A stretch of 64,000 nt of DNA, from assembly GCA_013373205.1 (NCBI GenBank), contig JABXIG010000015.1:1-64000 (forward strand), given 5' to 3'. Each line of letters begins with the position of its first letter. Position 1 is the first letter of the stretch. The position numbers were made by a program, and so were the translations under genes. This DNA comes from Methylocystaceae bacterium. Its GTDB lineage: Bacteria; Pseudomonadota; Alphaproteobacteria; Rhodospirillales; Terasakiellaceae. The notes under the pieces are model-generated. The model did not search any database. It was given only the letters and a program-made list of their open reading frames with translations, and was not told where the DNA came from. Below, piece by piece: positions 1-64,000 of the stretch.

Positions 1-576
1 CGATACCTTCACGATGCCAAGGAACATGAGGTTTCCGTGGCAATGAAGGTACCATTATTCACAGATGATGAATTGGGCGTAATGGTCGCGCCCGGTATGG
101 ATGAACTACCGTATCGATACGGAACATTTCACTCAACAGTCGAACATGACGCTTCATCGGCATTGATAACGACCCACTTTTCAGATGATGTCACCACGCC
201 CCAAAACGGCAATTTACACGGTAAATTAAGCGGCAATTTTAACGGTAATATTGATCGTAATTTTAACGCCAAAATCTTCATCAAATTCGTCCTTAAAATA
301 CGTTCTACGTCGTTCTGGGTCAGCAATTATAGCGAGTACCAAAAGTTCTTAACAGATAAGATCGCAGAATTCCGTGATGACGGCAGAACTTTCAAATGGA
401 TCGCACAGTGGTTCAATGACAACAATCATCTGACACCACGGGGCAAAACATTCTCGGATCGGCACGTCCACGGCATTCATAAAAAACGGCAGATTAGGGA
501 TGCCCGTTTTCTACGTCCGCCAGTGATTAGTATTTCTAATGTTGATTTATTTTACGAACCATACGAACGTGGTTGA
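1..576 (+). CDS. Recombinase-like hypothetical protein, 5' end outside window
   Basis: The frame is open from base 1, so the start is probably upstream; an internal GTG at 37 would give 179 residues. The C-terminal third resembles the 'recombinase' helix-turn-helix segment found after serine recombinase catalytic domains: IAEFRDDGRTFKWIAQWFN followed by a TPRGK motif and a VHGIHKKR segment. No catalytic serine or tyrosine recombinase core is visible in the part seen. Bases 139-194 are repeated in inverted orientation at 6502-6557, and the two copies agree in this frame (HSTVEHDA) with several synonymous third-position differences, which supports this frame as the coding one. The middle is low-complexity (repeated NGN and GNF). 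Function is unknown; a recombination accessory role is inference. Confidence 0.5.
   Translation, partial: RYLHDAKEHEVSVAMKVPLFTDDELGVMVAPGMDELPYRYGTFHSTVEHDASSALITTHFSDDVTTPQNGNLHGKLSGNFNGNIDRNFNAKIFIKFVLKIRSTSFWVSNYSEYQKFLTDKIAEFRDDGRTFKWIAQWFNDNNHLTPRGKTFSDRHVHGIHKKRQIRDARFLRPPVISISNVDLFYEPYERG
139..194 (+). repeat. Left copy of 56-bp inverted repeat
   Basis: By hand alignment this segment matches the reverse complement of 6502-6557 at 49 of 56 positions without gaps. Fifteen bases at one end and seventeen at the other are identical. It lies inside the recombinase-like ORF. It may be a terminal repeat of a roughly 6.4-kb element or a duplicated coding fragment. Confidence 0.8.
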
Positions 577-633
577 ACATTCACGCCGTAACGACTAAGA
601 AACGCAACCAATTTATTGTTAAAGGATTTTACC

Positions 634-909
634 ATGAACAAAAACGATCTTGTGGCTGCTGTGGCAACCGCTGCCGACCTTACTAAAGCCGATGCTGGTG
701 CTGCTACTGATGCTGTATTCGATGCGATCACTGCCGCACTTAAAGACGGCGATACCGTTACATTGGTTGGATTTGGTTCATTCGCCGTTTCAGAACGTGC
801 AGCACGTGAAGGTCGTAACCCGCGCACTGGTGAGACAATCCAGATTGCAGCAGCCAAGCAGCCTAAGTTCAAGGCTGGTAAAGGTCTTAAAGACGCTGTG
901 AATGCGTAA
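634..909 (+). CDS. HU family DNA-binding protein
   Basis: A 91-residue histone-like protein. It has the HU signature: [10 protein letters not shown] at the start, the GFGSF turn, and the DNA-binding arm with [10 protein letters not shown] proteins bind and bend DNA and assist recombination and nucleoid packing. The ATG at 634 is chosen over the in-frame ATG at 616 because an AAAGGA ribosome site sits at 621-626 and HU proteins begin at MNK. Its place between a recombinase-like ORF and a resolvase suggests an element-borne HU copy, not the main chromosomal one; that is inference. Confidence 0.92.
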
Positions 910-916
910 TTGATGG

Positions 917-937
917 TGGGGGTGCTATCACCCCCAT
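917..937. terminator. Hairpin between convergent genes
   Basis: GGGGGTG (918-924) pairs with CACCCCC (929-935) across a 4-base loop, just after the HU stop and before the stop of the convergent minus-strand gene. The T tract is weak, so termination is only probable. Confidence 0.45.
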
Positions 938-1366
938 TTACGCCTTTTCACGACGCTTGGCTTTTTCTTTCAGTGTATTGATCTGATCATCCAGATCACC
1001 ATTCTCAACCATATCCAACAGATGTTCCAGAACGGTGATTACATCTTCTTGGGTGTTGCCGCATTCGATAGATGGACAACCCGGTTCGATTTCCAGAACG
1101 TATGATGATCCATACCTGACCTCAAGGTACCACTTGCCATCGGCTTCAAAATACCATTTACGTGGTGGTGATTTAACCAGACGCTTTTTACGAACAGGTT
1201 CACCATCTTCGATTTCTGTGCAGTAGCGATAACGTTCTACTTTGTATGATGGATCGCGAAGTAAACCCAATTGATGAATAATGCCATTCGTAACCACCTG
1301 ACGCGGTGTAGGACGACGTGTGATCGCTTTTAATGGTTTGCGTTTCTTGGAGAGTTTCAGTTCCAT
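938..1366 (-). CDS. DUF6641-like hypothetical protein
   Basis: 142 residues, basic at both ends (KLSKKRKPLK and KEKAKRREKA). The central RPWYF-like segment (RKWYFEADGKWYLEVRYGS) and the closing DLDDQI pattern resemble what I remember of the DUF6641 family, small proteins of unknown function often seen on plasmids and integrated elements. The match is by eye only. It is the last of three minus-strand genes after the Abi protein and the resolvase, each separated by non-coding gaps, so they are probably separate transcription units. No function can be assigned. Confidence 0.55.
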   Translation of the reverse strand: MELKLSKKRKPLKAITRRPTPRQVVTNGIIHQLGLLRDPSYKVERYRYCTEIEDGEPVRKKRLVKSPPRKWYFEADGKWYLEVRYGSSYVLEIEPGCPSIECGNTQEDVITVLEHLLDMVENGDLDDQINTLKEKAKRREKA

Positions 1367-1442
1367 ACCCTTCTTCCTTTGTTGATGTGTTATTCCGTTT
1401 TAATTGATGGTTATATTAGGTCATATTATTGGGCAAAATTTT

Positions 1443-2033
1443 TTAGGCGGCTTCATCAGCAGCCATCTGCTTCTTGATGCGTGATACCGTTGCGGGAGAT
1501 ACATTCGCCATCTTTGCCACGGCGCGAACACCATGACCTTCACGCAGTTGTTTCTTCACTCGGTTCATCTTCCAGTCACCTACTGGCGGTCTGCCGATCT
1601 TTTTATCAGTTCGGGCAAGCCCCGCCTTCACGCGCTCACTGATCATGGCGCGTTCGAATTCTGAGAATACTCCAAGCAGTTGGAACAGCATGCGCCCTGC
1701 GATGGTGCTGGTGTCCAGACCTTGCTTATGAAGATAGAGATCAATACCGCGATCATTGATGTCAGACAGGAAGCCCACAAGGTCATTCAAAGAGCGACCT
1801 AACCGACAAACAGACCAACTGGCGACGAGATCAAATTCTTTACGCGCAACACCGATCATCATCTGATCAAAGCCCGGTCGTTCATTGCGACCTTTTGCAC
1901 CACTAATGCCTTCATCAGCATAAACCGCAACCACGTTCCATCCAAGACGGGCGGCGACTTCATCAAGATCACGGCGTTGGTTCTCAATGGTCTGGTCATC
2001 GGTGCTGACACGAAGGTATAGGGCAACCCGCAT
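1443..2033 (-). CDS. Serine recombinase (resolvase/invertase family)
   Basis: A 196-residue small serine recombinase. The catalytic domain begins MRVALYLRVSTDDQ, with the nucleophile Ser10 next to Arg8; later motifs include DEGISGAKG, CRLGRSLNDL and the E-helix FSEFERAMISERV. A short C-terminal helix-turn-helix (GHGVRAVAKMANVSPATVSRI) binds the crossover site. The length is normal for a resolvase or DNA invertase. The ATG at 2033 is preferred over upstream starts because AGGAGAT lies just before it (2038-2044 on the complementary strand). Resolvases usually act at a res site near their own promoter, so 2034-2445 is the place to look. It may resolve or invert the surrounding element. Confidence 0.93.
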   Translation of the reverse strand: MRVALYLRVSTDDQTIENQRRDLDEVAARLGWNVVAVYADEGISGAKGRNERPGFDQMMIGVARKEFDLVASWSVCRLGRSLNDLVGFLSDINDRGIDLYLHKQGLDTSTIAGRMLFQLLGVFSEFERAMISERVKAGLARTDKKIGRPPVGDWKMNRVKKQLREGHGVRAVAKMANVSPATVSRIKKQMAADEAA

Positions 2034-2445
2034 AATGATCTCCTGTTTCAATATCAGTGCGTTTAGAAACACCTAAAATCAGGTAGGTCACATTGGCAGA
2101 TAAATGCGGTTTTAATGGACATCGTGATAGCAGGGGTTTTGAAACAGAATGATGGTATGCCGGAAAAACCCCGGAAACAAGCCGGATTCCGGTAGGTTAT
2201 GGAATGTAGAAACTTGTCGGGCGGTATGGTCGGCTTCGCCTATCACCCTTCTTGTTCCTTCTTAACAAAGAACTCCACAAGAAATAACCAACCCAATCAG
2301 TCCAGAACTGACCAGATCAGAAACCCCCCCTTATCTACCCCTCACTAATATAACCTTAGACCACCCCCGATAGGGGGGGATTTCACCCGACACAGTTTTT
2401 ATCCAACCTCGCCCGATGGAAACGTCATTGGGGGAGTCATTCGGG
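2034..2445. other. Intergenic gap with small inverted repeats; possible res site
   Basis: 412 bases without a convincing gene. It holds several short palindromes: CCCCC-GATA-GGGGG at 2364-2377, a CCGG-rich patch near 2160-2195, and a GCCCGA...TCGGGC pair at about 2411-2447 just past the stop of the Abi-like gene. The last may act in termination but has no T run. This is the promoter region of the resolvase and the likeliest place for its recombination site, but I could not delimit subsites. Confidence 0.35.
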
Positions 2446-3606
2446 CTACTTTTTCAGTCCCACTGTAACTAAGCATGGCATAGTGTCTGAGATTTGTTTG
2501 TTCAAAATTGAATAATGTTGTTCTGCCCATTTAACAAATTCGTCAACTTTATTACCGTCAAGTACGACCGTTTCTTTTTCGTGTTCCGAAATAGACTTAT
2601 CCAGTTCATCTTTCTGGTTCTCATAATCTAAATAGTATTTTGATTTAACGGACACTTCGTTGACCATTCTTAGAAATTTTTTGTCTTTAAAAGGTTCGTA
2701 ATCGCTAATACCATTCATTTTACTTTCTTGCTTATTTAGAAGTTCATTAATCATTTCACTTCGTTTTTTAATGTCATAAAAGTGATTATAAATATACTGT
2801 GGCGGAGTTATAAATATATTCTCGGAAAAATTATCAAACAAATTATACTTCACGGCGTACTCAATCATTGGCTTGCCTTTCTCCGTCAATGTATTCATGA
2901 ACAACAAGAACAATTCATCATCAGATAAATGAGAACGCAGAAACACAACGTATTTTCGTTTTGCTCGAAAGTGAAAATATCCATCACCATCAACAAACTC
3001 AATGATACGATTCATCATTCTATAATAATGACCTAAGCAGTTTGCAATTCTCTCATTCCAAAGTTCATTGTAGGAAGACTCAAAATCCTGAACATTTGGG
3101 AGAGGGGAGACTTCACCAACGGTTAAAGGATTTTTTACGGGATCAAACAAATTTGATATTTCTCTACAATTTTCCCTTATTGCATCTCTTCCCTTTAATT
3201 CTTTGAGAACTATACGACGCGTGAAAGTATTTGTGTCGATTATTTCTTCATGCTCCACCGTAACGCTCATCGTATTCACAATATTTGAAAATGAATTAAT
3301 TAATGAGAAAAAAGTACTTTCAAAATTCTGTTTTTTTAACTCTTTCGCCTGTTTTTCTAATTGATGTTGCGTCGCCACCATTTCATCTTTTTGCATCAAG
3401 TACGCAATGACGAACCAAATCAAGGCTAAGGGAGAAATCACGCCAGCCAGAAAACTTCCAACTTTACTAAAGTCTAAATAATTTAACGCTTGGTGTGTCT
3501 TTTCATCCACAGCGTATAAACTTTCAAACGAATTATGAAAAAGCCATATAAAAGGTACTAACCAAAGGATACTAAGTGTTATTCCCGTAATTGTGCGTGA
3601 ATTCAT
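2446..3606 (-). CDS. Putative phage abortive infection protein (putAbiC-like)
   Basis: 386 residues. Two N-terminal membrane segments (about residues 8-26 and 50-70) are followed by a short coiled coil (HQLEKQAKELKKQNFEST) and a cytoplasmic domain. The order of motifs fits the family annotated 'putative phage abortive infection protein': ESTFFSLINSFSNIV, GRDAI, GHYYRMMNRIIEFVD, and RSHLSDDELFLLFMN. The start at 3606 has a GAGGA site and gives the family's N-terminus; the frame also runs upstream to 3699. The gene is visibly more A+T-rich than its neighbours, a sign of transfer. Members are thought to act in phage defence, alone or with retrons; no retron reverse transcriptase is in the window. 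A defence role is inference from family and context. Confidence 0.72.
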   Translation of the reverse strand: MNSRTITGITLSILWLVPFIWLFHNSFESLYAVDEKTHQALNYLDFSKVGSFLAGVISPLALIWFVIAYLMQKDEMVATQHQLEKQAKELKKQNFESTFFSLINSFSNIVNTMSVTVEHEEIIDTNTFTRRIVLKELKGRDAIRENCREISNLFDPVKNPLTVGEVSPLPNVQDFESSYNELWNERIANCLGHYYRMMNRIIEFVDGDGYFHFRAKRKYVVFLRSHLSDDELFLLFMNTLTEKGKPMIEYAVKYNLFDNFSENIFITPPQYIYNHFYDIKKRSEMINELLNKQESKMNGISDYEPFKDKKFLRMVNEVSVKSKYYLDYENQKDELDKSISEHEKETVVLDGNKVDEFVKWAEQHYSILNKQISDTMPCLVTVGLKK

Positions 3607-3827
3607 TCCTCGTTTCCTAACAAAACTAATTAAACAGCCGCAGCGTAATGTATTTACCCTCATATGCACACAACAATTAACCATATAAGATATCACCAAT
3701 TCAACTTATAAAAATATATATGTTCTTTATTTGTTCTTGATTTCTACATCCAGTTAGATTACATTCTTCATCAGTCAACGGGATAAGTGTGACCGAAAGG
3801 TTCCTTGTCCCGTTTTCTATTTGAGCA

Positions 3828-3862
3828 AGCCGCTTTCCATTGATTTGGAGGGCGGCTTTTTT
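3828..3862 (+). terminator. Rho-independent terminator-like hairpin before the amidase gene
   Basis: AGCCGCTTTCC (3828-3838) pairs with GGAGGGCGGCT (3847-3857), including two G-U pairs, and six T residues follow. It lies 25 bases before the amidase start, so it would stop plus-strand read-through or act as an attenuator; no plus-strand gene precedes it. Confidence 0.55.
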
Positions 3863-3887
3863 CGTTTTTAACAACAGGAGTTTTCCC

Positions 3888-5588
3888 ATGAGTGGAAATT
3901 CATTTTGGGGCAGCCTGACATCGGGTCTGTCCAATTTCGCTGACGGCGTTGGTGATTTTTTCAATGTCGGCAGCACCGTTAGCACATCAAGCAACATCAA
4001 GCCTGATGACGTTCTGAAAACTAAAACCGCGCTTAATGCCGTGGGAAGTTATGATGTGCCTGACTTTGGTATCACTGACATTCCCGATACAGGCATGATT
4101 GACGGATTAAAGAACTTTCAAGCCAACAACGGATTGAAGGTTGACGGCGTGATGAAGCCGGGTGGTCCTACAGAAAATGCCTTGGGTCAGACCTTGGCAA
4201 ATCAGGGCATCTCAACAACGGACATGATGGAAAAGGTGAAGACACCATCCATCACACCAACGCCAGATATGCCGAAACCCGTTTCCCCGCCACAAACATC
4301 ATGGTCGGCATCTTCACCGCTTGGTAAGGTTCCAAAGCCTTCGAGAGCGAAACTGCCAAAGATCGACCCGATGACCGGGTTGGAAGACCCACTGGCATCC
4401 GCACCCAAAGGTAAAATGCTGACGAAAAAGCAATGGGAAGAAGTCGCCAAAATGCAGCAACAGAAGGCGATGACGGCGATCATCCCACAGGGCGACACAG
4501 TGGATCAACGCATTCGTTCCATGATGACTGACGAACGTTATGGTGACAAACACGACACTCGTCTCCGTGAACATGTGCAGAAGCAGTTCCAAAACGCTTA
4601 TCCGGGCAATTTGGAATATGACGAAACGGGCAAGATGATCCAGCCCACCACTGCCATCCAACCACAGGATGTTGAACCGTTTGATCCTGATGGTGAACTG
4701 AAATCAATGGAGATGTTCAATGACCAAAATGAAGAAACTGTGGCTCAAGGTTATGGGTTACAATCAACCGATGGACAGAATACCCCTGCCCAAACGACAG
4801 ATGCCAAACCGATCCATTTCTTTGGCAAAGATGGAAAACCAAAAACTGTTATCGACAAAGGTGACGGTACCTTCGTTGACCTGAATGGTCAGCCTGTAGC
4901 AGACGTGCCTGATTGGGTCACTCGACGAGATGATAAAACCGGGCAGGTTCAAGTCGCCAGCAACTCTCAAACCATGAATGATGCCTCACCTGATGCCAAT
5001 GACATGTTCCCAGTCAAAGACCCCTCAACAGGCAAAGAATATCAAGTGGACATGAACGGCAATTACTATGATGACAGTGGTGAACCTGTATCGCTATCAG
5101 ATGATGTGCAGCAACGATTGAATAATCAATTTGCCAATGATACGGACGATGAAATTGATGAGACATCCGAAAAATTGCCTCAGGATCATTCATATCAATC
5201 AGACGAGGAAAGTAAGTTCAATCCAGATAATTTTGCTGATAGTCTGTCCGACAACGCAGAATCAAAATCAAAGGGGAGATGTGCGGCATATGTCAGAAGA
5301 GCGTTGGAAGCAGGTGGACTTGACAGTTCAGGACACCCCAGAAATGCAAAGGATTGGGGACCAACACTGGAAAAGAACGGGTTCGTGCCAGTCAATCCCG
5401 ACAATTACGCCCCCCAAAAAGGTGATGTCGTGGTTATTCAGCCATATCCCGGCGGGAACAAAGCCGGACACATGGCTGCTTACAGTGGCAAACAATGGAT
5501 TTCTGACTTCAAACAACGTGATATGTGGGCAGGACCGGGCTATCGCAAACACAAGCCACCCCATGTCATCTATCGCAAGGTGCGTTAG
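3888..5588 (+). CDS. Peptidoglycan-binding protein with C-terminal CHAP/NlpC-like amidase domain
   Basis: 566 residues. Residues about 45-105 form a peptidoglycan-binding type 1-like domain (LKNFQANNGLKVDGVMKPGG). A long low-complexity linker rich in D, Q, P and T follows. The C-terminal 115 residues look like a cysteine peptidase/amidase of the CHAP or NlpC/P60 superfamily: Cys465 in GRCAAYVRRAL, His528 in AGHMAAY, then QWISDFKQRD. This arrangement resembles amidase effectors of the BPSL0067/Tae kind. There is no N-terminal signal peptide, so export would need a dedicated route or lysis. The start at 3888 has CAGGAG at 3875-3880. The next gene overlaps by 26 bases and encodes a periplasmic protein, as expected of an immunity partner. 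An element-borne lysin is the alternative. Confidence 0.7.
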   Translation: MSGNSFWGSLTSGLSNFADGVGDFFNVGSTVSTSSNIKPDDVLKTKTALNAVGSYDVPDFGITDIPDTGMIDGLKNFQANNGLKVDGVMKPGGPTENALGQTLANQGISTTDMMEKVKTPSITPTPDMPKPVSPPQTSWSASSPLGKVPKPSRAKLPKIDPMTGLEDPLASAPKGKMLTKKQWEEVAKMQQQKAMTAIIPQGDTVDQRIRSMMTDERYGDKHDTRLREHVQKQFQNAYPGNLEYDETGKMIQPTTAIQPQDVEPFDPDGELKSMEMFNDQNEETVAQGYGLQSTDGQNTPAQTTDAKPIHFFGKDGKPKTVIDKGDGTFVDLNGQPVADVPDWVTRRDDKTGQVQVASNSQTMNDASPDANDMFPVKDPSTGKEYQVDMNGNYYDDSGEPVSLSDDVQQRLNNQFANDTDDEIDETSEKLPQDHSYQSDEESKFNPDNFADSLSDNAESKSKGRCAAYVRRALEAGGLDSSGHPRNAKDWGPTLEKNGFVPVNPDNYAPQKGDVVVIQPYPGGNKAGHMAAYSGKQWISDFKQRDMWAGPGYRKHKPPHVIYRKVR

Positions 5589-6153
5589 CATTCTTTTGAT
5601 CGGCTTATGCGTATCGTTCAACGCATATGCACAGGAGGCGGACACCTCGCCTCCTGTGCTGACCGATGCAGATATTATTGCAAACACCAATGGTTTTTCT
5701 GCACCCACAAGCGATGCCGAACGTGCTGTCGATGCGATCCTGACATATGACACCCTTGCATCATCAGATCGCCGTTTTGGCGATCTCATGGATTATATGG
5801 TTGGCTACCCCAACCGTAAAACTAATTTCGATCACCTATATGACCAGTTCTTCACACCAGCATTAACAAAAGCATGGCGCACGGCTGAACGAAATCAGGT
5901 TCAGAAGAACTGTAACGGTCAATATATTGAAGGAGAACAATGTGGTCTTGGCTTCAATCCACTGACATGCGCACAAGATGATCCTGCGCAGGGATATCTA
6001 TATAGGACTGAGCGTAAATCAAAAGGTGTTGCCACAGTAACCACTACATGGCAGGGACAATTGAAACCATTGGCGGCGTATTCAGTTGTGAAACAGGATA
6101 AGGCTTGGGTCATTGACGGCGTTTCATGCTTGAATGATGCCCAATTCAATTAG
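5563..6153 (+). CDS. Periplasmic hypothetical protein, candidate immunity partner of the amidase
   Basis: 196 residues with a clear Sec signal peptide (SILLIGLCVSFNAYA, cleavage predicted after AYA, before QEAD). The mature part has four cysteines and ends LAAYSVVKQDKAWVIDGVSC, a strand pattern reminiscent of DUF3828/NTF2-like proteins, some of which are immunity factors against secreted amidases. The ATG at 5563 lies inside the amidase gene, so the two overlap by 26 bases and are probably co-translated. A periplasmic protein directly behind a cell-wall amidase is the classic layout of effector and immunity pairs. I do not recognise the family with certainty; the immunity role is inference. 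Confidence 0.6.
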   Translation: MSSIARCVSILLIGLCVSFNAYAQEADTSPPVLTDADIIANTNGFSAPTSDAERAVDAILTYDTLASSDRRFGDLMDYMVGYPNRKTNFDHLYDQFFTPALTKAWRTAERNQVQKNCNGQYIEGEQCGLGFNPLTCAQDDPAQGYLYRTERKSKGVATVTTTWQGQLKPLAAYSVVKQDKAWVIDGVSCLNDAQFN

Positions 6154-6222
6154 CAAAAAAATAAACGTTTCCATAGTTTTGCGATTACTTGTATTCTTTG
6201 TTCCCATCGGGTTGGGGGAATA

Positions 6223-6567
6223 ATGTTAAAGAACTTTTTTGAAATAGATGAAGTTAAGCAGTCTTTCAGCAATGCTTCTCAACTCATCTCACATTTATCA
6301 ACACATGACCTTTTAGAATACACGGAAGTTTACCCAGACCGACTGAATGGTAAAAGCACTCCGACTCCAAACAAGCAATTTAAGAATAAAACTTTTAAGA
6401 ACGTCCGCTTTTCCAACTTCAAATTCTTCAACATAAATTTTCATAATTGTAAATTTATTGATTGTGTTTTCATCAACGCTCAATTTACGGGGTGCGCATT
6501 CGTGACATCATCTGAAAATCGAGTCATTAACGATGCCGATGTAGCGTCATGTTCGACCGTGGAATGA
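6223..6567 (+). CDS. Pentapeptide-repeat-like small protein ending inside the repeat
   Basis: 114 residues. Residues about 53-95 show a pentapeptide-like rhythm (FKNKTFKNVRFSNFKFFNIN then FHNCKFIDCVFINAQFTGCAF), which would form a short right-handed beta helix. The N-terminal half is unrecognised. The last 20 or so residues (from VTSSEN) are encoded by the right copy of the inverted repeat, read antisense to the conserved frame, so the natural C-terminus was probably replaced there. The upstream region has GGGGGAAT before the ATG. The DNA is A+T-rich like the Abi gene. Function is unknown, and the gene may be a remnant. Confidence 0.5.
   Translation: MLKNFFEIDEVKQSFSNASQLISHLSTHDLLEYTEVYPDRLNGKSTPTPNKQFKNKTFKNVRFSNFKFFNINFHNCKFIDCVFINAQFTGCAFVTSSENRVINDADVASCSTVE
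6502..6557 (-). repeat. Right copy of 56-bp inverted repeat
   Basis: The reverse complement matches 139-194 at 49 of 56 positions with no gaps. Read on the minus strand it encodes HSTVEHDATSA and FSDDVT, close to the same stretch of the first ORF, but it meets a stop soon after, so it is a coding fragment or an element end. Confidence 0.8.
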
Positions 6568-6625
6568 TTCGTTAGGGGGTGAAACTTGATAAGATAAAGC
6601 AATCTATAGGTTTGATGGACCGTTT

Positions 6626-8023
6626 TTAGAATTTATATTCCAGATTAGCTTTAATAACATCATTCTGATCCCAGTTGCCGTAGATTGTGTCTCGTCCGCC
6701 ATTAAAGTCGGTATATCCGGCCCTGAATTTTAAGTTATCTGAATATTTATATTCAACGCCTGCTCCAAAGGTGTAATCGTTATCGCGCAGATTAATCGCA
6801 CCTTGGAGAACACCAGACCATGTGTCACTCACGCGCATTTCCATTTTGGGAAACAGTGTGTCGAGATTTTGTCGATAGGTGTATGAATTCCCAACCAAAT
6901 AGTTTCGATTTTTTTGTTTATCCAGAACAGCTTCACCGCCATATTCCAGATAATAAGTGATTTCATTCAGCCCCATTTTGTTGGCCCAGTTGGTTTCACG
7001 GTAGCTAAAACCCAGAGAATACATCAAATAATCCTGATCCAGATCATGGTCAGTGATTTGGGCAAGGGTTTCCCCAAAAAATTTCCATTTGCCTTCAACA
7101 ACTGCAAAACCACCCCCAAAGGACCATGCATTTGGCGACACCAGATCCGGCAGGTCCATAGCCCCCGAAATGGAACTATTTCTTCCTTGCATAGGAACTG
7201 GATAAGCTGCCTGCCCATGATGTGCGAGGACAAACCAATCGTAACCTTGGCGAACAGCATTATAACTGATGAGGTTTCCGACATTGCGCCATTGGAAAGG
7301 CGCCACAACAACTTCACCGGTCTGAGACATAAGACCTTGCCAACGGTTTTTGCCATTTGCAACGGCGCCACGCTCATGAAAGGGAATAAAGCGATATTCA
7401 AACCTGTCATCTTCTGAAAAAAACTTAAACCCCATTTGCCAGACACCATGTTCCTCGGCCTCTGACGGGTCAACGGCAACGGCCATACCGAAACGGTCTG
7501 TGGGTGAGTAAATTTCATTCAGACCCAAAGATATCAATTCTTTACCGACAATCAGTTCTGCATCACCATCCATGACCTCGGCATGATAAGCAACACGCTT
7601 TGCATCCAACCAGTGGGCTTGGGCTTGTTCGTCATTGGGATGGCGAAAGACACCGCGGCCGACTTGTGGTAACGTTCCAAACATCGCCACCAGATCCAGA
7701 TTGACCCAGGAATAGAAATCATCCTCGGTTAAAATGGCTTCGGTTTCCATATTCAAAGTGGAATAGATCGCGCGGCGCGAGTTATCCAGATCGGTCGAAG
7801 AGGGACGGTTAAACGTACGGTTCAGCAGCCTTTCCAAGGTACTGACTTGCGAATTCGAAACATCAATATTTTCAACCGGATGTTTGAACACCGTATAGGT
7901 GGTTTTAAGTTTATAAACAGCATTATCAGCAATCTGATCCAACAGACCGTCTGCCCGACTGGGGCCTGACAGGATCAAAACAAACAGTGGAATGAGACAA
8001 ACCTGCTTAAACTTAAAGATCAT
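6626..8023 (-). CDS. Outer-membrane beta-barrel protein of the RND/LolA-like operon
   Basis: 465 residues with a signal peptide (PLFVLILSGPSRA, then DGLL). The mature protein alternates polar and aromatic residues in strand-like segments and ends in NLEYKF, the terminal phenylalanine typical of BAM-inserted barrels. It contains many W and Y girdle residues and DYTFGAGVEYKYS-type strands. It may belong to the DUF1302-like group that accompanies MMPL exporters, but I cannot confirm the family. Its start overlaps the exporter stop by 4 bases (ATGA), so the two are translationally coupled. It is the last gene of the LolA-like, exporter, barrel operon and may be the outer-membrane exit or acceptor for the exported lipid or hydrophobe (inference). 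Confidence 0.75.
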   Translation of the reverse strand: MIFKFKQVCLIPLFVLILSGPSRADGLLDQIADNAVYKLKTTYTVFKHPVENIDVSNSQVSTLERLLNRTFNRPSSTDLDNSRRAIYSTLNMETEAILTEDDFYSWVNLDLVAMFGTLPQVGRGVFRHPNDEQAQAHWLDAKRVAYHAEVMDGDAELIVGKELISLGLNEIYSPTDRFGMAVAVDPSEAEEHGVWQMGFKFFSEDDRFEYRFIPFHERGAVANGKNRWQGLMSQTGEVVVAPFQWRNVGNLISYNAVRQGYDWFVLAHHGQAAYPVPMQGRNSSISGAMDLPDLVSPNAWSFGGGFAVVEGKWKFFGETLAQITDHDLDQDYLMYSLGFSYRETNWANKMGLNEITYYLEYGGEAVLDKQKNRNYLVGNSYTYRQNLDTLFPKMEMRVSDTWSGVLQGAINLRDNDYTFGAGVEYKYSDNLKFRAGYTDFNGGRDTIYGNWDQNDVIKANLEYKF

Positions 8024-10809
8024 GAGGCGAGCGAGCCCTCAAGCTTACGGGCCTCATCTAGGTCTTCTGTGGTTTTAATAAACCGTTCCCCAATGATTTT
8101 AGCCAAGTTCGAATTGAGCATCGCAGCGATGTGGGGGTAGAAGCGAAGCCCTTTTTTCGTCGACTCCCATTCCATAGACATCACCTGCACAGGTTCAAGC
8201 GTGCGAACAGTTGCAGTGCGTTCAACACCTTGTCTGATAAAAGCAATTTCGCCGATGACACTACCGGGTCCCATTTCCGCAAGTTTTGTCTCGCTTCCAT
8301 CGGACTGGCGGATAACTTCTACCTTTCCTTCCAGCACAACAAGAAGTTTGCGATCTACCTCACCTTGTTGCAACAGAACATGATTTTCATCATAAGAATG
8401 AAGCTGGGACAGCAAGATCGCCTTTTTAATTTGATAAGGGGTCATGTTTTCAAACAAAGGGCAGCTTTCAAGAATATGCTTGCTGATCTGCAGGGAAATA
8501 ATGTCGTAAAGCCCCACAATGCGCACACTGCGAAGAACAATCGGGGTCACAAGTAAATCAGACAACAGCGCATAAACCATTGTCGCTGCTGCAAGAACAC
8601 CAAATTGGGCAACGATCTGGAAATTGGAGAAAGCAAAAATGCTAAAGCCTAACACAAGCGAGATCGACGTTGAAATGACCGGAACGGCCTGACTGTGAAT
8701 GGTAAGCTTGGCCGCTTTTTGCTGATCTGTCTCGCGTCGACAAATCTCAGCGTAGCGCGTCATGAGATGGACTGTATCGTCAATGGCAATCCCGATGGCA
8801 ATTGCGGCAACCGTTGCTGTACCTGGGTTAAGCGGTATGTCCAGCAGCCCCATAATACCGAAGTTAAAGATCACAGGAATAAGGTTGGGAATTAAAGAGA
8901 TCAACCCCGCAATAAACGAGGTATATACCATCGTCATAATGACAACGATCAGCACAATCAAAATAGCCAGACTGCTGACCTGACTGGAAAACAGACTTTC
9001 TGCCGCCCGGTTAATCATCAGGTTTTCACCGGAAAAGTGATAGGTGATCTGTTCAGGTAACAACGGACGAATTTCTTTCTCTAATTCATCGCGAATAACG
9101 TTGAGTTCATGACTGTCCGAAATATTGTGGCGCACCACAATATTGACCTTTGAATAGTCGTATGTGGCAAACCGTTCCACATCGTCACGCTGCAACATTA
9201 AAAGAAGTTCATCAATTTCACGGCGGGTATCCGGAACACGGTAATGGGCCGGATCCGCTTCATTCATTTCCCGGTTCATCAGTGCAACGTAATCTGAAAG
9301 CGCAATGACCTTATCAAAAGCTTTGCCTTCTTTTGAAACCGTATTTTCTTTCTCACGCAAAATGTCGGTAATTGTTTCAATGACTTTCAGGTTTTCAGGT
9401 TCCTGAAAAAAATGATCTTTATTGCTGTTAAAGGTCAGATAAAAAATCTGCATACCTGAAAGCGTGTCATGCAAGGTATCGGCATTTTGAACAAGGGTGT
9501 TTGACCCCTTGAAATAGCTTAAAGGATCGTTGGAAACCCGCACGGTTGTCGAAGCATAGCCCAAGCCAATCAATAAAATAGCCGTCGTGATAATGACCTT
9601 GCTGCCATGAAAATCACTAACCCTATCGAGAAGTTTGACAATTTTACCAATCAGTCCCGTCGGTTCACCACTTTCATCCCCTAGATTATTTTTTAAGGGG
9701 CCTGTGCGTGACAGGACTAAAGGCACAAACAGGATTGTACAGATCAGGTTCGCCACCATGGAAAAGGATGCCGCATAAGCAAAATTCTGGATCAACGGAA
9801 TTTCAGACAGCGCATTGGAAAAGAAGCCGATTGCCGTGGTAAAGCCGGTGATAAAAATCGGCAAGCCAATATGCTTGACCATAAAACGCAAGGCTTTGAT
9901 ACGATCTGGCTTCTCATCATCCAACCCGTGAATATAAGACGTCAGCATGTGCGTATCTTCGGTGGACCCGATGACGATGACTAAAGAGGGCACAATCGCA
10001 GTCAGCAGAGAAAAAGGAATGCCTGCAAACCCCATAAACCCAAACGTCCATAGAATGGAAAGCGCCGAGGTTGTAATAGGGATAAAACAGGCATACCCCG
10101 TTCTTAGGAAGAAGAGAATTGTGCCAAACAAAAACAACGATGAAAGCGGCACCAAAAGACGAATATCTTCAAACATCGAGCGTTCAATCTCAACATTCAA
10201 ACGTGGTGGCCCCACTTGGAAAACTTCGTCAAAATCTTTTTCGACAGGAACAAGTAGCTCGTCCAGCTGTTTATAGAATGACAGATTAAATTCAGGATCA
10301 CGCTGGCTTCTGTCAACCGTCACGTTGATCGCAAGGGTTTTTCCATCTTCGGAAAGAAGGTTGTTTTTAACCAATGGTGAATAAAGCGCGTTTTCCCTGA
10401 CCTGATCGGCTTCCATCTGATCATAGGGTGCAATATCCATTAAGGGGTTAATATTGAGAAAGCCGTCTTCATCGCGAATAGATAGGGCGCTAAATAAACT
10501 TTCGACCTTTTCCACCTTCTCCAAGCTTTCAAGGTCCCTCACAAGGTTTTCAAGTTCGAGAAGCTTTTCAGGCGTCCAGATTTTTTCGTCTTTTATATAG
10601 ATAATAGTGGTATTATCTGAGCCAAAATTTTTAACGGTTTCACTATAAATCGGCCAGCCCGCATCATTTTCAGAAATAAAGCTTTCGTAACTGGTGTCGG
10701 TTTTAAGTTGGAAAATACCAAAAACCGACGCAATGCTTAGCAAGCTAAGCAGCATGAGCGTTATAAATTGATGGCGATAACCAAATTCCAGGATTTTTTC
10801 AGCATGCAT
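8020..10809 (-). CDS. RND/MMPL family exporter with C-terminal cyclic-nucleotide-binding domain
   Basis: 929 residues. The body is a 12-helix RND permease of the HAE3/MMPL kind: first membrane helix at about 14-34, two periplasmic loops, and charged membrane motifs IGSTEDTHML and IAIDDTVHLMTRYAE. Residues about 795-905 form a cNMP-binding domain not usual in this family; the phosphate-binding cassette is intact (GEIA at 853-856, Arg864 in ERTATV). The RND part would move lipids or other hydrophobes from inner membrane or periplasm using the proton gradient. The cNMP domain suggests gating by cAMP or cGMP. Two genes upstream in the same direction lies an adenylate cyclase. ATG 10809 is preferred to TTG 10812. 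Confidence 0.9.
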   Translation of the reverse strand: MHAEKILEFGYRHQFITLMLLSLLSIASVFGIFQLKTDTSYESFISENDAGWPIYSETVKNFGSDNTTIIYIKDEKIWTPEKLLELENLVRDLESLEKVEKVESLFSALSIRDEDGFLNINPLMDIAPYDQMEADQVRENALYSPLVKNNLLSEDGKTLAINVTVDRSQRDPEFNLSFYKQLDELLVPVEKDFDEVFQVGPPRLNVEIERSMFEDIRLLVPLSSLFLFGTILFFLRTGYACFIPITTSALSILWTFGFMGFAGIPFSLLTAIVPSLVIVIGSTEDTHMLTSYIHGLDDEKPDRIKALRFMVKHIGLPIFITGFTTAIGFFSNALSEIPLIQNFAYAASFSMVANLICTILFVPLVLSRTGPLKNNLGDESGEPTGLIGKIVKLLDRVSDFHGSKVIITTAILLIGLGYASTTVRVSNDPLSYFKGSNTLVQNADTLHDTLSGMQIFYLTFNSNKDHFFQEPENLKVIETITDILREKENTVSKEGKAFDKVIALSDYVALMNREMNEADPAHYRVPDTRREIDELLLMLQRDDVERFATYDYSKVNIVVRHNISDSHELNVIRDELEKEIRPLLPEQITYHFSGENLMINRAAESLFSSQVSSLAILIVLIVVIMTMVYTSFIAGLISLIPNLIPVIFNFGIMGLLDIPLNPGTATVAAIAIGIAIDDTVHLMTRYAEICRRETDQQKAAKLTIHSQAVPVISTSISLVLGFSIFAFSNFQIVAQFGVLAAATMVYALLSDLLVTPIVLRSVRIVGLYDIISLQISKHILESCPLFENMTPYQIKKAILLSQLHSYDENHVLLQQGEVDRKLLVVLEGKVEVIRQSDGSETKLAEMGPGSVIGEIAFIRQGVERTATVRTLEPVQVMSMEWESTKKGLRFYPHIAAMLNSNLAKIIGERFIKTTEDLDEARKLEGSLAS

Positions 10810-10873
10810 CAAGTGGTCCCACCATAGGCATTATTATTTATTTAAAAACATTGTTGCGATTTGACAGGATGGC

Positions 10874-11689
10874 CTAACGCACATGTCGCCCAGACGTGAT
10901 ATAGCGCTGACGGAACACTTTTTCGTTGACCAGCTCTTTATCAAAGGAACGGTGGGTGACCGTTATGATGGTTTTATGGTTCTTGGCTTCATTTTCAACA
11001 ATTTGCGTTTTAGCGCGAAAACCGCCATCGCCAATGTCGAGTAGGTCTTTGGTGATTTGACGTTTGATGAAAGTACCCCGGCGATCAAAAAATTCAGTTT
11101 CAACGACAAAGAAAATGTCTTTTTGAACATACAGGCGACGATATTTATAACCGGTTGAACGCTTGATATCGTCGGTTTTAGGCAACGCATCAATAATATA
11201 GACAGGTTTACCGTTACGTTCCCCATCTTCTTGGCGTTGATATTCAAACTTTTCGCGCGATTCACTAATCAGGTCCTCGAACGTAAAATCGGTGCCCATG
11301 AAATAATTACGCTTACCGCTTTGGGCAATTCGCTTCATTTTCTTGCCTTGTGAAGGCAGATAGAGAAACTGTTCATCTGCGGCATTGTCATGTTGCCATG
11401 TCAACAAAGCGACCCCGCGCACCCCTTGTGGTGACAGGAACGAGACAAGGTACTTTTTCTCCCCCCCACCTGAATCAAGTGTGTAGCGCCGTGTTTCACG
11501 TTTTTCTTCCCCGCCTTGTCGATCTACCAGCAACATCGTGTGGTTTTCAAACTCATAAGGGCGTTCATGCAGCTCTGCAACTTTATCCATGATTTGACGC
11601 CCGCTGAGATCATCTGCATGAGTGGGGGTAATGACGAGCGAACACAGAGTAAACAAAGTCGCAAAAAAGAAAGGGAATGACATTTTCAT
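10874..11689 (-). CDS. LolA-like outer membrane lipoprotein-sorting protein
   Basis: 271 residues with a signal peptide (FATLFTLCSLVITPTHA, then DDLSG). The mature part matches the 'outer membrane lipoprotein-sorting protein' group related to LolA: repeated beta strands, YLVSFLSPQGVRGVALL, QFLYLPSQGKKMKRIA and the FMGTDFTFEDL motif. Proteins of this type are regularly encoded beside MMPL/RND exporters and may carry the exported substrate across the periplasm. It lies 64 bases upstream of the exporter gene on the same strand. No strong ribosome site precedes the ATG. It differs from canonical LolA in length and is not the housekeeping copy. Confidence 0.85.
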   Translation of the reverse strand: MKMSFPFFFATLFTLCSLVITPTHADDLSGRQIMDKVAELHERPYEFENHTMLLVDRQGGEEKRETRRYTLDSGGGEKKYLVSFLSPQGVRGVALLTWQHDNAADEQFLYLPSQGKKMKRIAQSGKRNYFMGTDFTFEDLISESREKFEYQRQEDGERNGKPVYIIDALPKTDDIKRSTGYKYRRLYVQKDIFFVVETEFFDRRGTFIKRQITKDLLDIGDGGFRAKTQIVENEAKNHKTIITVTHRSFDKELVNEKVFRQRYITSGRHVR

Positions 11690-12121
11690 AGGGAGCGCAC
11701 CACTTATTCATTTTCAGATGTAGAAACCTTGTCTTAGGCTGAAGAGTTTGCTTTTTCCTCCTTACCTTTTCAGTCTCTAATCCTTAGTTTTAAAACCTAT
11801 TCATTAAGACCATGAATAATATAGTAGTGTCCATGCGTTTCAAGCTACATATCCATTTGAAGATGAACAGACAGCCATGAAACGGCTCTATTGCTTGGTA
11901 ATGATAGCCTCTTGTTAGAAAAAGAAACTTTATAGGCGATATAGATTCCGAACTTATTTAGTTCATAAATTTTCTCATATTCACCTTTTGTTATATATAG
12001 GATGAGAATCTATTTTATTAGAAAACATACATACAAAAGCAATTGCCCTGTTATTCCCTGAAACGATAAACTTGCAAAGGCGTTTTTCGCCCCTTTACTT
12101 CTACGCTTTCAGAGGGCTGAC
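11690..12121. other. A+T-rich intergenic region upstream of the LolA-like operon
   Basis: 432 bases between the adenylate cyclase stop and the LolA-like start. No convincing ORF, RNA gene or strong terminator was seen. It should hold the promoter of the LolA-like/exporter operon, and a CRP-type site would be informative here, but I could not identify a clear palindrome. Confidence 0.4.
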
Positions 12122-13336
12122 TTATGTCTGTGTCCGCACCATCAGCTGTTCTGCAATCAATGACAATTTCAGAGGCATGAGCTGCCGAAATAGACGGGAG
12201 GCAACATTGACTGTATCACCAATCACCGTAAAATCCATTCTGTTTGCTGCCCCGATAGTACCAACGACGACATCACCCGTATAAATGCCAATACCAATCC
12301 CTCTAGGCAAGTTGGCCTCTTTTGTTTTTAACAGCGCATGACGGGCTGCTTTTAAGGCTCTTCCTTCTGCCTCGTCACCTTGGAAGTGGGCAAGAACAGC
12401 ATCACCGATCATCTTATCCACATCGCCATCCTGTTCTCTGACTGCATCAATCACAATGCCCAAGGATTGATTAAGAAAAGAGACAACGTTTTCAGGCGTT
12501 TCATTTTCACAAAAATCAGTAAACCCCCGCACATCTGAGAACAGGATCGTTGCGCGAATTCTGCGAGAAGTCACATCACCTTTCCCCGCCGAAGCACGGA
12601 TAGTTTCGACCGCTTCATTCGACACCAAACGTTGCAGTTTTTCTCGAAATTCCGTCAACAAATTCGTACGATAATTAATGTCAGATTGCGCATGATAAAC
12701 CAATCGGTTCATCGCAATCGCCAAAAACACCAACACAGCAACAGGAACAATGGTTGCAGGTATAATAACCTTCAGCGTTATCGCGTCCAGATAATCAACA
12801 GGTTCATAAAGTTCCATGACAACAGGATGTGTCGTGGCGGGAACTTTCACATAAAGTTCGTAAAGCTTATGACCTTCAGGAAGTATTTTTTCTACAATGC
12901 TGCGCACACCTTTTAGGGCCTGTTTATATGCTGTACTCGGATCCAGTGTCCCAATTTTGTCTTCTTCACTGGAATAGAGCAAAAGGCCCTCTTTTCCATA
13001 GACTTTAAGATGAGACAGCCCCAGTTCCTTCACTTCATCACGTAAGGTATTCAGAAGCCGTTGCCCTTGGGGTGTGGCATAAACATCCTTTGGTGACATT
13101 GACTCTTGTAAGCTTTCCCATGCCTGTCTGTCTTTATCACTTAATGCCCGATGGATAATTGATGCCCTGTTTTCAGAGATTTCCAGATAGATTTTTTCTG
13201 TAAGCCACGAACTTCCGTTGCTCATGATGACGCCGATCAGCACCGTCAAAAACAACACGCTCGGCAGGATAATCTTGCGAAACCTGCTTTGAAGAGGATA
13301 AGGGGCCTCAAAGACACTATCCTCACTTGATGCCAT
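12122..13336 (-). CDS. Membrane class III adenylate cyclase
   Basis: 404 residues. Two membrane helices (about 20-40 and 190-215) flank a periplasmic sensory segment; the cytoplasmic class III cyclase domain covers about 255-400. Metal-binding aspartates are visible in LFSDVRGFTDF and in the IGDAVLAHF strand, the adenine-specifying Lys in DGDVDKMIGD, and the transition-state Asn and Arg in VNVASRL. These residues point to ATP as substrate and cAMP as product. The chosen ATG has GGGGGTG 4 bases before it and overlaps the end of the LuxR-type gene by 14 bases, so the pair is coupled. A cNMP-binding exporter lies downstream on the same strand. Confidence 0.9.
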   Translation of the reverse strand: MASSEDSVFEAPYPLQSRFRKIILPSVLFLTVLIGVIMSNGSSWLTEKIYLEISENRASIIHRALSDKDRQAWESLQESMSPKDVYATPQGQRLLNTLRDEVKELGLSHLKVYGKEGLLLYSSEEDKIGTLDPSTAYKQALKGVRSIVEKILPEGHKLYELYVKVPATTHPVVMELYEPVDYLDAITLKVIIPATIVPVAVLVFLAIAMNRLVYHAQSDINYRTNLLTEFREKLQRLVSNEAVETIRASAGKGDVTSRRIRATILFSDVRGFTDFCENETPENVVSFLNQSLGIVIDAVREQDGDVDKMIGDAVLAHFQGDEAEGRALKAARHALLKTKEANLPRGIGIGIYTGDVVVGTIGAANRMDFTVIGDTVNVASRLFRQLMPLKLSLIAEQLMVRTQT

Positions 13337-13850
13337 TTTCACCCCCAATGACAATTTCACCGGCAAGTAGGTCTTCAACAAAATAGGCAACCAGTTCATT
13401 GCGGCCCTTTACGCCTGCTTTTTGATAAATCGAACTGGTTTGACTTTTGACCGTACCGATTTTTGTCTGTCGAATATCTGCAATTTCCTGCGTGGACATG
13501 CCTTTAATCAACAACAAAGCAACCTCGGCTTCTGAAGGTGACAATTTCCATTGCGAAAAATGGCGTTGGATAACCTTAAAAAGCTCACCGGACGCCACTT
13601 CCACCGTATTTTCGATTTGGCGATGTTTTTTCAACAACCGAAAAATCTGTAAACCGATAATAAGCAAAGCAAAGGTCAGGGTCAGAACTGCAAATAATTC
13701 GATCTGGTCATGGTCAATCCATGTCGTATCAATATCTATGCGGAATAAATCCGCATAAACATCGATCAGGAAAAAAGCTTCGCAAATGGCAATGACGATA
13801 AAGGAAAAGATCAATCCCTGAACTTCAAAACGGTTCTTTTGGTCTGCCAT
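13323..13850 (-). CDS. Membrane-anchored LuxR-type transcriptional regulator
   Basis: 175 residues. Two membrane helices (about 11-32 and 50-70) are followed by a C-terminal LuxR/GerE helix-turn-helix: LSPSEAEVALLLIKGMSTQEIADI and VKSQTSSIYQKAGVKGRNELV. There is no receiver or autoinducer domain, so the sensing part must be the membrane region or its short periplasmic loop. A membrane-tethered DNA-binding protein of this size is uncommon. It is the first gene of the cyclase pair and its stop lies inside the cyclase gene. It may control the cyclase operon or the LolA-like/exporter operon (inference). Confidence 0.85.
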   Translation of the reverse strand: MADQKNRFEVQGLIFSFIVIAICEAFFLIDVYADLFRIDIDTTWIDHDQIELFAVLTLTFALLIIGLQIFRLLKKHRQIENTVEVASGELFKVIQRHFSQWKLSPSEAEVALLLIKGMSTQEIADIRQTKIGTVKSQTSSIYQKAGVKGRNELVAYFVEDLLAGEIVIGGENGIK

Positions 13851-13897
13851 ACGCTCTGTCCCCTTGCTTTCGATACCTCAAGATACGATGAAAGTGA

Positions 13898-14371
13898 TCA
13901 GTCGTCATCATAATTACCCATTGCAGCACGCGGGTGACAGGCAACACAGTTTGCTTTGCTCTTCACTTTAGGATCAGACCAGGCCCAATTGGGAACTTCC
14001 TTGTTATGTTCACGCACCCAATATGGAATTTCCGTAATACGAAGTGGTGTCCAGTCATCCGCCACCCCGCGCAGGAACTTACCGCTCCACCAGCCACTGT
14101 CTGATGCATTCTCTACAAGATAGTTTTTGATATCATCGTTGGTTTCTTTATCCAAAGAGGCATCTTCACCAAAATGATCATCTAATGTGTCCATGATTTT
14201 TATCCATGAACGTTTGGGTAACATCTGCGGCTGAAACGCCATATGGCAAGCACCACATTCTTTTTTAACGACCTCATCACTGATGGGACGATAGCGTTCA
14301 TCAGCATGGGCGACGGAACTCCCCGCTACTATAACAAGTGCGGCTGCGAATAGAGTTTTTTTATTCAACAT
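13898..14371 (-). CDS. Diheme cytochrome c (DHC)
   Basis: 157 residues with a signal peptide (AAALVIVAGSSVAHA, then DERY). Two heme-binding motifs, CGACH near the N-terminus and CVACH near the C-terminus, match the diheme cytochrome c (PF09626) that partners with SHP. The segment PKRSWIKIMDTLDDHFGEDASLD is shared almost exactly in pattern with the periplasmic half of the cytochrome b fusion encoded two genes upstream, so this is a second, free-standing DHC. It would pass electrons between the membrane cytochrome b and SHP in the periplasm. It is the last gene of the operon, 15 bases after shp. Confidence 0.92.
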   Translation of the reverse strand: MLNKKTLFAAALVIVAGSSVAHADERYRPISDEVVKKECGACHMAFQPQMLPKRSWIKIMDTLDDHFGEDASLDKETNDDIKNYLVENASDSGWWSGKFLRGVADDWTPLRITEIPYWVREHNKEVPNWAWSDPKVKSKANCVACHPRAAMGNYDDD

Positions 14372-14386
14372 TGTTTTCTTCCTGAT

Positions 14387-14794
14387 TTATTGGGTTTGCA
14401 TGAAAGTGATGAAATCGCCTTTTTCGATTGTCGTGCAGGCGCGCCCTAAAACGCTGTTGCAGTTACGACGAAACCATTTTTCGACTTTTCTTTGATCTGT
14501 ATATCGATCCGGCGAAACCGACACTGCAAGCGGTGCAATGCTCTTTCCTGCCCGGGTTAAACCGGATTGCGTTGGATCATTTGTATGACAGGATGTGCAG
14601 GCCGGTGTTTCTGCTTTGCCTGTTGCATGTTGGGTGAGAAAAAAGGCTTTACCCCGTTCAGCCGAAAAGCCATTAAACGATGGATTTTCCTGCTGGGCCT
14701 GATTGCGATATTCATCAAGTATGGAAGAGGCGTAAGCCGGAGTTGCAAGAGCAAAAGCAGCGGCGATTGCGGTCAAACAAATAACTTTCTTCAT
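14387..14794 (-). CDS. shp: SHP-type monoheme cytochrome c (DUF1924)
   Basis: 135 residues with signal peptide (AAAFALATPAYA, then SSIL). It closely follows the sphaeroides heme protein pattern: FNGFSAERGKAFF, the heme motif CTSCH, IAPLAVSVSPDRYTD, and EKWFRRNCNSVLGRAC. SHP is a high-spin periplasmic cytochrome whose Asn ligand, in the RNCNS segment, leaves on reduction so that oxygen or NO can bind; the two cysteines around it form the known disulfide. The gene overlaps the upstream cytochrome b fusion by 4 bases (ATGA). Its biological role is still unsettled in the family; oxygen, NO or peroxide chemistry have been proposed. Confidence 0.92.
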   Translation of the reverse strand: MKKVICLTAIAAAFALATPAYASSILDEYRNQAQQENPSFNGFSAERGKAFFLTQHATGKAETPACTSCHTNDPTQSGLTRAGKSIAPLAVSVSPDRYTDQRKVEKWFRRNCNSVLGRACTTIEKGDFITFMQTQ

Positions 14795-15897
14795 GAGTGA
14801 ACTCCTTTGGGAAGTTTGATCTGATCATCATCAAAGCGACCGCTGTCCGCATCTTTATGACACGCATTGCAGTTCACTTTGGAGCCAATGTCAGGATGGC
14901 TATAATCCGTTTCTGTCAGCTCATCATGCTTCTTTTGCCAGTACCGTGTTTGCGTCATGCGTTGATTTGGCGTGTCATGACGCCCGACCTTATGGGCAAC
15001 TTCCGTGTCAAACGTATTGGCATTCTGTGAATTCAGAAAAGCTGTAATTTCTTGATAAGTCGTGGCATCCAGACTGGCATCTTCACCATAATGATCTGAC
15101 AGATTATTCATAATCTGCTGCCAGTCATTTTGACTGCGCAGACTGGGGTGATAGGCAGGGTGGCAATCCCCACATTCCTGCTGATAGGTCTCATTTGATG
15201 ACATTGCCATAGGCGGTTGTTGTTTTGTGGTGATCCAATAGGAAAAAGCCGCCCCGACACCGATCAGGATCAACATACCTGCCAGTGAATGCCAGATCGA
15301 AACAGGTTTACCCGTTGCAGATACCCCCTCTTTTCTGCCTGTAATCATGGCTTGGACGATAGGGTGTTTGAAGATAAACGTTTCCACCAAAACCCCCAGA
15401 AGATGAATGGAGATGGCAAACATCAAAATTCCAGCTAGGGTTTCATGGATTTCTTCCCCCCATTCACCAAACTGATAACCGATGAGTGATGCCAATGGCC
15501 CTTTGTTTTCCTGACCTCCCCAAACAATGAAACCGCTCACGACCAACAGACACAGGGTTGCCAACAATCCCACAATCATCCAAGCACCCACAGGGTTATG
15601 CCCGGCGTGTTGTTCTGACTTACCTTTCAAAAGGTTTTTTAGATGGGTGACAACACCGTTACGTGATAACGGGAAAGTATGAAATCGGCTGTAATAGCTC
15701 CCGAGAAATCCCCAGATCAACCGGAAGATCAAAAGGCAGGTTAAGGCATATCCGGCATACACATGCACATCCAACCACCATTCCTCAAAGAAATAGCCTG
15801 TAACTGCGGCTGTAAAAACAACTGCAACCATCGACCAGTGAAAAAACCGAAGTGGTAAATCCCAGATGATGGGGGATTTTTCTTGTGGGGCGTTCAT
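14791..15897 (-). CDS. Cytochrome b561-type membrane subunit fused to diheme cytochrome c domain
   Basis: 368 residues. Residues 1-185 are a four-helix cytochrome b561/Ni-Fe-hydrogenase-type cytochrome b with conserved heme histidines (RFFHWSM, VHVYAGYAL, EIHETLAGIL, ISIHLLG). A fifth helix (about 205-225) leads to a periplasmic diheme domain with CGDCH and CNACH. In other bacteria cytochrome b and DHC are separate genes next to shp; here they are fused and a second DHC is kept as well. It would oxidise quinol in the membrane and feed electrons to DHC and SHP. It is the first gene of the operon; transcription is leftwards. Confidence 0.9.
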   Translation of the reverse strand: MNAPQEKSPIIWDLPLRFFHWSMVAVVFTAAVTGYFFEEWWLDVHVYAGYALTCLLIFRLIWGFLGSYYSRFHTFPLSRNGVVTHLKNLLKGKSEQHAGHNPVGAWMIVGLLATLCLLVVSGFIVWGGQENKGPLASLIGYQFGEWGEEIHETLAGILMFAISIHLLGVLVETFIFKHPIVQAMITGRKEGVSATGKPVSIWHSLAGMLILIGVGAAFSYWITTKQQPPMAMSSNETYQQECGDCHPAYHPSLRSQNDWQQIMNNLSDHYGEDASLDATTYQEITAFLNSQNANTFDTEVAHKVGRHDTPNQRMTQTRYWQKKHDELTETDYSHPDIGSKVNCNACHKDADSGRFDDDQIKLPKGVHS

Positions 15898-16020
15898 GTC
15901 CTATCCTTCGCTTATGGGCGTTTCGATAGGACAAATCTGCTCGGTTTATTGAGAGTTCACAATCAACCCCAAGAGTAATAGGGGCTTTTATAACTTTGGT
16001 TTATGCATTTTCTAATGACT

Positions 16021-16767
16021 TCAGCCGGCTAATGACCGCGTTTGGTCAGGCTGATCAATCTCAGCCAACACCGCTTTTGTCATCTCAAAGAACTGCAGGC
16101 GCACGGTCTTTGCATGGGGGTTATCTCGCTCAATCGCTTGAAAAACATTTGCAGAATCATCGCGCACCATCTCAAGGGCCTGACACATAAGGTCAAAACT
16201 TGGTGTCGTTAATTCTGTTGGAAATGGCTCCAGACGATGAAGGATCTGGGCAACCATATGGGTCATCCCCTGAACCAAGGCCATATCACGATCATGTTGA
16301 TCCGCACTTTGGACAATGACGTTTAAGGTAAGTTTTCGTTTTAGAAATACCGTAAGTGCTTTCCAGCTTTCCCCACGCACGGGACACAGAACCATCTTAT
16401 GCCCAGCCACACCGTCCTTGGCACTTTGCGGTCCAAAGAGTGGATGGGTGGCAATAATTTCGACAAATTCAGGCAGATGCTGCGTCATGACTTCAACCGG
16501 TTTGATCTTGACCGACCCCACATCCAGAACAATCTGCCCCGGACGTAAAAAAGGTTTTATCTGCAAAATCGTGTGAGCCATCTGCTGAACAGGCACAGCA
16601 AGAATAATCAGATCGCATCGTGCAACAGTTTTGATATCACATGAGCCTTCAACATGCGGATCATGTACCTGCACAGGGCAAAAATCTTTAATATGATGGT
16701 GGATTATCCGACCAAAGGCCCCAAAGCCAAGCAAGCCGATTGAATTTATTTTAAGGGAATTTGACAT
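16021..16767 (-). CDS. tyrA: Prephenate/arogenate dehydrogenase-like protein
   Basis: 248 residues, shorter than full TyrA. The N-terminal Rossmann fold has GLLGFGAFG; the catalytic domain has LDVGSVKIKP and ATHPLFGPQSA, both typical of prephenate dehydrogenases. The enzyme oxidises prephenate (or arogenate) with NAD(P) on the way to tyrosine. No chorismate mutase or ACT domain is fused. It stands alone, and its leader (16811-16955) has a promoter, a Phe/Tyr-containing leader peptide and an attenuator, which independently supports an aromatic amino acid role. Because the protein is short, the exact substrate (prephenate or arogenate) is open; the gene symbol denotes the family. Confidence 0.85.
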   Translation of the reverse strand: MSNSLKINSIGLLGFGAFGRIIHHHIKDFCPVQVHDPHVEGSCDIKTVARCDLIILAVPVQQMAHTILQIKPFLRPGQIVLDVGSVKIKPVEVMTQHLPEFVEIIATHPLFGPQSAKDGVAGHKMVLCPVRGESWKALTVFLKRKLTLNVIVQSADQHDRDMALVQGMTHMVAQILHRLEPFPTELTTPSFDLMCQALEMVRDDSANVFQAIERDNPHAKTVRLQFFEMTKAVLAEIDQPDQTRSLAG

Positions 16768-16810
16768 CGCATTTTCTTCACTAAACGTGCTGCGAAGTCC
16801 GAAAAAGCCA

Positions 16811-16841
16811 AAATAAAAACCGCTGGGAAAACGCAGCGGTT
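16811..16841 (-). terminator. Attenuator terminator of the tyrA-like leader
   Basis: On the minus strand AACCGCTG pairs perfectly with CAGCGGTT across an 8-base loop and is followed by TTTTTATTTT. It lies between the leader peptide and the tyrA-like start. Its 5' arm (16830-16839) can instead pair with the segment at 16860-16867, the antiterminator. Confidence 0.85.
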
Positions 16842-16862
16842 AAACAATAAGGTATGTGTCCG

Positions 16863-16879
16863 CCGTTATGATAACGGCA
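16863..16879 (-). promoter_or_regulatory. Pause hairpin (1:2) of the attenuator
   Basis: GCCGTTAT and ATAACGGC are perfect complements around a single central base. The first arm on the minus strand covers the last leader codons (Leu14 to Ser17) and the second arm overlaps the stop codon and the antiterminator segment 16860-16867. Ribosome stalling at Tyr12 or Tyr13 would mask the first arm. Confidence 0.8.
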
Positions 16880-16919
16880 GATAATAAAAAGTTACAAATT
16901 TGGCGCTCATCTGTTTCAT
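16866..16919 (-). CDS. Leader peptide of the tyrA-like gene
   Basis: A 17-residue ORF, MKQMSAKFVTFYYLPLS, with Phe at 8 and 11 and a Tyr pair at 12-13, directly before the pause hairpin. This is the expected layout of a transcription attenuation leader reading the supply of charged tRNA-Phe and tRNA-Tyr. The first ATG lies at about the predicted transcription start, so translation may be leaderless, or it may begin at the ATG of codon 4. No good ribosome site is visible for either. Confidence 0.75.
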   Translation of the reverse strand: MKQMSAKFVTFYYLPLS

Positions 16920-16926
16920 GAGGAAT

Positions 16927-16955
16927 TTATTACGCTTCCAATGACACAGTGTCAA
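16927..16955 (-). promoter_or_regulatory. Sigma-70-type promoter of the tyrA-like leader
   Basis: On the minus strand, TTGACA (16950-16955) and TAATAA (16927-16932) are separated by exactly 17 bases. The predicted start of transcription is near 16920, right at the leader peptide ATG. Confidence 0.75.
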
Positions 16956-16997
16956 CAAAAAGCCGACCCTGACAATTTCTATCATCAGGGTCGGCTT
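16956..16997 (-). terminator. Terminator of the GNAT gene
   Basis: A perfect 13-base stem (16960-16972 with 16985-16997) followed on the minus strand by a T run. It lies 26 bases past the acetyltransferase stop. Its T run directly abuts the -35 element of the tyrA-like promoter. Confidence 0.9.
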
Positions 16998-17022
16998 AAG
17001 TTAGGGCCAGGGGCTATATCAA

Positions 17023-17574
17023 TCAGTTTGCTACAACGTTAAAATGATCGACATTCAGGGCCGAAAGTTCAATCTCGGCAATATTGTGTTGTGTTTGAAG
17101 ATCGTAATCTTCTTCGATCAGACGTTTGCGCATCTTAATGCCGTCCCGTCCCGCCGGGATCAGGGTAAGCGCATCACGACATTCCATATAACCGTTTTCA
17201 GACAGCATATGCATCATGACCGCATTATCGAAAGGAATTTCCCCGTTGATCTGGCTCGCACCGGATTGCATAGCCTCGATCTCCGCCCAGGAAAGCAAGC
17301 TTTCCCCAATACCATGTTGACGCAAGCGCGGATGGACACACATGGCCAAAATGGTGGCGGTCTTCATATTCGGGGTGAACACATTCAAGATATATCCCAC
17401 CGTCTGATCCCCCATCTTGGCCACAATGCAATGGGCCACCTGTGAGAGGAAATAGCGTTTCAGACTTTTACGATATGATTCTTTTCTTGAAAAACACATG
17501 TCTTCAAGACTCATCAATTCAGTCAAATCATCCAGCGACGCATTTTGATATTGAACTGAAACGATCTGGTTCAT
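17023..17574 (-). CDS. GNAT family N-acetyltransferase (RimI-like)
   Basis: 183 residues. The acetyl-CoA binding motif A is visible as AMCVHPRLRQHGIGESLLSWAE, preceded by a VGYILNVF strand and followed by NAVMMHMLSENGYMECRD, the usual order of the GNAT fold. The layout is close to RimI, which acetylates protein N-termini, but the C-terminal 30 residues are extra and the target cannot be read from sequence. It is a single gene with its own terminator at 16956-16997 and follows the small secreted protein gene at 17608 on the same strand. Confidence 0.85.
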   Translation of the reverse strand: MNQIVSVQYQNASLDDLTELMSLEDMCFSRKESYRKSLKRYFLSQVAHCIVAKMGDQTVGYILNVFTPNMKTATILAMCVHPRLRQHGIGESLLSWAEIEAMQSGASQINGEIPFDNAVMMHMLSENGYMECRDALTLIPAGRDGIKMRKRLIEEDYDLQTQHNIAEIELSALNVDHFNVVAN

Positions 17575-17607
17575 TTTCTTATTCCTTACAATAAGCGACG
17601 TCGGTCT

Positions 17608-17877
17608 TTATTCGACACTCAGTTTGCCATCGCTGATGATTACAGTTGTGTCTTCTGCAACATTCAATGCAGCGTCTGCACTGTCTTGCAGTTGAATGCT
17701 GCATTGGGCGCAAATCTCCAAAACATTGGAACCAGCTTCGACAGTTACTTCCTGCTCACCGTTCACCAAAACGACATGTGCGACTTCATCTTCGTTGATT
17801 ACATCTGCTGCGTTTGACACAGTTGCCCAAGCAAAAACAGTTGCAGCAACAGCTAAAACAGATACACCAGTCTTCAT
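17608..17877 (-). CDS. Small secreted hypothetical protein
   Basis: 89 residues from the ATG at 17877, which has GGAGAAG just upstream. A signal peptide (VLAVAATVFAWATVSNA) is followed by a 65-residue acidic mature part that alternates hydrophobic and polar residues and contains a Cys-x-x-Cys pair (EICAQCSIQL). The CxxC could bind a metal or act as a redox pair in the periplasm. I do not recognise a family. It lies 33 bases before the GNAT gene on the same strand, and may share its transcript. Confidence 0.6.
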   Translation of the reverse strand: MKTGVSVLAVAATVFAWATVSNAADVINEDEVAHVVLVNGEQEVTVEAGSNVLEICAQCSIQLQDSADAALNVAEDTTVIISDGKLSVE

Positions 17878-17994
17878 ATTCTTCTCCAAAAAAGGGGTCC
17901 GACAATCAGGACCTGCATCATTTAGAGAGGAATTTATACTTTTGAAAAGCGAATTTTATTGATGTTTAATATCGATTTTATTGAAGTTAAGACA

Positions 17995-18849
17995 TCAACG
18001 ATCTTCTTCTGTGGCCGCAACAAGACGCAAACCTTCAAGGGCGGTATCAAACCGGGCGTTATCTTCCCCATCGACAAAGACACAATAGGCACTTCTGGTG
18101 AAACTTGCTTCATTTTCAATAAGATGAAGGCGACCATCTGTGATGAAAGGACGTACCATACGCAAGGGGAGATAAGCAGATCCCCCCTGACTTAACAGAT
18201 ATTGCACTGCCAAGGGACCATAATTTGTCGTCAGTCGGGCCATATCACGATCCGGAAAATGGCGAGCATGATCCATCTTAAATTCCGCCCCCCAATCGAT
18301 GAAAAGATAATTACGATCATCCGGGCCATAGTGCGTCAGAGAATCACTGACCAGAACCAAACTTTCTTCCATAATCTGTTCCACCACCAAGCCTGTTCGG
18401 TTTTGCGGTGTATAAGTAATCACCAGATCCAAAAGGCCATTGACCAGTTGCTGCATCAAATTTTCAGACGCCCCCACATTGGCCATAATGGCATAATCCG
18501 GCACAGCTTTTTTGATCCAGGGCAGCCAGTCAATCATCAGCCGTTCCCACAAGGTAAACTGCACCCCGACGCTTAAACGCGCTTCAAAGGCTTGGGGTAA
18601 AGCCACTTCCTGACAGGCTTGTTCCCAGGTCTGCACCATTTTTTGAGCAAAAGGCTTAAACTGCGCACCGGCAGGCGTTAAAACCGCACCGGACTTTGAC
18701 CGATGAAACAGGGTCTGCCCCAACAGGTCTTCCAGTTGCTTCACCCGTGTACTGATGGTCGATTGAGTCACATAAAGCTGTTCCGACGCTTTGGCAAAGC
18801 TACCCTGTTCAGAAATGGCTAAAAATGTTTTGGCAAGGGTGATATCCAT
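17995..18849 (-). CDS. LysR-type transcriptional regulator
   Basis: 284 residues starting at MDITLAKTFLAISEQGSFAK. The N-terminal winged helix-turn-helix (SEQLYVTQSTISTRVKQLED) is canonical; residues about 90-284 form the ligand-binding domain. The start at 18849 gives the standard LysR N-terminus and has a TTGGA site; the frame also extends upstream to 18900. It is divergent from the small Cys-rich secreted protein at 18953, with about 100 bases between, the usual arrangement of a LysR regulator and its target. The inducer is unknown. Confidence 0.93.
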   Translation of the reverse strand: MDITLAKTFLAISEQGSFAKASEQLYVTQSTISTRVKQLEDLLGQTLFHRSKSGAVLTPAGAQFKPFAQKMVQTWEQACQEVALPQAFEARLSVGVQFTLWERLMIDWLPWIKKAVPDYAIMANVGASENLMQQLVNGLLDLVITYTPQNRTGLVVEQIMEESLVLVSDSLTHYGPDDRNYLFIDWGAEFKMDHARHFPDRDMARLTTNYGPLAVQYLLSQGGSAYLPLRMVRPFITDGRLHLIENEASFTRSAYCVFVDGEDNARFDTALEGLRLVAATEEDR

Positions 18850-18952
18850 GTTTGTTCCAAGAATGCACAAGACCAAACGGATGGCCCTTCTCTTTTTCAA
18901 AAAATATCATATATTCAAAACAGAAGCACAACAAGTTCAAGGGACTGACGAT

Positions 18953-19294
18953 ATGTTTTCAAAATTTATTCTGACTTCATTTTTCCTGATTGGCCTGCTG
19001 ATCAGCGTCCCCGCTGTCGCAAGCGACTCCATTGAACAGTGCCTTGCAGAACATGAAACTTGCAGCAAAGCCTGTCTGGAAAAGGACACCGCAGGCTCCC
19101 AAGCCGCCTGCGTTGCTCAATGTGGCCTTGCTGAAGCTCAGTGTGCAGGAAACATCGGCTTAAAAACGGGCGAACCCTATATTCGCGACAAAATTGAAGA
19201 ATTAGAAGGGTTTATGAAACGTTTTCTGGATGATTTTCTTCCCGAAAACGACACACAGTCCCAACCAGATCACCCAAATCACACAGACACCTAA
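18953..19294 (+). CDS. Small Cys-rich secreted protein
   Basis: 113 residues. A signal peptide (ILTSFFLIGLLISVPAVA, then SDS) precedes a short domain with six cysteines arranged as C-x6-C-x3-C and C-x3-C-x6-C, suggesting a helical hairpin held by disulfides (CLAEHETCSKAC and CVAQCGLAEAQC). The C-terminal part is charged and polar. AAGGGA at 18938-18943 supports the ATG. It is divergent from the LysR gene and may be its target. The family is not recognised; metal binding or a periplasmic chaperone role are possible but unsupported. Confidence 0.65.
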   Translation: MFSKFILTSFFLIGLLISVPAVASDSIEQCLAEHETCSKACLEKDTAGSQAACVAQCGLAEAQCAGNIGLKTGEPYIRDKIEELEGFMKRFLDDFLPENDTQSQPDHPNHTDT

Positions 19295-19392
19295 ACGATG
19301 TATCTCACCCATTTGAGGGATGCCACATGGTAGAACTGATTGTAATATCCTGAGACTATTACATTCAGAAATTGTTTAATTGGCTTCCCCTC

Positions 19393-19668
19393 ATGTATCA
19401 ATCACGCCAATATCTGGAAATCTGTGGCAAATTGGTTGCTAGCCCGTTTTGCGAAAACGACACACTATATGGTGTGTCTTTGCACCGTCTTCTTTGTGCA
19501 CTCCATGAAAGCGGGGCACAAACCATGACTGACTTTAAAGCCATCCTGATGGGTGCAATTGAAGTGGAAATTGGCTTGGAAGATATGTCCAAAGTCTTTG
19601 ACATTTATCATAACATTTTGGATAAACTGTCAGAACAAGGGCTCCAGCCGGATCTTATGACCCACTAA
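19393..19668 (+). CDS. Small hypothetical protein
   Basis: 91 residues from the ATG at 19393 (a TTG at 19372 would add seven). It is soluble, mostly helical by composition, and has no signal peptide, membrane segment or motif that I recognise. There is no clear ribosome site. It ends 9 bases before the stop of the convergent solute-binding-like gene. It may be real because codon use looks like its neighbours, but this is weak evidence. Confidence 0.4.
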   Translation: MYQSRQYLEICGKLVASPFCENDTLYGVSLHRLLCALHESGAQTMTDFKAILMGAIEVEIGLEDMSKVFDIYHNILDKLSEQGLQPDLMTH

Positions 19669-19676
19669 TTTTTAGA

Positions 19677-20423
19677 TCAAAACTTCATATGAGACAAATA
19701 TCGACGCATGAGATATTCAATGCGCCCGTTTTTATGCATCTTTGCGATTTCTTGACTCACCTGTTCACCGATCTTCTGACCTTTTCCATTTTTAGAGAAA
19801 GCCAGAAAGGTTTTTAGGCTATCAAAAGGTTCGCCTGCAGGTTCAATCATGTTATGCAACCCGGCATTTGCCGCCGCATATTCAGCGATCAGTTTCGGAC
19901 TGGCAAATAAAGCAACCCGGCCGTTCATCAAAACCTTGATACCTGACAAAGTTTTATTCACATAATCAACCTGCAACAACTCTTCTGATTCAAATTTTTC
20001 AAAATTCGTTCCCAAATTCACTCTGGCAACTTTTGCCACATGATAGGGATGGGCCTCTTCTACAGTGGATGCCGAAATCAAACTGCCCGATTTTCGAAAG
20101 AACAGCAGTTCCATATCCAGCAAGGCCGGCTCAAAGAAATCAACAAATTTGGTACGTTCCTCTGACTTAATAAATGGGGCTATCCCGTCAACCTTGCCCA
20201 GTTTTACATACCGAATGGCCCGTGGCCACGGCAGGAAGTGAAAACGCACATGATGGCCCAATCGCCCGTAAGCTTCATTGACGATATCAACCAAAATCCC
20301 TTCCGGTCCAGTATCTCGCATCATCGCATATGGCGGGATATGTGCAACGGCAATGTCATACCGATCGGCCTTCGCTTTTTCAGCAAAAGTCAAAAACACC
20401 AATAGGACAATAAGCGAACGCAT
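19677..20423 (-). CDS. Periplasmic solute-binding family 3-like protein
   Basis: 248 residues with a signal peptide (LIVLLVFLTFAEKAKA, then DRYD). The fold motifs are those of family 3 extracellular binding proteins: IPPYAM, GILVDIVNEAYGRLG, WPRAIRYVKLGKVDGI and SEERTKFVDFFEP. No ABC permease or ATPase lies nearby, so it could be an orphan binding protein or a sensor-type protein of the kind common in marine Alphaproteobacteria. It follows the dGTPase gene by 12 bases on the same strand and is probably co-transcribed with it. Ligand unknown; amino acids are typical for the family. Confidence 0.85.
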   Translation of the reverse strand: MRSLIVLLVFLTFAEKAKADRYDIAVAHIPPYAMMRDTGPEGILVDIVNEAYGRLGHHVRFHFLPWPRAIRYVKLGKVDGIAPFIKSEERTKFVDFFEPALLDMELLFFRKSGSLISASTVEEAHPYHVAKVARVNLGTNFEKFESEELLQVDYVNKTLSGIKVLMNGRVALFASPKLIAEYAAANAGLHNMIEPAGEPFDSLKTFLAFSKNGKGQKIGEQVSQEIAKMHKNGRIEYLMRRYLSHMKF

Positions 20424-20435
20424 AAGTTACATTCC

Positions 20436-21809
20436 TCATAAAGAAACGCCCTTTAATATATTTGTCATATTTACAGCGGCCCGGTCGCTGAGTCCAGAAA
20501 TGAAATCCGTAACCATTAAAAGATATTCATAGCGATTGCTTGGCTGAAAGGCAGGCGGATCCATTATTTTCAGCAATCTCATACTCTTAGGCGACACACT
20601 CTGGACCTCACCAGCCTGGGCTTCCAAATCCAGAACCGCCGCGCACATATTGGACAATAAAACGCCAATCAAATCAAAACTTGCGGTTTCAATCTCCAAT
20701 TTTCGTCGGGTGCCGAAAATCGATTGCCCGGCAAACCTTTTACAGGCCTGTGCTTCATCTGCAAACGGTGTAACAGCCAGTAATTCTTCATTAAAATGTC
20801 CAGATAGAAGTTCTTTTTCATGTTTGATAAAGGCATCAACCGTTGCTTTGGTCAGATTGCCTATAGCTTTGGAACGCAAGAACCCCAGCTTTTCATTTTC
20901 CGACATGGCCTGATACCAGCCTTGTTCCATAAGGTCCTGGCGTCGAGCTTCAACCGTTTTGCCATGTTTGTGCGACCATGCAAGCGGGGCGAGATGATAT
21001 TCCACATCCTTGAAAGACACACATTCCATGGTCACCCCATCTTCAAGGTCGGCCACCCGGTAACAAATATCATCTGCGGCTTCCATCAAAAATGCCAAGG
21101 GATGACGACACCATAATGTATCCCCATCGCGTTTAATCAATCCTAGACTATCCGCGATTTCTGCAAACAAATCTTTTTCCGACTGACAAAAACCGGCTTT
21201 TTTACCTTCAATCCGTTTCTGGTTGTTAGGGCTGGCATCACCCGGATATTTGGTAAAGGCCCCAAGCGTAGCATGGGACAAGCGAAAACCACCCTTCTCA
21301 CGAAAATAATCCAGTCGATTTAATATGCGAAAGCCCTGCGCATTGCCTTCAAATTCGGTAAAATCTTTCTTTTGTGCCTCTGTCATATCAGGACTGAAAA
21401 CACGCTCGCCATGATCACAAAACCATTGCTGAATAGCCGCTTCACCCGCATGGCCAAAAGGTGGATTTCCGATATCATGAGACAAACAGGCGACCTGAAC
21501 GATATAGCCAAAGTCATGCGGTGAAATATAATCAGGAATATCGCTGCCGCCTTCAATTAACTGACGCCCGACACCAAACCCTAAGGAACGACCAACAGAA
21601 GCGACCTCGATACTATGGGTCAAACGTGACCTTACACGTCCACCAACAGATAAAGGATGAACCTGCGTCTTATCCTGCAGGCGTCTAAAAAAAGAAGAAA
21701 AGGTGATCCGGTCCAGATCTAGCAGAAACGGGCTTTCTTCGCGACCGACCACTCCGTCACCTTTGACGCCAATGCGTTTTGTGGACAAGAGATCATGCCA
21801 ATTCATCAT
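20436..21809 (-). CDS. dgt: Deoxyguanosinetriphosphate triphosphohydrolase
   Basis: 457 residues, HD-domain dNTPase. The metal-binding residues appear in RSRLTHSIEVA and CLSHDIGNPPFGHAGE; further family motifs are RITFSSFFRRLQDKTQV and the AADDICYRVADLEDG helix. The enzyme hydrolyses dGTP (and often other dNTPs) to the nucleoside and triphosphate, tuning dNTP pools. Length is close to E. coli Dgt and longer than the short type I-like homologues. Some dGTPases protect against phage, but nothing here singles this one out. It precedes the solute-binding-like gene by 12 bases. Confidence 0.93.
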   Translation of the reverse strand: MMNWHDLLSTKRIGVKGDGVVGREESPFLLDLDRITFSSFFRRLQDKTQVHPLSVGGRVRSRLTHSIEVASVGRSLGFGVGRQLIEGGSDIPDYISPHDFGYIVQVACLSHDIGNPPFGHAGEAAIQQWFCDHGERVFSPDMTEAQKKDFTEFEGNAQGFRILNRLDYFREKGGFRLSHATLGAFTKYPGDASPNNQKRIEGKKAGFCQSEKDLFAEIADSLGLIKRDGDTLWCRHPLAFLMEAADDICYRVADLEDGVTMECVSFKDVEYHLAPLAWSHKHGKTVEARRQDLMEQGWYQAMSENEKLGFLRSKAIGNLTKATVDAFIKHEKELLSGHFNEELLAVTPFADEAQACKRFAGQSIFGTRRKLEIETASFDLIGVLLSNMCAAVLDLEAQAGEVQSVSPKSMRLLKIMDPPAFQPSNRYEYLLMVTDFISGLSDRAAVNMTNILKGVSL

Positions 21810-21988
21810 TTTAAATTCACTCCTTTAAAAGCCGAGCACACAGTAGGATGGATAGGAAGTTATGATAAATAGGAAAAATTTATTAGTTAAATTGATATAA
21901 CTCATTTTACTAATTTATTCAGCTGACCTATATTCATTCTCAACAAAACGAACACACAATTTTCACAACTTAACTGGAGTTCAGTTTC

Positions 21989-22513
21989 ATGACTAAACAA
22001 GTTCCTTCCACCGTTTTCAAAACACGCGTTCGCAACGAAGCTCTGGGCGGTCCTAACCCGTTTGAGTGGAAAGACCTGTCTACAGACGACGTCTTCAAAG
22101 ACAAAAACGTTGTTCTTTTCTCTTTGCCGGGTGCCTTTACACCAACATGTTCCACATCTCACCTGCCCCGTTACGAAGAACTTTACGAAGAGTTCAAAGC
22201 CCAAGGCGTTGATGCCGTTGTCTGCTTGTCCGTGAACGATGCGTTTGTGATGTTCCAATGGGGCAAATCACAAAATGCTGAAAACGTCTTCTTGCTGCCA
22301 GACGGTAACGCAGAATTCACCCGCAAAATGGGTATGTTGGTTGACAAATCCAACCTCGGTTTCGGTATGCGTAGCTGGCGTTATTCCATGTATGTGGAAA
22401 ATGGCGAGATCAAGCAAATGTTTGTTGAGCCTGGCTATGAAGACAACTGCCCGACCGACCCGTTTGAAGTGTCTGATGCTGACACTATGCTGAACTACCT
22501 GAAAAACCGCTAA
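21989..22513 (+). CDS. Peroxiredoxin 5-type (glutaredoxin/glutathione-dependent)
   Basis: 174 residues. The catalytic motif [12 protein letters not shown] places the peroxidatic Cys at 54; downstream the [13 protein letters not shown] and [12 protein letters not shown] segments are typical of the Prx5 group. It reduces hydrogen and organic peroxides. No glutaredoxin domain is fused, but a glutaredoxin gene lies two genes downstream, and a glutathione reductase follows, so the reductant route is visible in the neighbourhood. GGAG precedes the ATG. A hairpin at 22537-22589 separates it from the next gene. Confidence 0.93.
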
Positions 22514-22536
22514 ACTTCCCCGAGTTTAGTGTGTCC

Positions 22537-22592
22537 GAGAGGAAGAAGTCAGATCCCCCTCGTATCTCTCCCCTAGGCTTCTTCCTCTCTTT
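22537..22592 (+). terminator. Hairpin after the peroxiredoxin gene
   Basis: GAGAGGAAGAAG (22537-22548) pairs exactly with CTTCTTCCTCTC (22578-22589), with a 29-base loop and a short T run. It may terminate or reduce transcription into the downstream FAD reductase gene. Confidence 0.6.
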
Positions 22593-22624
22593 CTATACCA
22601 ACCACCCCAAAAAGGCCCAAGACA

Positions 22625-24061
22625 ATGACTAATAGAAAAGTAGATGTCGCCATCATTGGCGCCGGTACCGCAGGCATGGGTGCCTATCGCGAAGTGCTCA
22701 AACGGACAGACAGTGTTGTGCTGATTGAAGGTGGTGAATATGGAACCACCTGCGCACGGGTCGGCTGCATGCCCTCCAAATTATTGATTGCAGCTGCAGA
22801 AGCCGCTCATTTTGGTCAACATACTCAGCCCTTCGGCGTCACGTACGAAAAACCTGTTATTGATGGTAAGGCCGTCATGAAACGGGTCCGTGATGAACGC
22901 GACCGTTTTGTCGGCTTCGTCAAAGAAGATGTTGAAAACTGGAACGCAGACCAACGCATTCGTGCCTATGCCAAGTTCATTGACGACCACACGCTGGAAC
23001 TCAGTGATGGTCAGATCATCGAAGCAGACCGGATCGTGATTGCCACAGGGTCCAGCACATTCGTGCCGCCCCCCTTTAAAGCTTTTGGTGATCGTTTAAT
23101 TGTGAATGACGATGTGTTTGACTGGGATGATTTGCCAGAATCCGTTGTGGTCTTTGGTGCAGGTGTCATCGGGCTGGAACTGGGACAGGCTTTAAGCCGT
23201 CTTGGTGTGCGCACCTCCCTGTTTGGACGTGACTATCTGGTGGGGCCGTTAAGTGACGATGTGGTGAAATTCAAAGCCCGTGAAACCTTCATGTCAGAAT
23301 TTCCTTTCCACCCTCATGGTGATGTCACACGTATGGAAAATGTCGGTGATGGCGTTGAAATCGATTATGTTGATGACGGCAAAACCATCACGGAAAAATA
23401 CGAATACGCTTTGGTTGCCACAGGTCGCCGTCCCAATGTGGACAAGCTCGGGCTGGAAAACACATCCATGAAACTCGATGATCGTGGTGTGCCAAAATTC
23501 GTGCTCGCCACAGGTCAAACCAGTGTCAGCCATATCTTCATTGCTGGCGATGCGGGCAACAATATCCCCTTGCTGCATGAAGCGGCCGATGAAGGAAAGA
23601 TCGTGGGTTATAATGCCGCACGCTACCCGGAAATCCGCGCCTTTACTAAATCGTCGCCGATTGCCGTGATGTTTAGTGACCCCCAGATCATGATGATCGG
23701 TGAAAGCCATAAGCAACTGACGGAGCGCGATGCTGATTTTGCGATTGGTTCCGTTGATTTTAAAGGACAAGGTCGTTCACGGGTTATGTTGGTGAACAAT
23801 GGTATTCTGCGGGTTTATGGCGAACGTGGTACAGGTCGCTTCCTCGGTGCGGAAATGATTGGGCCCAAGGCCGAACATATTGCACATTTGCTCGCTTGGG
23901 CGCACCAGTCGGGACTAACGGTTTCAGAAATGCTGGATCGTCCCTTTTATCACCCCGTTGTGGAAGAAGGGGTACGTACCGCCCTTCGTGACTTGAATGC
24001 CAACCTGAATATGGGTCCCGTTTCACCTGCACGCTGCATCGACTGTGGCCCCGGTGCTTAA
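22625..24061 (+). CDS. FAD-dependent disulfide reductase (dihydrolipoyl dehydrogenase-like) with C-terminal CxxC
   Basis: 478 residues, pyridine nucleotide-disulfide oxidoreductase class I. FAD site IIGAGTAGMGAYRE, redox pair Cys43-Cys48 in TTCARVGCMPSK, NAD(P) site VFGAGVIGLELGQ, second FAD motif FIAGDAG, and the dimerisation domain with the HPVVEEG acid-base pair. It is annotated as dihydrolipoyl dehydrogenase in relatives, yet no 2-oxoacid dehydrogenase genes are here. It ends in CIDCGPGA: an extra Cys pair (471 and 474), as in enzymes that relay electrons over a mobile tail. With the peroxiredoxin before and the glutaredoxin 16 bases after, a dedicated peroxide-reduction role is plausible (inference). 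Confidence 0.88.
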   Translation: MTNRKVDVAIIGAGTAGMGAYREVLKRTDSVVLIEGGEYGTTCARVGCMPSKLLIAAAEAAHFGQHTQPFGVTYEKPVIDGKAVMKRVRDERDRFVGFVKEDVENWNADQRIRAYAKFIDDHTLELSDGQIIEADRIVIATGSSTFVPPPFKAFGDRLIVNDDVFDWDDLPESVVVFGAGVIGLELGQALSRLGVRTSLFGRDYLVGPLSDDVVKFKARETFMSEFPFHPHGDVTRMENVGDGVEIDYVDDGKTITEKYEYALVATGRRPNVDKLGLENTSMKLDDRGVPKFVLATGQTSVSHIFIAGDAGNNIPLLHEAADEGKIVGYNAARYPEIRAFTKSSPIAVMFSDPQIMMIGESHKQLTERDADFAIGSVDFKGQGRSRVMLVNNGILRVYGERGTGRFLGAEMIGPKAEHIAHLLAWAHQSGLTVSEMLDRPFYHPVVEEGVRTALRDLNANLNMGPVSPARCIDCGPGA

Positions 24062-24077
24062 GTAAGGAGATAAGAAA

Positions 24078-24332
24078 ATGGCTGTTGAAATTTTCACTAA
24101 AGACAACTGCATGTTCTGTAAAAAAGCCAAGGCCCTTTTTACAGAAAACAACATCCCTTTTGAAGAAATTGACGCCAGCACAGTGGATCGTTTCAAGGCC
24201 ATGCAGGAACGGATTCCCGGTGCCAAGACCGTCCCTCAGGTCATCATTGATGGTCACTTGATTGGTGGATTTGATGTGCTGGACACCTACAAAGATCAGA
24301 TTTTGGCAAAACTGAAAAAGTCTGATTCATAA
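24078..24332 (+). CDS. Glutaredoxin (dithiol)
   Basis: 84 residues. The active site CMFC is at 11-14, with the cis-proline motif TVPQVIIDG and the GGFDVLDTY glutathione-binding turn. It reduces disulfides or glutathionylated proteins using glutathione; its likely clients here are the Prx5-type peroxiredoxin and perhaps the upstream FAD reductase. AAGGAG precedes the ATG, and only 16 bases separate it from the reductase gene, so the two share a transcript. A strong terminator follows at 24364-24397. Confidence 0.95.
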   Translation: MAVEIFTKDNCMFCKKAKALFTENNIPFEEIDASTVDRFKAMQERIPGAKTVPQVIIDGHLIGGFDVLDTYKDQILAKLKKSDS

Positions 24333-24363
24333 AAAGATCACAGCAAAAGATCACAGCTTTGTG

Positions 24364-24397
24364 AAAAGCGTTGAGGCTTTTAGCCTTGACGCTTTTT
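24364..24397 (+). terminator. Rho-independent terminator after glutaredoxin
   Basis: A 14-base stem (24364-24377 with 24383-24396, two G-U pairs), 5-base loop and a T run. It closes the reductase-glutaredoxin unit. Confidence 0.85.
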
Positions 24398-24448
24398 GCG
24401 ATGTGCTTATCTTCAACCTTAACTTTTCTCAACTCATAGAGGCCCGAC

Positions 24449-25804
24449 ATGTCACAGGATTACGATTACGACCTTCTTACCATCGGCGGTGGCTCCGGCG
24501 GGGTGCGCGCATCACGCATGGCAGCCCAAAAAGGTGCCCGCGTTGCCGTAATCGAAGAAGATCGTGTCGGTGGAACGTGCGTTTTACGGGGCTGCGTCCC
24601 GAAAAAACTGCTGGTCTATGCCTCTGAATACGCCTCACATTTCGATGATGCAGCGGGTTTCGGATGGTCCGTTGGTGAACATAATATGGACTGGGGCAAG
24701 CTGATTTCTACAAAGAATGCCGAATTGGATCGCTTGAACGGCATTTACAACAACATCCTGTCCAGCAATGGGGTTGAAACCATTCAAGGACGTGGCACTC
24801 TTGTTGACGCCCATACGGTTGAAGTCAACGGCAAGCACTATACGGCCAAACATATCCTCATCGCCGTTGGCGGCTGGCCCAGCATGCCGCAAATCCCCGG
24901 TATCGAACACGCCATTACCTCAAACGAAGCCCTTGATTTGCCCGAGCTGCCCAAAAGCATCGTCATCGTCGGCGGTGGTTATATCGCGGTTGAATTTGCC
25001 GGGATTTTCGCGGGCATGGGCGTCGAAGTTACAGAAATTATCCGCGCCGATCATCTGCTGCGTGGCTTTGATCAGGACCTGCGCACCCAGTTGGAAAACG
25101 AAATGACAAAGCGCGGCATCAAGATCATGCCCCACACCACCATTGAAGCCATCGCCAAGAATGGCGATCATTATGATCTGACATTAGGCAATGGCGACAC
25201 GCTTCAAACCCACTGCATCATGTATGCAACGGGCCGTGCCCCAAAAACCAGTGGGCTTGGCCTTGAACAAGCTGGTGTTAAAACGGCTAAAAATGGTGCC
25301 ATTGTTGTCGATGAAAACTTCCGCACCAATGTGGACAGCATCTTTGCCATCGGTGATGTGATCGACCGCATGGCCCTGACCCCGGTTGCTTTGGCCGAAG
25401 GGATGGCCTTGGTCAATTACCTGTTTGGCACAGAAACCAAAGCTGTTGATTATGAAAACATCCCCTCTGCTGTTTTCTCCCAACCGCCCTTGGGTATCGT
25501 CGGCTTAAACGAACAAGAAGCGATTGAGAAATATGGCGAGGTCGATGTTTACACCTCTGGCTTTAAAGCAATGAAACATACCTTGTCGGGCCGCGATGAA
25601 CGTACCTTCATGAAACTGATTGTGGACCCGAAAACCGACAAAGTCATCGGTGCACATATGATGGGACCGGACGCAGCCGAAATTATGCAAGGCATCGGCA
25701 TCGCCATGAAATGCGGCGCCACCAAAGCCCAGTTTGATGCCACCATCGGCATTCACCCCAGCGCGGCTGAAGAATTCGTGACGATGCGGGAAAAACGCGG
25801 GTAA
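24449..25804 (+). CDS. gor: Glutathione-disulfide reductase
   Basis: 451 residues. FAD site TIGGGSGGVRASR, redox pair Cys44-Cys49 in GGTCVLRGCVPKK, NADPH domain VGGGYIAVEFAG with the arginines of IIRADHLLRGFD that select NADPH over NADH, FAIGDV, and the C-terminal HPSAAEE acid-base motif. It keeps glutathione reduced for glutaredoxin and the peroxiredoxin. It follows the glutaredoxin terminator and so has its own promoter, probably in 24398-24448. A palindromic repeat follows the stop. Confidence 0.94.
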   Translation: MSQDYDYDLLTIGGGSGGVRASRMAAQKGARVAVIEEDRVGGTCVLRGCVPKKLLVYASEYASHFDDAAGFGWSVGEHNMDWGKLISTKNAELDRLNGIYNNILSSNGVETIQGRGTLVDAHTVEVNGKHYTAKHILIAVGGWPSMPQIPGIEHAITSNEALDLPELPKSIVIVGGGYIAVEFAGIFAGMGVEVTEIIRADHLLRGFDQDLRTQLENEMTKRGIKIMPHTTIEAIAKNGDHYDLTLGNGDTLQTHCIMYATGRAPKTSGLGLEQAGVKTAKNGAIVVDENFRTNVDSIFAIGDVIDRMALTPVALAEGMALVNYLFGTETKAVDYENIPSAVFSQPPLGIVGLNEQEAIEKYGEVDVYTSGFKAMKHTLSGRDERTFMKLIVDPKTDKVIGAHMMGPDAAEIMQGIGIAMKCGATKAQFDATIGIHPSAAEEFVTMREKRG

Positions 25805-25810
25805 GATTGT

Positions 25811-25853
25811 TATACTCTATCGGAACCCCGGCCTTCGCCGGGGTGACAGTATA
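25811..25853. repeat. REP-like palindrome downstream of gor
   Basis: Inner arms ACCCCGGC and GCCGGGGT (25825-25832, 25837-25844) around CTTC, with outer arms TATACT and AGTATA. It belongs to the CCxGCxTTCGCxGG type of dispersed palindrome seen twice more in the window (32307 and 55311). It may also terminate gor transcription. Confidence 0.65.
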
Positions 25854-25930
25854 AAAGCCCCTCACGAAATAATCTTTCACCCTTTCACACGATTTTCATA
25901 AAAAAGGGACGTTTTCTGCTGGAAATCTTA

Positions 25931-25990
25931 ATGATTCCCGCTTATACGGGATGTTCTGATTTTTTTAAGACACATAAATACGTAAATTAA
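25931..25990 (+). other. Possible short upstream ORF before DAHP synthase
   Basis: ATG to TAA, 19 residues ([19 protein letters not shown]), with Phe-Phe and two Tyr codons, ending 11 bases before the DAHP synthase start. A small hairpin (TCCCG/CGGGA) overlaps its first codons. There is no room for a terminator after it, so classic attenuation is unlikely. It could be chance. Confidence 0.25.
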
Positions 25991-26001
25991 GGATTCCCAT
26001 C

Positions 26002-27360
26002 ATGGCACAGACATGGACCCCCGACAGTTGGCGCGCAAAACCGATCCGTCAGGTCCCGACGTATCCGGACGCTGATAAGGTAAAACAAGTCGAAGCGACT
26101 TTATCTACCTATCCGCCGCTGGTCTTTGCCGGGGAAGCCCGCCGCCTGAAGGCTGAACTGGCACAAGTTGCCATGGGAAATGGATTTTTGCTGCAAGGTG
26201 GCGATTGTGCAGAATCTTTTGAACAGTTTAACCCCAACAATATCCGCGATACCTTCCGCGTTTTATTGCAAATGGCTGTTGTGCTGACCTTTGGGGCATC
26301 TTGTCCCATCGTTAAAGTCGGCCGTATGGCGGGACAGTTTGCCAAGCCCCGTTCCAGCGATATGGAAACCAAAGGTGATGTCAGCCTGCCAAGTTACCGT
26401 GGTGATGCGGTTAATGGCATGGATTTCACCGAAGAAGCCCGCATTCCTGACCCGGACCGTTTGATCCAGATGTATAACCAGTCAGCTTCAACCCTGAACC
26501 TGCTGCGCGCCCTGTCACAAGGGGGTTATGCCAACCTGAACAAGGTGCATAAATGGAACTTGGGCTTTGTTTCCGGCACACCGGAAGGCGAACGTTATCA
26601 GGATTTCGCCCAACGTATTTCTGACTCTCTGACCTTCATGGATGCCTGTGGTATCAATGCAGAAACAACACCGTCTTTGCGTGAAACTGAATTCTACACC
26701 TCCCACGAGGCCTTGCTGTTGAATTATGAACAAGCCATGACCCGTGTAGACAGCACCCGCGATGTCGAAGAATGGTATGACACTTCTGCCCATCTGGTCT
26801 GGATCGGCGAACGTACCCGTCTGCTTGATGAAGCACATATTGAATATATGCGCGGCATTGCCAACCCCATCGGCTGTAAAGTCGGCCCGACCATGACACC
26901 GGACGAGCTGATCCAACTGATTGATACCGTCAACCCACAAAACGAAGCCGGGAAACTGACTCTGATCACCCGTATGGGCGATGGCAAAATCGAAGAAGGC
27001 CTTGGCCCGCTTCTGGAACGTGTCAAATCCGAAGGCCGCCATGTGGTCTGGTCGTGTGATCCGATGCACGGTAATACTGTTACGGCAGAAGGGGGGTATA
27101 AAACCCGTCACTTCGACCGTATCTTAGGCGAAGTCAAAGGCTTCTTTGCCGCCCATAAAGCAGCCGGCACCCATGCCGGTGGTGTGCACTTTGAAATGAC
27201 AGGGCTGGATGTGACCGAATGTGTCGGTGGGACTTATGAAGTCAAAGAAGGCGACCTTGGTAATCGTTACCACACCCAATGTGATCCCCGTCTGAATGCC
27301 AACCAAGCTCTCGAAATGGCCTTTTTGCTTGCAGATGCCCTAAAAGCTGATAACGAGTAA
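26002..27360 (+). CDS. 3-deoxy-7-phosphoheptulonate synthase, class II
   Basis: 452 residues, plant-type (class II) DAHP synthase. Recognisable segments are WTPDSWR at the start, [51 protein letters not shown] and CDPMHGNT near the active site. It condenses phosphoenolpyruvate and erythrose 4-phosphate, the first step to chorismate and the aromatic amino acids. It stands alone, with TAAGGA before the ATG and a strong terminator after. A distant functional link exists to the attenuated tyrA-like gene in this window. Confidence 0.95.
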
Positions 27361-27375
27361 TTAAGCAGATAAAAC

Positions 27376-27412
27376 AAAAAAAGCCCTTCTCAATTTTTGA
27401 GAAGGGCTTTTT
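27376..27412. terminator. Bidirectional terminator
   Basis: AAGCCCTTCTCA (27381-27392) pairs with TGAGAAGGGCTT (27398-27409), with A and T runs on either side. It serves the DAHP synthase gene and the convergent CBS/nucleotidyltransferase gene. Confidence 0.92.
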
Positions 27413-27429
27413 AAATTAGGGTCCTTACC

Positions 27430-28887
27430 CTAAAACACATCGGCGGTGAATTCGCCTTTCATGCGTTTGCGAAAGGCTTCGATATGGCGCAAGGAACGGA
27501 GCAATTCTTCTTTTTCTGCCTGACTGATGTGGTTGGGGTTTATAAAACGGGTAACGGTTTGATCTTTCTGAAAGGCCCGTATCTGGTTTTTCAACAAGAG
27601 TTTTGTCAGAAAAGTCAGCGCTGTTTCCAGATACTCTTTCTCAGCATCACTTAAGACCTTAGCAAGGTGCAATCTTTCTATACGAGCTAAAGTTCCGGTT
27701 TCTTCAAAACCATGTTTAAAAGACAATAAACGAACGGCTTCGACCAGCGGTAAAGTCCCACGATATTTTATATCGACCTTGCCCACATGGTCGCCTTCTT
27801 CTTCGCGTTGCAGGCGCCCGAAGATATTGATCGCGACATTATGATCGACTTGCTGGCTATACATTTCCTGCAAAAAGAAATGATTGCTTTTCAACATTTC
27901 GGTTAAGGCAAAACGTAAATCTTTTGCCAGACTATTTTTCCCCCACACAGGTTTAAAATCAAAAAAGATATCCGCCATGCGCAAGGCAAGACTGTTGCGT
28001 TTACGCCCCCACAGACTGACTTGTTCCACCCATTGCGACACGGTTTTTCGCCACAGCGGATTAGTTGCCATCACATCCCCTGTACAATAGGGAAAGCCGA
28101 CCTCGTTTAAATCGCGACACATGCGGTTGGCAAGTTCGCGAAAATATTCATCCACCCGGGTGTGATCGTTATCGTCATAATCTTCTAAAATGAAGCCATT
28201 GTCCTGATCCGGATACAGATAATTTTCCCCGCGCCCGCCGGAGCCCATCACAATGACACAAAATTCAACAGGCGGCTTACCCCAGCCTTCGGCATCCATA
28301 TGGCAGATATTGTCATGCACAATCTTGCTGTAAATATCATTATTCACATGGGACAAAAGCTGTTGAATGGCCGTAGCGGGCTGATTATCTTCAAACATAT
28401 CAGCCGCCAGATCAACCTGAGCTGCCTTGACTTCACGCAGGCTGTCAATGTCGCCTTCGGCGCTTAAACGGTCAATTTGTTCCATTAAATGAGAGGCGGC
28501 AATTTCAATTGCATCGCGCAAATAAACGATGCCGACTGGCTGCATAGCCTCATTGACCACCACAATCTCGCGCACATTCTGGCGGCGCATCCGGCCAATG
28601 GCATGATAGAGATATTCGTCCGGGCGAATGGTCTGGACCTTATCATCCATCACATCATCAATCAGGGCATTGGGACCGACCTTAAAGACGATGCGCGACA
28701 AAATATCATCCTTGCGCAAAATCCCGGCGAGTTTGCCATGACTATCCAACACGATACAGCATTGTGCCTGCTGATCCGCCATATGCGTAATCACCGTTTC
28801 ACAAAAACTGCCTAATTCCATGCAGACTTTGGGTGTATGCATGAAATCCACCACACGTTTGGCAAATATTTTCGTTTGTTTATGCAT
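27430..28887 (-). CDS. CBS-domain DUF294 nucleotidyltransferase-like protein
   Basis: 485 residues. An N-terminal pair of CBS domains (about 15-135; CIVLDSHGKLAGILRKDDIL, REIVVVNEAMQPVGIVYLRD) is followed by a DUF294 putative nucleotidyltransferase domain with MGSGGRGENYLYPDQDNGFI, the GS..R and D-x-D-like residues of the fold, and a C-terminal helical substrate-binding domain. The CBS pair would sense adenine nucleotides. Such genes are commonly found beside sodium:solute symporters, and here the symporter gene is divergent, 207 bases away, which suggests that the protein regulates that transporter (inference). Confidence 0.9.
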   Translation of the reverse strand: MHKQTKIFAKRVVDFMHTPKVCMELGSFCETVITHMADQQAQCCIVLDSHGKLAGILRKDDILSRIVFKVGPNALIDDVMDDKVQTIRPDEYLYHAIGRMRRQNVREIVVVNEAMQPVGIVYLRDAIEIAASHLMEQIDRLSAEGDIDSLREVKAAQVDLAADMFEDNQPATAIQQLLSHVNNDIYSKIVHDNICHMDAEGWGKPPVEFCVIVMGSGGRGENYLYPDQDNGFILEDYDDNDHTRVDEYFRELANRMCRDLNEVGFPYCTGDVMATNPLWRKTVSQWVEQVSLWGRKRNSLALRMADIFFDFKPVWGKNSLAKDLRFALTEMLKSNHFFLQEMYSQQVDHNVAINIFGRLQREEEGDHVGKVDIKYRGTLPLVEAVRLLSFKHGFEETGTLARIERLHLAKVLSDAEKEYLETALTFLTKLLLKNQIRAFQKDQTVTRFINPNHISQAEKEELLRSLRHIEAFRKRMKGEFTADVF

Positions 28888-29094
28888 ACTTAACCACCTC
28901 TAATCCCCAATCATATGACTCTATATATTACAAAAAACAAGAGAAATCGGATCAAACAATAATATAAGTTTTGTTGCATTCTGCCTCGGGTTGGGTAACA
29001 ATCTGTTCGAAAACGTCGCATAATAAAAAATAAGGCGATGGCGGGGACCTTTTACAACAAAATGCAAAGGCCCTAAACTAGGGAGAGTAATGTC

Positions 29095-31062
29095 TTGAAC
29101 GAGAAGCTGTTATGGCTGCTGGGTTTCGTTGCCGCCTATTGGGCCTATTGTATATACCTTGGTGTTCGCGGTGCCCGACTTGCACGCACCGCCAGTGATT
29201 ATTTCATTGCAGGGCGTAGTCTTCCGGTCTGGGTCTTTGTGCTGGCTGCCACCGCCATTTCCTTTTCCGGCTGGACCTTCCTGGGCCACCCGGCCATGAT
29301 TTATCGCGATGGTTTCCCCTATGCCTATATCTCTTTCTTTACCATCCTGATCCCGTTGACCGGGATTATCTTTCTCAAGCGTCAATGGATGCTGGGCAAA
29401 CGCTTTGGCTATGTCACCCCCGGCGAAATGTTAAGCGATTATTATAAAAGCGATAAAATCCGCACCCTCACCGTCATCGTCGCGGTCCTGTTCACCGTGC
29501 CTTTCATGGGCGTCCAGTTGGGCGCAGCGGGGTATCTGTTCAACGTCTTAAGTGATGGGTTGATCAGCACCACCATGGGCACCCTGTTACTCGCATGCGC
29601 CGTTTTCCTCTATGTGGTCTATGGCGGGATGCGTGCGGTGGCTTATGCGGATAGTATCCAGTGTATCCTGCTTGCCCTTGGGGTCATTCTAACGGGCGGC
29701 ATTGCCATCCACGCCATTGGTGGCATCGATATATTGCTGACCGGGCTGGAACGCATGGGGGCGTCCGAATTTGGCCTTTGGGGGACTACCAAAGGCTTAG
29801 GTGGGGGCAATTATAACTCTTACCTTGCCGTTCCCGGTATCATGCAGCCGGTCAGTGGTGTGGCAGAAACCACCTACACAGGTGGGCCTTGGACGGGCAT
29901 GATGATCCTGACCTTTTTAATGGCCATGATGGGGGTTCAGGCCTCGCCTGCTTTTTCCATGTGGTCCTTTGGCAACAATTCCCCCAAACCCTTTGCCCCG
30001 CAACAGGTCTGGGTGTCTGGCCTGCTGCTGGGCGGCTTACTGTTTATCGTTTCCACCGCCCAAGGGATGAGCACCCATTTGTTAGGGGCCACACCTTCAT
30101 TGGCTGGCAGTGGTGTCCCGGTGGATTGGAGCCTTCCCACTGATATTTCAGATACACCTGACACGTTGGTGCCTTATATCCTGACCATTGTGCAGGAACA
30201 AATGCCATGGTTGACCGCTTTTCTAGGTGTTTGTGCCTTGGCAGGCATGCAGTCAGCCGGGGCGGCTTATATGTCCACCGCAGGTGCCATGATTACACGT
30301 GACATCTATAAACATAAAATCCAGCCACAGGCCGGGCACAGTATCCAGAAATTTTTCGCCCGCATCTGTGTTCTCTTTATCTTGCTGGCTGCGCTTGTGG
30401 TCGCTTTGATCAACAAGGATGCGCTTGTGCTTTTAGGAGGCATGGCAGTCGCATTTGGCTTGCAGATGTGGCCCGCCTTGTTAGGGGTCTGTTGGCTCAA
30501 ATGGTTTACAGCCCGTGGCATTGCCGCAGGCATGATTGTCGGGCTGATCGCGGTCTTTTTCACTGACAAGGCAGGCATCTCCCTGCTGCATCTAATCGGA
30601 CTGGATTTTTGGGGTCGCTGGCCGCTGACGATCCATAGCGGCGGTTGGGGCATTGCCTTGAACTTTATAGTGTGCATTGCTGTGTCTGCTTTTGATCAAG
30701 AAAAAGACAAGGTTCATTCCAGCCATAAAGAAAGCTTCCATGCCTTCTTAAAGGAACATGCCGGTTTAACCCCCAATAAACGCAAACTGATCCCTGTGGC
30801 CTGGGGGGCAACGATCCTGTGGGTTTTCTTTGCAGTTGGTCCCGGTGTGGTGGTGGGCAATGATATATTTGGCGCACCGGATGCGGGACGCGAAGGCTGG
30901 CTCTTTGGCGTGCCTTCCATCTGGGCGTGGCAAATCGCTTTCTGGCTGTTGGGGGTCGCACTTTTATGGTTCCTCGCCTACTTTATGGAAATGTCCACCG
31001 TGCCGGAACAGGAAATCGAAGCCCTAAGCGATGATATCGCTGATCCGGGGCTAGGCTCCTAA
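29095..31062 (+). CDS. Sodium:solute symporter family protein
   Basis: 655 residues with about 13-14 membrane helices from residue 5 on. SSS family markers are SDYFIAGRSLP, AATAISFSGWTF, VYGGMRAVAYAD, and the SAGAAYMSTAGAMITRDIY stretch. The start is a TTG with GGGAGAG seven bases upstream; a nearby ATG is out of frame and stops at once. The substrate is not predictable from sequence; acetate, proline and similar carboxylates are typical. The divergent CBS/DUF294 gene is its likely regulator. It overlaps the convergent EamA gene by 12 bases at the 3' ends. Confidence 0.92.
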   Translation: MNEKLLWLLGFVAAYWAYCIYLGVRGARLARTASDYFIAGRSLPVWVFVLAATAISFSGWTFLGHPAMIYRDGFPYAYISFFTILIPLTGIIFLKRQWMLGKRFGYVTPGEMLSDYYKSDKIRTLTVIVAVLFTVPFMGVQLGAAGYLFNVLSDGLISTTMGTLLLACAVFLYVVYGGMRAVAYADSIQCILLALGVILTGGIAIHAIGGIDILLTGLERMGASEFGLWGTTKGLGGGNYNSYLAVPGIMQPVSGVAETTYTGGPWTGMMILTFLMAMMGVQASPAFSMWSFGNNSPKPFAPQQVWVSGLLLGGLLFIVSTAQGMSTHLLGATPSLAGSGVPVDWSLPTDISDTPDTLVPYILTIVQEQMPWLTAFLGVCALAGMQSAGAAYMSTAGAMITRDIYKHKIQPQAGHSIQKFFARICVLFILLAALVVALINKDALVLLGGMAVAFGLQMWPALLGVCWLKWFTARGIAAGMIVGLIAVFFTDKAGISLLHLIGLDFWGRWPLTIHSGGWGIALNFIVCIAVSAFDQEKDKVHSSHKESFHAFLKEHAGLTPNKRKLIPVAWGATILWVFFAVGPGVVVGNDIFGAPDAGREGWLFGVPSIWAWQIAFWLLGVALLWFLAYFMEMSTVPEQEIEALSDDIADPGLGS

Positions 31063-31941
31063 AGCCAGCTCTTTCGCTTTTTTATTCAGCTTCGCTTCGC
31101 GTCTGACAATATACATGGTTGATAAAAAGATGACGCAGGCCCCGACCCATGTCCACAAATCAACCGTTTCAGCAAAAAATACATAACCGATGATGGAGGC
31201 AAAGACCATGTTGGTAAAGCTGAAAGGCATGGACACAGATGCATCGGCCGCCTTCATCGCGCGTGTCATTCCCATTTGTCCACTGGCGGCAAAGACGCCC
31301 ATGGCAATCAACCAAGGATAATGCTCAGGCTCCGGCCAGACCCAGACAGGCACGGCCCCAAATAAAGAAAGTGGCGTCATGAACAGCCCCATATAAAACA
31401 CAATGGCTGTGGGATGGTCCGTACGTGACAATGATTTCACCGTCAGTAAAGCACAGGCGATAAAAAAGGACGATGCCAGAACCACCAGCGCGCCCACCTC
31501 GATTTCTTCAATACCGGGGCGAATGATAATTAGTGCCCCGAAAAAACCAATGACCAAGGCTGCCCATCGATGAATGCGCACCACTTCGCCCAACACCAAA
31601 ACGGCGCCCAGTGTCGTAAAAAGCGGGACGGTAAAACTTAAGGCCGTGGCTTCTGATAAAGGCAACAAAGTCAAACCGATAAACCAGCAGGACATGGCCG
31701 CTGTACCAAAGATCGCCCGCAACCCATGCATTTTCAATCGCTTACTTTTCAACGTAGCAACACCCGCGCTCAGCACAAATGGCAAAATAAAAACTAAGCC
31801 GAAGAAATTACGAAAGAACACCATTTCCAGAGCGGGAATTTCATCCGACAAATAGCGGATCATGCCCGACAGGCATGCCATCGTCGCACAAAAAAATACC
31901 ATCCAAAGGGCAGCCCGGGTTGTCGGTGAAAAATGATCCAT
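31051..31941 (-). CDS. EamA/DMT family transporter
   Basis: 296 residues, ten predicted membrane helices in two EamA halves. Typical segments are MVFFRNFFGLVFILPF, the FTVPLFTTLGAVLVLGE end of the first half, and MPFSFTNMVFASIIGYVFFAE in the second. The closest functional names in this family are S-adenosylmethionine or riboflavin importers and amino acid exporters; none can be chosen. The gene is convergent with the symporter and divergent from the YciI gene, 60 bases away. Confidence 0.9.
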   Translation of the reverse strand: MDHFSPTTRAALWMVFFCATMACLSGMIRYLSDEIPALEMVFFRNFFGLVFILPFVLSAGVATLKSKRLKMHGLRAIFGTAAMSCWFIGLTLLPLSEATALSFTVPLFTTLGAVLVLGEVVRIHRWAALVIGFFGALIIIRPGIEEIEVGALVVLASSFFIACALLTVKSLSRTDHPTAIVFYMGLFMTPLSLFGAVPVWVWPEPEHYPWLIAMGVFAASGQMGMTRAMKAADASVSMPFSFTNMVFASIIGYVFFAETVDLWTWVGACVIFLSTMYIVRREAKLNKKAKELALGA

Positions 31942-32001
31942 ATATGCTATTTAGAACGATCCTTATGTTTTCGCCAGCACTCTTTTAAGAAAGATAAACT
32001 C

Positions 32002-32292
32002 ATGGAATTTCTTGTCATTGCCAAAGATGGCACCGATGCTGATGCCCTTAACAGACGACTTGCCGCCCGCCCTGCCCATTTTGAACGCAGCCGAAAAGCC
32101 AAAAAAGACGGGGTTCTATTGATGGGTGGTGCCATTCTGGACGAACATAATCAAATGATCGGTTCCAGTTTATATGTCGAGATTGAAGACCGTGAAAGCC
32201 TGCAACAATGGCTAAATGATGATCCTTACACCAAAGGTGATGTCTGGCAGGAATTTGAAATCCATGTAATGAAAATCGCAGATTTGGATTGA
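32002..32292 (+). CDS. YciI family protein
   Basis: 96 residues from the ATG at 32002. The YCII ferredoxin-like fold is recognisable: MEFLVIAKDG, RPAHFERSRKAKKDG, LLMGGAI and the DDPYTKGDVWQEFEI segment, with the conserved His and Asp. The function of the family is unclear, apart from members that act as dehydrohalogenase-like enzymes or are fused to other domains. It stands alone; a REP-like palindrome follows 14 bases after the stop. Confidence 0.88.
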   Translation: MEFLVIAKDGTDADALNRRLAARPAHFERSRKAKKDGVLLMGGAILDEHNQMIGSSLYVEIEDRESLQQWLNDDPYTKGDVWQEFEIHVMKIADLD

Positions 32293-32306
32293 AGCCTAAT
32301 GTATCA

Positions 32307-32324
32307 TTCCTGCGAAAGCGGGAA
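32307..32324. repeat. REP-like palindrome downstream of the YciI gene
   Basis: TTCCTGC-GAAA-GCGGGAA, a 7-base stem with a GAAA tetraloop, in an intergenic position. It is the same TTCCTGCGAAxGCxGGAAxCC type as at 55311 and resembles 25811. Confidence 0.65.
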
Positions 32325-32348
32325 CCCAGAAAAGTGAAAGCCGTTCAC

Positions 32349-33092
32349 TTAGTCCAATGCCACATCATAAAAATCATTCTCGCCCGGTTTACCCGTGCAA
32401 TATTTCCAAATGTTTTTGCGCGGCTTATCCCAAGGCTTAGCTATAGCAATCAGGCTGGAAGAAACGGTTTCAAACCCCGTGTCCGTTTCAATCTGCATGG
32501 CCCCACGTGCGTCCGTCACACTCTTGCGACTGCTCATCAATGCCTGCCACGCCATCCAGTCATCATTGTCCGGGTCTGGCGCAGGTGCACTTCGAAAACG
32601 CGGCAAGTGTGTTTTGATCCTGTCTGATTTCATATCGTTTAAATCATGGGCAGATAGCATGGAAATACCTTCGGGGATTTCGTCGATTTGAATGGCGAGC
32701 CCGTCATTTTTAATCCACCAAGCGGTCATATAATCCGCAATCACCATATTAAACGGACGGTAAGCTTCCGGATTTAAATTATCAAAGGCATCGGCTGCAA
32801 TTTCCGCTTCAGCATGATCCAGTGCTTCCAGTGGTAGCTCGCCTCGGCTTCTAAAATCAGGATGGCTACCAAGAGTGCCAACCCGATTCAGAACGCAAGA
32901 AACCAGACCATCGTCATTCATCCCCAACCATGTCCCGCCTGCCTGTTCATCCATCCCGGCGATCACTTCAGGGCGGTCCGGCCAATGGCGCATGGGTCCC
33001 AAACAGGGGCGATCCTTCATTTCATCACGGTTTGCCCCTATCACTAAAGGCCAATCGTGGTCCGGGCGACGCAGGATAACGACGGTACACAT
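32349..33092 (-). CDS. NRDE family protein (TANGO2-like)
   Basis: 247 residues. It begins MCTVVILRRP and carries the NRDE motif (GANRDEM) near residue 20, followed by GGTWLGMNDDGLVSCVLNR, the arrangement of the NRDE/TANGO2 family with an N-terminal Cys that may act as a nucleophile. Eukaryotic and bacterial members have been linked to heme handling, but the biochemical role is not settled. It is a single gene, divergent from the DUF1476 gene. Confidence 0.9.
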   Translation of the reverse strand: MCTVVILRRPDHDWPLVIGANRDEMKDRPCLGPMRHWPDRPEVIAGMDEQAGGTWLGMNDDGLVSCVLNRVGTLGSHPDFRSRGELPLEALDHAEAEIAADAFDNLNPEAYRPFNMVIADYMTAWWIKNDGLAIQIDEIPEGISMLSAHDLNDMKSDRIKTHLPRFRSAPAPDPDNDDWMAWQALMSSRKSVTDARGAMQIETDTGFETVSSSLIAIAKPWDKPRKNIWKYCTGKPGENDFYDVALD

Positions 33093-33210
33093 GTCATAAA
33101 ACTTCCATAAAATTTATGTTTCTTTATCGCATATATTCTTGTCTTGACCAGCATAAACCATGTAAATTCCTGAAAAGCAGCTTTAAGTTATTCAAACACA
33201 GGGGAAAAAT

Positions 33211-33576
33211 ATGAGCGATATCGCCCGCACCATCAAAGAACGTGAACAGGCTTTTGAAGCGCAATATAAACTGGATGAAGAACATAACTTCAAAATCCGT
33301 GCGCGCCGTGACCGTTTGTTTGGCACTTGGGTCGCCCAGCAGCTGGGCCTGACCGGTCAAGAAGCCGATGCTTATGCGGTGAAAGCCACCCAGCTGGATC
33401 TGGAAGCTGCTGGTGATGACAATCTGATTGATCAAGTCAAAGCTGACCTAAATGATGCAGGTAAAGACGTCTCCAATGATGACCTTCTGGCCGCGCTCAG
33501 CGATGCATTAGCTCAGGCGCAACAATCGTTCCGTGAAGACTATCCCGAAGCATTGGGTGGCGATCATCATCTATAA
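33211..33576 (+). CDS. F1-ATPase inhibitor zeta subunit (DUF1476)
   Basis: 121 residues, the DUF1476 family of Alphaproteobacteria. The inhibitory N-terminal segment (about 1-20, IARTIKEREQAFEAQYKLDEE) and the four-helix body with RARRDRLFGTWVAQQLGL are both clear. In Paracoccus the homologue blocks ATP hydrolysis by F1. A GGGGAAAA ribosome site precedes the ATG. It stands alone, and a terminator follows at 33596-33640. Confidence 0.93.
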   Translation: MSDIARTIKEREQAFEAQYKLDEEHNFKIRARRDRLFGTWVAQQLGLTGQEADAYAVKATQLDLEAAGDDNLIDQVKADLNDAGKDVSNDDLLAALSDALAQAQQSFREDYPEALGGDHHL

Positions 33577-33595
33577 AATCTAAAGACACCCATTT

Positions 33596-33640
33596 AAAAA
33601 AGTCTCTTGGCTGTTATATTCAGCTCCAGAGACTTTTTTT
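33596..33640 (+). terminator. Rho-independent terminator after the DUF1476 gene
   Basis: AAAAAAGTCTCT (33596-33607) pairs with AGAGACTTTTTT (33628-33639), extended by an imperfect inner stem, with a T run. It lies just before the bioA start. Confidence 0.85.
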
Positions 33641-33657
33641 ATGTTTAAGGAAAATTC

Positions 33658-34929
33658 ATGACGACGCCTAGCTGGTTAACCGACGGTCTGCCACATATCT
33701 GGTTACCCTACAGCCAAATGAAAACCGCCCCGCAACCATTGCCAGCCGTTTCAACTGACGGCTGCACCATTACATTGGAAGGCGGACACAAACTTGTGGA
33801 TGCCATTGCATCGTGGTGGACGGCCTGTCATGGCTATAACCACCCTCATGTCATTGAAGCTATGAAACACCAGCTGGATGTCATGCCGCATGTTATGTTT
33901 GGCGGGTTGAACCATGAACCGGGACTAAAACTTGCCAAACGTCTGGCCCATATGCTGCCCGGCGACCTTAATCGGGTATTCTTTGTTGATTCAGGGTCTG
34001 TCTCCGTCGAAGTCGCCATGAAAATGTGTATTCAATATTGGATCAACAAGGGTGAAAAAGGCCATTCCAAATTTGTCTCCTTTAAAGATGGCTACCACGG
34101 CGACACCTTGGGCTGCATGTCCATTGCCGACCCGGAAGAAGGCATGCATCATGTCTTTAACGATGTCTTGTTTGACCAGTTCGTTATTGATATCCCGCGA
34201 AGCCCGGCTCAATTAAAAGAATTTGATGCGTTTCTAGCCAAACATAAACATGAAATTGCAGGTGTCATCACCGAACCGTTAGTCCAAGGTGCAGGCGGGA
34301 TGAAAATGTTCAGCCCCGAAGTGCTAAAAAGCATGTGCGAAGTTACACAAAAACACGGGCTGTTGTTTATCGTTGATGAAATTTTCACCGGATTTGGCCG
34401 CACAGGGACTATGTTTGCGATCGATCAGGCCGATATCGTTCCCGACATTATCTGCCTGTCCAAAGCCTTAACCGCCGGGACCTGCCCGTTAGCCTGCGCG
34501 GTTGCGCGCGACCATATCTATGAAGCGTTCTTAAGCGACAGTTTTGATGATGCGCTACAGCATGGTCCAACCTATATGGCGAACCCGCTGGCTTGCGCGG
34601 CTGCCAATGCCAGTCTTGATCTGTTTGAAACCGAACCTCGTCTGAAACAGGTTAAACATATCCATCAAAAACTGCGCAATGCCCTAACGCCCATGCAATC
34701 CATCAAAGGGGTCAAGGATATCCGTATCCTCGGTGCCATTGGCGTCGTGCAAGTCTGGGATATCAAGGATGCCAACTGGTTGAAAAAACGCTTTGTCGAA
34801 GAAGGTGTCTGGCTGCGCCCGTTCCGCGATATCATCTATCTGACACCGGCGTTTACTATCAGCGATGATGAACTTGATCACATCACAGGCACGATTGCCA
34901 AAGTTCTGACGGAATGGTCGAAACTTTAA
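33658..34929 (+). CDS. bioA: Adenosylmethionine-8-amino-7-oxononanoate aminotransferase
   Basis: 423 residues, class III PLP aminotransferase. BioA features: HIWLPYSQM at the N-terminus, ASWWTACHGYNHP, VFFVDSGSVSVEVAMKM (PLP phosphate site), FIVDEIFTGFGRTG, and the PLP lysine in ICLSKALTAG. It makes 7,8-diaminononanoate from KAPA with S-adenosylmethionine as amino donor, a biotin step. No other biotin gene is in the window. TAAGGA is upstream. Its stop overlaps the stop of the convergent type I secretion substrate gene by 4 bases. Confidence 0.95.
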   Translation: MTTPSWLTDGLPHIWLPYSQMKTAPQPLPAVSTDGCTITLEGGHKLVDAIASWWTACHGYNHPHVIEAMKHQLDVMPHVMFGGLNHEPGLKLAKRLAHMLPGDLNRVFFVDSGSVSVEVAMKMCIQYWINKGEKGHSKFVSFKDGYHGDTLGCMSIADPEEGMHHVFNDVLFDQFVIDIPRSPAQLKEFDAFLAKHKHEIAGVITEPLVQGAGGMKMFSPEVLKSMCEVTQKHGLLFIVDEIFTGFGRTGTMFAIDQADIVPDIICLSKALTAGTCPLACAVARDHIYEAFLSDSFDDALQHGPTYMANPLACAAANASLDLFETEPRLKQVKHIHQKLRNALTPMQSIKGVKDIRILGAIGVVQVWDIKDANWLKKRFVEEGVWLRPFRDIIYLTPAFTISDDELDHITGTIAKVLTEWSKL

Positions 34930-37900
34930 TCGACCACCTCGATATCCCCTGCAACAACGGTGGTTCCTTGACCGACATTGGCAATGACGGAATAGCCCCC
35001 TGCTGTTTCAGGGCCGTCCGCATCGAAATACAGGTCGCCATTACTGTCTAAAATCACGTTGCTGCCCGCCGTTGCAGTAAGTGTCGAACCATCATAGGCG
35101 CCCGTGCCGCTGATATCTTCAAACGATATGACATTTAAAACCGTCGCATCAATACCTAGGCCAAAGCTTGCGCCATCAAGATAGATTTGATCATCCGCAC
35201 TTGAAAAATCCAGGATTTGATCATTCCCATCATCGAGCTGGAAATAGAAAATATCATTTCCTGCCCCACCTGTTAACTGGTCATCACCTTCACCGCCCCA
35301 CAGGGTGTCATTCCCATCCCCACCATCAAGAATATCATTTCCGGCAATACCATTACTTAAAAACGGATTAGACGTCACATAAACATCACTAACAGCCGCA
35401 CTTTCCCCCGGCGTTAAAGATGAGGTTGTCATGAAAATGATTGATTTCCCATCTGCCGAAATCTGGGCAATCATACTTGAATCAGACAGCGCATCACCGG
35501 CGAATGGTTTATTAATTGTTCTGACATCACCTGTGGTCATATCCTTGATAAAGATATCTTCACCGGAACCTGTATAATCATAACTGATCAAATCTGTTGC
35601 ATCCGAAATAAACACCACATAGCGCCCGTCATCCGAAACAGAAGGTTTGAAGGATGATCCATCAGACTCTGTCCCCGAATAGTTTTCCGTAACTTTAACC
35701 GTTGTGTTGCTAACGGTGTCACGCAGGAAAATGTCCGAATTGGAAAGGGCATCTGTTTGACCATCGACCAGGTTTTTGGCATTGCTTTCAAAAACAACAT
35801 AACGCCCGTTTGATGATATATCTGCAAGACCGCTTGCCGCATCACCAATGACCGATGTATCAGATTTAGACACTAGCGTGTTTGTTTGTCCTACGACATC
35901 ATAAACAAAGACATCGTCTTGTGAATTCCCATCCACAGCATCCAGATCATCTGCCGAAGAATAATAGACGATATAATTTCCATCGCCGGAAATCACCGGA
36001 TCAAACGAAGACAAAATTCCTGAATCTGATTGACCTGTACCTACTTCTTTACTCACCAAAGTCGTCGTGTTCGCGCTCATGTTACGCACAAAAACATCAG
36101 AAACGCTGTTCAAATCATCCGAATCCCCGTACGTCGAGCCCGAAGAAAACGCGATCACATTTCCATCGTAAGACACAGAATATTTTAATACGGAATAGAC
36201 CCCTTCTGTCCCAGAGGCATCTACGGATACTTTCTCCAAAGTTTGATTTGCAATATCCACACGATAAAGCTGGTACGCCCCACCCCCGGCTGCGGAAACA
36301 GCAAGGTCACTGGCCGTACTTATAAAGAAAGCATATTTCCCATCTCCGGATAATGTTACGTCTATCGCAGTCCCCGTGTTTGTAGCCGTGCCATCGCCTT
36401 TATGTGAAATCCACTGAACGGCCCCGGTTTCCAGATTTTTTAAATAAACATCGCTTAGTGCATTCGTATCCGCACTATCAACCGAGGTACTCGTCGCGAA
36501 AGCAACGATGTTTTTATTATCTGCTGTCAGGTTGTACCCATGGCTCGATAAATAAGTCCCACCAGAGACTTCCAAGCCCAAACTATCACTGGAGACCCGA
36601 CCAATAACGGGTCCGTCACCGAAGAGGACATCATCTTCCGTCCCACCATAAATCGTGTCATTTCCGGCCTCGCCAAGGATCCAGTCTTGCCCGGCTAAAC
36701 CAGTGATCTGATCATCCCCTGTGGTACCCAGAATTTGCTCATGTGCAGCCGTTCCTGTAACCACATTTATGCTGCTCGTTGGTGTCGATGTCGTTTCTGT
36801 TTGCGTGTTATTTGTATCGGTTTGCGTGTCCTGAACAATGCCAGCTTCTTGAAAGCCTAAATCGCCGTCATTATTATCACCCAATAAACTTTCGGGATCA
36901 GTTAAGCCAATATCACCAAAACCCAGACTTAAGCTACCATCACCGGAGGCAAAACCTGCCAATCCAACATCTTCACCCGCATCCAGTTCCAGAAGATCTT
37001 CATCTTCACCATCCAGCTGTTCTTCATCAGCCGTTTCGCCCTGCTCCTGTGTATCTTCTGCGGCCAGCTCGGCTGTCACGCTCTGCTGTTCTTGTTTATC
37101 TTCTTCTTTTGACTCTTCACTTTGGGCGCCTAATTCACCAACATCGTTACTGAAAGTCGCACTATCGGTATTCTGACTGGCATCATCCAAAGACCCATTA
37201 ACCGCATTGGAAAACAGACCTGTATTCCCCTCATCTGTGGCATCGCCATCAATGTTATTGGCAACTTCCTGCAAGAGTTCATCACCCGCCTGTTCCGCTG
37301 CCTGCCCATCCATCACAGATTGGCCGGCTGCAAGGGCTGCTGCGACAGCTTCATCCAAGGTGGCCCCGGCTTCAATAGCTGCGGCATAAGCTTCAACTGC
37401 GGCCGCCGCAGCTTCTTCATTATCCCCAAAGGCGCCAGAATTCATCAACGCCTGTTCAATCGCAGCGGCTTCTTCTTGGGTAATTTCCCCATCTGCGGCC
37501 ACGGCGGCGACAAGTTCTTCCGGTGTAGTTTGCTCTGCCTGAACTGGATCATCCTGATTGCCATCGCCTTGCTGGTCTTGGGTATCACCCTGCCCCGTTG
37601 GGCGATTGTCAAAGTCTGGCGGTGGTGGGGGCGGCGGTAAAATATTTAACGCTGGACCATATGCGGCCTGTATATCACCTTCGGACATCAAAATCGGCGG
37701 AGGAGGTGGAGCAAAGCGGCTGTCAAAGGCAAGGGTCTGTCCCGGTTGGTTCAGGACCTGCGCACCTGCATTGGTGCGAACAACAAGTTCCCCGGTTTGG
37801 CCATTCTCTTCGGACATCAAGGTGATACGGTTTTCAAACCCTTCTGGTGCAGCAAAGCCTGCGCCTTTCGTCCCGCGAATACCAATGGTTGCAACCGGGG

Positions 37901-38297
37901 TGTTGATGACCATGGCTTCATCCTGTGTTTTGGAGATGTGCCCGGAAACAAACGAAAACACCCCATCAGCCACACTTAGAACGAGGGAGCCGTTTTCATT
38001 GGCCGGATCGAACACCATTTCATCGATCACCATCTCAGTACCCGCGCCCAAAGAAAGCGTGGTATCATCAGCAAAGATCACCCCGACACTGCCTTGATCT
38101 GACACTTCAAGGGTATCGCCCATAAAGATTTCATCACCTTCGGCCAAATTGGCAACATCACCACTTAATCGGCGCACGGTAATACTGCCCGTCAAAGTTT
38201 CAACACGGCCAGCAGCTTCTGCCGTTCCGGCAAGCTGTGCAAGTTCAACCCCGCGATCACCGAAAGCTTTAAGATCAAAAAGAATATCTTCGGGCAT
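34926..38297 (-). CDS. Probable type I secreted FecR/beta-propeller/RTX protein
   Basis: 1123 residues, acidic, without an N-terminal signal peptide. Residues about 30-200 are a FecR domain (GDEIFMGDTLEVSDQG, VINTPVATIGIRGTKG). Two poly-proline stretches and a long Ala/Glu/Gln-rich linker follow. RTX-like nonapeptides occur near 520-560 and 985-1030 (GGDGNDTLWGGEGDDQL). Between them are seven TolB/WD-like repeats with the core DGxYVVFxS. The domain order and absence of a signal peptide fit a type I secretion substrate with a C-terminal signal, and the ABC and HlyD genes start 134 bases away on the other strand. Adhesin or matrix protein is the likeliest role (inference). Confidence 0.85.
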   Translation of the reverse strand: MPEDILFDLKAFGDRGVELAQLAGTAEAAGRVETLTGSITVRRLSGDVANLAEGDEIFMGDTLEVSDQGSVGVIFADDTTLSLGAGTEMVIDEMVFDPANENGSLVLSVADGVFSFVSGHISKTQDEAMVINTPVATIGIRGTKGAGFAAPEGFENRITLMSEENGQTGELVVRTNAGAQVLNQPGQTLAFDSRFAPPPPPILMSEGDIQAAYGPALNILPPPPPPPDFDNRPTGQGDTQDQQGDGNQDDPVQAEQTTPEELVAAVAADGEITQEEAAAIEQALMNSGAFGDNEEAAAAAVEAYAAAIEAGATLDEAVAAALAAGQSVMDGQAAEQAGDELLQEVANNIDGDATDEGNTGLFSNAVNGSLDDASQNTDSATFSNDVGELGAQSEESKEEDKQEQQSVTAELAAEDTQEQGETADEEQLDGEDEDLLELDAGEDVGLAGFASGDGSLSLGFGDIGLTDPESLLGDNNDGDLGFQEAGIVQDTQTDTNNTQTETTSTPTSSINVVTGTAAHEQILGTTGDDQITGLAGQDWILGEAGNDTIYGGTEDDVLFGDGPVIGRVSSDSLGLEVSGGTYLSSHGYNLTADNKNIVAFATSTSVDSADTNALSDVYLKNLETGAVQWISHKGDGTATNTGTAIDVTLSGDGKYAFFISTASDLAVSAAGGGAYQLYRVDIANQTLEKVSVDASGTEGVYSVLKYSVSYDGNVIAFSSGSTYGDSDDLNSVSDVFVRNMSANTTTLVSKEVGTGQSDSGILSSFDPVISGDGNYIVYYSSADDLDAVDGNSQDDVFVYDVVGQTNTLVSKSDTSVIGDAASGLADISSNGRYVVFESNAKNLVDGQTDALSNSDIFLRDTVSNTTVKVTENYSGTESDGSSFKPSVSDDGRYVVFISDATDLISYDYTGSGEDIFIKDMTTGDVRTINKPFAGDALSDSSMIAQISADGKSIIFMTTSSLTPGESAAVSDVYVTSNPFLSNGIAGNDILDGGDGNDTLWGGEGDDQLTGGAGNDIFYFQLDDGNDQILDFSSADDQIYLDGASFGLGIDATVLNVISFEDISGTGAYDGSTLTATAGSNVILDSNGDLYFDADGPETAGGYSVIANVGQGTTVVAGDIEVVD

Positions 38298-38430
38298 AGT
38301 TCATCCTTACAAAAGACGTTCAGGTAGTGTACCTTTTTACGCAAGATTCATCAATTCTTGGTTAAAATTACGCAAAAACAATGCCGAACGACCAAAGAAT
38401 TGAATAAAAGCGAGGTTTAGGGAAGAACGG

Positions 38431-40134
38431 ATGGAACCGGAGACGCAAAAAGGATTATTCAGGGACGTCTTTGCCCCCCTGATCCCAATTTTAGGGGAAA
38501 TTTTTGCCGCAACATTGGTTATCAATGTGCTGGCTTTTGCTGTGCCGCTTTTCGTCCTTCAGGTCTATGACCGTGTGATTGCCCAAGCCGGACTTTCCAC
38601 CCTGCAAGGACTCATCATCGGGATGGTCGGAGTCATCATCTTTGATTTTATTTTGCGTCAGGCTAGATCGGGGCTATTACAAGATGCCGCCATGCGCATT
38701 GATGCGCGTCTTGCCAAGCGCCTGTTTGCCAAATTCACCGCCCTGCCTTTGCGCATTCTGGAACGCAGACCATCGGCTTTCTGGCAATCGCTTTTTAAAG
38801 ATGTAGACAATATCCGAACAGCCATTGCCGGAATTGGCGCGATCTTGCTTGCAGATCTTCCATTTGCCGCCATCGGGATCATACTGATCGTCGCCATTGC
38901 CAAACCACTGGCCTGGGCCATGCTGATTATTGTACCACTGTTTATCCTGCTGGCCCTTGCCTCCAGCCTGTCTGCCAAACGTTCAACCGTTGCGGAACGT
39001 AACGCCTCGCTGCGTCGGGACAGTCTGATTACGGAAATGATCACAGATCGCACCACTATCAAGGCTTTGGGCCTTGGGTCACATCTTGGGAAATTGTGGG
39101 AAGAACGTCAGGCAAAAACCATCGACAGTGCCATCATCAAAGCCGCGCGAGCCGATCGCTATCATAATCTGGGCAAAACCCTGTTGTTATCTTCCACGGT
39201 CACCTTGACCGGGTTTGGTGCATTGGCGATCATCAATCAGGAAATGACAATTGGGGCTTTGATTGCGGCCAACATGCTGGTGTCACGGATCCTGCAACCC
39301 TTAAACCAACTGGTCCTGCAATGGAAATCCATCAGTGCGGCGCGTCAATCCTATGGTCGGGTCAAACAGGTACTGAATTATCCTGAGGATCAGCAAAACC
39401 CCACTATGAAAATGGAAAGTCCCGACGGACGGATCACGCTGGATGGGGTTTCCTTCCATTTTGGGGATGCTGACAGTGAACCTGTCTTGAAAAACCTGTC
39501 CATGCGCGTCGGCCCCCATGGACTGCATGCGGTGGTTGGCCCCAATGGCAGTGGCAAGACCACCTTGTTAAAGCTGATGCGTGGACTTTACCCGCCTTCA
39601 CAAGGACGTGTTCTTTTAGACAAAGGTGATCTGCATCAATTCAGCGAATCCGAAAAACTGAAATGGTTTGGCTATATGCCGCAAGAAACCCGACTGTTGA
39701 GCGGATCTGTTAAAGACAATCTATCCATGGGCATGCATGCCCCTGACGACAGCGATATCGCCCATGCTGCCAAACTTGCCGGACTTCATGACGATATCCT
39801 TGCCATGAAAAACGGCTATAACACCCAAGTCGGTGAACAAGGTGAAAGCCTGTCGGGCGGCATGCGTCAACGGCTTTCCTTAGCGCGTAGTCTGGTTGCT
39901 GATCCAGCCGTCTTATTGCTGGATGAACCTTCAAACAATATGGATGTAATGGCGGTGCAACGTCTTGCAGACTTGTTAAAACAGCTATCTTCAGATCGCA
40001 CCATCATCATGGTCACCCATTCCCCGGTCTTGTTGAAAGCCTGTGACAGCATCATGGTCCTTGAAAAAGGACAAATCAAAGGCGGGGGCAAGGCGAAAGA
40101 CATCTTACCGAAATTAAAGGGGATGATGCCATGA
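38431..40134 (+). CDS. Type I secretion system permease/ATPase
   Basis: 567 residues. An N-terminal six-helix ABC membrane domain (about 20-310) with PrtD-like features is followed by the nucleotide-binding domain: Walker [13 protein letters not shown], signature SLSGGMRQRLSLAR, Walker B AVLLLDEPSNNMD, and the H-loop histidine in MVTHSP. There is no N-terminal peptidase C39 domain, as in RTX exporters of the PrtD type. It is the first gene of the secretion operon and overlaps the HlyD gene by 4 bases. Confidence 0.93.
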   Translation: MEPETQKGLFRDVFAPLIPILGEIFAATLVINVLAFAVPLFVLQVYDRVIAQAGLSTLQGLIIGMVGVIIFDFILRQARSGLLQDAAMRIDARLAKRLFAKFTALPLRILERRPSAFWQSLFKDVDNIRTAIAGIGAILLADLPFAAIGIILIVAIAKPLAWAMLIIVPLFILLALASSLSAKRSTVAERNASLRRDSLITEMITDRTTIKALGLGSHLGKLWEERQAKTIDSAIIKAARADRYHNLGKTLLLSSTVTLTGFGALAIINQEMTIGALIAANMLVSRILQPLNQLVLQWKSISAARQSYGRVKQVLNYPEDQQNPTMKMESPDGRITLDGVSFHFGDADSEPVLKNLSMRVGPHGLHAVVGPNGSGKTTLLKLMRGLYPPSQGRVLLDKGDLHQFSESEKLKWFGYMPQETRLLSGSVKDNLSMGMHAPDDSDIAHAAKLAGLHDDILAMKNGYNTQVGEQGESLSGGMRQRLSLARSLVADPAVLLLDEPSNNMDVMAVQRLADLLKQLSSDRTIIMVTHSPVLLKACDSIMVLEKGQIKGGGKAKDILPKLKGMMP

Positions 40135-41426
40135 GCCAGCTTGAAAGCCTGATCAAGGATAAAAAGAAATCCCGCTGGCTCTATCCCTCGCGCTTTATCA
40201 TTTTATTGCTGGTTGGTCTTGGATATTGGGCCCATACCACCGTTCTGGATGAAGTTGCCGTGGCGGTTGGTCGGGTGGTGCCTCAAGGTCAGGTCAAGAC
40301 TGTGCAGCATCTGGAAGGCGGGATTATCAAGGAACTGAACATCACCGAAGGCCAGACCATCACGGCGGGTGATCCGCTTATGACCCTGACATTGGGTGTA
40401 GGCAAGCTGAACAGACAAGAACTGCAAAGCGAACTGGATGGTTATCGTCTGGTCGAAGCCCGCCTGCTTGCCCAAAGTCAGAATCAATCCTTTGTCAATT
40501 TCCCTAAAGAAAGTGCAGCGCGTCGCCCCAATATTACGGCACAGGAAAAAACCGCCTTTGAAGCGCGCAAATCTGAACTTGCCGGACAGATCAGCGTTAT
40601 TCAAAAACAGATTAAACAGAAAGAACTGGCCATAGCATCACTGCGTGCCCGGCGCAATTCAGCCTCTAATAAACTGAATATCACCGAAGAAAATCAGGCA
40701 TTGGCCGAAGATGCCATGAATAAGGGCATGGGAACACGCTCTGAATATCTCGAGCTCAGCACCGAGGTTGAAAATCTGTTGGGGCAAATTCGCACCATTG
40801 ATGCCGATATTCCGGCAGCACGCGCAGACATCGAAGAAGCCCGCGCGCGCTTAAATGAAATCCGGTTAAAATATAAACGCGAAGCTTCTGAACAGCTCAG
40901 TAAGGTCGCGCGTGAAATATCGCGCATCGAAAAAGTTTTAAGCCAAGCCAACGAACAGGAAAAACGCACCATCATTCGTGCCCCCATCGGCGGCACGGTG
41001 AAGAATTTGAAATACACCAATGTCGGGGCGGTGGTGCGCCCTGGTGAAGCCATTATGGAACTGGTCCCATCGCGCGACAATCTGGTGGTGGAAGCCCAGC
41101 TCAGCCCTACAGACCGCGGGTATATCCAATTAGGGTTGGAAGCTAAAATCAAGGTGACAGCTTATGATTTTGTCCGCTATGGCGCCTTACCGGGCCGGGT
41201 CATTCAGATTGCACCGGACACCGATAAGACCGAAGACGGCATCCCTTACTATAAAGTCATTATCGCCACAGAACGCACATATCTCGGGGATGGACTAAAT
41301 ACAAAACTTCCGATTACAACGGGTATGGAAACACAAGTCGATATCATCACCGGTCATCGCAGCGTGCTTGAATTTTTCCTGCGCCCGCTTTTGCGTTTAA
41401 AGGACGAAGCCTTCAGAGAGCGTTAA
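40131..41426 (+). CDS. HlyD family periplasmic adaptor of type I secretion
   Basis: 431 residues. One N-terminal membrane helix (about 20-40), a lipoyl-like half with VVPQGQVKTVQHLEGGIIKEL, a long coiled coil (about 140-290) rich in E, Q, R and L, and the C-terminal barrel with APIGGTVKNLKYTNVGAVVRPGE. It bridges the inner-membrane ABC exporter and the TolC channel. ATGA overlap with the ABC gene implies coupled translation. The tolC-like gene starts 71 bases after the stop. Confidence 0.93.
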   Translation: MSQLESLIKDKKKSRWLYPSRFIILLLVGLGYWAHTTVLDEVAVAVGRVVPQGQVKTVQHLEGGIIKELNITEGQTITAGDPLMTLTLGVGKLNRQELQSELDGYRLVEARLLAQSQNQSFVNFPKESAARRPNITAQEKTAFEARKSELAGQISVIQKQIKQKELAIASLRARRNSASNKLNITEENQALAEDAMNKGMGTRSEYLELSTEVENLLGQIRTIDADIPAARADIEEARARLNEIRLKYKREASEQLSKVAREISRIEKVLSQANEQEKRTIIRAPIGGTVKNLKYTNVGAVVRPGEAIMELVPSRDNLVVEAQLSPTDRGYIQLGLEAKIKVTAYDFVRYGALPGRVIQIAPDTDKTEDGIPYYKVIIATERTYLGDGLNTKLPITTGMETQVDIITGHRSVLEFFLRPLLRLKDEAFRER

Positions 41427-41496
41427 TCCATTTTTAAACCTTGGCGTTTATGCTGATGCAGTATTAGGGAATCTGAGTCACATTTAGGGCAAGTTT

Positions 41497-43311
41497 ATGG
41501 GATCGGCTTTTAAACGGTTTTTACAGGCAAGTAGCAGCGCCATGGTCATGATGACTATCGCTTTGACGGCTCAGGCCAACACACTGGCAGAAGAGCTGAC
41601 TTACCTATTGGAAAATTATCCAGCGTTGAAATCCAAAGCCTCCCTCGCTGATGCCGCGCGTGAAGATATCGCTGCGGCCTACGGTCTGAATTCCTTGAAT
41701 GTTAATCTATCCGGCGATACGGGATATCAACATACCGACCAGCCCAGCCAAGACGACTACCGTGTCCAAGGAAACCTGACGGCAACATACACTTTATATG
41801 ACGGTCAATTTGCCCAGTATGAGATTAAAGGGGCTGAAGTCGCCCATCAAAGCAGTATGGCTGATCTTTCAGGTGCGCAAAACCAGGTGATTTTTCAGGG
41901 AATTCAAGCCTACCTGAACCTTGTGATGCAGAATAAACTGGTGGAAATTTCACAGACCAACGTCAAGCTGGTTGAACAGATCAAAACTTTTATTGAAGCT
42001 GAATCCAACATCGGGCGTATGTCGCAAGCTGATCTGTTACAGGCACGTGCCCGCCTTGCCCAGGCTAGAGAAGCCTTGATCGCCTATCAAGGATCGCAAC
42101 GTCAGGGACAAAACCGCTATTTCCAATTATTCCAGCGCGTCCCGGAACAAGGACGTATGCAAGACCCGCTGGCCCCAACCGAAATTGTCCCGGAAAATTT
42201 AGATGAAGCCATCCGGGTTGCGCGCAAACATAACCCCGTCTTAAAAAGTTCGAAACTTCTGGCCGAAGCGGCACAGGCGCGCGTGGGCTCAATCGAAAGC
42301 AACGGCCTGCCCCGCCTTGATCTGGAAGCTTCAGCGGCGCCCAAATATAATGTCGATGGGGTAGATGGCAGTGAAAATGAAGGCAGCGTCCTTTTGAAAC
42401 TGAACTGGAACCTGTTTGACGGACAACGGGTAAAATCCCAGACCCGGGCAGCCAACCTGCGTTATAATGCCGCGCTCATGGACAGCCGCCACAAGCATCT
42501 GCAAAATGAAGAACGCGTGCGCAACGCCTACGCTATGATCGAAACCCAAAGACGCCGTTTTCGCACATTACAAGAAGCCGAATTGATCGCCGATGAAGCC
42601 TTTAAAGCCCGTCATCAAATGATGCAAGCTGGAAAAGAAACCATTATCAACGTGCTCGATACGGCCCTAGAATTGCTTAATGTCCGCATTGCCGTTACTT
42701 CTGCTGATTATGCTCACCGTTTGGCAAATTACCAATTATTACTGGCGACAGGACAACTTAATCAAAAAAATATTGGCCAATTGATTGTTGAAGCCCGCCT
42801 TCAACCCGCTTTGTCTGATCGCAACCCTTTGCTGAAACAAATCATTGATGGCAAACCCATCGCGCCTCAACAAGCAGACCAGACTCCGCAAATGAGCGAA
42901 ATGCCAACATATTCACCCTATGACGACATGGCCCCCATGCAATTGGAAGCCAACCTGCCTGTTGGGAGCCCTGAGGGCTATAACGATATGGCCGCTTTTG
43001 AAGCCGCCCATGGTGCCCCTTTTAGCGATGAACTCGCGCCGGAAAGTGATCCCAGCGAACCTATTGAACTGGGCACTGCTTCCACAGAAGAAGGATATTA
43101 CCTTGTCCTTGGCAGCTTCGCTGAACCCGCTTTTGCACAGGATCGAATTAAACTGATCGGGATAAATGACGCCTTCACTAAACCTGTAGATGTTAATGGG
43201 CAGACCTATCAACGCGTCCTCGTCGGCCCCACCAGCGAAGAAGAAGCCCGTAACACGATGGCCAAGGCATTTGACAAAGGCATCATGGATAGCTGGATTT
43301 TAAAACAATAA
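41497..43311 (+). CDS. TolC family outer-membrane channel with C-terminal SPOR domain
   Basis: 604 residues. A signal peptide (MVMMTIALTAQA, then NTLAEEL) precedes the two TolC/OEP repeats (about 30-430), with YTLYDGQF, LNWNLFDGQRVKSQT and DVLDTALELLNVRI as markers. After an acidic, Pro-rich linker, residues about 530-604 form a SPOR domain (YYLVLGSFAEPAFAQD, YQRVLVGPTSEEEA), which binds denuded peptidoglycan. TolC proteins rarely carry this module, and it may place the secretion channel at division sites or anchor it to the wall. It completes the type I system. Confidence 0.9.
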   Translation: MGSAFKRFLQASSSAMVMMTIALTAQANTLAEELTYLLENYPALKSKASLADAAREDIAAAYGLNSLNVNLSGDTGYQHTDQPSQDDYRVQGNLTATYTLYDGQFAQYEIKGAEVAHQSSMADLSGAQNQVIFQGIQAYLNLVMQNKLVEISQTNVKLVEQIKTFIEAESNIGRMSQADLLQARARLAQAREALIAYQGSQRQGQNRYFQLFQRVPEQGRMQDPLAPTEIVPENLDEAIRVARKHNPVLKSSKLLAEAAQARVGSIESNGLPRLDLEASAAPKYNVDGVDGSENEGSVLLKLNWNLFDGQRVKSQTRAANLRYNAALMDSRHKHLQNEERVRNAYAMIETQRRRFRTLQEAELIADEAFKARHQMMQAGKETIINVLDTALELLNVRIAVTSADYAHRLANYQLLLATGQLNQKNIGQLIVEARLQPALSDRNPLLKQIIDGKPIAPQQADQTPQMSEMPTYSPYDDMAPMQLEANLPVGSPEGYNDMAAFEAAHGAPFSDELAPESDPSEPIELGTASTEEGYYLVLGSFAEPAFAQDRIKLIGINDAFTKPVDVNGQTYQRVLVGPTSEEEARNTMAKAFDKGIMDSWILKQ

Positions 43312-43526
43312 AAATTTATATAATTCATATAATTTAGAATAATATTTCATAAAAATAGAAATTATGTAACTTTATTATTATCATATATCACAAAAACCAA
43401 AATTCTCTTTTCTGATTGTGCTTTTCAACAGTTAATCTATAATGACTCTATACTGAAATATTTCGAAATATTTCAAAAATAAAATTCAATCATAAGTTAA
43501 GCCTACACTATGAAAGGCACAGCTCA

Positions 43527-45212
43527 ATGAAACTCGGAAACATTCGTCTCGCCAAAAAATTAGGCATCATCATGGGTATGGCCTTATTAGGCCTGATCCT
43601 CACCACTTACATTGGCCTAAGCGCCCTGCACGAAAACCTGATGCACGAACGTGAGCGACAGGCACGCAATATGGTAGAAGCCGTTGTCAAGGTCATTGAA
43701 GACCTGAATCAGCAAGTAAATGAGGGATCCCTTAGTCTGGCAAATGCCCAGGCAGAAGCAAAACAGGTGATCAAAGCCATTCGTTATGCTGATGATGATT
43801 ATTTATGGGTTAATGATATGAAAGCGATCATCATTTATCACCCCATAAAAGAATCTCTGAATGGCATTGATATGTCTGATTTTCAAACAGAATCCGGCCA
43901 GTACTTGTTTAAAGAGATTGTTGAACTCGCAAGAACAAAGGGCGAAGGCTCCATCGAATATGTCTGGCCCAAAGCTGGACAGGAAAAAGCTGTTGATAAA
44001 ATATCATACATCAAAACCTTTCAACCATGGGGCTGGGTCCTCGGCACGGGGGTTTATGTTGATACTGTTCAAACGACCTTCATCAAAGAAGCGACTAAAG
44101 TCGCGATTGTCTTTGTCGCAGTCGTGCTGATTCTATCCATCTTCATCTTCTTTGTATCACGCGATATCCGCAACAGTATTTCAATCTTATCAGACACAAT
44201 GAAATCCCTAGCACATGGGGAAACGGCCGACGTTGTGCCTTTGCAGGACCGTCGTGATGAAATGGGCGATATGGCCCATAGTGTGGAATTTTTCCGCAAT
44301 CAGCTGATTGAAAATGAACATCTTGCCCAAAAACAACGCGCAGAAGAAGATGCACAAAAAGAACGAGCAGCCCTGATCCAAAAACTGGCCACAGACTTTG
44401 ACCTTGGGGTGAATACGGCGCTTCAATCTGTTGCATCGGCGGCTAAACAATTAGACATAACTGCAAATAGCATGTCAAGTACGGCTGAACAGACCAGTTC
44501 ACAAGCCACAGCCGTTGCCAGTGCGTCTGAACAAACCTCTGCCAACGTGCAAACAGTTGCTGCCGCTGCTGAAGAACTATCAGCCTCTATTGGTGAAGTT
44601 GGTAGTCAAGTTATCGTGTCGACAAACATTGCCCAAAAAGCTGCTGAAAAAGCCAGATTGACCCAAAAAACAGTCAACAGCCTGTCCCAAACCGCCCAGC
44701 AAATTAACGAAGCTTCCCGACTGATCCACGAAGTCGCCGATCAGACCAATATGCTGGCTTTAAATGCTACCATTGAAGCTGCCCGTGCAGGGGATATGGG
44801 GAAAGGCTTTGCCGTTGTCGCAAGTGAGGTTAAATCACTAGCCACCCAAACCACCCATGCCACTGAAGAAATCAGCACACATGTACATGCGATCCAGAAT
44901 GTAAGTGACGCCACAGTTACAGCGATTGACGAAATTAATCATGTCATTGAAGAAATGAACGAGATTGCGAATTCCATTGCAGCCGCAATTGAAGAACAAA
45001 GTGCTGCAACACAGGAAATCACCCGCAATATCGAACAGGCTGCCCAAGGGACACAGGAAGTCAGTAGCAATATCATCGATGTCAATGAAGCTGCCAATGA
45101 TACAGGCCGGGCATCGAAAGAAGTTCTTGATGCCTCTGATCAATTGAATGAGCAATCTGTCACCTTGCGCGGCATCGTGCAAAGCTTCTTAAGTGGTGTT
45201 AAATCTGCTTAA
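43527..45212 (+). CDS. Methyl-accepting chemotaxis protein with single Cache sensor
   Basis: 561 residues. Membrane helix 1 (about 12-30), a periplasmic sCache_2-type domain (about 35-190; [22 protein letters not shown]), membrane helix 2 (about 192-212), HAMP, and a cytoplasmic signalling domain with the conserved hairpin [15 protein letters not shown]. It would bind a small organic ligand, such as a carboxylate, and signal through CheA and CheW. No che genes are nearby. The upstream 215 bases are extremely A+T-rich and hold its promoter. Confidence 0.93.
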
Positions 45213-45217
45213 CAAAC

Positions 45218-45248
45218 CGTGCTCCTGCATTAAGCAGGGGCACGTTTA
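45218..45248. terminator. Terminator between the chemoreceptor and DUF3775 genes
   Basis: CGTGCTCCTGC (45218-45228) pairs with GCAGGGGCACG (45234-45244) with one G-U or mismatch position, followed by TTTATTT. It lies between convergent stops. Confidence 0.82.
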
Positions 45249-45249
45249 T

Positions 45250-45660
45250 TTAAAGCCGCCCCACTTCAAATTCTTCGAGTGAGACATCCATCATGGATAG
45301 ACCTTCTTCCAGATAATCTGAAAGCAAAGGTGTGCCCATCAGATATTCCGGTGAAGATTTCGCTGTTGGATCAGCCTCTTTTGCCTCTTGCAAGGCCTCT
45401 TTCCATTCTTCTTTGCTATAGCTACCACGGCCGAGCCAAACGAGGGCAACCAGTTCATGAAGCTGGTCTGCATTCAGGTTCGCCAATGCCTCATGAAGTT
45501 CGTCTTCTGTCGCATCATCAGGGTAATCTTCCAGAATTTCCTGACAGCCATCATCCACCGCATCAGATTCACGATCCATGCCTTCCGGGTCGACCTTCAC
45601 GTCAAATTCCCGCGCCTTCATCATGATATAAAAGGCTGTGTCTGCGCCCAGATATTTCAT
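45250..45660 (-). CDS. DUF3775 domain-containing protein
   Basis: 136 residues. It follows the DUF3775 pattern: an N-terminal helix with FYIMMKAREFDVKVDP, then LNADQLHELVALVWLGRGSYSKEEWKEAL, and the closing YLMGTPLLSDYLEEGLSMM. The family is small, acidic and of unknown function, common in Alphaproteobacteria. GGAGG lies before the ATG. The hupU gene is divergent, with 94 bases between; no functional link to it can be seen. Confidence 0.88.
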   Translation of the reverse strand: MKYLGADTAFYIMMKAREFDVKVDPEGMDRESDAVDDGCQEILEDYPDDATEDELHEALANLNADQLHELVALVWLGRGSYSKEEWKEALQEAKEADPTAKSSPEYLMGTPLLSDYLEEGLSMMDVSLEEFEVGRL

Positions 45661-45754
45661 GACCTGCCTCCTTTAATAGACATTGTTATTGATTATAATT
45701 TATAAAGTAACATGTTCGTTTCTGAATGCAATTGACTTAGGCCATGAAAGCGTC

Positions 45755-46756
45755 ATGAAAAACACGAATGCACTCTGGTTGCAATGCGGGGCCTGCGGGG
45801 GCTGTTCCATGTCCATGTTAGGTGTGGAAGGTCAAAGCCTGCCTGACGTTTTCAAAGACGCCGGAATCACCTTCTTATGGCATCCTGTCTTTAGTGAACT
45901 CTCCGGCCCAGCCGTTATCGATATACTGGATGATATCCTTGCAGGTCAAACGCCACTTGATTTATTGATCGTGGAAGGCACCCCGCTTTTAGGCCCTAAT
46001 GGCACCGGTCGTTTTCAGATGATGAGTGGGTCTGATAAACCCATGATGCAATGGTTAATTGAACTGGCCGAACACGCAAAATATACCGTTGGTGTCGGCA
46101 GTTGCGCCACATATGGCGGCATCCCCCTAGCCGGTGATGATCTCCTGGAAGGCACTGGATTACAATATCACAACAATCAAATTGGTGGATTACTTGGCAG
46201 TGAATACATATCACGCACCAACTTTCCGGTGATTAATATTCCCGGATGTGCGCCGCACCCGGACTGGATTGTGGAAACGCTCTGTCTCCTTGCCCAGGAT
46301 CACATCCAGCCCAAAGATCTGGACCCAGAAGGCAGACCCCTAGCCTATTTTGGGCATCTTGCCCATCATGGTTGTCCGCGTAACGAATATTACGAGTTTA
46401 AAGCCAGCGCCGCCAAAGAAAGCGATCAAGGCTGTCTGATGGAAAACTTCGGCTGCAAGGGAACACAAGCCCTCGGCGATTGTAATATCCGCAGTTGGAA
46501 TGGGGCAGGTTCCTGCCTACAAGGTAGCTATTCCTGTATTGCCTGTACCATGCCCGGCTTTGAAGATACCGGCGCGCCTTTTCTGGAAACTGCTAAGATT
46601 GCCGGCATCCCCGTCGGCCTGCCCAGTGATATGCCCAAAGCATGGTTTGTTGCCTTGGCTGCCCTTTCCAAATCTGCGACACCAGAACGCGTGCGTGAAA
46701 ATGCCCATCAATCCCAAATCGTCCATCAACCGACCCGCAAAAAGGCCAAGAATTAA
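45755..46756 (+). CDS. hupU: Regulatory (H2-sensing) [NiFe] hydrogenase small subunit
   Basis: 333 residues. The N-terminus has the proximal cluster motif CGACGGC at 11-17, without a Tat signal peptide, so the protein stays in the cytoplasm. Further cluster ligands lie in HGCPRNEYYE, GCKGTQALGDCNIRSWNGAGSC and SCIACTMPGF, and the tail has KAWFVALAALSKSATPERVREN. This matches HupU/HoxB of group 2b sensor hydrogenases far better than periplasmic uptake subunits. With HupV it detects H2 and controls the kinase HupT, encoded 10 genes downstream. The ATG at 45755 is chosen because it gives the family N-terminus. Its stop overlaps the hupV start by one base. Confidence 0.87.
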   Translation: MKNTNALWLQCGACGGCSMSMLGVEGQSLPDVFKDAGITFLWHPVFSELSGPAVIDILDDILAGQTPLDLLIVEGTPLLGPNGTGRFQMMSGSDKPMMQWLIELAEHAKYTVGVGSCATYGGIPLAGDDLLEGTGLQYHNNQIGGLLGSEYISRTNFPVINIPGCAPHPDWIVETLCLLAQDHIQPKDLDPEGRPLAYFGHLAHHGCPRNEYYEFKASAAKESDQGCLMENFGCKGTQALGDCNIRSWNGAGSCLQGSYSCIACTMPGFEDTGAPFLETAKIAGIPVGLPSDMPKAWFVALAALSKSATPERVRENAHQSQIVHQPTRKKAKN

Positions 46757-48174
46757 TGACAAAAAGACTGATCGGCCCTTTTTCCCGTGTGGAAGGACAT
46801 CTGGAAATTGAACTGGAACGCACTGGCAATATCGTCACCCGTGCACAGGTCAATTCCCCCATGTTTCGCGGTATGGAAACGGTCATGCTGAACCGCGCAC
46901 CTATGGATGCACTGACTATCGCCCCACGGATCTGCGGTATTTGTTCGGTTTCTCAATCTGTGGCCGCCGCTAAAGCGTTGGCTGAATTGGCAGGTGTTCA
47001 CCCCCCTCTAAATGGTCAGTTGATTACCAACCTGATTTTGGGGTGTGAGGTTCTGTCCAATCATCTAACCCATTTTTATCTATTCTTCATGCCGGACTTT
47101 GCCCGCGATATCTACCAGTCGCACAACTGGCATCAAGACGCTTTGCGTTTTAAATCAGAAACAGGTCCTGCGCAGGCCCAAGCCTTAGAAGCGCGCACCC
47201 GCCTGTTACATATTATGGGTATCCTGGCCGGAAAATGGCCCCATACCCTGACCATCCGCCCGGGCGGGACGACGCAAAATATCAAGACGGTGGAGAAACT
47301 GAAACTATCCTCCATCCTCACACAATTTCGTCGTTTTCTGGAAACCCATGTTTATGGCGCTTCACTGGAAGAAACGCTGGCGATTAGCGCCTTTGAAGAC
47401 ATCACTTCCGGTGATCTTGGTTTCTTCCTAAAAACTGCACAAGACCTAGGCTTAAATGAAATCGGTCGCACAAGATCTGTATTGTTAAGCGGTGGCGGTT
47501 ATCCTGTGATAGATAAGACTTTTTTCCAGCAAGGCATTTATCATAATGATGCCGTCTTTCCTTTGCCTCAAGATGATATTTATGAAGATATAAGCCACAG
47601 TTTTATGGCAGGCGATGTGGCACAATTTCCCTTTAATGGAAAGACGGATCCCTACCTCGATAAAGAAGCCGCTTATAGCTGGTGCAAGGCACCGCGCCTC
47701 AAAGGCATGCGTTGCGAAGTCGGTGCCCTTGCCCGTCATGTCATAAATGGTCATGACATGTTTAAAGCTTCTTTCGATAAACAAGGAAGCACCGTCAAAA
47801 ACCGTATCTTTGCCCGTGTCTGGGAAATGGCTAAACTGGTCGTAGAAATGGAAAAATGGGTTGATATGATTGATCCAGACGGTGATTTCTATGAAGAAAC
47901 GCCCCTTCCTGCTAGCGGACAGGCCTTGTGCTTTGTCGAAGCAGCGCGCGGGACACTCGGCCACTGGATCACCGTTGCAGATAATCGGATTCAAAATTAT
48001 CAAATCATCGCGCCAACCACATGGAATTTCTCACCACGCGATGAAGCGGGTCAGGAAGGCCCTTTGGAAAACGCCCTGATGAATGCCCCGATTTATGACG
48101 GCGAAGAGGATCCGGTCAGTGTCCAGCATATCGTGCGTTCATTCGACCCCTGCATGGCTTGCACAGTCCATTAA
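46756..48174 (+). CDS. hupV: Regulatory (H2-sensing) [NiFe] hydrogenase large subunit
   Basis: 472 residues. The active-site ligands are RICGIC (Cys60, Cys63) and DPCMAC (Cys466, Cys469). The protein ends at DPCMACTVH, with no C-terminal extension, so it needs no maturation protease; this is characteristic of HupV/HoxC sensor subunits and distinguishes it from catalytic uptake enzymes. It binds the NiFe(CN)2CO centre made by the Hyp proteins encoded next to it. It starts at the last base of hupU and is followed by a 170-base gap with a sigma-54-type promoter. Confidence 0.9.
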   Translation: MTKRLIGPFSRVEGHLEIELERTGNIVTRAQVNSPMFRGMETVMLNRAPMDALTIAPRICGICSVSQSVAAAKALAELAGVHPPLNGQLITNLILGCEVLSNHLTHFYLFFMPDFARDIYQSHNWHQDALRFKSETGPAQAQALEARTRLLHIMGILAGKWPHTLTIRPGGTTQNIKTVEKLKLSSILTQFRRFLETHVYGASLEETLAISAFEDITSGDLGFFLKTAQDLGLNEIGRTRSVLLSGGGYPVIDKTFFQQGIYHNDAVFPLPQDDIYEDISHSFMAGDVAQFPFNGKTDPYLDKEAAYSWCKAPRLKGMRCEVGALARHVINGHDMFKASFDKQGSTVKNRIFARVWEMAKLVVEMEKWVDMIDPDGDFYEETPLPASGQALCFVEAARGTLGHWITVADNRIQNYQIIAPTTWNFSPRDEAGQEGPLENALMNAPIYDGEEDPVSVQHIVRSFDPCMACTVH

Positions 48175-48287
48175 GTGGTTATTTTCCTTTCACATCTGGA
48201 AGAAGAGAGTCCACTTTGGCCTTCAGAAATTCCCCAAAAGAGGGGCTAGTCTATTGAATCCACAGACATTACAAAATCATGACAACA

Positions 48288-48302
48288 TGGCATAGCTTTT
48301 GC
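48288..48302 (+). promoter_or_regulatory. Sigma-54-type (-24/-12) promoter upstream of hupK
   Basis: TGGCAT-N5-TTGC with GG and GC 12 bases apart, close to the RpoN consensus TGGCAC-N5-TTGC. It sits about 45 bases before the hupK ATG. HupR/HoxA response regulators are NtrC-like and act with RpoN in many bacteria, which fits control of the hupK-hyp operon by the H2 sensor encoded on both sides. Confidence 0.6.
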
Positions 48303-48344
48303 GGTATTTATGGATCATCATGATTAAAGGGTACATCCATAATA

Positions 48345-49514
48345 ATGACCATAGGCGCGGAAAAAATAACCCTGACCTTAAAGATCGATAAAGACTTGGT
48401 ACAAGACGTTACCATTACGTCTGATCGCAGCGCTATGGCTGCGCGCATGTTGGAGGGAAAATCCATCTCTGAAGCCTGCGCCCTGACCCCGCTTTTATTC
48501 AGCCTGTGTGGCACCGCCCAATCTCAAGCCGGTCTTCAAGCCTTCGAACAGGCCTTGGGATATATCCCCAGTGCCGCCCATAAAGCCGTGCGCCGTTTAT
48601 TGATACAGGCAGAAAGTATGGGCGAACATGTTATGCGCTTGCTGATGGATTGGCCGCAACTGGCAGGACTGGCGCCCGACCTTAACACCATTCGCGATGT
48701 CAGAAATCTGTGCGGCAGCTTTAAAAACCACCTGTTTAAAGACGGGCAAAATGACAAAGTCGGGGGCGCGCCGCTCGGCCTTGACCTTGCCAGCATCAAA
48801 AACCATTTGGTCATGCTTAGGGAAAAACTGGTCGCAACGATTTTCCATATACCTCTTGCTGATTTTTTAAAACTATCCAGCCAAAACGCTTTTAATGAAT
48901 GGTGCAACACCAGCCCCACCCTGCCCGCCCAATCCCTAACAACATGGATGAAACAAGGTAAAATCGACATCAACTGGCCGGAATTATCCCCCCCTATCTC
49001 ATTTAAAAGCGAAAGCCTCACAGAAATTTTAGATGGTGGCGATGCCGACAGCTTTATCGCGCAGCCTCATGTAAATAACACCCCTGCTGAGACAGGCCCG
49101 ATCATGCGCCAGTTCAAACATCCTTTAATCACATCACTAAACAATGTTACGCTGGCACGCCTTGCTGCACGCCTTGTCGATTTGGCGGCGCTGAACATTC
49201 AAATGGCTAAAACTATTGAAGCTTTAGAAGAAGATCGTGAGCTTTTCCACACCAAAGCCATTTATAAAGGCACAGGCTGTGTTGAAGCTGTGCGCGGAAA
49301 ACTGATACATCGGGTATGGCTGGATAAAGAGACAGAAATCATCAAACGATATCGTATTTTGGCCCCCACAGAATGGAATTTTCACCCCCATGGGGCCTTG
49401 TCTAAAGCCCTGAGAAGGGCATCAATTGATGGTTTAAAAGAAAAAGCTGCACTTGCTATTCTGGCGCTTGATCCCTGCATCGGTTATGATATCCAGCTAT
49501 CGGAGGCAGGCTAG
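48345..49514 (+). CDS. hupK: HupK-like hydrogenase expression/maturation protein
   Basis: 389 residues. The protein looks like a degenerate hydrogenase large subunit: the usual RxCGxC is reduced to SLCGTAQ, and DPCxxC to DPCIGY, so it cannot carry a full Ni site. The internal NNVTLARLAARLVD and KGTGCVEAVRGKLIHRV segments follow HupV-type sequence. HupK proteins are thought to act as scaffolds in assembling the iron cyanide/CO centre for hydrogenases made in the presence of oxygen. A sigma-54-type promoter precedes it. hypA follows with no gap. Confidence 0.85.
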   Translation: MTIGAEKITLTLKIDKDLVQDVTITSDRSAMAARMLEGKSISEACALTPLLFSLCGTAQSQAGLQAFEQALGYIPSAAHKAVRRLLIQAESMGEHVMRLLMDWPQLAGLAPDLNTIRDVRNLCGSFKNHLFKDGQNDKVGGAPLGLDLASIKNHLVMLREKLVATIFHIPLADFLKLSSQNAFNEWCNTSPTLPAQSLTTWMKQGKIDINWPELSPPISFKSESLTEILDGGDADSFIAQPHVNNTPAETGPIMRQFKHPLITSLNNVTLARLAARLVDLAALNIQMAKTIEALEEDRELFHTKAIYKGTGCVEAVRGKLIHRVWLDKETEIIKRYRILAPTEWNFHPHGALSKALRRASIDGLKEKAALAILALDPCIGYDIQLSEAG

Positions 49515-49856
49515 ATGCATGAACTTTCCCTTACCCAAGGGGTCTTAAATATTTTGGAAGACTACGCGCGCGACAATGACTTTACCCGCGTAAAAACCGT
49601 CTGGCTGGAAATTGGGCAATTGTCCCATGTGCAACCTGATGCCATGGCCTTTTGCTTTGATAGCGTCATGAAAGACACCCTCGCTGATGGGGCCAAGCTG
49701 AAAATTATTGAAACACCGGGCAGAGCCATCTGTGCGGACTGTGGTCAACAAATGGAAATTACCAGCCGCATTGCCGAATGTCCCGAATGTGGCAGCTACA
49801 AACTGCATATCTCTGGCGGAGATGAGATGCGTGTCAAAGAATTGGAGGTCGAATAA
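49515..49856 (+). CDS. hypA: Hydrogenase nickel incorporation protein HypA
   Basis: 113 residues. It begins MHELSL with the Ni-binding His2, and has two CxxC zinc motifs, CADC and CPEC. HypA delivers nickel to the large subunit together with HypB. It starts directly after the hupK stop and overlaps hypB by one base. Confidence 0.96.
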
Positions 49857-50698
49857 TGTGTACAGTCTGCGGGTGTGGCACATCCAAAGTGGAAGAAGGT
49901 CATCATCATCACGACCATGACCACAGCCATTCTCATTCCCACGATCACAATCATGACCATGGGCACCACCACCATCATCACGACCATATGCATTTTGGCG
50001 ACAATGACGCGGGCGTATCGGTACCTGGTATGGATGAAAAACGCCTGATCTCAATTGAAAAAGACATCCTGTCGAAAAATGACCATTTGGCCTTCCATAA
50101 CCGCGAAAGGTTAAAAGCTGCTGGTATCTTTGCGCTTAACCTGGTGTCTTCACCCGGTTCAGGTAAAACCACATTACTGACACGATCCATTACCGATCTG
50201 AAAAAAGACCTGCCCATTGCAGTGATTGAAGGCGATCAGCAAACCGCCAATGATGCAGACCGTATCCGCGAAACCGGTGTTCAGGCTTTACAGGTAAATA
50301 CGGGCAAAGGCTGTCATCTGGATGCGGATATGATCGGGCAGGCCATGGACCGTATTGATCTGCCCAAGGCTGGAGTTTTATTTATCGAAAATGTCGGCAA
50401 TCTTGTGTGCCCCGCAGGCTTTGATCTGGGCGAAGCGCACAAGGTTGCCATCCTATCCGTGACCGAAGGCGAAGATAAGCCGATCAAATATCCAGATATG
50501 TTTGCCGCCGCTGATATCATGATCCTGACCAAGATCGATCTTTTGCCTTATCTGAATTTTGATGTGGACACCTGCATTGACTACGCCAAACGCGTCAATC
50601 CTGATTTAAAAGTGTTCCAACTATCGTCCACAAATGGCGAAGGCTTGGATGACTGGTATGAATGGATCAAATCCGGTGTCCATGCTGCAAAAAATTAA
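49856..50698 (+). CDS. hypB: Hydrogenase nickel GTPase HypB
   Basis: 280 residues. N-terminal metal motif MCTVCGCG, a His-rich segment (about 16-45, over 15 histidines) for nickel storage, and the G domain with P-loop [31 protein letters not shown] and [11 protein letters not shown] hydrolysis drives nickel insertion with HypA. It overlaps the start of hypF by 17 bases. Confidence 0.96.
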
Positions 50699-52880
50699 AC
50701 GCCAACAACTGCGTATAACCGGTCTGGTGCAAGGCGTCGGCTTTCGCCCTTTCATCTATCGTCTGGCGCAAGAATTCGGCCTGACGGGTTGGGTGAAAAA
50801 TGATGGCGAAGGGGTTTTGCTGGAAATCCAAGGGATCAATTGTGAGGCTTTTTCTTCCGCCCTTTATAAACAGCGCCCGGCCCTGTCGCGTATTGACCAG
50901 ATTAAAGTAAAAACTGTAACGCCCGTTTCACTGGAAGAAGTTTTTCTCATTAAAGAAAGTCAGGGCGGCGAGGTTGTGTGTGATATCCCGGCCGATATCG
51001 CCACCTGTCCAGACTGCTTGGCTGAAATGCGAGATCCGCTTGATAGACGCTATGGTTATGCGTTCATCAATTGCACCCATTGTGGGCCACGTTACAGTAT
51101 CACCAAGTCCTTGCCCTATGATCGTGCGCAAACCACCATGGCAGGTTTTGACATGTGCCCGACTTGCGAACAAGAATATCACGACCCGTTAAATCGTCGT
51201 TTCCATGCCCAACCGACCTGCTGTCCCGACTGTGGGCCTAGCCTATCGCATACAATCACAGAAATTGCCCATTATATCCGCGAAGGAAAAATCCTTGCCA
51301 TTAAAGGGTTAGGTGGGTTTCATCTCGTCTGTGATGCGCTAAACGCAAATACGGTCCAGCTGTTAAGAGAGCGCAAACAACGCGCCGCCAAACCCTTTGC
51401 CATCATGGTCGCACATCCTGAACAGGCCGAATTTTTTGCCCATATCAGCCCCGATGAAAGACGCTTACTAGAAGGGGCAGCACGACCCGTTGTCTTGCTT
51501 AAAAAAATCAATGACAGCCTACCAGAAACGATCGCGCCAAACCTAAATCATATCGGCGTCATGTTGCCTTACACCCCCATTCAACATCTGTTACTGGATG
51601 AACTGGGCGCACGTCCCCTTGTGATGACCAGTGCCAACCCCGGCGGTGAACCTCTGGTGATTGGTAATGATGAAGCCAAAGCCAGATTGGCTGGTATTGC
51701 TGATATCATTATTGATCATGATCGCGATATTCTGATCCGTGTGGATGACAGTGTGGTTCGTCAAGATGGCAACAAAACCACCTTCTTAAGACGTGCGCGC
51801 GGCTATACCCCCTGCCCCATTACATTAAAGACTGAGGGGCCATCCGTTCTCGCGCTTGGGGCCTACCTCAAAAACACCATCTGTGTGACGCGCGGCAAAC
51901 AGGCTTATCTGTCCCAACATATCGGGGATTTGGATCGCGCAACCACGCGTGCCTTTCTAGATGAAACCATTGATCATCTGTGCGGCATCCTACAAGTCAA
52001 ACCCCAGCTTGTGGCCTGTGACCTGCATCCAGATTTTGCCACCACCCACAAAGCAATGGATATGGACCTCCCCATCTTTCAAATCCAACACCACCATGCC
52101 CATATTGCCTCGGTAGTGGCCGAACATCATCTGAAAGGCCCGGTCATCGGTGTCGCCCTTGACGGGTTTGGCCTGGGCAATCATGGGGAGTCTTGGGGGG
52201 GAGAGATGCTGCGTGTCGATGGACTGGATATGGCCCGCATCGGCCATTTTACGCCGCTGGCCCAACCCGGTGGTGACAAGGCTGCGGTTGAACCCTGGCG
52301 CATGGGGGCAAGTGTGCTGCATCAATTAGGCCGCGCCGATGAAATTGAAACACGCTACCCCGATAAAGATGCCAAGACCTTAATGCTGATGCTGGATAAA
52401 GGCCTGAACGCGCCCCGAACAAGCAGTGCCGGACGTTTATTCGATGCAGCTTGTGGGCTGCTGGATATCTGTGAGACCTCCCAGTTTGAAGGCCATGCCC
52501 CCATGATGCTGGAAAGTCTGGTCAGTAAAATTGATATCGATCCAGAAGGTTGGAATATTCACGAAGACAACCTGAACCTTTTACCCCTGCTGGATAAAGT
52601 CAGCTATTTGAATGCACAAAGTGGGGCCAATCTGTTTCATGGCACCTTAATCGCGGCCTTGGCCGACTGGATTGAAAAAGCTTGTGCGCGTGAAAAGATC
52701 ACCACGGTTGCGCTTTCAGGGGGATGTTTCCTCAATCAAATTTTATCGCAAGGTCTCATAAGAAAATTGCAAAAGGCCGGGCTTGATGCGTATCTTAACC
52801 AACAAGCCCCTTTAAGCGATGCAGGATTATCCTTGGGACAAGCCTATCTTGCGCAGCTCTATCTGGAACGGGAGAATTAA
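50682..52880 (+). CDS. hypF: Carbamoyltransferase HypF
   Basis: 732 residues. Acylphosphatase domain (1-90, [11 protein letters not shown]), two zinc fingers ([30 protein letters not shown]), YrdC-like domain (about 200-380) and a Kae1-like domain with [13 protein letters not shown]. It turns carbamoyl phosphate into a carbamoyl adenylate and loads HypE, the source of the CN ligands. The ATG at 50682 inside hypB is the family start. Confidence 0.96.
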
Positions 52881-52883
52881 GTC

Positions 52884-53117
52884 ATGTGCCTTGCCATGCC
52901 ATCCAAAGTCGTTGAAGTGTTAGAAGACGATATGGCCGTTATTGAATTGGGCGGCGTTAAAAAGACCATCTCCCTCGGTCTGGTGGAAGATGTCACCCCC
53001 GGTGATTATGTCATCGTCCATGTGGGCTATGCCCTCTCTAAGGTCGATGAAGACGAAGCCTTAAAGACCCTCGCCCTGTTTGCTGAAATGACCGAAGGGG
53101 CAGAGGCGGTTTCATGA
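52884..53117 (+). CDS. hypC: Hydrogenase assembly chaperone HypC
   Basis: 77 residues starting MCLAMPSKV, with the essential Cys2 that binds the Fe(CN)2CO unit with HypD. It overlaps hypD by 4 bases (ATGA). Only three bases separate it from hypF. Confidence 0.96.
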   Translation: MCLAMPSKVVEVLEDDMAVIELGGVKKTISLGLVEDVTPGDYVIVHVGYALSKVDEDEALKTLALFAEMTEGAEAVS

Positions 53118-54241
53118 AACATGTCGATGAATATCGTGATGGCCAGACCGCCCAAAAACTCGCCGCCACCATTGCCCGCGAGGTTCAGCCGGATCGCAGC
53201 TATCGTCTGATGGAATTTTGCGGTGGCCATACCCATGCGATCTTTCGCTATGGCATACAGGACCTGTTACCGGATAATATCGAAATGGTCCATGGTCCGG
53301 GCTGTCCGGTCTGTGTCTTGCCGATATCGCGCATTGACCAGGCCATTGCCTATGCCCGCGAACCGGATGTGATCCTCTGTTCTTATGGGGATATGTTACG
53401 GGTGCCGGGGTCCAAGTTCACCAGCCTGATGAAAGCCAAAGCAGAAGGCTCGGATGTGCGCATGGTGTATTCCACACTGGATGCGTTGGACCTTGCTAAA
53501 AACAACCCGGACAAAAAGATCGTCTTTTTCGCCATTGGCTTTGAAACCACCACCCCACCCACTGCCCTTGCCATCAAACAGGCCAAGGCCATGGGACTGA
53601 AAAATTTCTTTATCCTGTCTAACCATGTGCTCACCCCCTCGGCCATCCAGAACATTCTGGAAAGCCCCGATGTGCGTGATCTGGGAAGCGTGCCTATTGA
53701 TGGGTTTTTAGGCCCTGCTCATGTTAGTGCGGTGATCGGCTCGCAACCCTATGACTATTTTGTGGAAGAATTCCAACGTCCGGTCGTCATCTCCGGCTTT
53801 GAACCCCTGGATGTGATGCAATCTATCCTGATGCTGGTGCGTCAATTAAACGAGGGGCGCGCCGAGGTAGAAAACCAATATCGCCGCGCGGTCACCTTTG
53901 AAGGAAACGCCAAGGCCAAAAATCTCGTTGCAGAAATTTTCGAACTCCGCCGCACCTTTGAATGGCGCGGCCTTGGTGAAGTTGCTTATTCTGGCTTGCG
54001 CATCAAACAAGAATATGCCGCCTTTGATGCCGAAGTCCAAATCCCCATTGATGTGCCGCCTGCGCATGAAAACAAGGCATGCGAATGCCCGGCGATCCTA
54101 CGTGGGATGAAAAAACCAACGGATTGCAAACTATTTGCCACCCACTGCACCCCGGAAAACCCCATGGGGTCGTGCATGGTCTCTGCCGAAGGGGCTTGTG
54201 CGGCTTATTATTCCTACGGTCGATTTAGAGAAACAGCTTAA
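53114..54241 (+). CDS. hypD: Hydrogenase formation protein HypD
   Basis: 375 residues. Iron-binding motifs MEFCGGHTHAI and GPGCPVCVLP, the FAIGFETTTPPTA segment, and a C-terminal [4Fe-4S] region with CECPAILRG, CKLFATHC and GSCMVSAEGACAAYY. With HypC it is the platform on which the Fe(CN)2CO group is built. It overlaps hypC by 4 bases, and hypE follows after 3 bases. Confidence 0.96.
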   Translation: MKHVDEYRDGQTAQKLAATIAREVQPDRSYRLMEFCGGHTHAIFRYGIQDLLPDNIEMVHGPGCPVCVLPISRIDQAIAYAREPDVILCSYGDMLRVPGSKFTSLMKAKAEGSDVRMVYSTLDALDLAKNNPDKKIVFFAIGFETTTPPTALAIKQAKAMGLKNFFILSNHVLTPSAIQNILESPDVRDLGSVPIDGFLGPAHVSAVIGSQPYDYFVEEFQRPVVISGFEPLDVMQSILMLVRQLNEGRAEVENQYRRAVTFEGNAKAKNLVAEIFELRRTFEWRGLGEVAYSGLRIKQEYAAFDAEVQIPIDVPPAHENKACECPAILRGMKKPTDCKLFATHCTPENPMGSCMVSAEGACAAYYSYGRFRETA

Positions 54242-54244
54242 AAT

Positions 54245-55291
54245 ATGTCTACAAGAACAGCCTATAGCCGCGCATTAGATTTAAAAAACGGTGTGGTGGA
54301 AATGAGCCACGGCGGTGGCGGTCGCGCCATGGCCCAACTGATCGATCAACTTTTTGCCGATGCGTTTGCCAATGATATTCTTGCCCAAGGCAATGATCAG
54401 GCGAGCATTTCTATGCCCCAAGGTCGCATGGTGGTCAGCACGGATAGCTTTGTCATCTCCCCGTTATTTTTCCCTGGGGGGAACATCGGTAACCTGGCCG
54501 TCCATGGCACAGTAAACGATGTTGCTTTATCGGGCGGCACCCCCCTTTATCTGACAGCCGGATTTATTCTGGAAGAAGGCTTCCCCTTAAAAGATTTGAA
54601 AACCATCGTTGAAAGTATGGCACACGCCGCAAATGAAGCCGGCGTTCAGATCGTCACAGGGGATACAAAGGTCGTGGAACGCGGTCATGGTGACGGGGTT
54701 TATATCAATACAACCGGGATCGGGGTTGTGGCTGACGGGATTAATATTTCAGGTGAACGCGCAAAACCCGGTGATAAAATTCTGATCAATGGCTTTATCG
54801 GAGATCATGGGGTCGCAATCATGTCCTTGCGCGAAGGCTTAGGGTTCGAGTCCACCATCCAAAGTGACTGCGCTAGCTTAAACGGATTAATTGCCGATAT
54901 GGTCAAGGCCGCCCCTGATATCCATGTGATGCGTGACCCGACACGCGGTGGACTGGCTGCGACCTTGAACGAACTGGCCCAGCAAAGCGGTGTGGGCATG
55001 GAACTGGTGGAAGACCAGGTCCCGATGCGCGATGAAGTGCGCGGCGCGTGCGAAATCTTAGGCCTAGATCCGCTCTATGTTGCCAATGAAGGCAAGCTTC
55101 TGGCGATCTGTACCGAAGAAGATGCAGACAAACTTCTAACCGCCATGCGCGCCCATCCCTTGGGCAAAGATGCAGCCATTATCGGGACAGTTGTTGAAGA
55201 TAAAAACAGTTTTGTTCAACTAAAAACCGGGTTTGGCGGATCGCGGATTGTCGACTGGATTGCGGGTGAACAACTGCCAAGGATTTGTTGA
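54245..55291 (+). CDS. hypE: Hydrogenase expression/formation protein HypE
   Basis: 348 residues. N-terminal VEMSHGGGGRAM, ATP-binding AIR-synthase fold with DSFVISPLFFPGG and MRDPTRGGLAATLNELA, and the C-terminal Cys of LPRIC, whose thiocarboxamide is dehydrated to thiocyanate. It gives the CN ligands to HypC-HypD. A pair of inverted 13-base arms lies between it and hypX. Confidence 0.96.
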   Translation: MSTRTAYSRALDLKNGVVEMSHGGGGRAMAQLIDQLFADAFANDILAQGNDQASISMPQGRMVVSTDSFVISPLFFPGGNIGNLAVHGTVNDVALSGGTPLYLTAGFILEEGFPLKDLKTIVESMAHAANEAGVQIVTGDTKVVERGHGDGVYINTTGIGVVADGINISGERAKPGDKILINGFIGDHGVAIMSLREGLGFESTIQSDCASLNGLIADMVKAAPDIHVMRDPTRGGLAATLNELAQQSGVGMELVEDQVPMRDEVRGACEILGLDPLYVANEGKLLAICTEEDADKLLTAMRAHPLGKDAAIIGTVVEDKNSFVQLKTGFGGSRIVDWIAGEQLPRIC

Positions 55292-55310
55292 CCTTTTTTG
55301 CACGTATTCC

Positions 55311-55352
55311 TGCGAAGGCAGGAATCCCCTGATAGAGACTCCTGCCTTCGCA
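55311..55352. repeat. REP-like inverted repeat between hypE and hypX
   Basis: TGCGAAGGCAGGA (55311-55323) and its exact reverse complement (55340-55352) are separated by 16 bases. The same type of TTCCTGCGAAxGC palindrome appears at 25811 and 32307. It interrupts the otherwise tight hyp operon and may stabilise or attenuate the transcript before hypX. Confidence 0.8.
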
Positions 55353-55363
55353 AGATAACAAAG

Positions 55364-57022
55364 ATGAATAATATGAAGATTTTGCTTCTCACCCATAGCT
55401 TCAACAGCCTGAGCCAACGTCTCTATGTTGAAATTGAACGACTGGGTCATGATTTATCCGTGGAATTTGACATCCATGACAATGTGACAATCGAAGCGGT
55501 TGATCTGTTTCAACCCGACCTGATCATCGCTCCCTTTTTAAAACGCGCAATCCCGAAAAGCGTTTATAAATCGGTCCCCTGCCTGATTGTGCATCCCGGA
55601 CCATTGGGGGATCGCGGGCCATCCTCCCTTGATTGGGCAATTTTCAAAGGGGTCAAAGAATGGGGCGTGACCCTATTGCAGGCCGAAGCGGAAATGGATG
55701 CAGGTCCCGTCTGGGCGCATCGTACCTTCCCCATGCGAACAGCGACCAAAAGCAGCCTTTATCGCAACGAAGTCACCGAAATGGCGGTGGAATGTGTGCT
55801 GGAAGCCCTTGAAAAATTTGATGATCCGACCTTTAAACCAGAATATCTGACAGGCAAAGGCATGTGGCAGGACCTGATGAAACAGGCAACCCGTCAGATC
55901 AACTGGCAAAAAGACGATAGCGCCACCATCTTGCGTAAAATCAATTCAGCCGACGGCACACCCGGTGTACTGGATGGGGACTATTATCTGCATAACGCAA
56001 AAATCGACGACGGGTTAAGCGGACCCGCAGGTGAAATCCTTGCAACATGTAACGGCGCGATTTGTAAAGGCACGATTGATGGGGCGATCTGGATTGGACA
56101 TTTGCGCAAAAAAGGCAAAGACAATTTCAAACTGCCTGCCACACACGTACTGGAACTGAATGATCAATTGGGTGAGCGTGATATCTACCTAAAGATCGAA
56201 GATAAAATCGGCTATCTGCATTTCCCCTTTCATAATGGGGCGATGAATACAGATCAATGTAAACGCTTACTACATGCCTATGAAGATGCATGCCATGAAG
56301 ATATCCACACCATTATCCTGATGGGCGGTGATGATTTCTTTTCCAATGGTATTCATCTAAACGCAATTGAAGCCGCAGAACGTCCGGCAGAAGAAAGCTG
56401 GGCCAATATCAATGCCATGGATGATCTGTGTGAAGCCATCATCACCACAACCGACAAAGTCACCGTTGCCGCCCTTTCCGGGAATGCCGGGGCCGGTGGT
56501 GTGTTTTTTGCGCTCACGTGTGATCGTATTTATGCACGAAGTGGCGTGATTTTGAACCCGCATTATAAAAATATGGGCAACCTGTTTGGTTCAGAATATT
56601 GGACCTACCTTTTGCCCAAACGGATCGGTTCAGGTAACGAAGATAAAGTCATGCAACACCGCCTGCCTATTGGTGCGCTTGAAGCGGTGGAGCTAGGCCT
56701 GATTGATGACTGCTTTGGTAAAACATTCACGGATTTTCAAGCCCTGATGAAAGAACAGGTGCAAATGCTGGAACACGAAACAATCATTGCTGATAAAGTT
56801 CTACAACGTGAAAAAGATGAAGCTGCAAAGCCACTGGCTAACTATCGCGCCGAAGAATTAGAACGTATGAAGCTGAATTTCTTTGGTTTTGATCCGAGCT
56901 ATCATGTGGCCCGATATAAATTTGTTTTACGAGAAGTCAAATCGCACACCCCACTTTATCTTGCCAAACATCGCCAACGGGTAAAGAATAGCAACTATGG
57001 GACAAAGTCACGCACCACATAA
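55364..57022 (+). CDS. hypX: Hydrogenase maturation protein HypX/HoxX
   Basis: 552 residues from ATG 55364 (ATG 55373 is equally possible; an upstream in-frame ATG at 55298 would translate the repeat). The N-terminal half is a formyltransferase-like domain with VHPGPLGDRGPSSLDW; the C-terminal half is an enoyl-CoA hydratase-like domain with GGDDFFSNGIHLNAIE and LSGNAGAGGVFF. HypX makes the CO ligand of the active site from formyl-tetrahydrofolate under aerobic conditions. Its presence implies hydrogenase assembly in air. It overlaps hupT by 26 bases. Confidence 0.92.
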   Translation: MNNMKILLLTHSFNSLSQRLYVEIERLGHDLSVEFDIHDNVTIEAVDLFQPDLIIAPFLKRAIPKSVYKSVPCLIVHPGPLGDRGPSSLDWAIFKGVKEWGVTLLQAEAEMDAGPVWAHRTFPMRTATKSSLYRNEVTEMAVECVLEALEKFDDPTFKPEYLTGKGMWQDLMKQATRQINWQKDDSATILRKINSADGTPGVLDGDYYLHNAKIDDGLSGPAGEILATCNGAICKGTIDGAIWIGHLRKKGKDNFKLPATHVLELNDQLGERDIYLKIEDKIGYLHFPFHNGAMNTDQCKRLLHAYEDACHEDIHTIILMGGDDFFSNGIHLNAIEAAERPAEESWANINAMDDLCEAIITTTDKVTVAALSGNAGAGGVFFALTCDRIYARSGVILNPHYKNMGNLFGSEYWTYLLPKRIGSGNEDKVMQHRLPIGALEAVELGLIDDCFGKTFTDFQALMKEQVQMLEHETIIADKVLQREKDEAAKPLANYRAEELERMKLNFFGFDPSYHVARYKFVLREVKSHTPLYLAKHRQRVKNSNYGTKSRTT

Positions 57023-58337
57023 TCCGTTGGAATTCAACGATGGGCAGGAAAGTGCCTGGTTAGAGGTCATCCAGAAAATGGATGAGGTCTATTCCGACCT
57101 GCTTGAACGCGAAGTCGATCTGGAAAATAAAAACGCCGAACTGGAAGAAGCCCACGATTTTATAGACAGCATCATGGAAGCCATGAGCGATATCTTGATT
57201 GTGTGTGATCGGGTCGGACGGATCGTCAAGGTCAACCGCCCCCTTTTGGATTTAACTGGCTTTGATGAAGAAGACCTGTTTGGCAAACCTATCTCCATTT
57301 TATTAGGGGCAGAGTTTGAAGAAACATTTCGCCAGCTCATCCCCCCGACACAGCGTAATGGTCTCAATGATTATGAAGTCCATCTTCTGGATAAAAAAGG
57401 TCAGGCCGTTGATCCGGTCTCTTTAAACTGTAGCCTTCATAAAACGGCCAGAGGGATTGTTGATGGCTTGGTCATCGTCGGGCGCTCTATCGGTGAATTA
57501 CGCCAAGCCTACGACCAGTTAAACCAAACCCATAGCGAGCTTAAAACCACCCAAAGCCAGCTTCTACAATCAGAGAAAATGGCTTCTATCGGGCGTCTGG
57601 TCGCCGGCGTCGCGCATGAACTCAACAACCCCATCAGTTTTTTATATGGCAATGTTCATTCCATGGAACGCTATGCCAAAAAAATGCGTCGCTACATTGA
57701 AACCTTGCGCGACGAACTGCCCCCGCAAAAACGCCAACAACTGGACGAAGATTTACGAATTGAACGGTTGCTGGAAGATTTACCCAGCTTGCTGGATGGC
57801 ACGCGCGAAGGGGCAGAACGGATAAGCGACATTGTCAACAACCTACGTCGCCTGTCTTTTCGCGAAAGTAAAAGCAAAGATAAGGTGGATGTTGCTGACG
57901 TCATTAAGACCGCTATCCTGTTTGCCACCAAAGGCCGGGATTGCAACCCGCGTGTGGACCTTGACCTTGATGAAACCGCCTATATCGAAGGATCTGCCAA
58001 CCGTTTACATCAGGTCATCCTGAACCTTGTTGAAAACGCCCTGGATGCCACACGGGAAACCGGAAATCGTCACCTTCAAATCCACTGTCATCAACAGGAT
58101 AAAGAAATCGAAATTCTGATCCGGGATTTTGGACCGGGCCTGAACCCCGATGATATCCATAAAATTTTTGATCCCTTCTATACCACCAAACCTGTCGGGG
58201 AAGGTACTGGGCTAGGTTTGTGGATTTCTTACGAGATCGTGCAGGACCATGGCGGACAAATTTCTGTCTACAACCACCACGATGGCGGGGCAGAATTTAA
58301 AGTGACCCTGCCTGCGTATGGGCTTCGTGTTGAATAA
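56997..58337 (+). CDS. hupT: Histidine kinase HupT/HoxJ
   Basis: 446 residues, soluble. An N-terminal helix (WLEVIQKMDEVYSDLLEREVDLENK), PAS domain (about 60-180), HisKA with the phosphorylated His in AHELNNPISFLYGNVH, and HATPase with NLVENALDATRE and GTGLGLWISYEI. The N-terminal signature and LRIERLLEDLPSLLDGTREG are those of HupT, which interacts with HupUV through its PAS domain and acts on the response regulator HupR. hupR is not in this window. Its 3' end overlaps that of the convergent hybrid kinase by 41 bases. Confidence 0.9.
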   Translation: MGQSHAPHNPLEFNDGQESAWLEVIQKMDEVYSDLLEREVDLENKNAELEEAHDFIDSIMEAMSDILIVCDRVGRIVKVNRPLLDLTGFDEEDLFGKPISILLGAEFEETFRQLIPPTQRNGLNDYEVHLLDKKGQAVDPVSLNCSLHKTARGIVDGLVIVGRSIGELRQAYDQLNQTHSELKTTQSQLLQSEKMASIGRLVAGVAHELNNPISFLYGNVHSMERYAKKMRRYIETLRDELPPQKRQQLDEDLRIERLLEDLPSLLDGTREGAERISDIVNNLRRLSFRESKSKDKVDVADVIKTAILFATKGRDCNPRVDLDLDETAYIEGSANRLHQVILNLVENALDATRETGNRHLQIHCHQQDKEIEILIRDFGPGLNPDDIHKIFDPFYTTKPVGEGTGLGLWISYEIVQDHGGQISVYNHHDGGAEFKVTLPAYGLRVE

Positions 58338-61300
58338 CCTCCAACAGCTTTGCAATATTCAACGGTTTTGCCATATAGGCTTTAAAGCCTGCTTGTGCAC
58401 CGCGTTCTATATCGACTTTCATGGCTTGGGCACTTAAAGCAATCACCGGAATATGTTTTAGACGATCATCTTCCTGCATAATAACCATCATATCCCAAGC
58501 ACTCATGCCCGGTAAATTAATATCCAGTAAAATCATATGAACAACATGCTGTGCCAGATGATTCATTGCGGCTTCAGCCGTCGATATGACCGTGAAATGC
58601 ACATCTTCTTGCGTTGAAAACACCTCTTCTACCAATTTTTGATTTTGTGGATTGTCTTCGACATAAAGAATTTCGTAGGGTTTTATCGGCAATGTCAGAG
58701 ATGTTAAAGAAATCGCTTTTCCCCCAGATGTTTCTGTATCCATCAGGTCATACTCCTGCTCGTAAAGTGGTAGCTTAAACCAAAAACGACTGCCTTCGCC
58801 TATAGTACTTTCTACCCCTAACTCCCCATCCATCAATTCAACCAATTTTTGGGTAATGGTCAGTCCGATCCCGGTTCCTTCCACATTGCTATGTTCTGCC
58901 CCTAATCTGTTAAAGGGAATAAACAATTCGTCGATACGCGCTTCATCAAATCCGGTGCCTGTATCCGTGACTGCAAACTCTAGTTTATTCCCCGTTTCAT
59001 CTAGTTGACAGGATAATTCGACTTCCCCCCCAGGGCGATTATATTTAATCGCATTTGACCCCAGATTAACCAACACCTGCTTCAAACGGGTATAATCAGC
59101 CCGTACCATGGGCAGGCTGGCCGCACAGTTATCTTTTTTCAGCGTGACCTCTTTAGCAATGGCCATGTTTTCCAGCAACATATGAGCATCTTTTAAAACA
59201 TCAACAGGCGCAACAGGATCTTTGCTCACCCCGATGTTGCTTGCTTCAATTTTAGACAAGTCCAGAATATCATTAATTAAATTCAACAAGTGTTCCCCAG
59301 CCTGAACAATCTGGGACATATATTCGCGTTGTTTTTCCCCAAGTTTCTGAGCACTGGGCAGCAGCATCAATTGTGCAAACCCTAAAATCCCGTTTAACGG
59401 AGTACGTAACTCATGGCTCATGGATGATAGAAATTCGGATTTTGCCCGACTGGCACTTTCTGCCATTTCTTTGGCTTTTTTCAATTCACTGGCGTGCTCA
59501 TACTCTCTCGTCACATCGCGACCCGAACCAAGATATCCGGCAAAGACGCCCGTTTCTGGGTCAAAAACGGGTTGGCCGCTAATACGAAACATACGCGTAT
59601 TGCCACCCTTATCTTGAATGAGATACTCAAACCGCCGAAAAGGCTCATGTCGCTCGAGAAGTTCTTCATGGGCAACCCATTTTTCCTTCTCTGCTTCATA
59701 GGATTCTGGCATAACCAATTCGCTGCGCAACTTGCCCAAAACGGAACTGGGGGGCACCCCTGTAATTTGCAATGCACGATCTGACATGGCGGTAAAACGT
59801 AAATCCGGTCCCATTTCCCAAAACCAGTCAGAACTGACTTCAGCAATTATTTTGAACCGTTCTTCGCGTTCTCGAAGCTCCTTTTCCATCTGGCGTCGTT
59901 CATCAATTTCATGTTCCAGCGCGTGGGTTCGCTGCAGGACACGAAATTCCAGTTCTTCATTCATATGACGTAAATCTTCTTCCGCCGCTTTTCGTCGGGT
60001 AATATCCTGACCCTGTGCCAACACAGTTTCCACACCTGCACCTTCATTGTAGTCAACCGGGGAAATGCTCCAATTGATGTGGTATTCGCGCGATGTTTCA
60101 ATGTTGGTATGGCTCATTTCCCATTCATCAATCACAGACCCGCTTAATGAACATTCCAGCACGCTGCGTTGATTTTCTTCTGCCCATCCAATCTCTGGAA
60201 TGATATCTTTGACAAAACGCCCCAAGACCACATCTTGTTCAATACCTAGTATCTTTTCAGCCGCCTGATTATATTTGGTAATGCGCCCTGCCCCATCCCA
60301 AGCCAAAATCGGCGAACTGGCCCGTTCGATTAAATTTGTCAAATAGCGTTCATTTTGATTTTTACTGGAAATCACCTGATTGATGGTATCGCCTAACTTA
60401 TTGAGTTCCCAAATTGGCCCGGTGTAGAAATGGACACTGCGATCCCCTGACAGAACCCGTTCTACAAATGACATCAAGCTTCTAGCCGCTTTGGCGACAA
60501 GACTTTTGAAGATAAAGGCGAACACAAGCCCAAGTAACAACATAACCACAAAAGGCATAAGCCAACTATAAAGCGTCAATTGATTCAAGCCGGCAAAACG
60601 ATCACGTTTCACCACAATCGCAAAAGACAAATCATGGTTTTTGATTTGTGCAAGTTGCATTTTTCGGTAAGAGATCAACAAGTCATCACTTTGCGTTAGA
60701 GAATTTCCGGCCTGTTCAATCTCTTCAAGCAACGTTTTACTTAACAATCCGCGTGCCGAGGCAATCACATCGTGTTGATTTAGCAACAACACATCATAGG
60801 CATCTGCCACCTCCCACAAACTTTTCAGCATCTGGCGGTTATGATCAAGGCGTACAACACCATGCAAAAAGTACTCGCTTTGTCCAACGGGGTTTTTATA
60901 CACCAACAGATCTTCTTGCATCCCCGGCTGTTTTGCTTCAATGGAAAAGAATTCCCAATGGCTATCCGGGTATTCGTTCACATCCAGAATCCCTTCCGCC
61001 TCAGTTTCCAGCATTGCACCAACCGACAGTGCTCTTGCAACAGTCTTTCCCCCTGTTGTGCGAACAAACAAATCTTGAACCAGAAAGTCTTTATTTTGTC
61101 GGATTTTATCATAAAGAAGCAATTCAACTTGATTGCGGTTTTCTGCTTCAAGGGCCCTGTGCAGTTCCGGCTTCAAGGCCAATTCGCGCAGTCGGCTTTC
61201 AACAAGGGTGAAACGGTCCTGCAGGCTTAACTGTAAAAGACGATGTCTATAATCAAATGATTGTTCAATCTCATATGTTTCGATTTTCTGGCCTGTCAGA

Positions 61301-61392
61301 TAAATGCTAAATGCAAAAACAGCCGAAGCAATGAGCATGCAGCCAAAGGACAACCCAAGAATATATGTAGACAGATGAAAGCCTTTTTTCAT
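58297..61392 (-). CDS. Hybrid sensor histidine kinase with two PAS domains
   Basis: 1031 residues. Membrane helix 1 (about 8-32), a large periplasmic sensor region (about 33-265), membrane helix 2 (about 270-295), PAS domains (about 350-470 and 515-635) with a coiled coil between, HisKA with SHELRTPLNGILGFAQLM, HATPase with LVNLGSNAIKYNRP and GTGIGLTITQKL, and a C-terminal receiver with the phosphorylated Asp in LLDINLPGM. No output domain is attached, so it probably signals to a separate protein. It is convergent with hupT and divergent from the PAS membrane protein at 61576. Confidence 0.92.
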   Translation of the reverse strand: MKKGFHLSTYILGLSFGCMLIASAVFAFSIYLTGQKIETYEIEQSFDYRHRLLQLSLQDRFTLVESRLRELALKPELHRALEAENRNQVELLLYDKIRQNKDFLVQDLFVRTTGGKTVARALSVGAMLETEAEGILDVNEYPDSHWEFFSIEAKQPGMQEDLLVYKNPVGQSEYFLHGVVRLDHNRQMLKSLWEVADAYDVLLLNQHDVIASARGLLSKTLLEEIEQAGNSLTQSDDLLISYRKMQLAQIKNHDLSFAIVVKRDRFAGLNQLTLYSWLMPFVVMLLLGLVFAFIFKSLVAKAARSLMSFVERVLSGDRSVHFYTGPIWELNKLGDTINQVISSKNQNERYLTNLIERASSPILAWDGAGRITKYNQAAEKILGIEQDVVLGRFVKDIIPEIGWAEENQRSVLECSLSGSVIDEWEMSHTNIETSREYHINWSISPVDYNEGAGVETVLAQGQDITRRKAAEEDLRHMNEELEFRVLQRTHALEHEIDERRQMEKELREREERFKIIAEVSSDWFWEMGPDLRFTAMSDRALQITGVPPSSVLGKLRSELVMPESYEAEKEKWVAHEELLERHEPFRRFEYLIQDKGGNTRMFRISGQPVFDPETGVFAGYLGSGRDVTREYEHASELKKAKEMAESASRAKSEFLSSMSHELRTPLNGILGFAQLMLLPSAQKLGEKQREYMSQIVQAGEHLLNLINDILDLSKIEASNIGVSKDPVAPVDVLKDAHMLLENMAIAKEVTLKKDNCAASLPMVRADYTRLKQVLVNLGSNAIKYNRPGGEVELSCQLDETGNKLEFAVTDTGTGFDEARIDELFIPFNRLGAEHSNVEGTGIGLTITQKLVELMDGELGVESTIGEGSRFWFKLPLYEQEYDLMDTETSGGKAISLTSLTLPIKPYEILYVEDNPQNQKLVEEVFSTQEDVHFTVISTAEAAMNHLAQHVVHMILLDINLPGMSAWDMMVIMQEDDRLKHIPVIALSAQAMKVDIERGAQAGFKAYMAKPLNIAKLLEVIQHEAHTQAGSL

Positions 61393-61575
61393 TTTTTCTT
61401 GTGACCATCCCTATTTATTGCTGGCCGCCATCTCTGATTGGGTGCCTATACTATTATATGCAACCGTTCTCGGTGATTTCAACACTTCCCGGTTAAACTT
61501 CTCTAGATACAAGTATTACTTGACTTTTTTGGTATTTAAGGACTGAATTACCAAACACGGAGAAGGAGCATCACA

Positions 61576-62610
61576 TTGGCAATCAGGGACAAAAAAATCG
61601 GACCTGTCGCACTTGCTTGGTCCAAAACCATCGGCAAGAAAGTGGTCCTGTCCGTTATGCTGGGATGTTTCCTGCTATGTCTTGCAAGTGTGATTTATTT
61701 TGAAAATCAAAATGAAACTTTGCGAAATGACAGCCTGACCCAGTTTGCCCGTAGTCTTGCCGCCACGACCTTAAGTTCTGGCGGGGAGGCCGATGACATT
61801 CTCTTAAAGGTCAATGACCTTTTGACGCTAGATGCCGTCCTTGGGCTGCGCCTGCATAAAGACGGGGACACACCGTTAAGCGTCGGGGATACAAAATCAG
61901 GCTTTCCTCCTTTAAAGTTTGAAGGTTCGCATTATCAGGAATGGAGCGTGGATAAAACCCAACTTGATATTGCCTTCCAACTGGATAAGAGCCTACCCTT
62001 TGATCAGATCGTCATGCGACTTGATACCAACAAGCTCAGCCCGACATCAGTGTACCCAATGATGTTGAAAGTGTTTGCAACCATTTTTATTTCCCTCTTA
62101 ACCGGACTGATCTGCTTGTGGACTATGGGGCGTGGGGTTTGGCGTCCCCTTGAAAAGCTGAATGATTATTTTAAGGATCACAACGCCAAATACGCGACCA
62201 CGGCTTTACCACAGGACCTTTTTAAAAAATATCCGGATTACAAACTGCTGGGTGAACAGATTGAAACCTTGCGCACCGAAATTTTGAAAGCAAAGGAAAA
62301 GGCTGAATTTCAGGCACGCTTTCTGCAAGAAACACCTTATCCGCTGATCCGTTGTTCTGTTAACCGCAAAGTTATGTATGCCAATGGCCCCGCGCGAAGC
62401 TTAAGTCCGCTTTTCGGCGATGACACTCGGGAATTCGTTTCACCTGCTGTATCAGAACTGATCCGTAAATCTTTTCAGGATGCCAAACAGATTTATGGGG
62501 ATGTGCGTTGTGGCGACAAGATTATCACCTTCCGCGCCATCCCGATCTTAGAAACCGGCTATGTCAATTTATATGGCGAAGTTAGCCGTGGTCTGGATGA
62601 AGAGATTTAA
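61576..62610 (+). CDS. Membrane PAS-type protein without output domain
   Basis: 344 residues, TTG start with AAGGAG upstream. Membrane helices at about 22-42 and 160-182 flank a periplasmic sensor segment; a short HAMP-like linker and coiled coil (EQIETLRTEILKAKEKAEFQ) leads into a PAS-like domain (about 250-335, FLQETPYPLIRCSVNRKVMYANGPA). The arrangement is that of a histidine kinase or cyclase N-terminus, but the protein stops before any catalytic domain. It could regulate a partner by contact. The HD-GYP gene is convergent, 32 bases away. Confidence 0.7.
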   Translation: MAIRDKKIGPVALAWSKTIGKKVVLSVMLGCFLLCLASVIYFENQNETLRNDSLTQFARSLAATTLSSGGEADDILLKVNDLLTLDAVLGLRLHKDGDTPLSVGDTKSGFPPLKFEGSHYQEWSVDKTQLDIAFQLDKSLPFDQIVMRLDTNKLSPTSVYPMMLKVFATIFISLLTGLICLWTMGRGVWRPLEKLNDYFKDHNAKYATTALPQDLFKKYPDYKLLGEQIETLRTEILKAKEKAEFQARFLQETPYPLIRCSVNRKVMYANGPARSLSPLFGDDTREFVSPAVSELIRKSFQDAKQIYGDVRCGDKIITFRAIPILETGYVNLYGEVSRGLDEEI

Positions 62611-62642
62611 GACCCCGACTTTGCCAGAATGACAGTTAAAGC

Positions 62643-64000
62643 TTACAGATAAGCCGAAATATCAACCTCATCAATCTGATCGGGGCGAAGGAACATTTCA
62701 CCATACCTCTGATGTAAGCCTGCCTTTAAGAACAGCTCAAACAGGTCTTTATCCAAATGCTGATCTTTCACCATAAAGCCCATAATCCTGACTGCCTCGC
62801 TTAAAGTCTTGGCTTTTTTGTAGGGTCGATCCGCAGCTGTCAAAGCTTCAAACACATCCGCAACAGCCATAATGCGCGCCGGAATCGACATTTGTTCTTT
62901 ACCGATTTTACGCGGATAACCCGTGCCGATCATGGTTTCGTGATGGGCACCTGCATATTCAGGGATACGTTCCATATGTTTGGGGAAGGGAAGACGTTCC
63001 AGCATCAAAATGGTCTGAATAATATGTTCATTAATCTTGAAGCGTTCTTCCTCGCTTAAAGTGCCACGGCTGATCTGTAGATTATAAAGTTCGCCGCGAT
63101 CATAAAGCGCATCAGGGACGGGCATTTTAAAGCCATGATCGCGCAAAAATTCCGCCATACCGGGCTGACGGGCAATCACATGTTCAGGCTTATTGGCTAA
63201 CAGCTTTTCTTCAACTGGCAGCGGCTTTGGATCAATATCAACCAGCGCCAGTTCTTCTTGCTGGGACAAACCCAACCGATCATCGAAATAGCGCATCCAT
63301 TTAATGTCCGCAATCTCAGCCAGACGCGCAATGCGCTCCTCGGACATAAATTCACCGCCCACATTGCTTTCTGCAACAAATGCATAGTCGTCTTCCAGTC
63401 GGGCAACTGCTTTTTGAAACTGTTCTATCGCCCTATTTTCATCTTCGCCATTTAACAAAGATTTTAAATGACTGATTTCTGCGTCCCGGCGCAACACTTC
63501 AAAACGGGTACGGACCTCGTGAATACGGTTATAGATGGTTTCCAGTTTCGTCGCTTTATCGACCACATATTCCGGTGTGGTGACTTTACCGCAATCGTGA
63601 AGCCAAGCTGCGATTTTGAATTCGCGCCATTCATCTTCTGTATCAAAATGGAAATCCGCAAAAATGCCTTCGGTACTGTCACTGGCAGCTTCACACAGCA
63701 TCTGTGATAATTCCGGCACCCGCGCACAGTGACCGCCCGTATATGGGGATTTGGCGTCAATCGCGCTTGCAATCAATTCGATGAAACTATCCATCAAGAT
63801 GCGTTGAGCTTCCATCAAACGTTGGTTATCCAGCGCAACGGCAGCCTGCGACGCCATCGCTTCAACGAAACTGACAATCTCTTCTGAAAAAGGCACGACC
63901 TTGCCCTCTTCATCCTGTGAATTGATCAGTTGAAGCGCGCCAATCACTTCGCCCCCGCGCGGGATCAACGGTACAGTCAAAAAGGAGGTGGAGCGATAAT
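62643..64000 (-). CDS. GAF and HD-GYP domain phosphohydrolase, N-terminus outside window
   Basis: The frame is open to the window end, and the GAF sequence (SFLTVPLIPRGGEVIGALQLIN) continues there, so at least 450 residues are seen and the start lies beyond 64000. The HD pair (LHDCGK) and the GYP pair (HHETMIGTGYP) are intact, so c-di-GMP hydrolysis is expected. An insertion of about 170 residues separates HDCGK from the segment RGTLSEEERFKINEHI that normally follows within a few dozen residues. The GAF domain would control activity. No c-di-GMP synthase is in the window. Confidence 0.9.
   Translation of the reverse strand, partial: YRSTSFLTVPLIPRGGEVIGALQLINSQDEEGKVVPFSEEIVSFVEAMASQAAVALDNQRLMEAQRILMDSFIELIASAIDAKSPYTGGHCARVPELSQMLCEAASDSTEGIFADFHFDTEDEWREFKIAAWLHDCGKVTTPEYVVDKATKLETIYNRIHEVRTRFEVLRRDAEISHLKSLLNGEDENRAIEQFQKAVARLEDDYAFVAESNVGGEFMSEERIARLAEIADIKWMRYFDDRLGLSQQEELALVDIDPKPLPVEEKLLANKPEHVIARQPGMAEFLRDHGFKMPVPDALYDRGELYNLQISRGTLSEEERFKINEHIIQTILMLERLPFPKHMERIPEYAGAHHETMIGTGYPRKIGKEQMSIPARIMAVADVFEALTAADRPYKKAKTLSEAVRIMGFMVKDQHLDKDLFELFLKAGLHQRYGEMFLRPDQIDEVDISAYL

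Follow-up and report, generated by a model that had tools for sequence, protein, structure and literature searches.

A probable tyrosine-specific attenuator with a leaderless leader peptide precedes a plant-like tyrA gene in Alphaproteobacteria

The 64,000-nucleotide stretch of DNA analyzed here (the window) comes from a member of the same genus as Terasakiella pusilla, and it raises the question of how a stand-alone tyrA gene, preceded on the same strand by a short open reading frame (ORF) with Phe and Tyr codons, is controlled. A preliminary description had proposed a Phe/Tyr leader-peptide attenuator in front of a prephenate dehydrogenase-like gene. The parts on which that proposal was built, namely a minus-strand promoter, a 17-codon leader, a hairpin at the end of the ORF, and a terminator followed by a T run, can all be read or folded in the window (Table 1). 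On the minus strand, 7 nt separate the TAATAA hexamer from the leader ATG, no recognizable ribosome-binding site or Shine–Dalgarno (SD)-like tetramer is found upstream of the window leader ORF, and the RNA is predicted to start at or beside the ATG at 16919. This promoter is absent from the four promoter-like sites of a promoter scan because the rule of the scan demands that the second hexamer end in T. The upstream neighbor is a GNAT gene, and its own terminator-like site (16997-16960) lies just before the leader promoter.

To describe the RNA, the 136-nt segment from 16925 to 16790 was folded, and a minimum free energy (MFE) of −36.1 kcal/mol was obtained, relative to a shuffle mean of −23.4 (z = −3.76); none of 200 dinucleotide shuffles was as stable. 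The fold contains hairpins 1:2 and 3:4. The Tyr13 codon ends on the first base of arm 1, and a ribosome halted there would be placed to cover the first arm of hairpin 1:2. An alternative helix, 2:3, is also available: CGGCGG (16865-16860) can pair with CCGCTG (16839-16834), close to where an alternative pairing had been claimed earlier. A terminator scan lists hairpin 3:4 as the site 16841-16818, a result that is weak when taken alone, as the scan returned four terminator-like sites in 2 kb where 2.3 were expected. Two further structures had been missed in the preliminary description: helix P1, which joins the beginning of the leader ORF to the segment in front of hairpin 3:4, and hairpin 5:6, on the start of tyrA.

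Table 1 Positions of the tyrA gene and of the elements upstream of it in the window
Feature	Position	Strand	Basis or detail
Promoter	TTGACA 16955-16950, 17-nt spacer, TAATAA 16932-16927	minus	Sequence reading
Leader ORF, 17 codons, MKQMSAKFVTFYYLPLS	16919-16866	minus	Phe8, Phe11, Tyr12, Tyr13
P1, 5′ arm (leader codons 2-5)	16906..16916	minus	Partner 16851-16842; covariation; window duplex −5.9 kcal/mol
Control codons Tyr12-Tyr13	16881..16886	minus	Tyr sixth from end in 78/78 rows
Hairpin 1:2, 10 bp, overlaps ORF end	16881-16872/16868-16859	minus	MFE fold
Region 1, 5′ arm of 1:2	16872..16881	minus	Last base of codon 13 through codon 16; MFE fold, covariation
Region 2, 3′ arm of 1:2	16859..16868	minus	CGGCGG 16865-16860 doubles as 5′ arm of 2:3
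P1, 3′ arm, immediately 5′ of hairpin 3:4	16842..16851	minus	Covariation
Hairpin 3:4, 8-bp terminator stem	16841-16834/16825-16818	minus	MFE fold, terminator scan, covariation
T-rich tail TTTATTTTGG after hairpin 3:4	16808..16817	minus	Terminator scan
Hairpin 5:6 containing the tyrA start codon	16763..16799, arms 16799-16791 + 16771-16763	minus	Family-wide covariation
tyrA, plant-like TyrA, predicted arogenate dehydrogenase, 248 aa	16021..16767	minus	Pfam, solved relatives, Asp204

The class of enzyme encoded by the gene bears on which amino acid might be sensed. In the window TyrA, residues 43-138 are covered by PF02153, and the solved structures most similar to the protein are chains named Prephenate dehydrogenase 1, which we take to be the soybean enzyme. 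Asp204 of the window protein corresponds in the alignment to chain residue 222 of the soybean structure, and an Asp is found at this position in all 78 leader-bearing rows. In the accessible text of PMC5681985, an acidic residue at position 222 is described as a mark of arogenate-specific enzymes, and an enzyme of that clade from Ochrobactrum intermedium is described as having arogenate activity and no prephenate activity (PMC5681985). We infer that this Ochrobactrum enzyme is an orthologue of the gene at locus L038. The window gene is predicted to encode a plant-like (clade I) TyrA of the arogenate type, and an enzyme of this class would fit a tyrosine-specific control. The earlier label of a prephenate dehydrogenase-like gene was right in pointing to a TyrA-like protein and is to be replaced as to the class, which carries the arogenate-marking acidic residue. 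The canonical hisC-tyrA pair is separate: the window genome contains two weaker tyrA paralogue matches, one of which immediately follows hisC (TIGR01141) and corresponds to PRK07502, the canonical prephenate/arogenate dehydrogenase. On the 3′ side of the window tyrA, on the same strand, the segment 13898-15897 encodes a cytochrome b561 fused to a dihaem cytochrome c domain, followed by a DUF1924 protein with a CxxCH motif and then by another dihaem cytochrome c.

Among 199 genomes near the window, nine (its own included) carry the gene at an E value of 1e-20 or better, and the Tyr-Tyr leader is present in all eight of the others. Within the window's genus, the gene is found in only two of the six genomes listed. 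A contig scan with alignment A1 returned 236 relatives (a first contig scan had matched none), and 80 of these were analyzed; Bosea, Thalassospira, Brucella, Methylobacterium, Shimia, Ruegeria, Roseomonas, and Mesorhizobium are represented. In 74 of the 80 relatives, the gene is preceded by a leader whose sixth-last residue is Tyr (69 with Tyr-Tyr and five with a single Tyr). No such leader is present within 300 nt upstream in the remaining six, nor within the same distance of seven more distant genes. In a phylogenetic tree, all 80 leader-bearing rows (78 together with two from 385 genomes sampled evenly across the class) fall into one 86-row clade with a support of 98/99; under a long-branch warning, the six leader-less rows are scattered within this clade and the seven distant leader-less genes lie outside it. 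In that even sample itself, a gene matching this profile at 1e-40 occurs in 12 of the 385 genomes, and five of these 12 genes have the leader. The element is not confined to Rhodospirillales. These counts support the claim of a leader-peptide attenuator before a stand-alone tyrA. At loci L051, L056, and L062 (Rhodoblastus and a related MAG), tyrA lacks the leader and a small ORF, termed lipoprotein-like from a reading of its sequence only, lies directly upstream.

Within the leader, the constant feature is the position of tyrosine: the sixth residue from the end is Tyr in 78 of 78 rows, and Tyr-Tyr occurs in 73 of them. Outside of the Tyr codons, the peptide is highly variable. Leaders of the 74 relatives have 15 (14 cases), 16 (45 cases), 17 (14 cases), or 22 codons (one case) and start with ATG (72) or GTG (2). 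The 22-codon leader, that of Brucella tritici LMG 18957 (L040:2808-2876), owes its length to an in-frame repeat, STWSTWST, and its Tyr-Tyr-to-stop part is unchanged. An ORF of the form ATG or GTG, 6-14 codons, Tyr-Tyr, four codons, and stop lies within 330 nt upstream of the gene in 55 of 59 representatives, which were pre-selected as leader-bearing (the frequency for relatives is the above 74 of 80), and in seven of 17,700 dinucleotide shuffles. When TTGAC at the right distance is added to this form, the counts are 55 of 59 and 0 of 17,700. A chance origin of the leader ORF is ruled out by these shuffles. The TTGAC motif starts 34-39 nt upstream of the leader start codon in every one of the 78 rows and in all 59 representatives, and an SD-like tetramer is found upstream of the leader in ten of the 59. 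This spacing predicts an RNA start at the leader start codon, and because it recurs in every row, leaderless transcription looks ancestral, in support of the leaderless start suggested for the window.

Conservation of the helices was assessed with an alignment-free test, in which the pairing energy of an arm with its own partner is compared with that obtained when partners are swapped in from other species (5000 permutations). Two sets were used, the 59 representatives and 28 rows (approximately one per genus, from which the z values are taken); kinship inflates partner-swap tests, an effect that the 28-row set reduces and does not remove. Helix P1 covaries (z = −4.8 with 28 rows; 0 of 5000 permutations with the 59 representatives). 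With both sets, covariation is also observed for 1:2 (z = −2.8, 26 of 5000), 3:4 (z = −5.2), and 4:5 (z = −4.3, 0 of 5000), and it is strongest for 5:6, which holds the ribosome site or the start codon of tyrA (z = −6.5). By the same test, the control pairs 4:6 and 3:6 give no signal, and pairs of the P1 arm with 5 and of 2 with 5 deviate in the reverse direction. Helix 2:3 likewise gives no covariation signal in the partner-swap test because both of its arms are nearly invariant. A further pairing, 3:5 (GCTGCG with CGCAGC in the window and in Thalassospira), lay beyond all 5000 permutations with the 59 representatives but was reached by 256 of 5000 (z = −1.7) with the 28 rows, and it was dropped. 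At the level of sequence comparison, the leader, its Tyr position, the promoter spacing, P1, 1:2, 3:4, and 5:6 are established. Comparison of the regions upstream of homologues thereby bears out the leader and the covarying stems; the Phe codons expected alongside them are not conserved, and the spread reaches beyond the order in which relatives were to be sought. The RNAalifold consensus behind model R1 retained only hairpin 3:4 (six pairs), and R1 is therefore mainly a sequence model. It gave 28 matches in the 385 genomes of the class, five of which lie before this tyrA gene; several of the matches before other genes are different aromatic leaders, and many weaker matches look like chance.

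The element is very probably a tyrosine-specific, ribosome-mediated attenuator with a leaderless leader ORF. In this model, RNA polymerase would start at the leader ATG and a ribosome would load onto the bare 5′ end. When Tyr-tRNA is ample, the ribosome would reach the stop codon and cover region 2, hairpin 3:4 would form, and in the window's lineage the T run would terminate transcription. When Tyr-tRNA is scarce, the ribosome would halt at Tyr12-Tyr13 and cover region 1, which would allow 2:3 to pair and transcription to proceed into tyrA; the product of the gene, the predicted arogenate dehydrogenase, would then make tyrosine. If no ribosome is present, 1:2 and P1, the latter hiding the leader start, would occupy region 2 and the gene would be off. 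We infer ribosome stalling, a response to tyrosine, termination, and a role for hairpin 5:6 in this scheme. Folding with ribosome masks is consistent with the first choice: for RNA ending after region 3, all 59 representatives form helix 2:3 when a ribosome is stalled at Tyr, seven of 59 when no ribosome is present, and none of 59 when a ribosome stands at the stop codon. Once region 4 is present, 3:4 is favored at equilibrium in all three ribosome states (means of 7.8, 7.0, and 7.8 expected pairs over 59 rows); the mean under stalling is 7.0, and the window reaches 8.3. Because 3:4 wins at equilibrium even under stalling, the attenuator model needs kinetic trapping. The outcome of other attenuators is also thought to be kinetically decided. 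The output in the window is likely mainly transcriptional, with the T run bringing about termination.

The terminator with its T run, as described for the window, turns out to be a minority feature of the family: a run of at least four T within 14 nt behind hairpin 3:4 is found in only six of the 59 representatives, the window included. Because the other 53 lack such a run, the window terminator may not be the ancestral output. It is quite possible, though short of probable, that the element controls translation of tyrA and that 3:4 is mostly no terminator. In the off state, made up of 1:2, 3:4, and 5:6, the last of these would hide the ribosome site or the start codon; in the on state, made up of 2:3 and 4:5, the ribosome site would be free. 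The alternating helices would relay the position of the leader ribosome toward tyrA, and the window's lineage would at a later time have acquired a T run, with loss of a strong 4:5. The top rank of 5:6 in the covariation test argues for such a translational switch, as does the covariation of 4:5, a helix incompatible with both 3:4 and 5:6 and long in Methylobacterium, Roseococcus, and Shimia. The 53 representatives without a T run point the same way. In addition, the Trp leaders of Brucella and Mesorhizobium have T-rich tails after their hairpins (such as CTTTTTGTTT), whereas the tyrA elements of these organisms contain no run longer than three; in Thalassospira lucentensis, a T run is present in both the Trp leader and the tyrA element (a run of six in the latter). 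The folding calculations argue against translational control. In whole-leader equilibrium folding with masks, a stall frees the ribosome site in only one of 59 representatives, and when the ribosome site and start codon are considered together, two of 59 become freer and two of 59 less free. A mixed result is obtained for RNA ending just before region 6, where 2:3 with 4:5 dominates in ten of 59 under stalling and in none of 59 otherwise, but where helix 4:5 alone is on average equally common with and without stalling. In the window itself, 4:5 is weak (−4.8 kcal/mol) and hairpin 5:6 alone is no better than shuffles (z = 0.11).

A tentative synthesis, one that we put forward as possible and would not call probable, is that of an old alphaproteobacterial tyrosine sensor built from successive helices. 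Where the ribosome stands on a leaderless leader of some 16 codons would gate the ribosome site of an arogenate dehydrogenase gene through competition of 2:3 and 4:5 with P1, 1:2, 3:4, and 5:6, and a few lineages, the window's among them, would have turned the device into a terminator by gaining a T run.

With respect to the amino acid sensed, joint control by Phe and Tyr had been proposed for the window. The Tyr part of this proposal is upheld by every leader-bearing row; the Phe part would fit at most a few lineages, including that of the window. Phe stands directly before the Tyr codon in seven of the 59 representatives and anywhere in the leader in 23 of 59, counts that rule out Phe as a conserved control codon. 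A mixed sensor, in which Phe11 would add sensitivity to phenylalanine at least in the window's lineage, is unlikely. The sequence F-Y-Y in the window, T. pusilla, Thalassospira, and a Sneathiellales MAG, and the seven representatives as a whole, speak for it, but another residue occupies this place in 52 of 59 representatives, and the predicted product of the enzyme is tyrosine. We regard it as very improbable that the element chiefly yields a short RNA acting in trans, or the peptide itself, comparable with rnTrpL and peTrpL of Sinorhizobium meliloti, with control of tyrA secondary: a terminated RNA of approximately 110 nt starting at the ATG would resemble rnTrpL as described in the accessible text of PMC7298713, but the peptide is very variable beyond the Tyr codons and the pairing logic operates in cis.

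The tyrosine-specific attenuator has counterparts among known systems. In the pheA, his, and ilv attenuators of gammaproteobacteria, the control codons overlap the first hairpin arm, as in the tyrA element, and the choice lies between 2:3 and 3:4, as is predicted for it; unlike the leader described here, theirs possess ribosome sites, and their stretches of control codons are often longer. The amino acid and gene differ as well. In translational attenuators of the ermC and cat type, a ribosome stalled on the leader exposes a ribosome site that was sequestered. Relative to these, the putative signal here would be a shortage of charged tRNA rather than a drug, and a longer chain of helices would be needed. 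The abstract of Vitreschak et al. 2004 reportedly names branched-chain, His, Thr, Trp, and Phe operons and not Tyr. No RNA family in Rfam 15 matched the element: window positions 16000-17600 gave four matches up to an E value of 5, all far below the gathering score and none to a leader family, and the loci of 14 of the 80 relatives gave no match other than a cobalamin riboswitch elsewhere in L058. This riboswitch lies near the Methylobacterium variabile locus (L058:1370-1571, minus strand). In a search confined largely to open-access literature, no published leader peptide for tyrosine alone, nor a Tyr leader before this gene, was found.

Among published alphaproteobacterial cases, trpL of S. 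meliloti (trpL/rnTrpL, trpE(G)) is described in the accessible text of two articles as leaderless, with an RNA that starts at the start codon (PMC7298713, PMC10117765). As far as that text describes the trp attenuator, the tyrA element is alike in its short, predicted leaderless ORF at the RNA start, its consecutive control codons, and its potentially competing structures. It differs in that Tyr replaces Trp, the gene behind the leader encodes a predicted arogenate dehydrogenase instead of being trpE, and a hairpin lies on the start of this gene. Helix P1 is a further possible difference, and in most relatives no T run follows 3:4. In 15 genomes searched as a control, Trp-Trp leaders were found before chorismate-binding (trpE-type) genes in three: those of Brucella pseudintermedia, Mesorhizobium sp. 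L-8-3, and Thalassospira lucentensis (L157, L158, and L159, respectively) have T-rich tails after their hairpins. For Caulobacter crescentus, the accessible text of PMC4117421 reports leader CDSs before trpS and ilvIH and names attenuation for ilvIH; these are likewise short CDSs before alphaproteobacterial amino acid genes, with other amino acids and genes, and tyrA does not occur in the main text of that article. Attenuators before tyrA operons were predicted by Song et al. 2005, including hisHb-tyrA of Agrobacterium (PMC1173090, Table 7). From what is accessible of that article, its list was taken from a prediction website and the Agrobacterium case is a canonical, operonic tyrA (PMC1173090); its main text nowhere uses the term "leader peptide".

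Other aromatic leaders were encountered in the class. At L097:1501-1606, L098:1501-1606, and the R1 match in L102 (minus strand), leaderless-looking leaders with Trp-Tyr-Phe near the end and T-rich tails after the hairpin precede GNAT acetyltransferase genes, and at L106 a similar leader precedes an ORF without a Pfam match. A class I Trp/Tyr-type tRNA synthetase gene, probably tyrS, is preceded at L099:1501-1608 by a leader that carries Val-Tyr-Phe close to its end and by a hairpin with a T-rich tail. Finally, at L107:1501-1565, a Tyr-Tyr leader-like ORF, the frame of which passes the usual stop, lies before a canonical tyrA of the PRK07502 type, a hint that canonical TyrA, too, can come under this type of control.

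The candidate tyrosine-specific attenuator is widespread and is placed on a bacterial relative of the plant tyrosine enzyme. It also suggests that leaderless leaders are perhaps not peculiar to trpL. In addition, its natural variants with and without a T run may allow a change between transcriptional and translational output to be studied in one homologous set.
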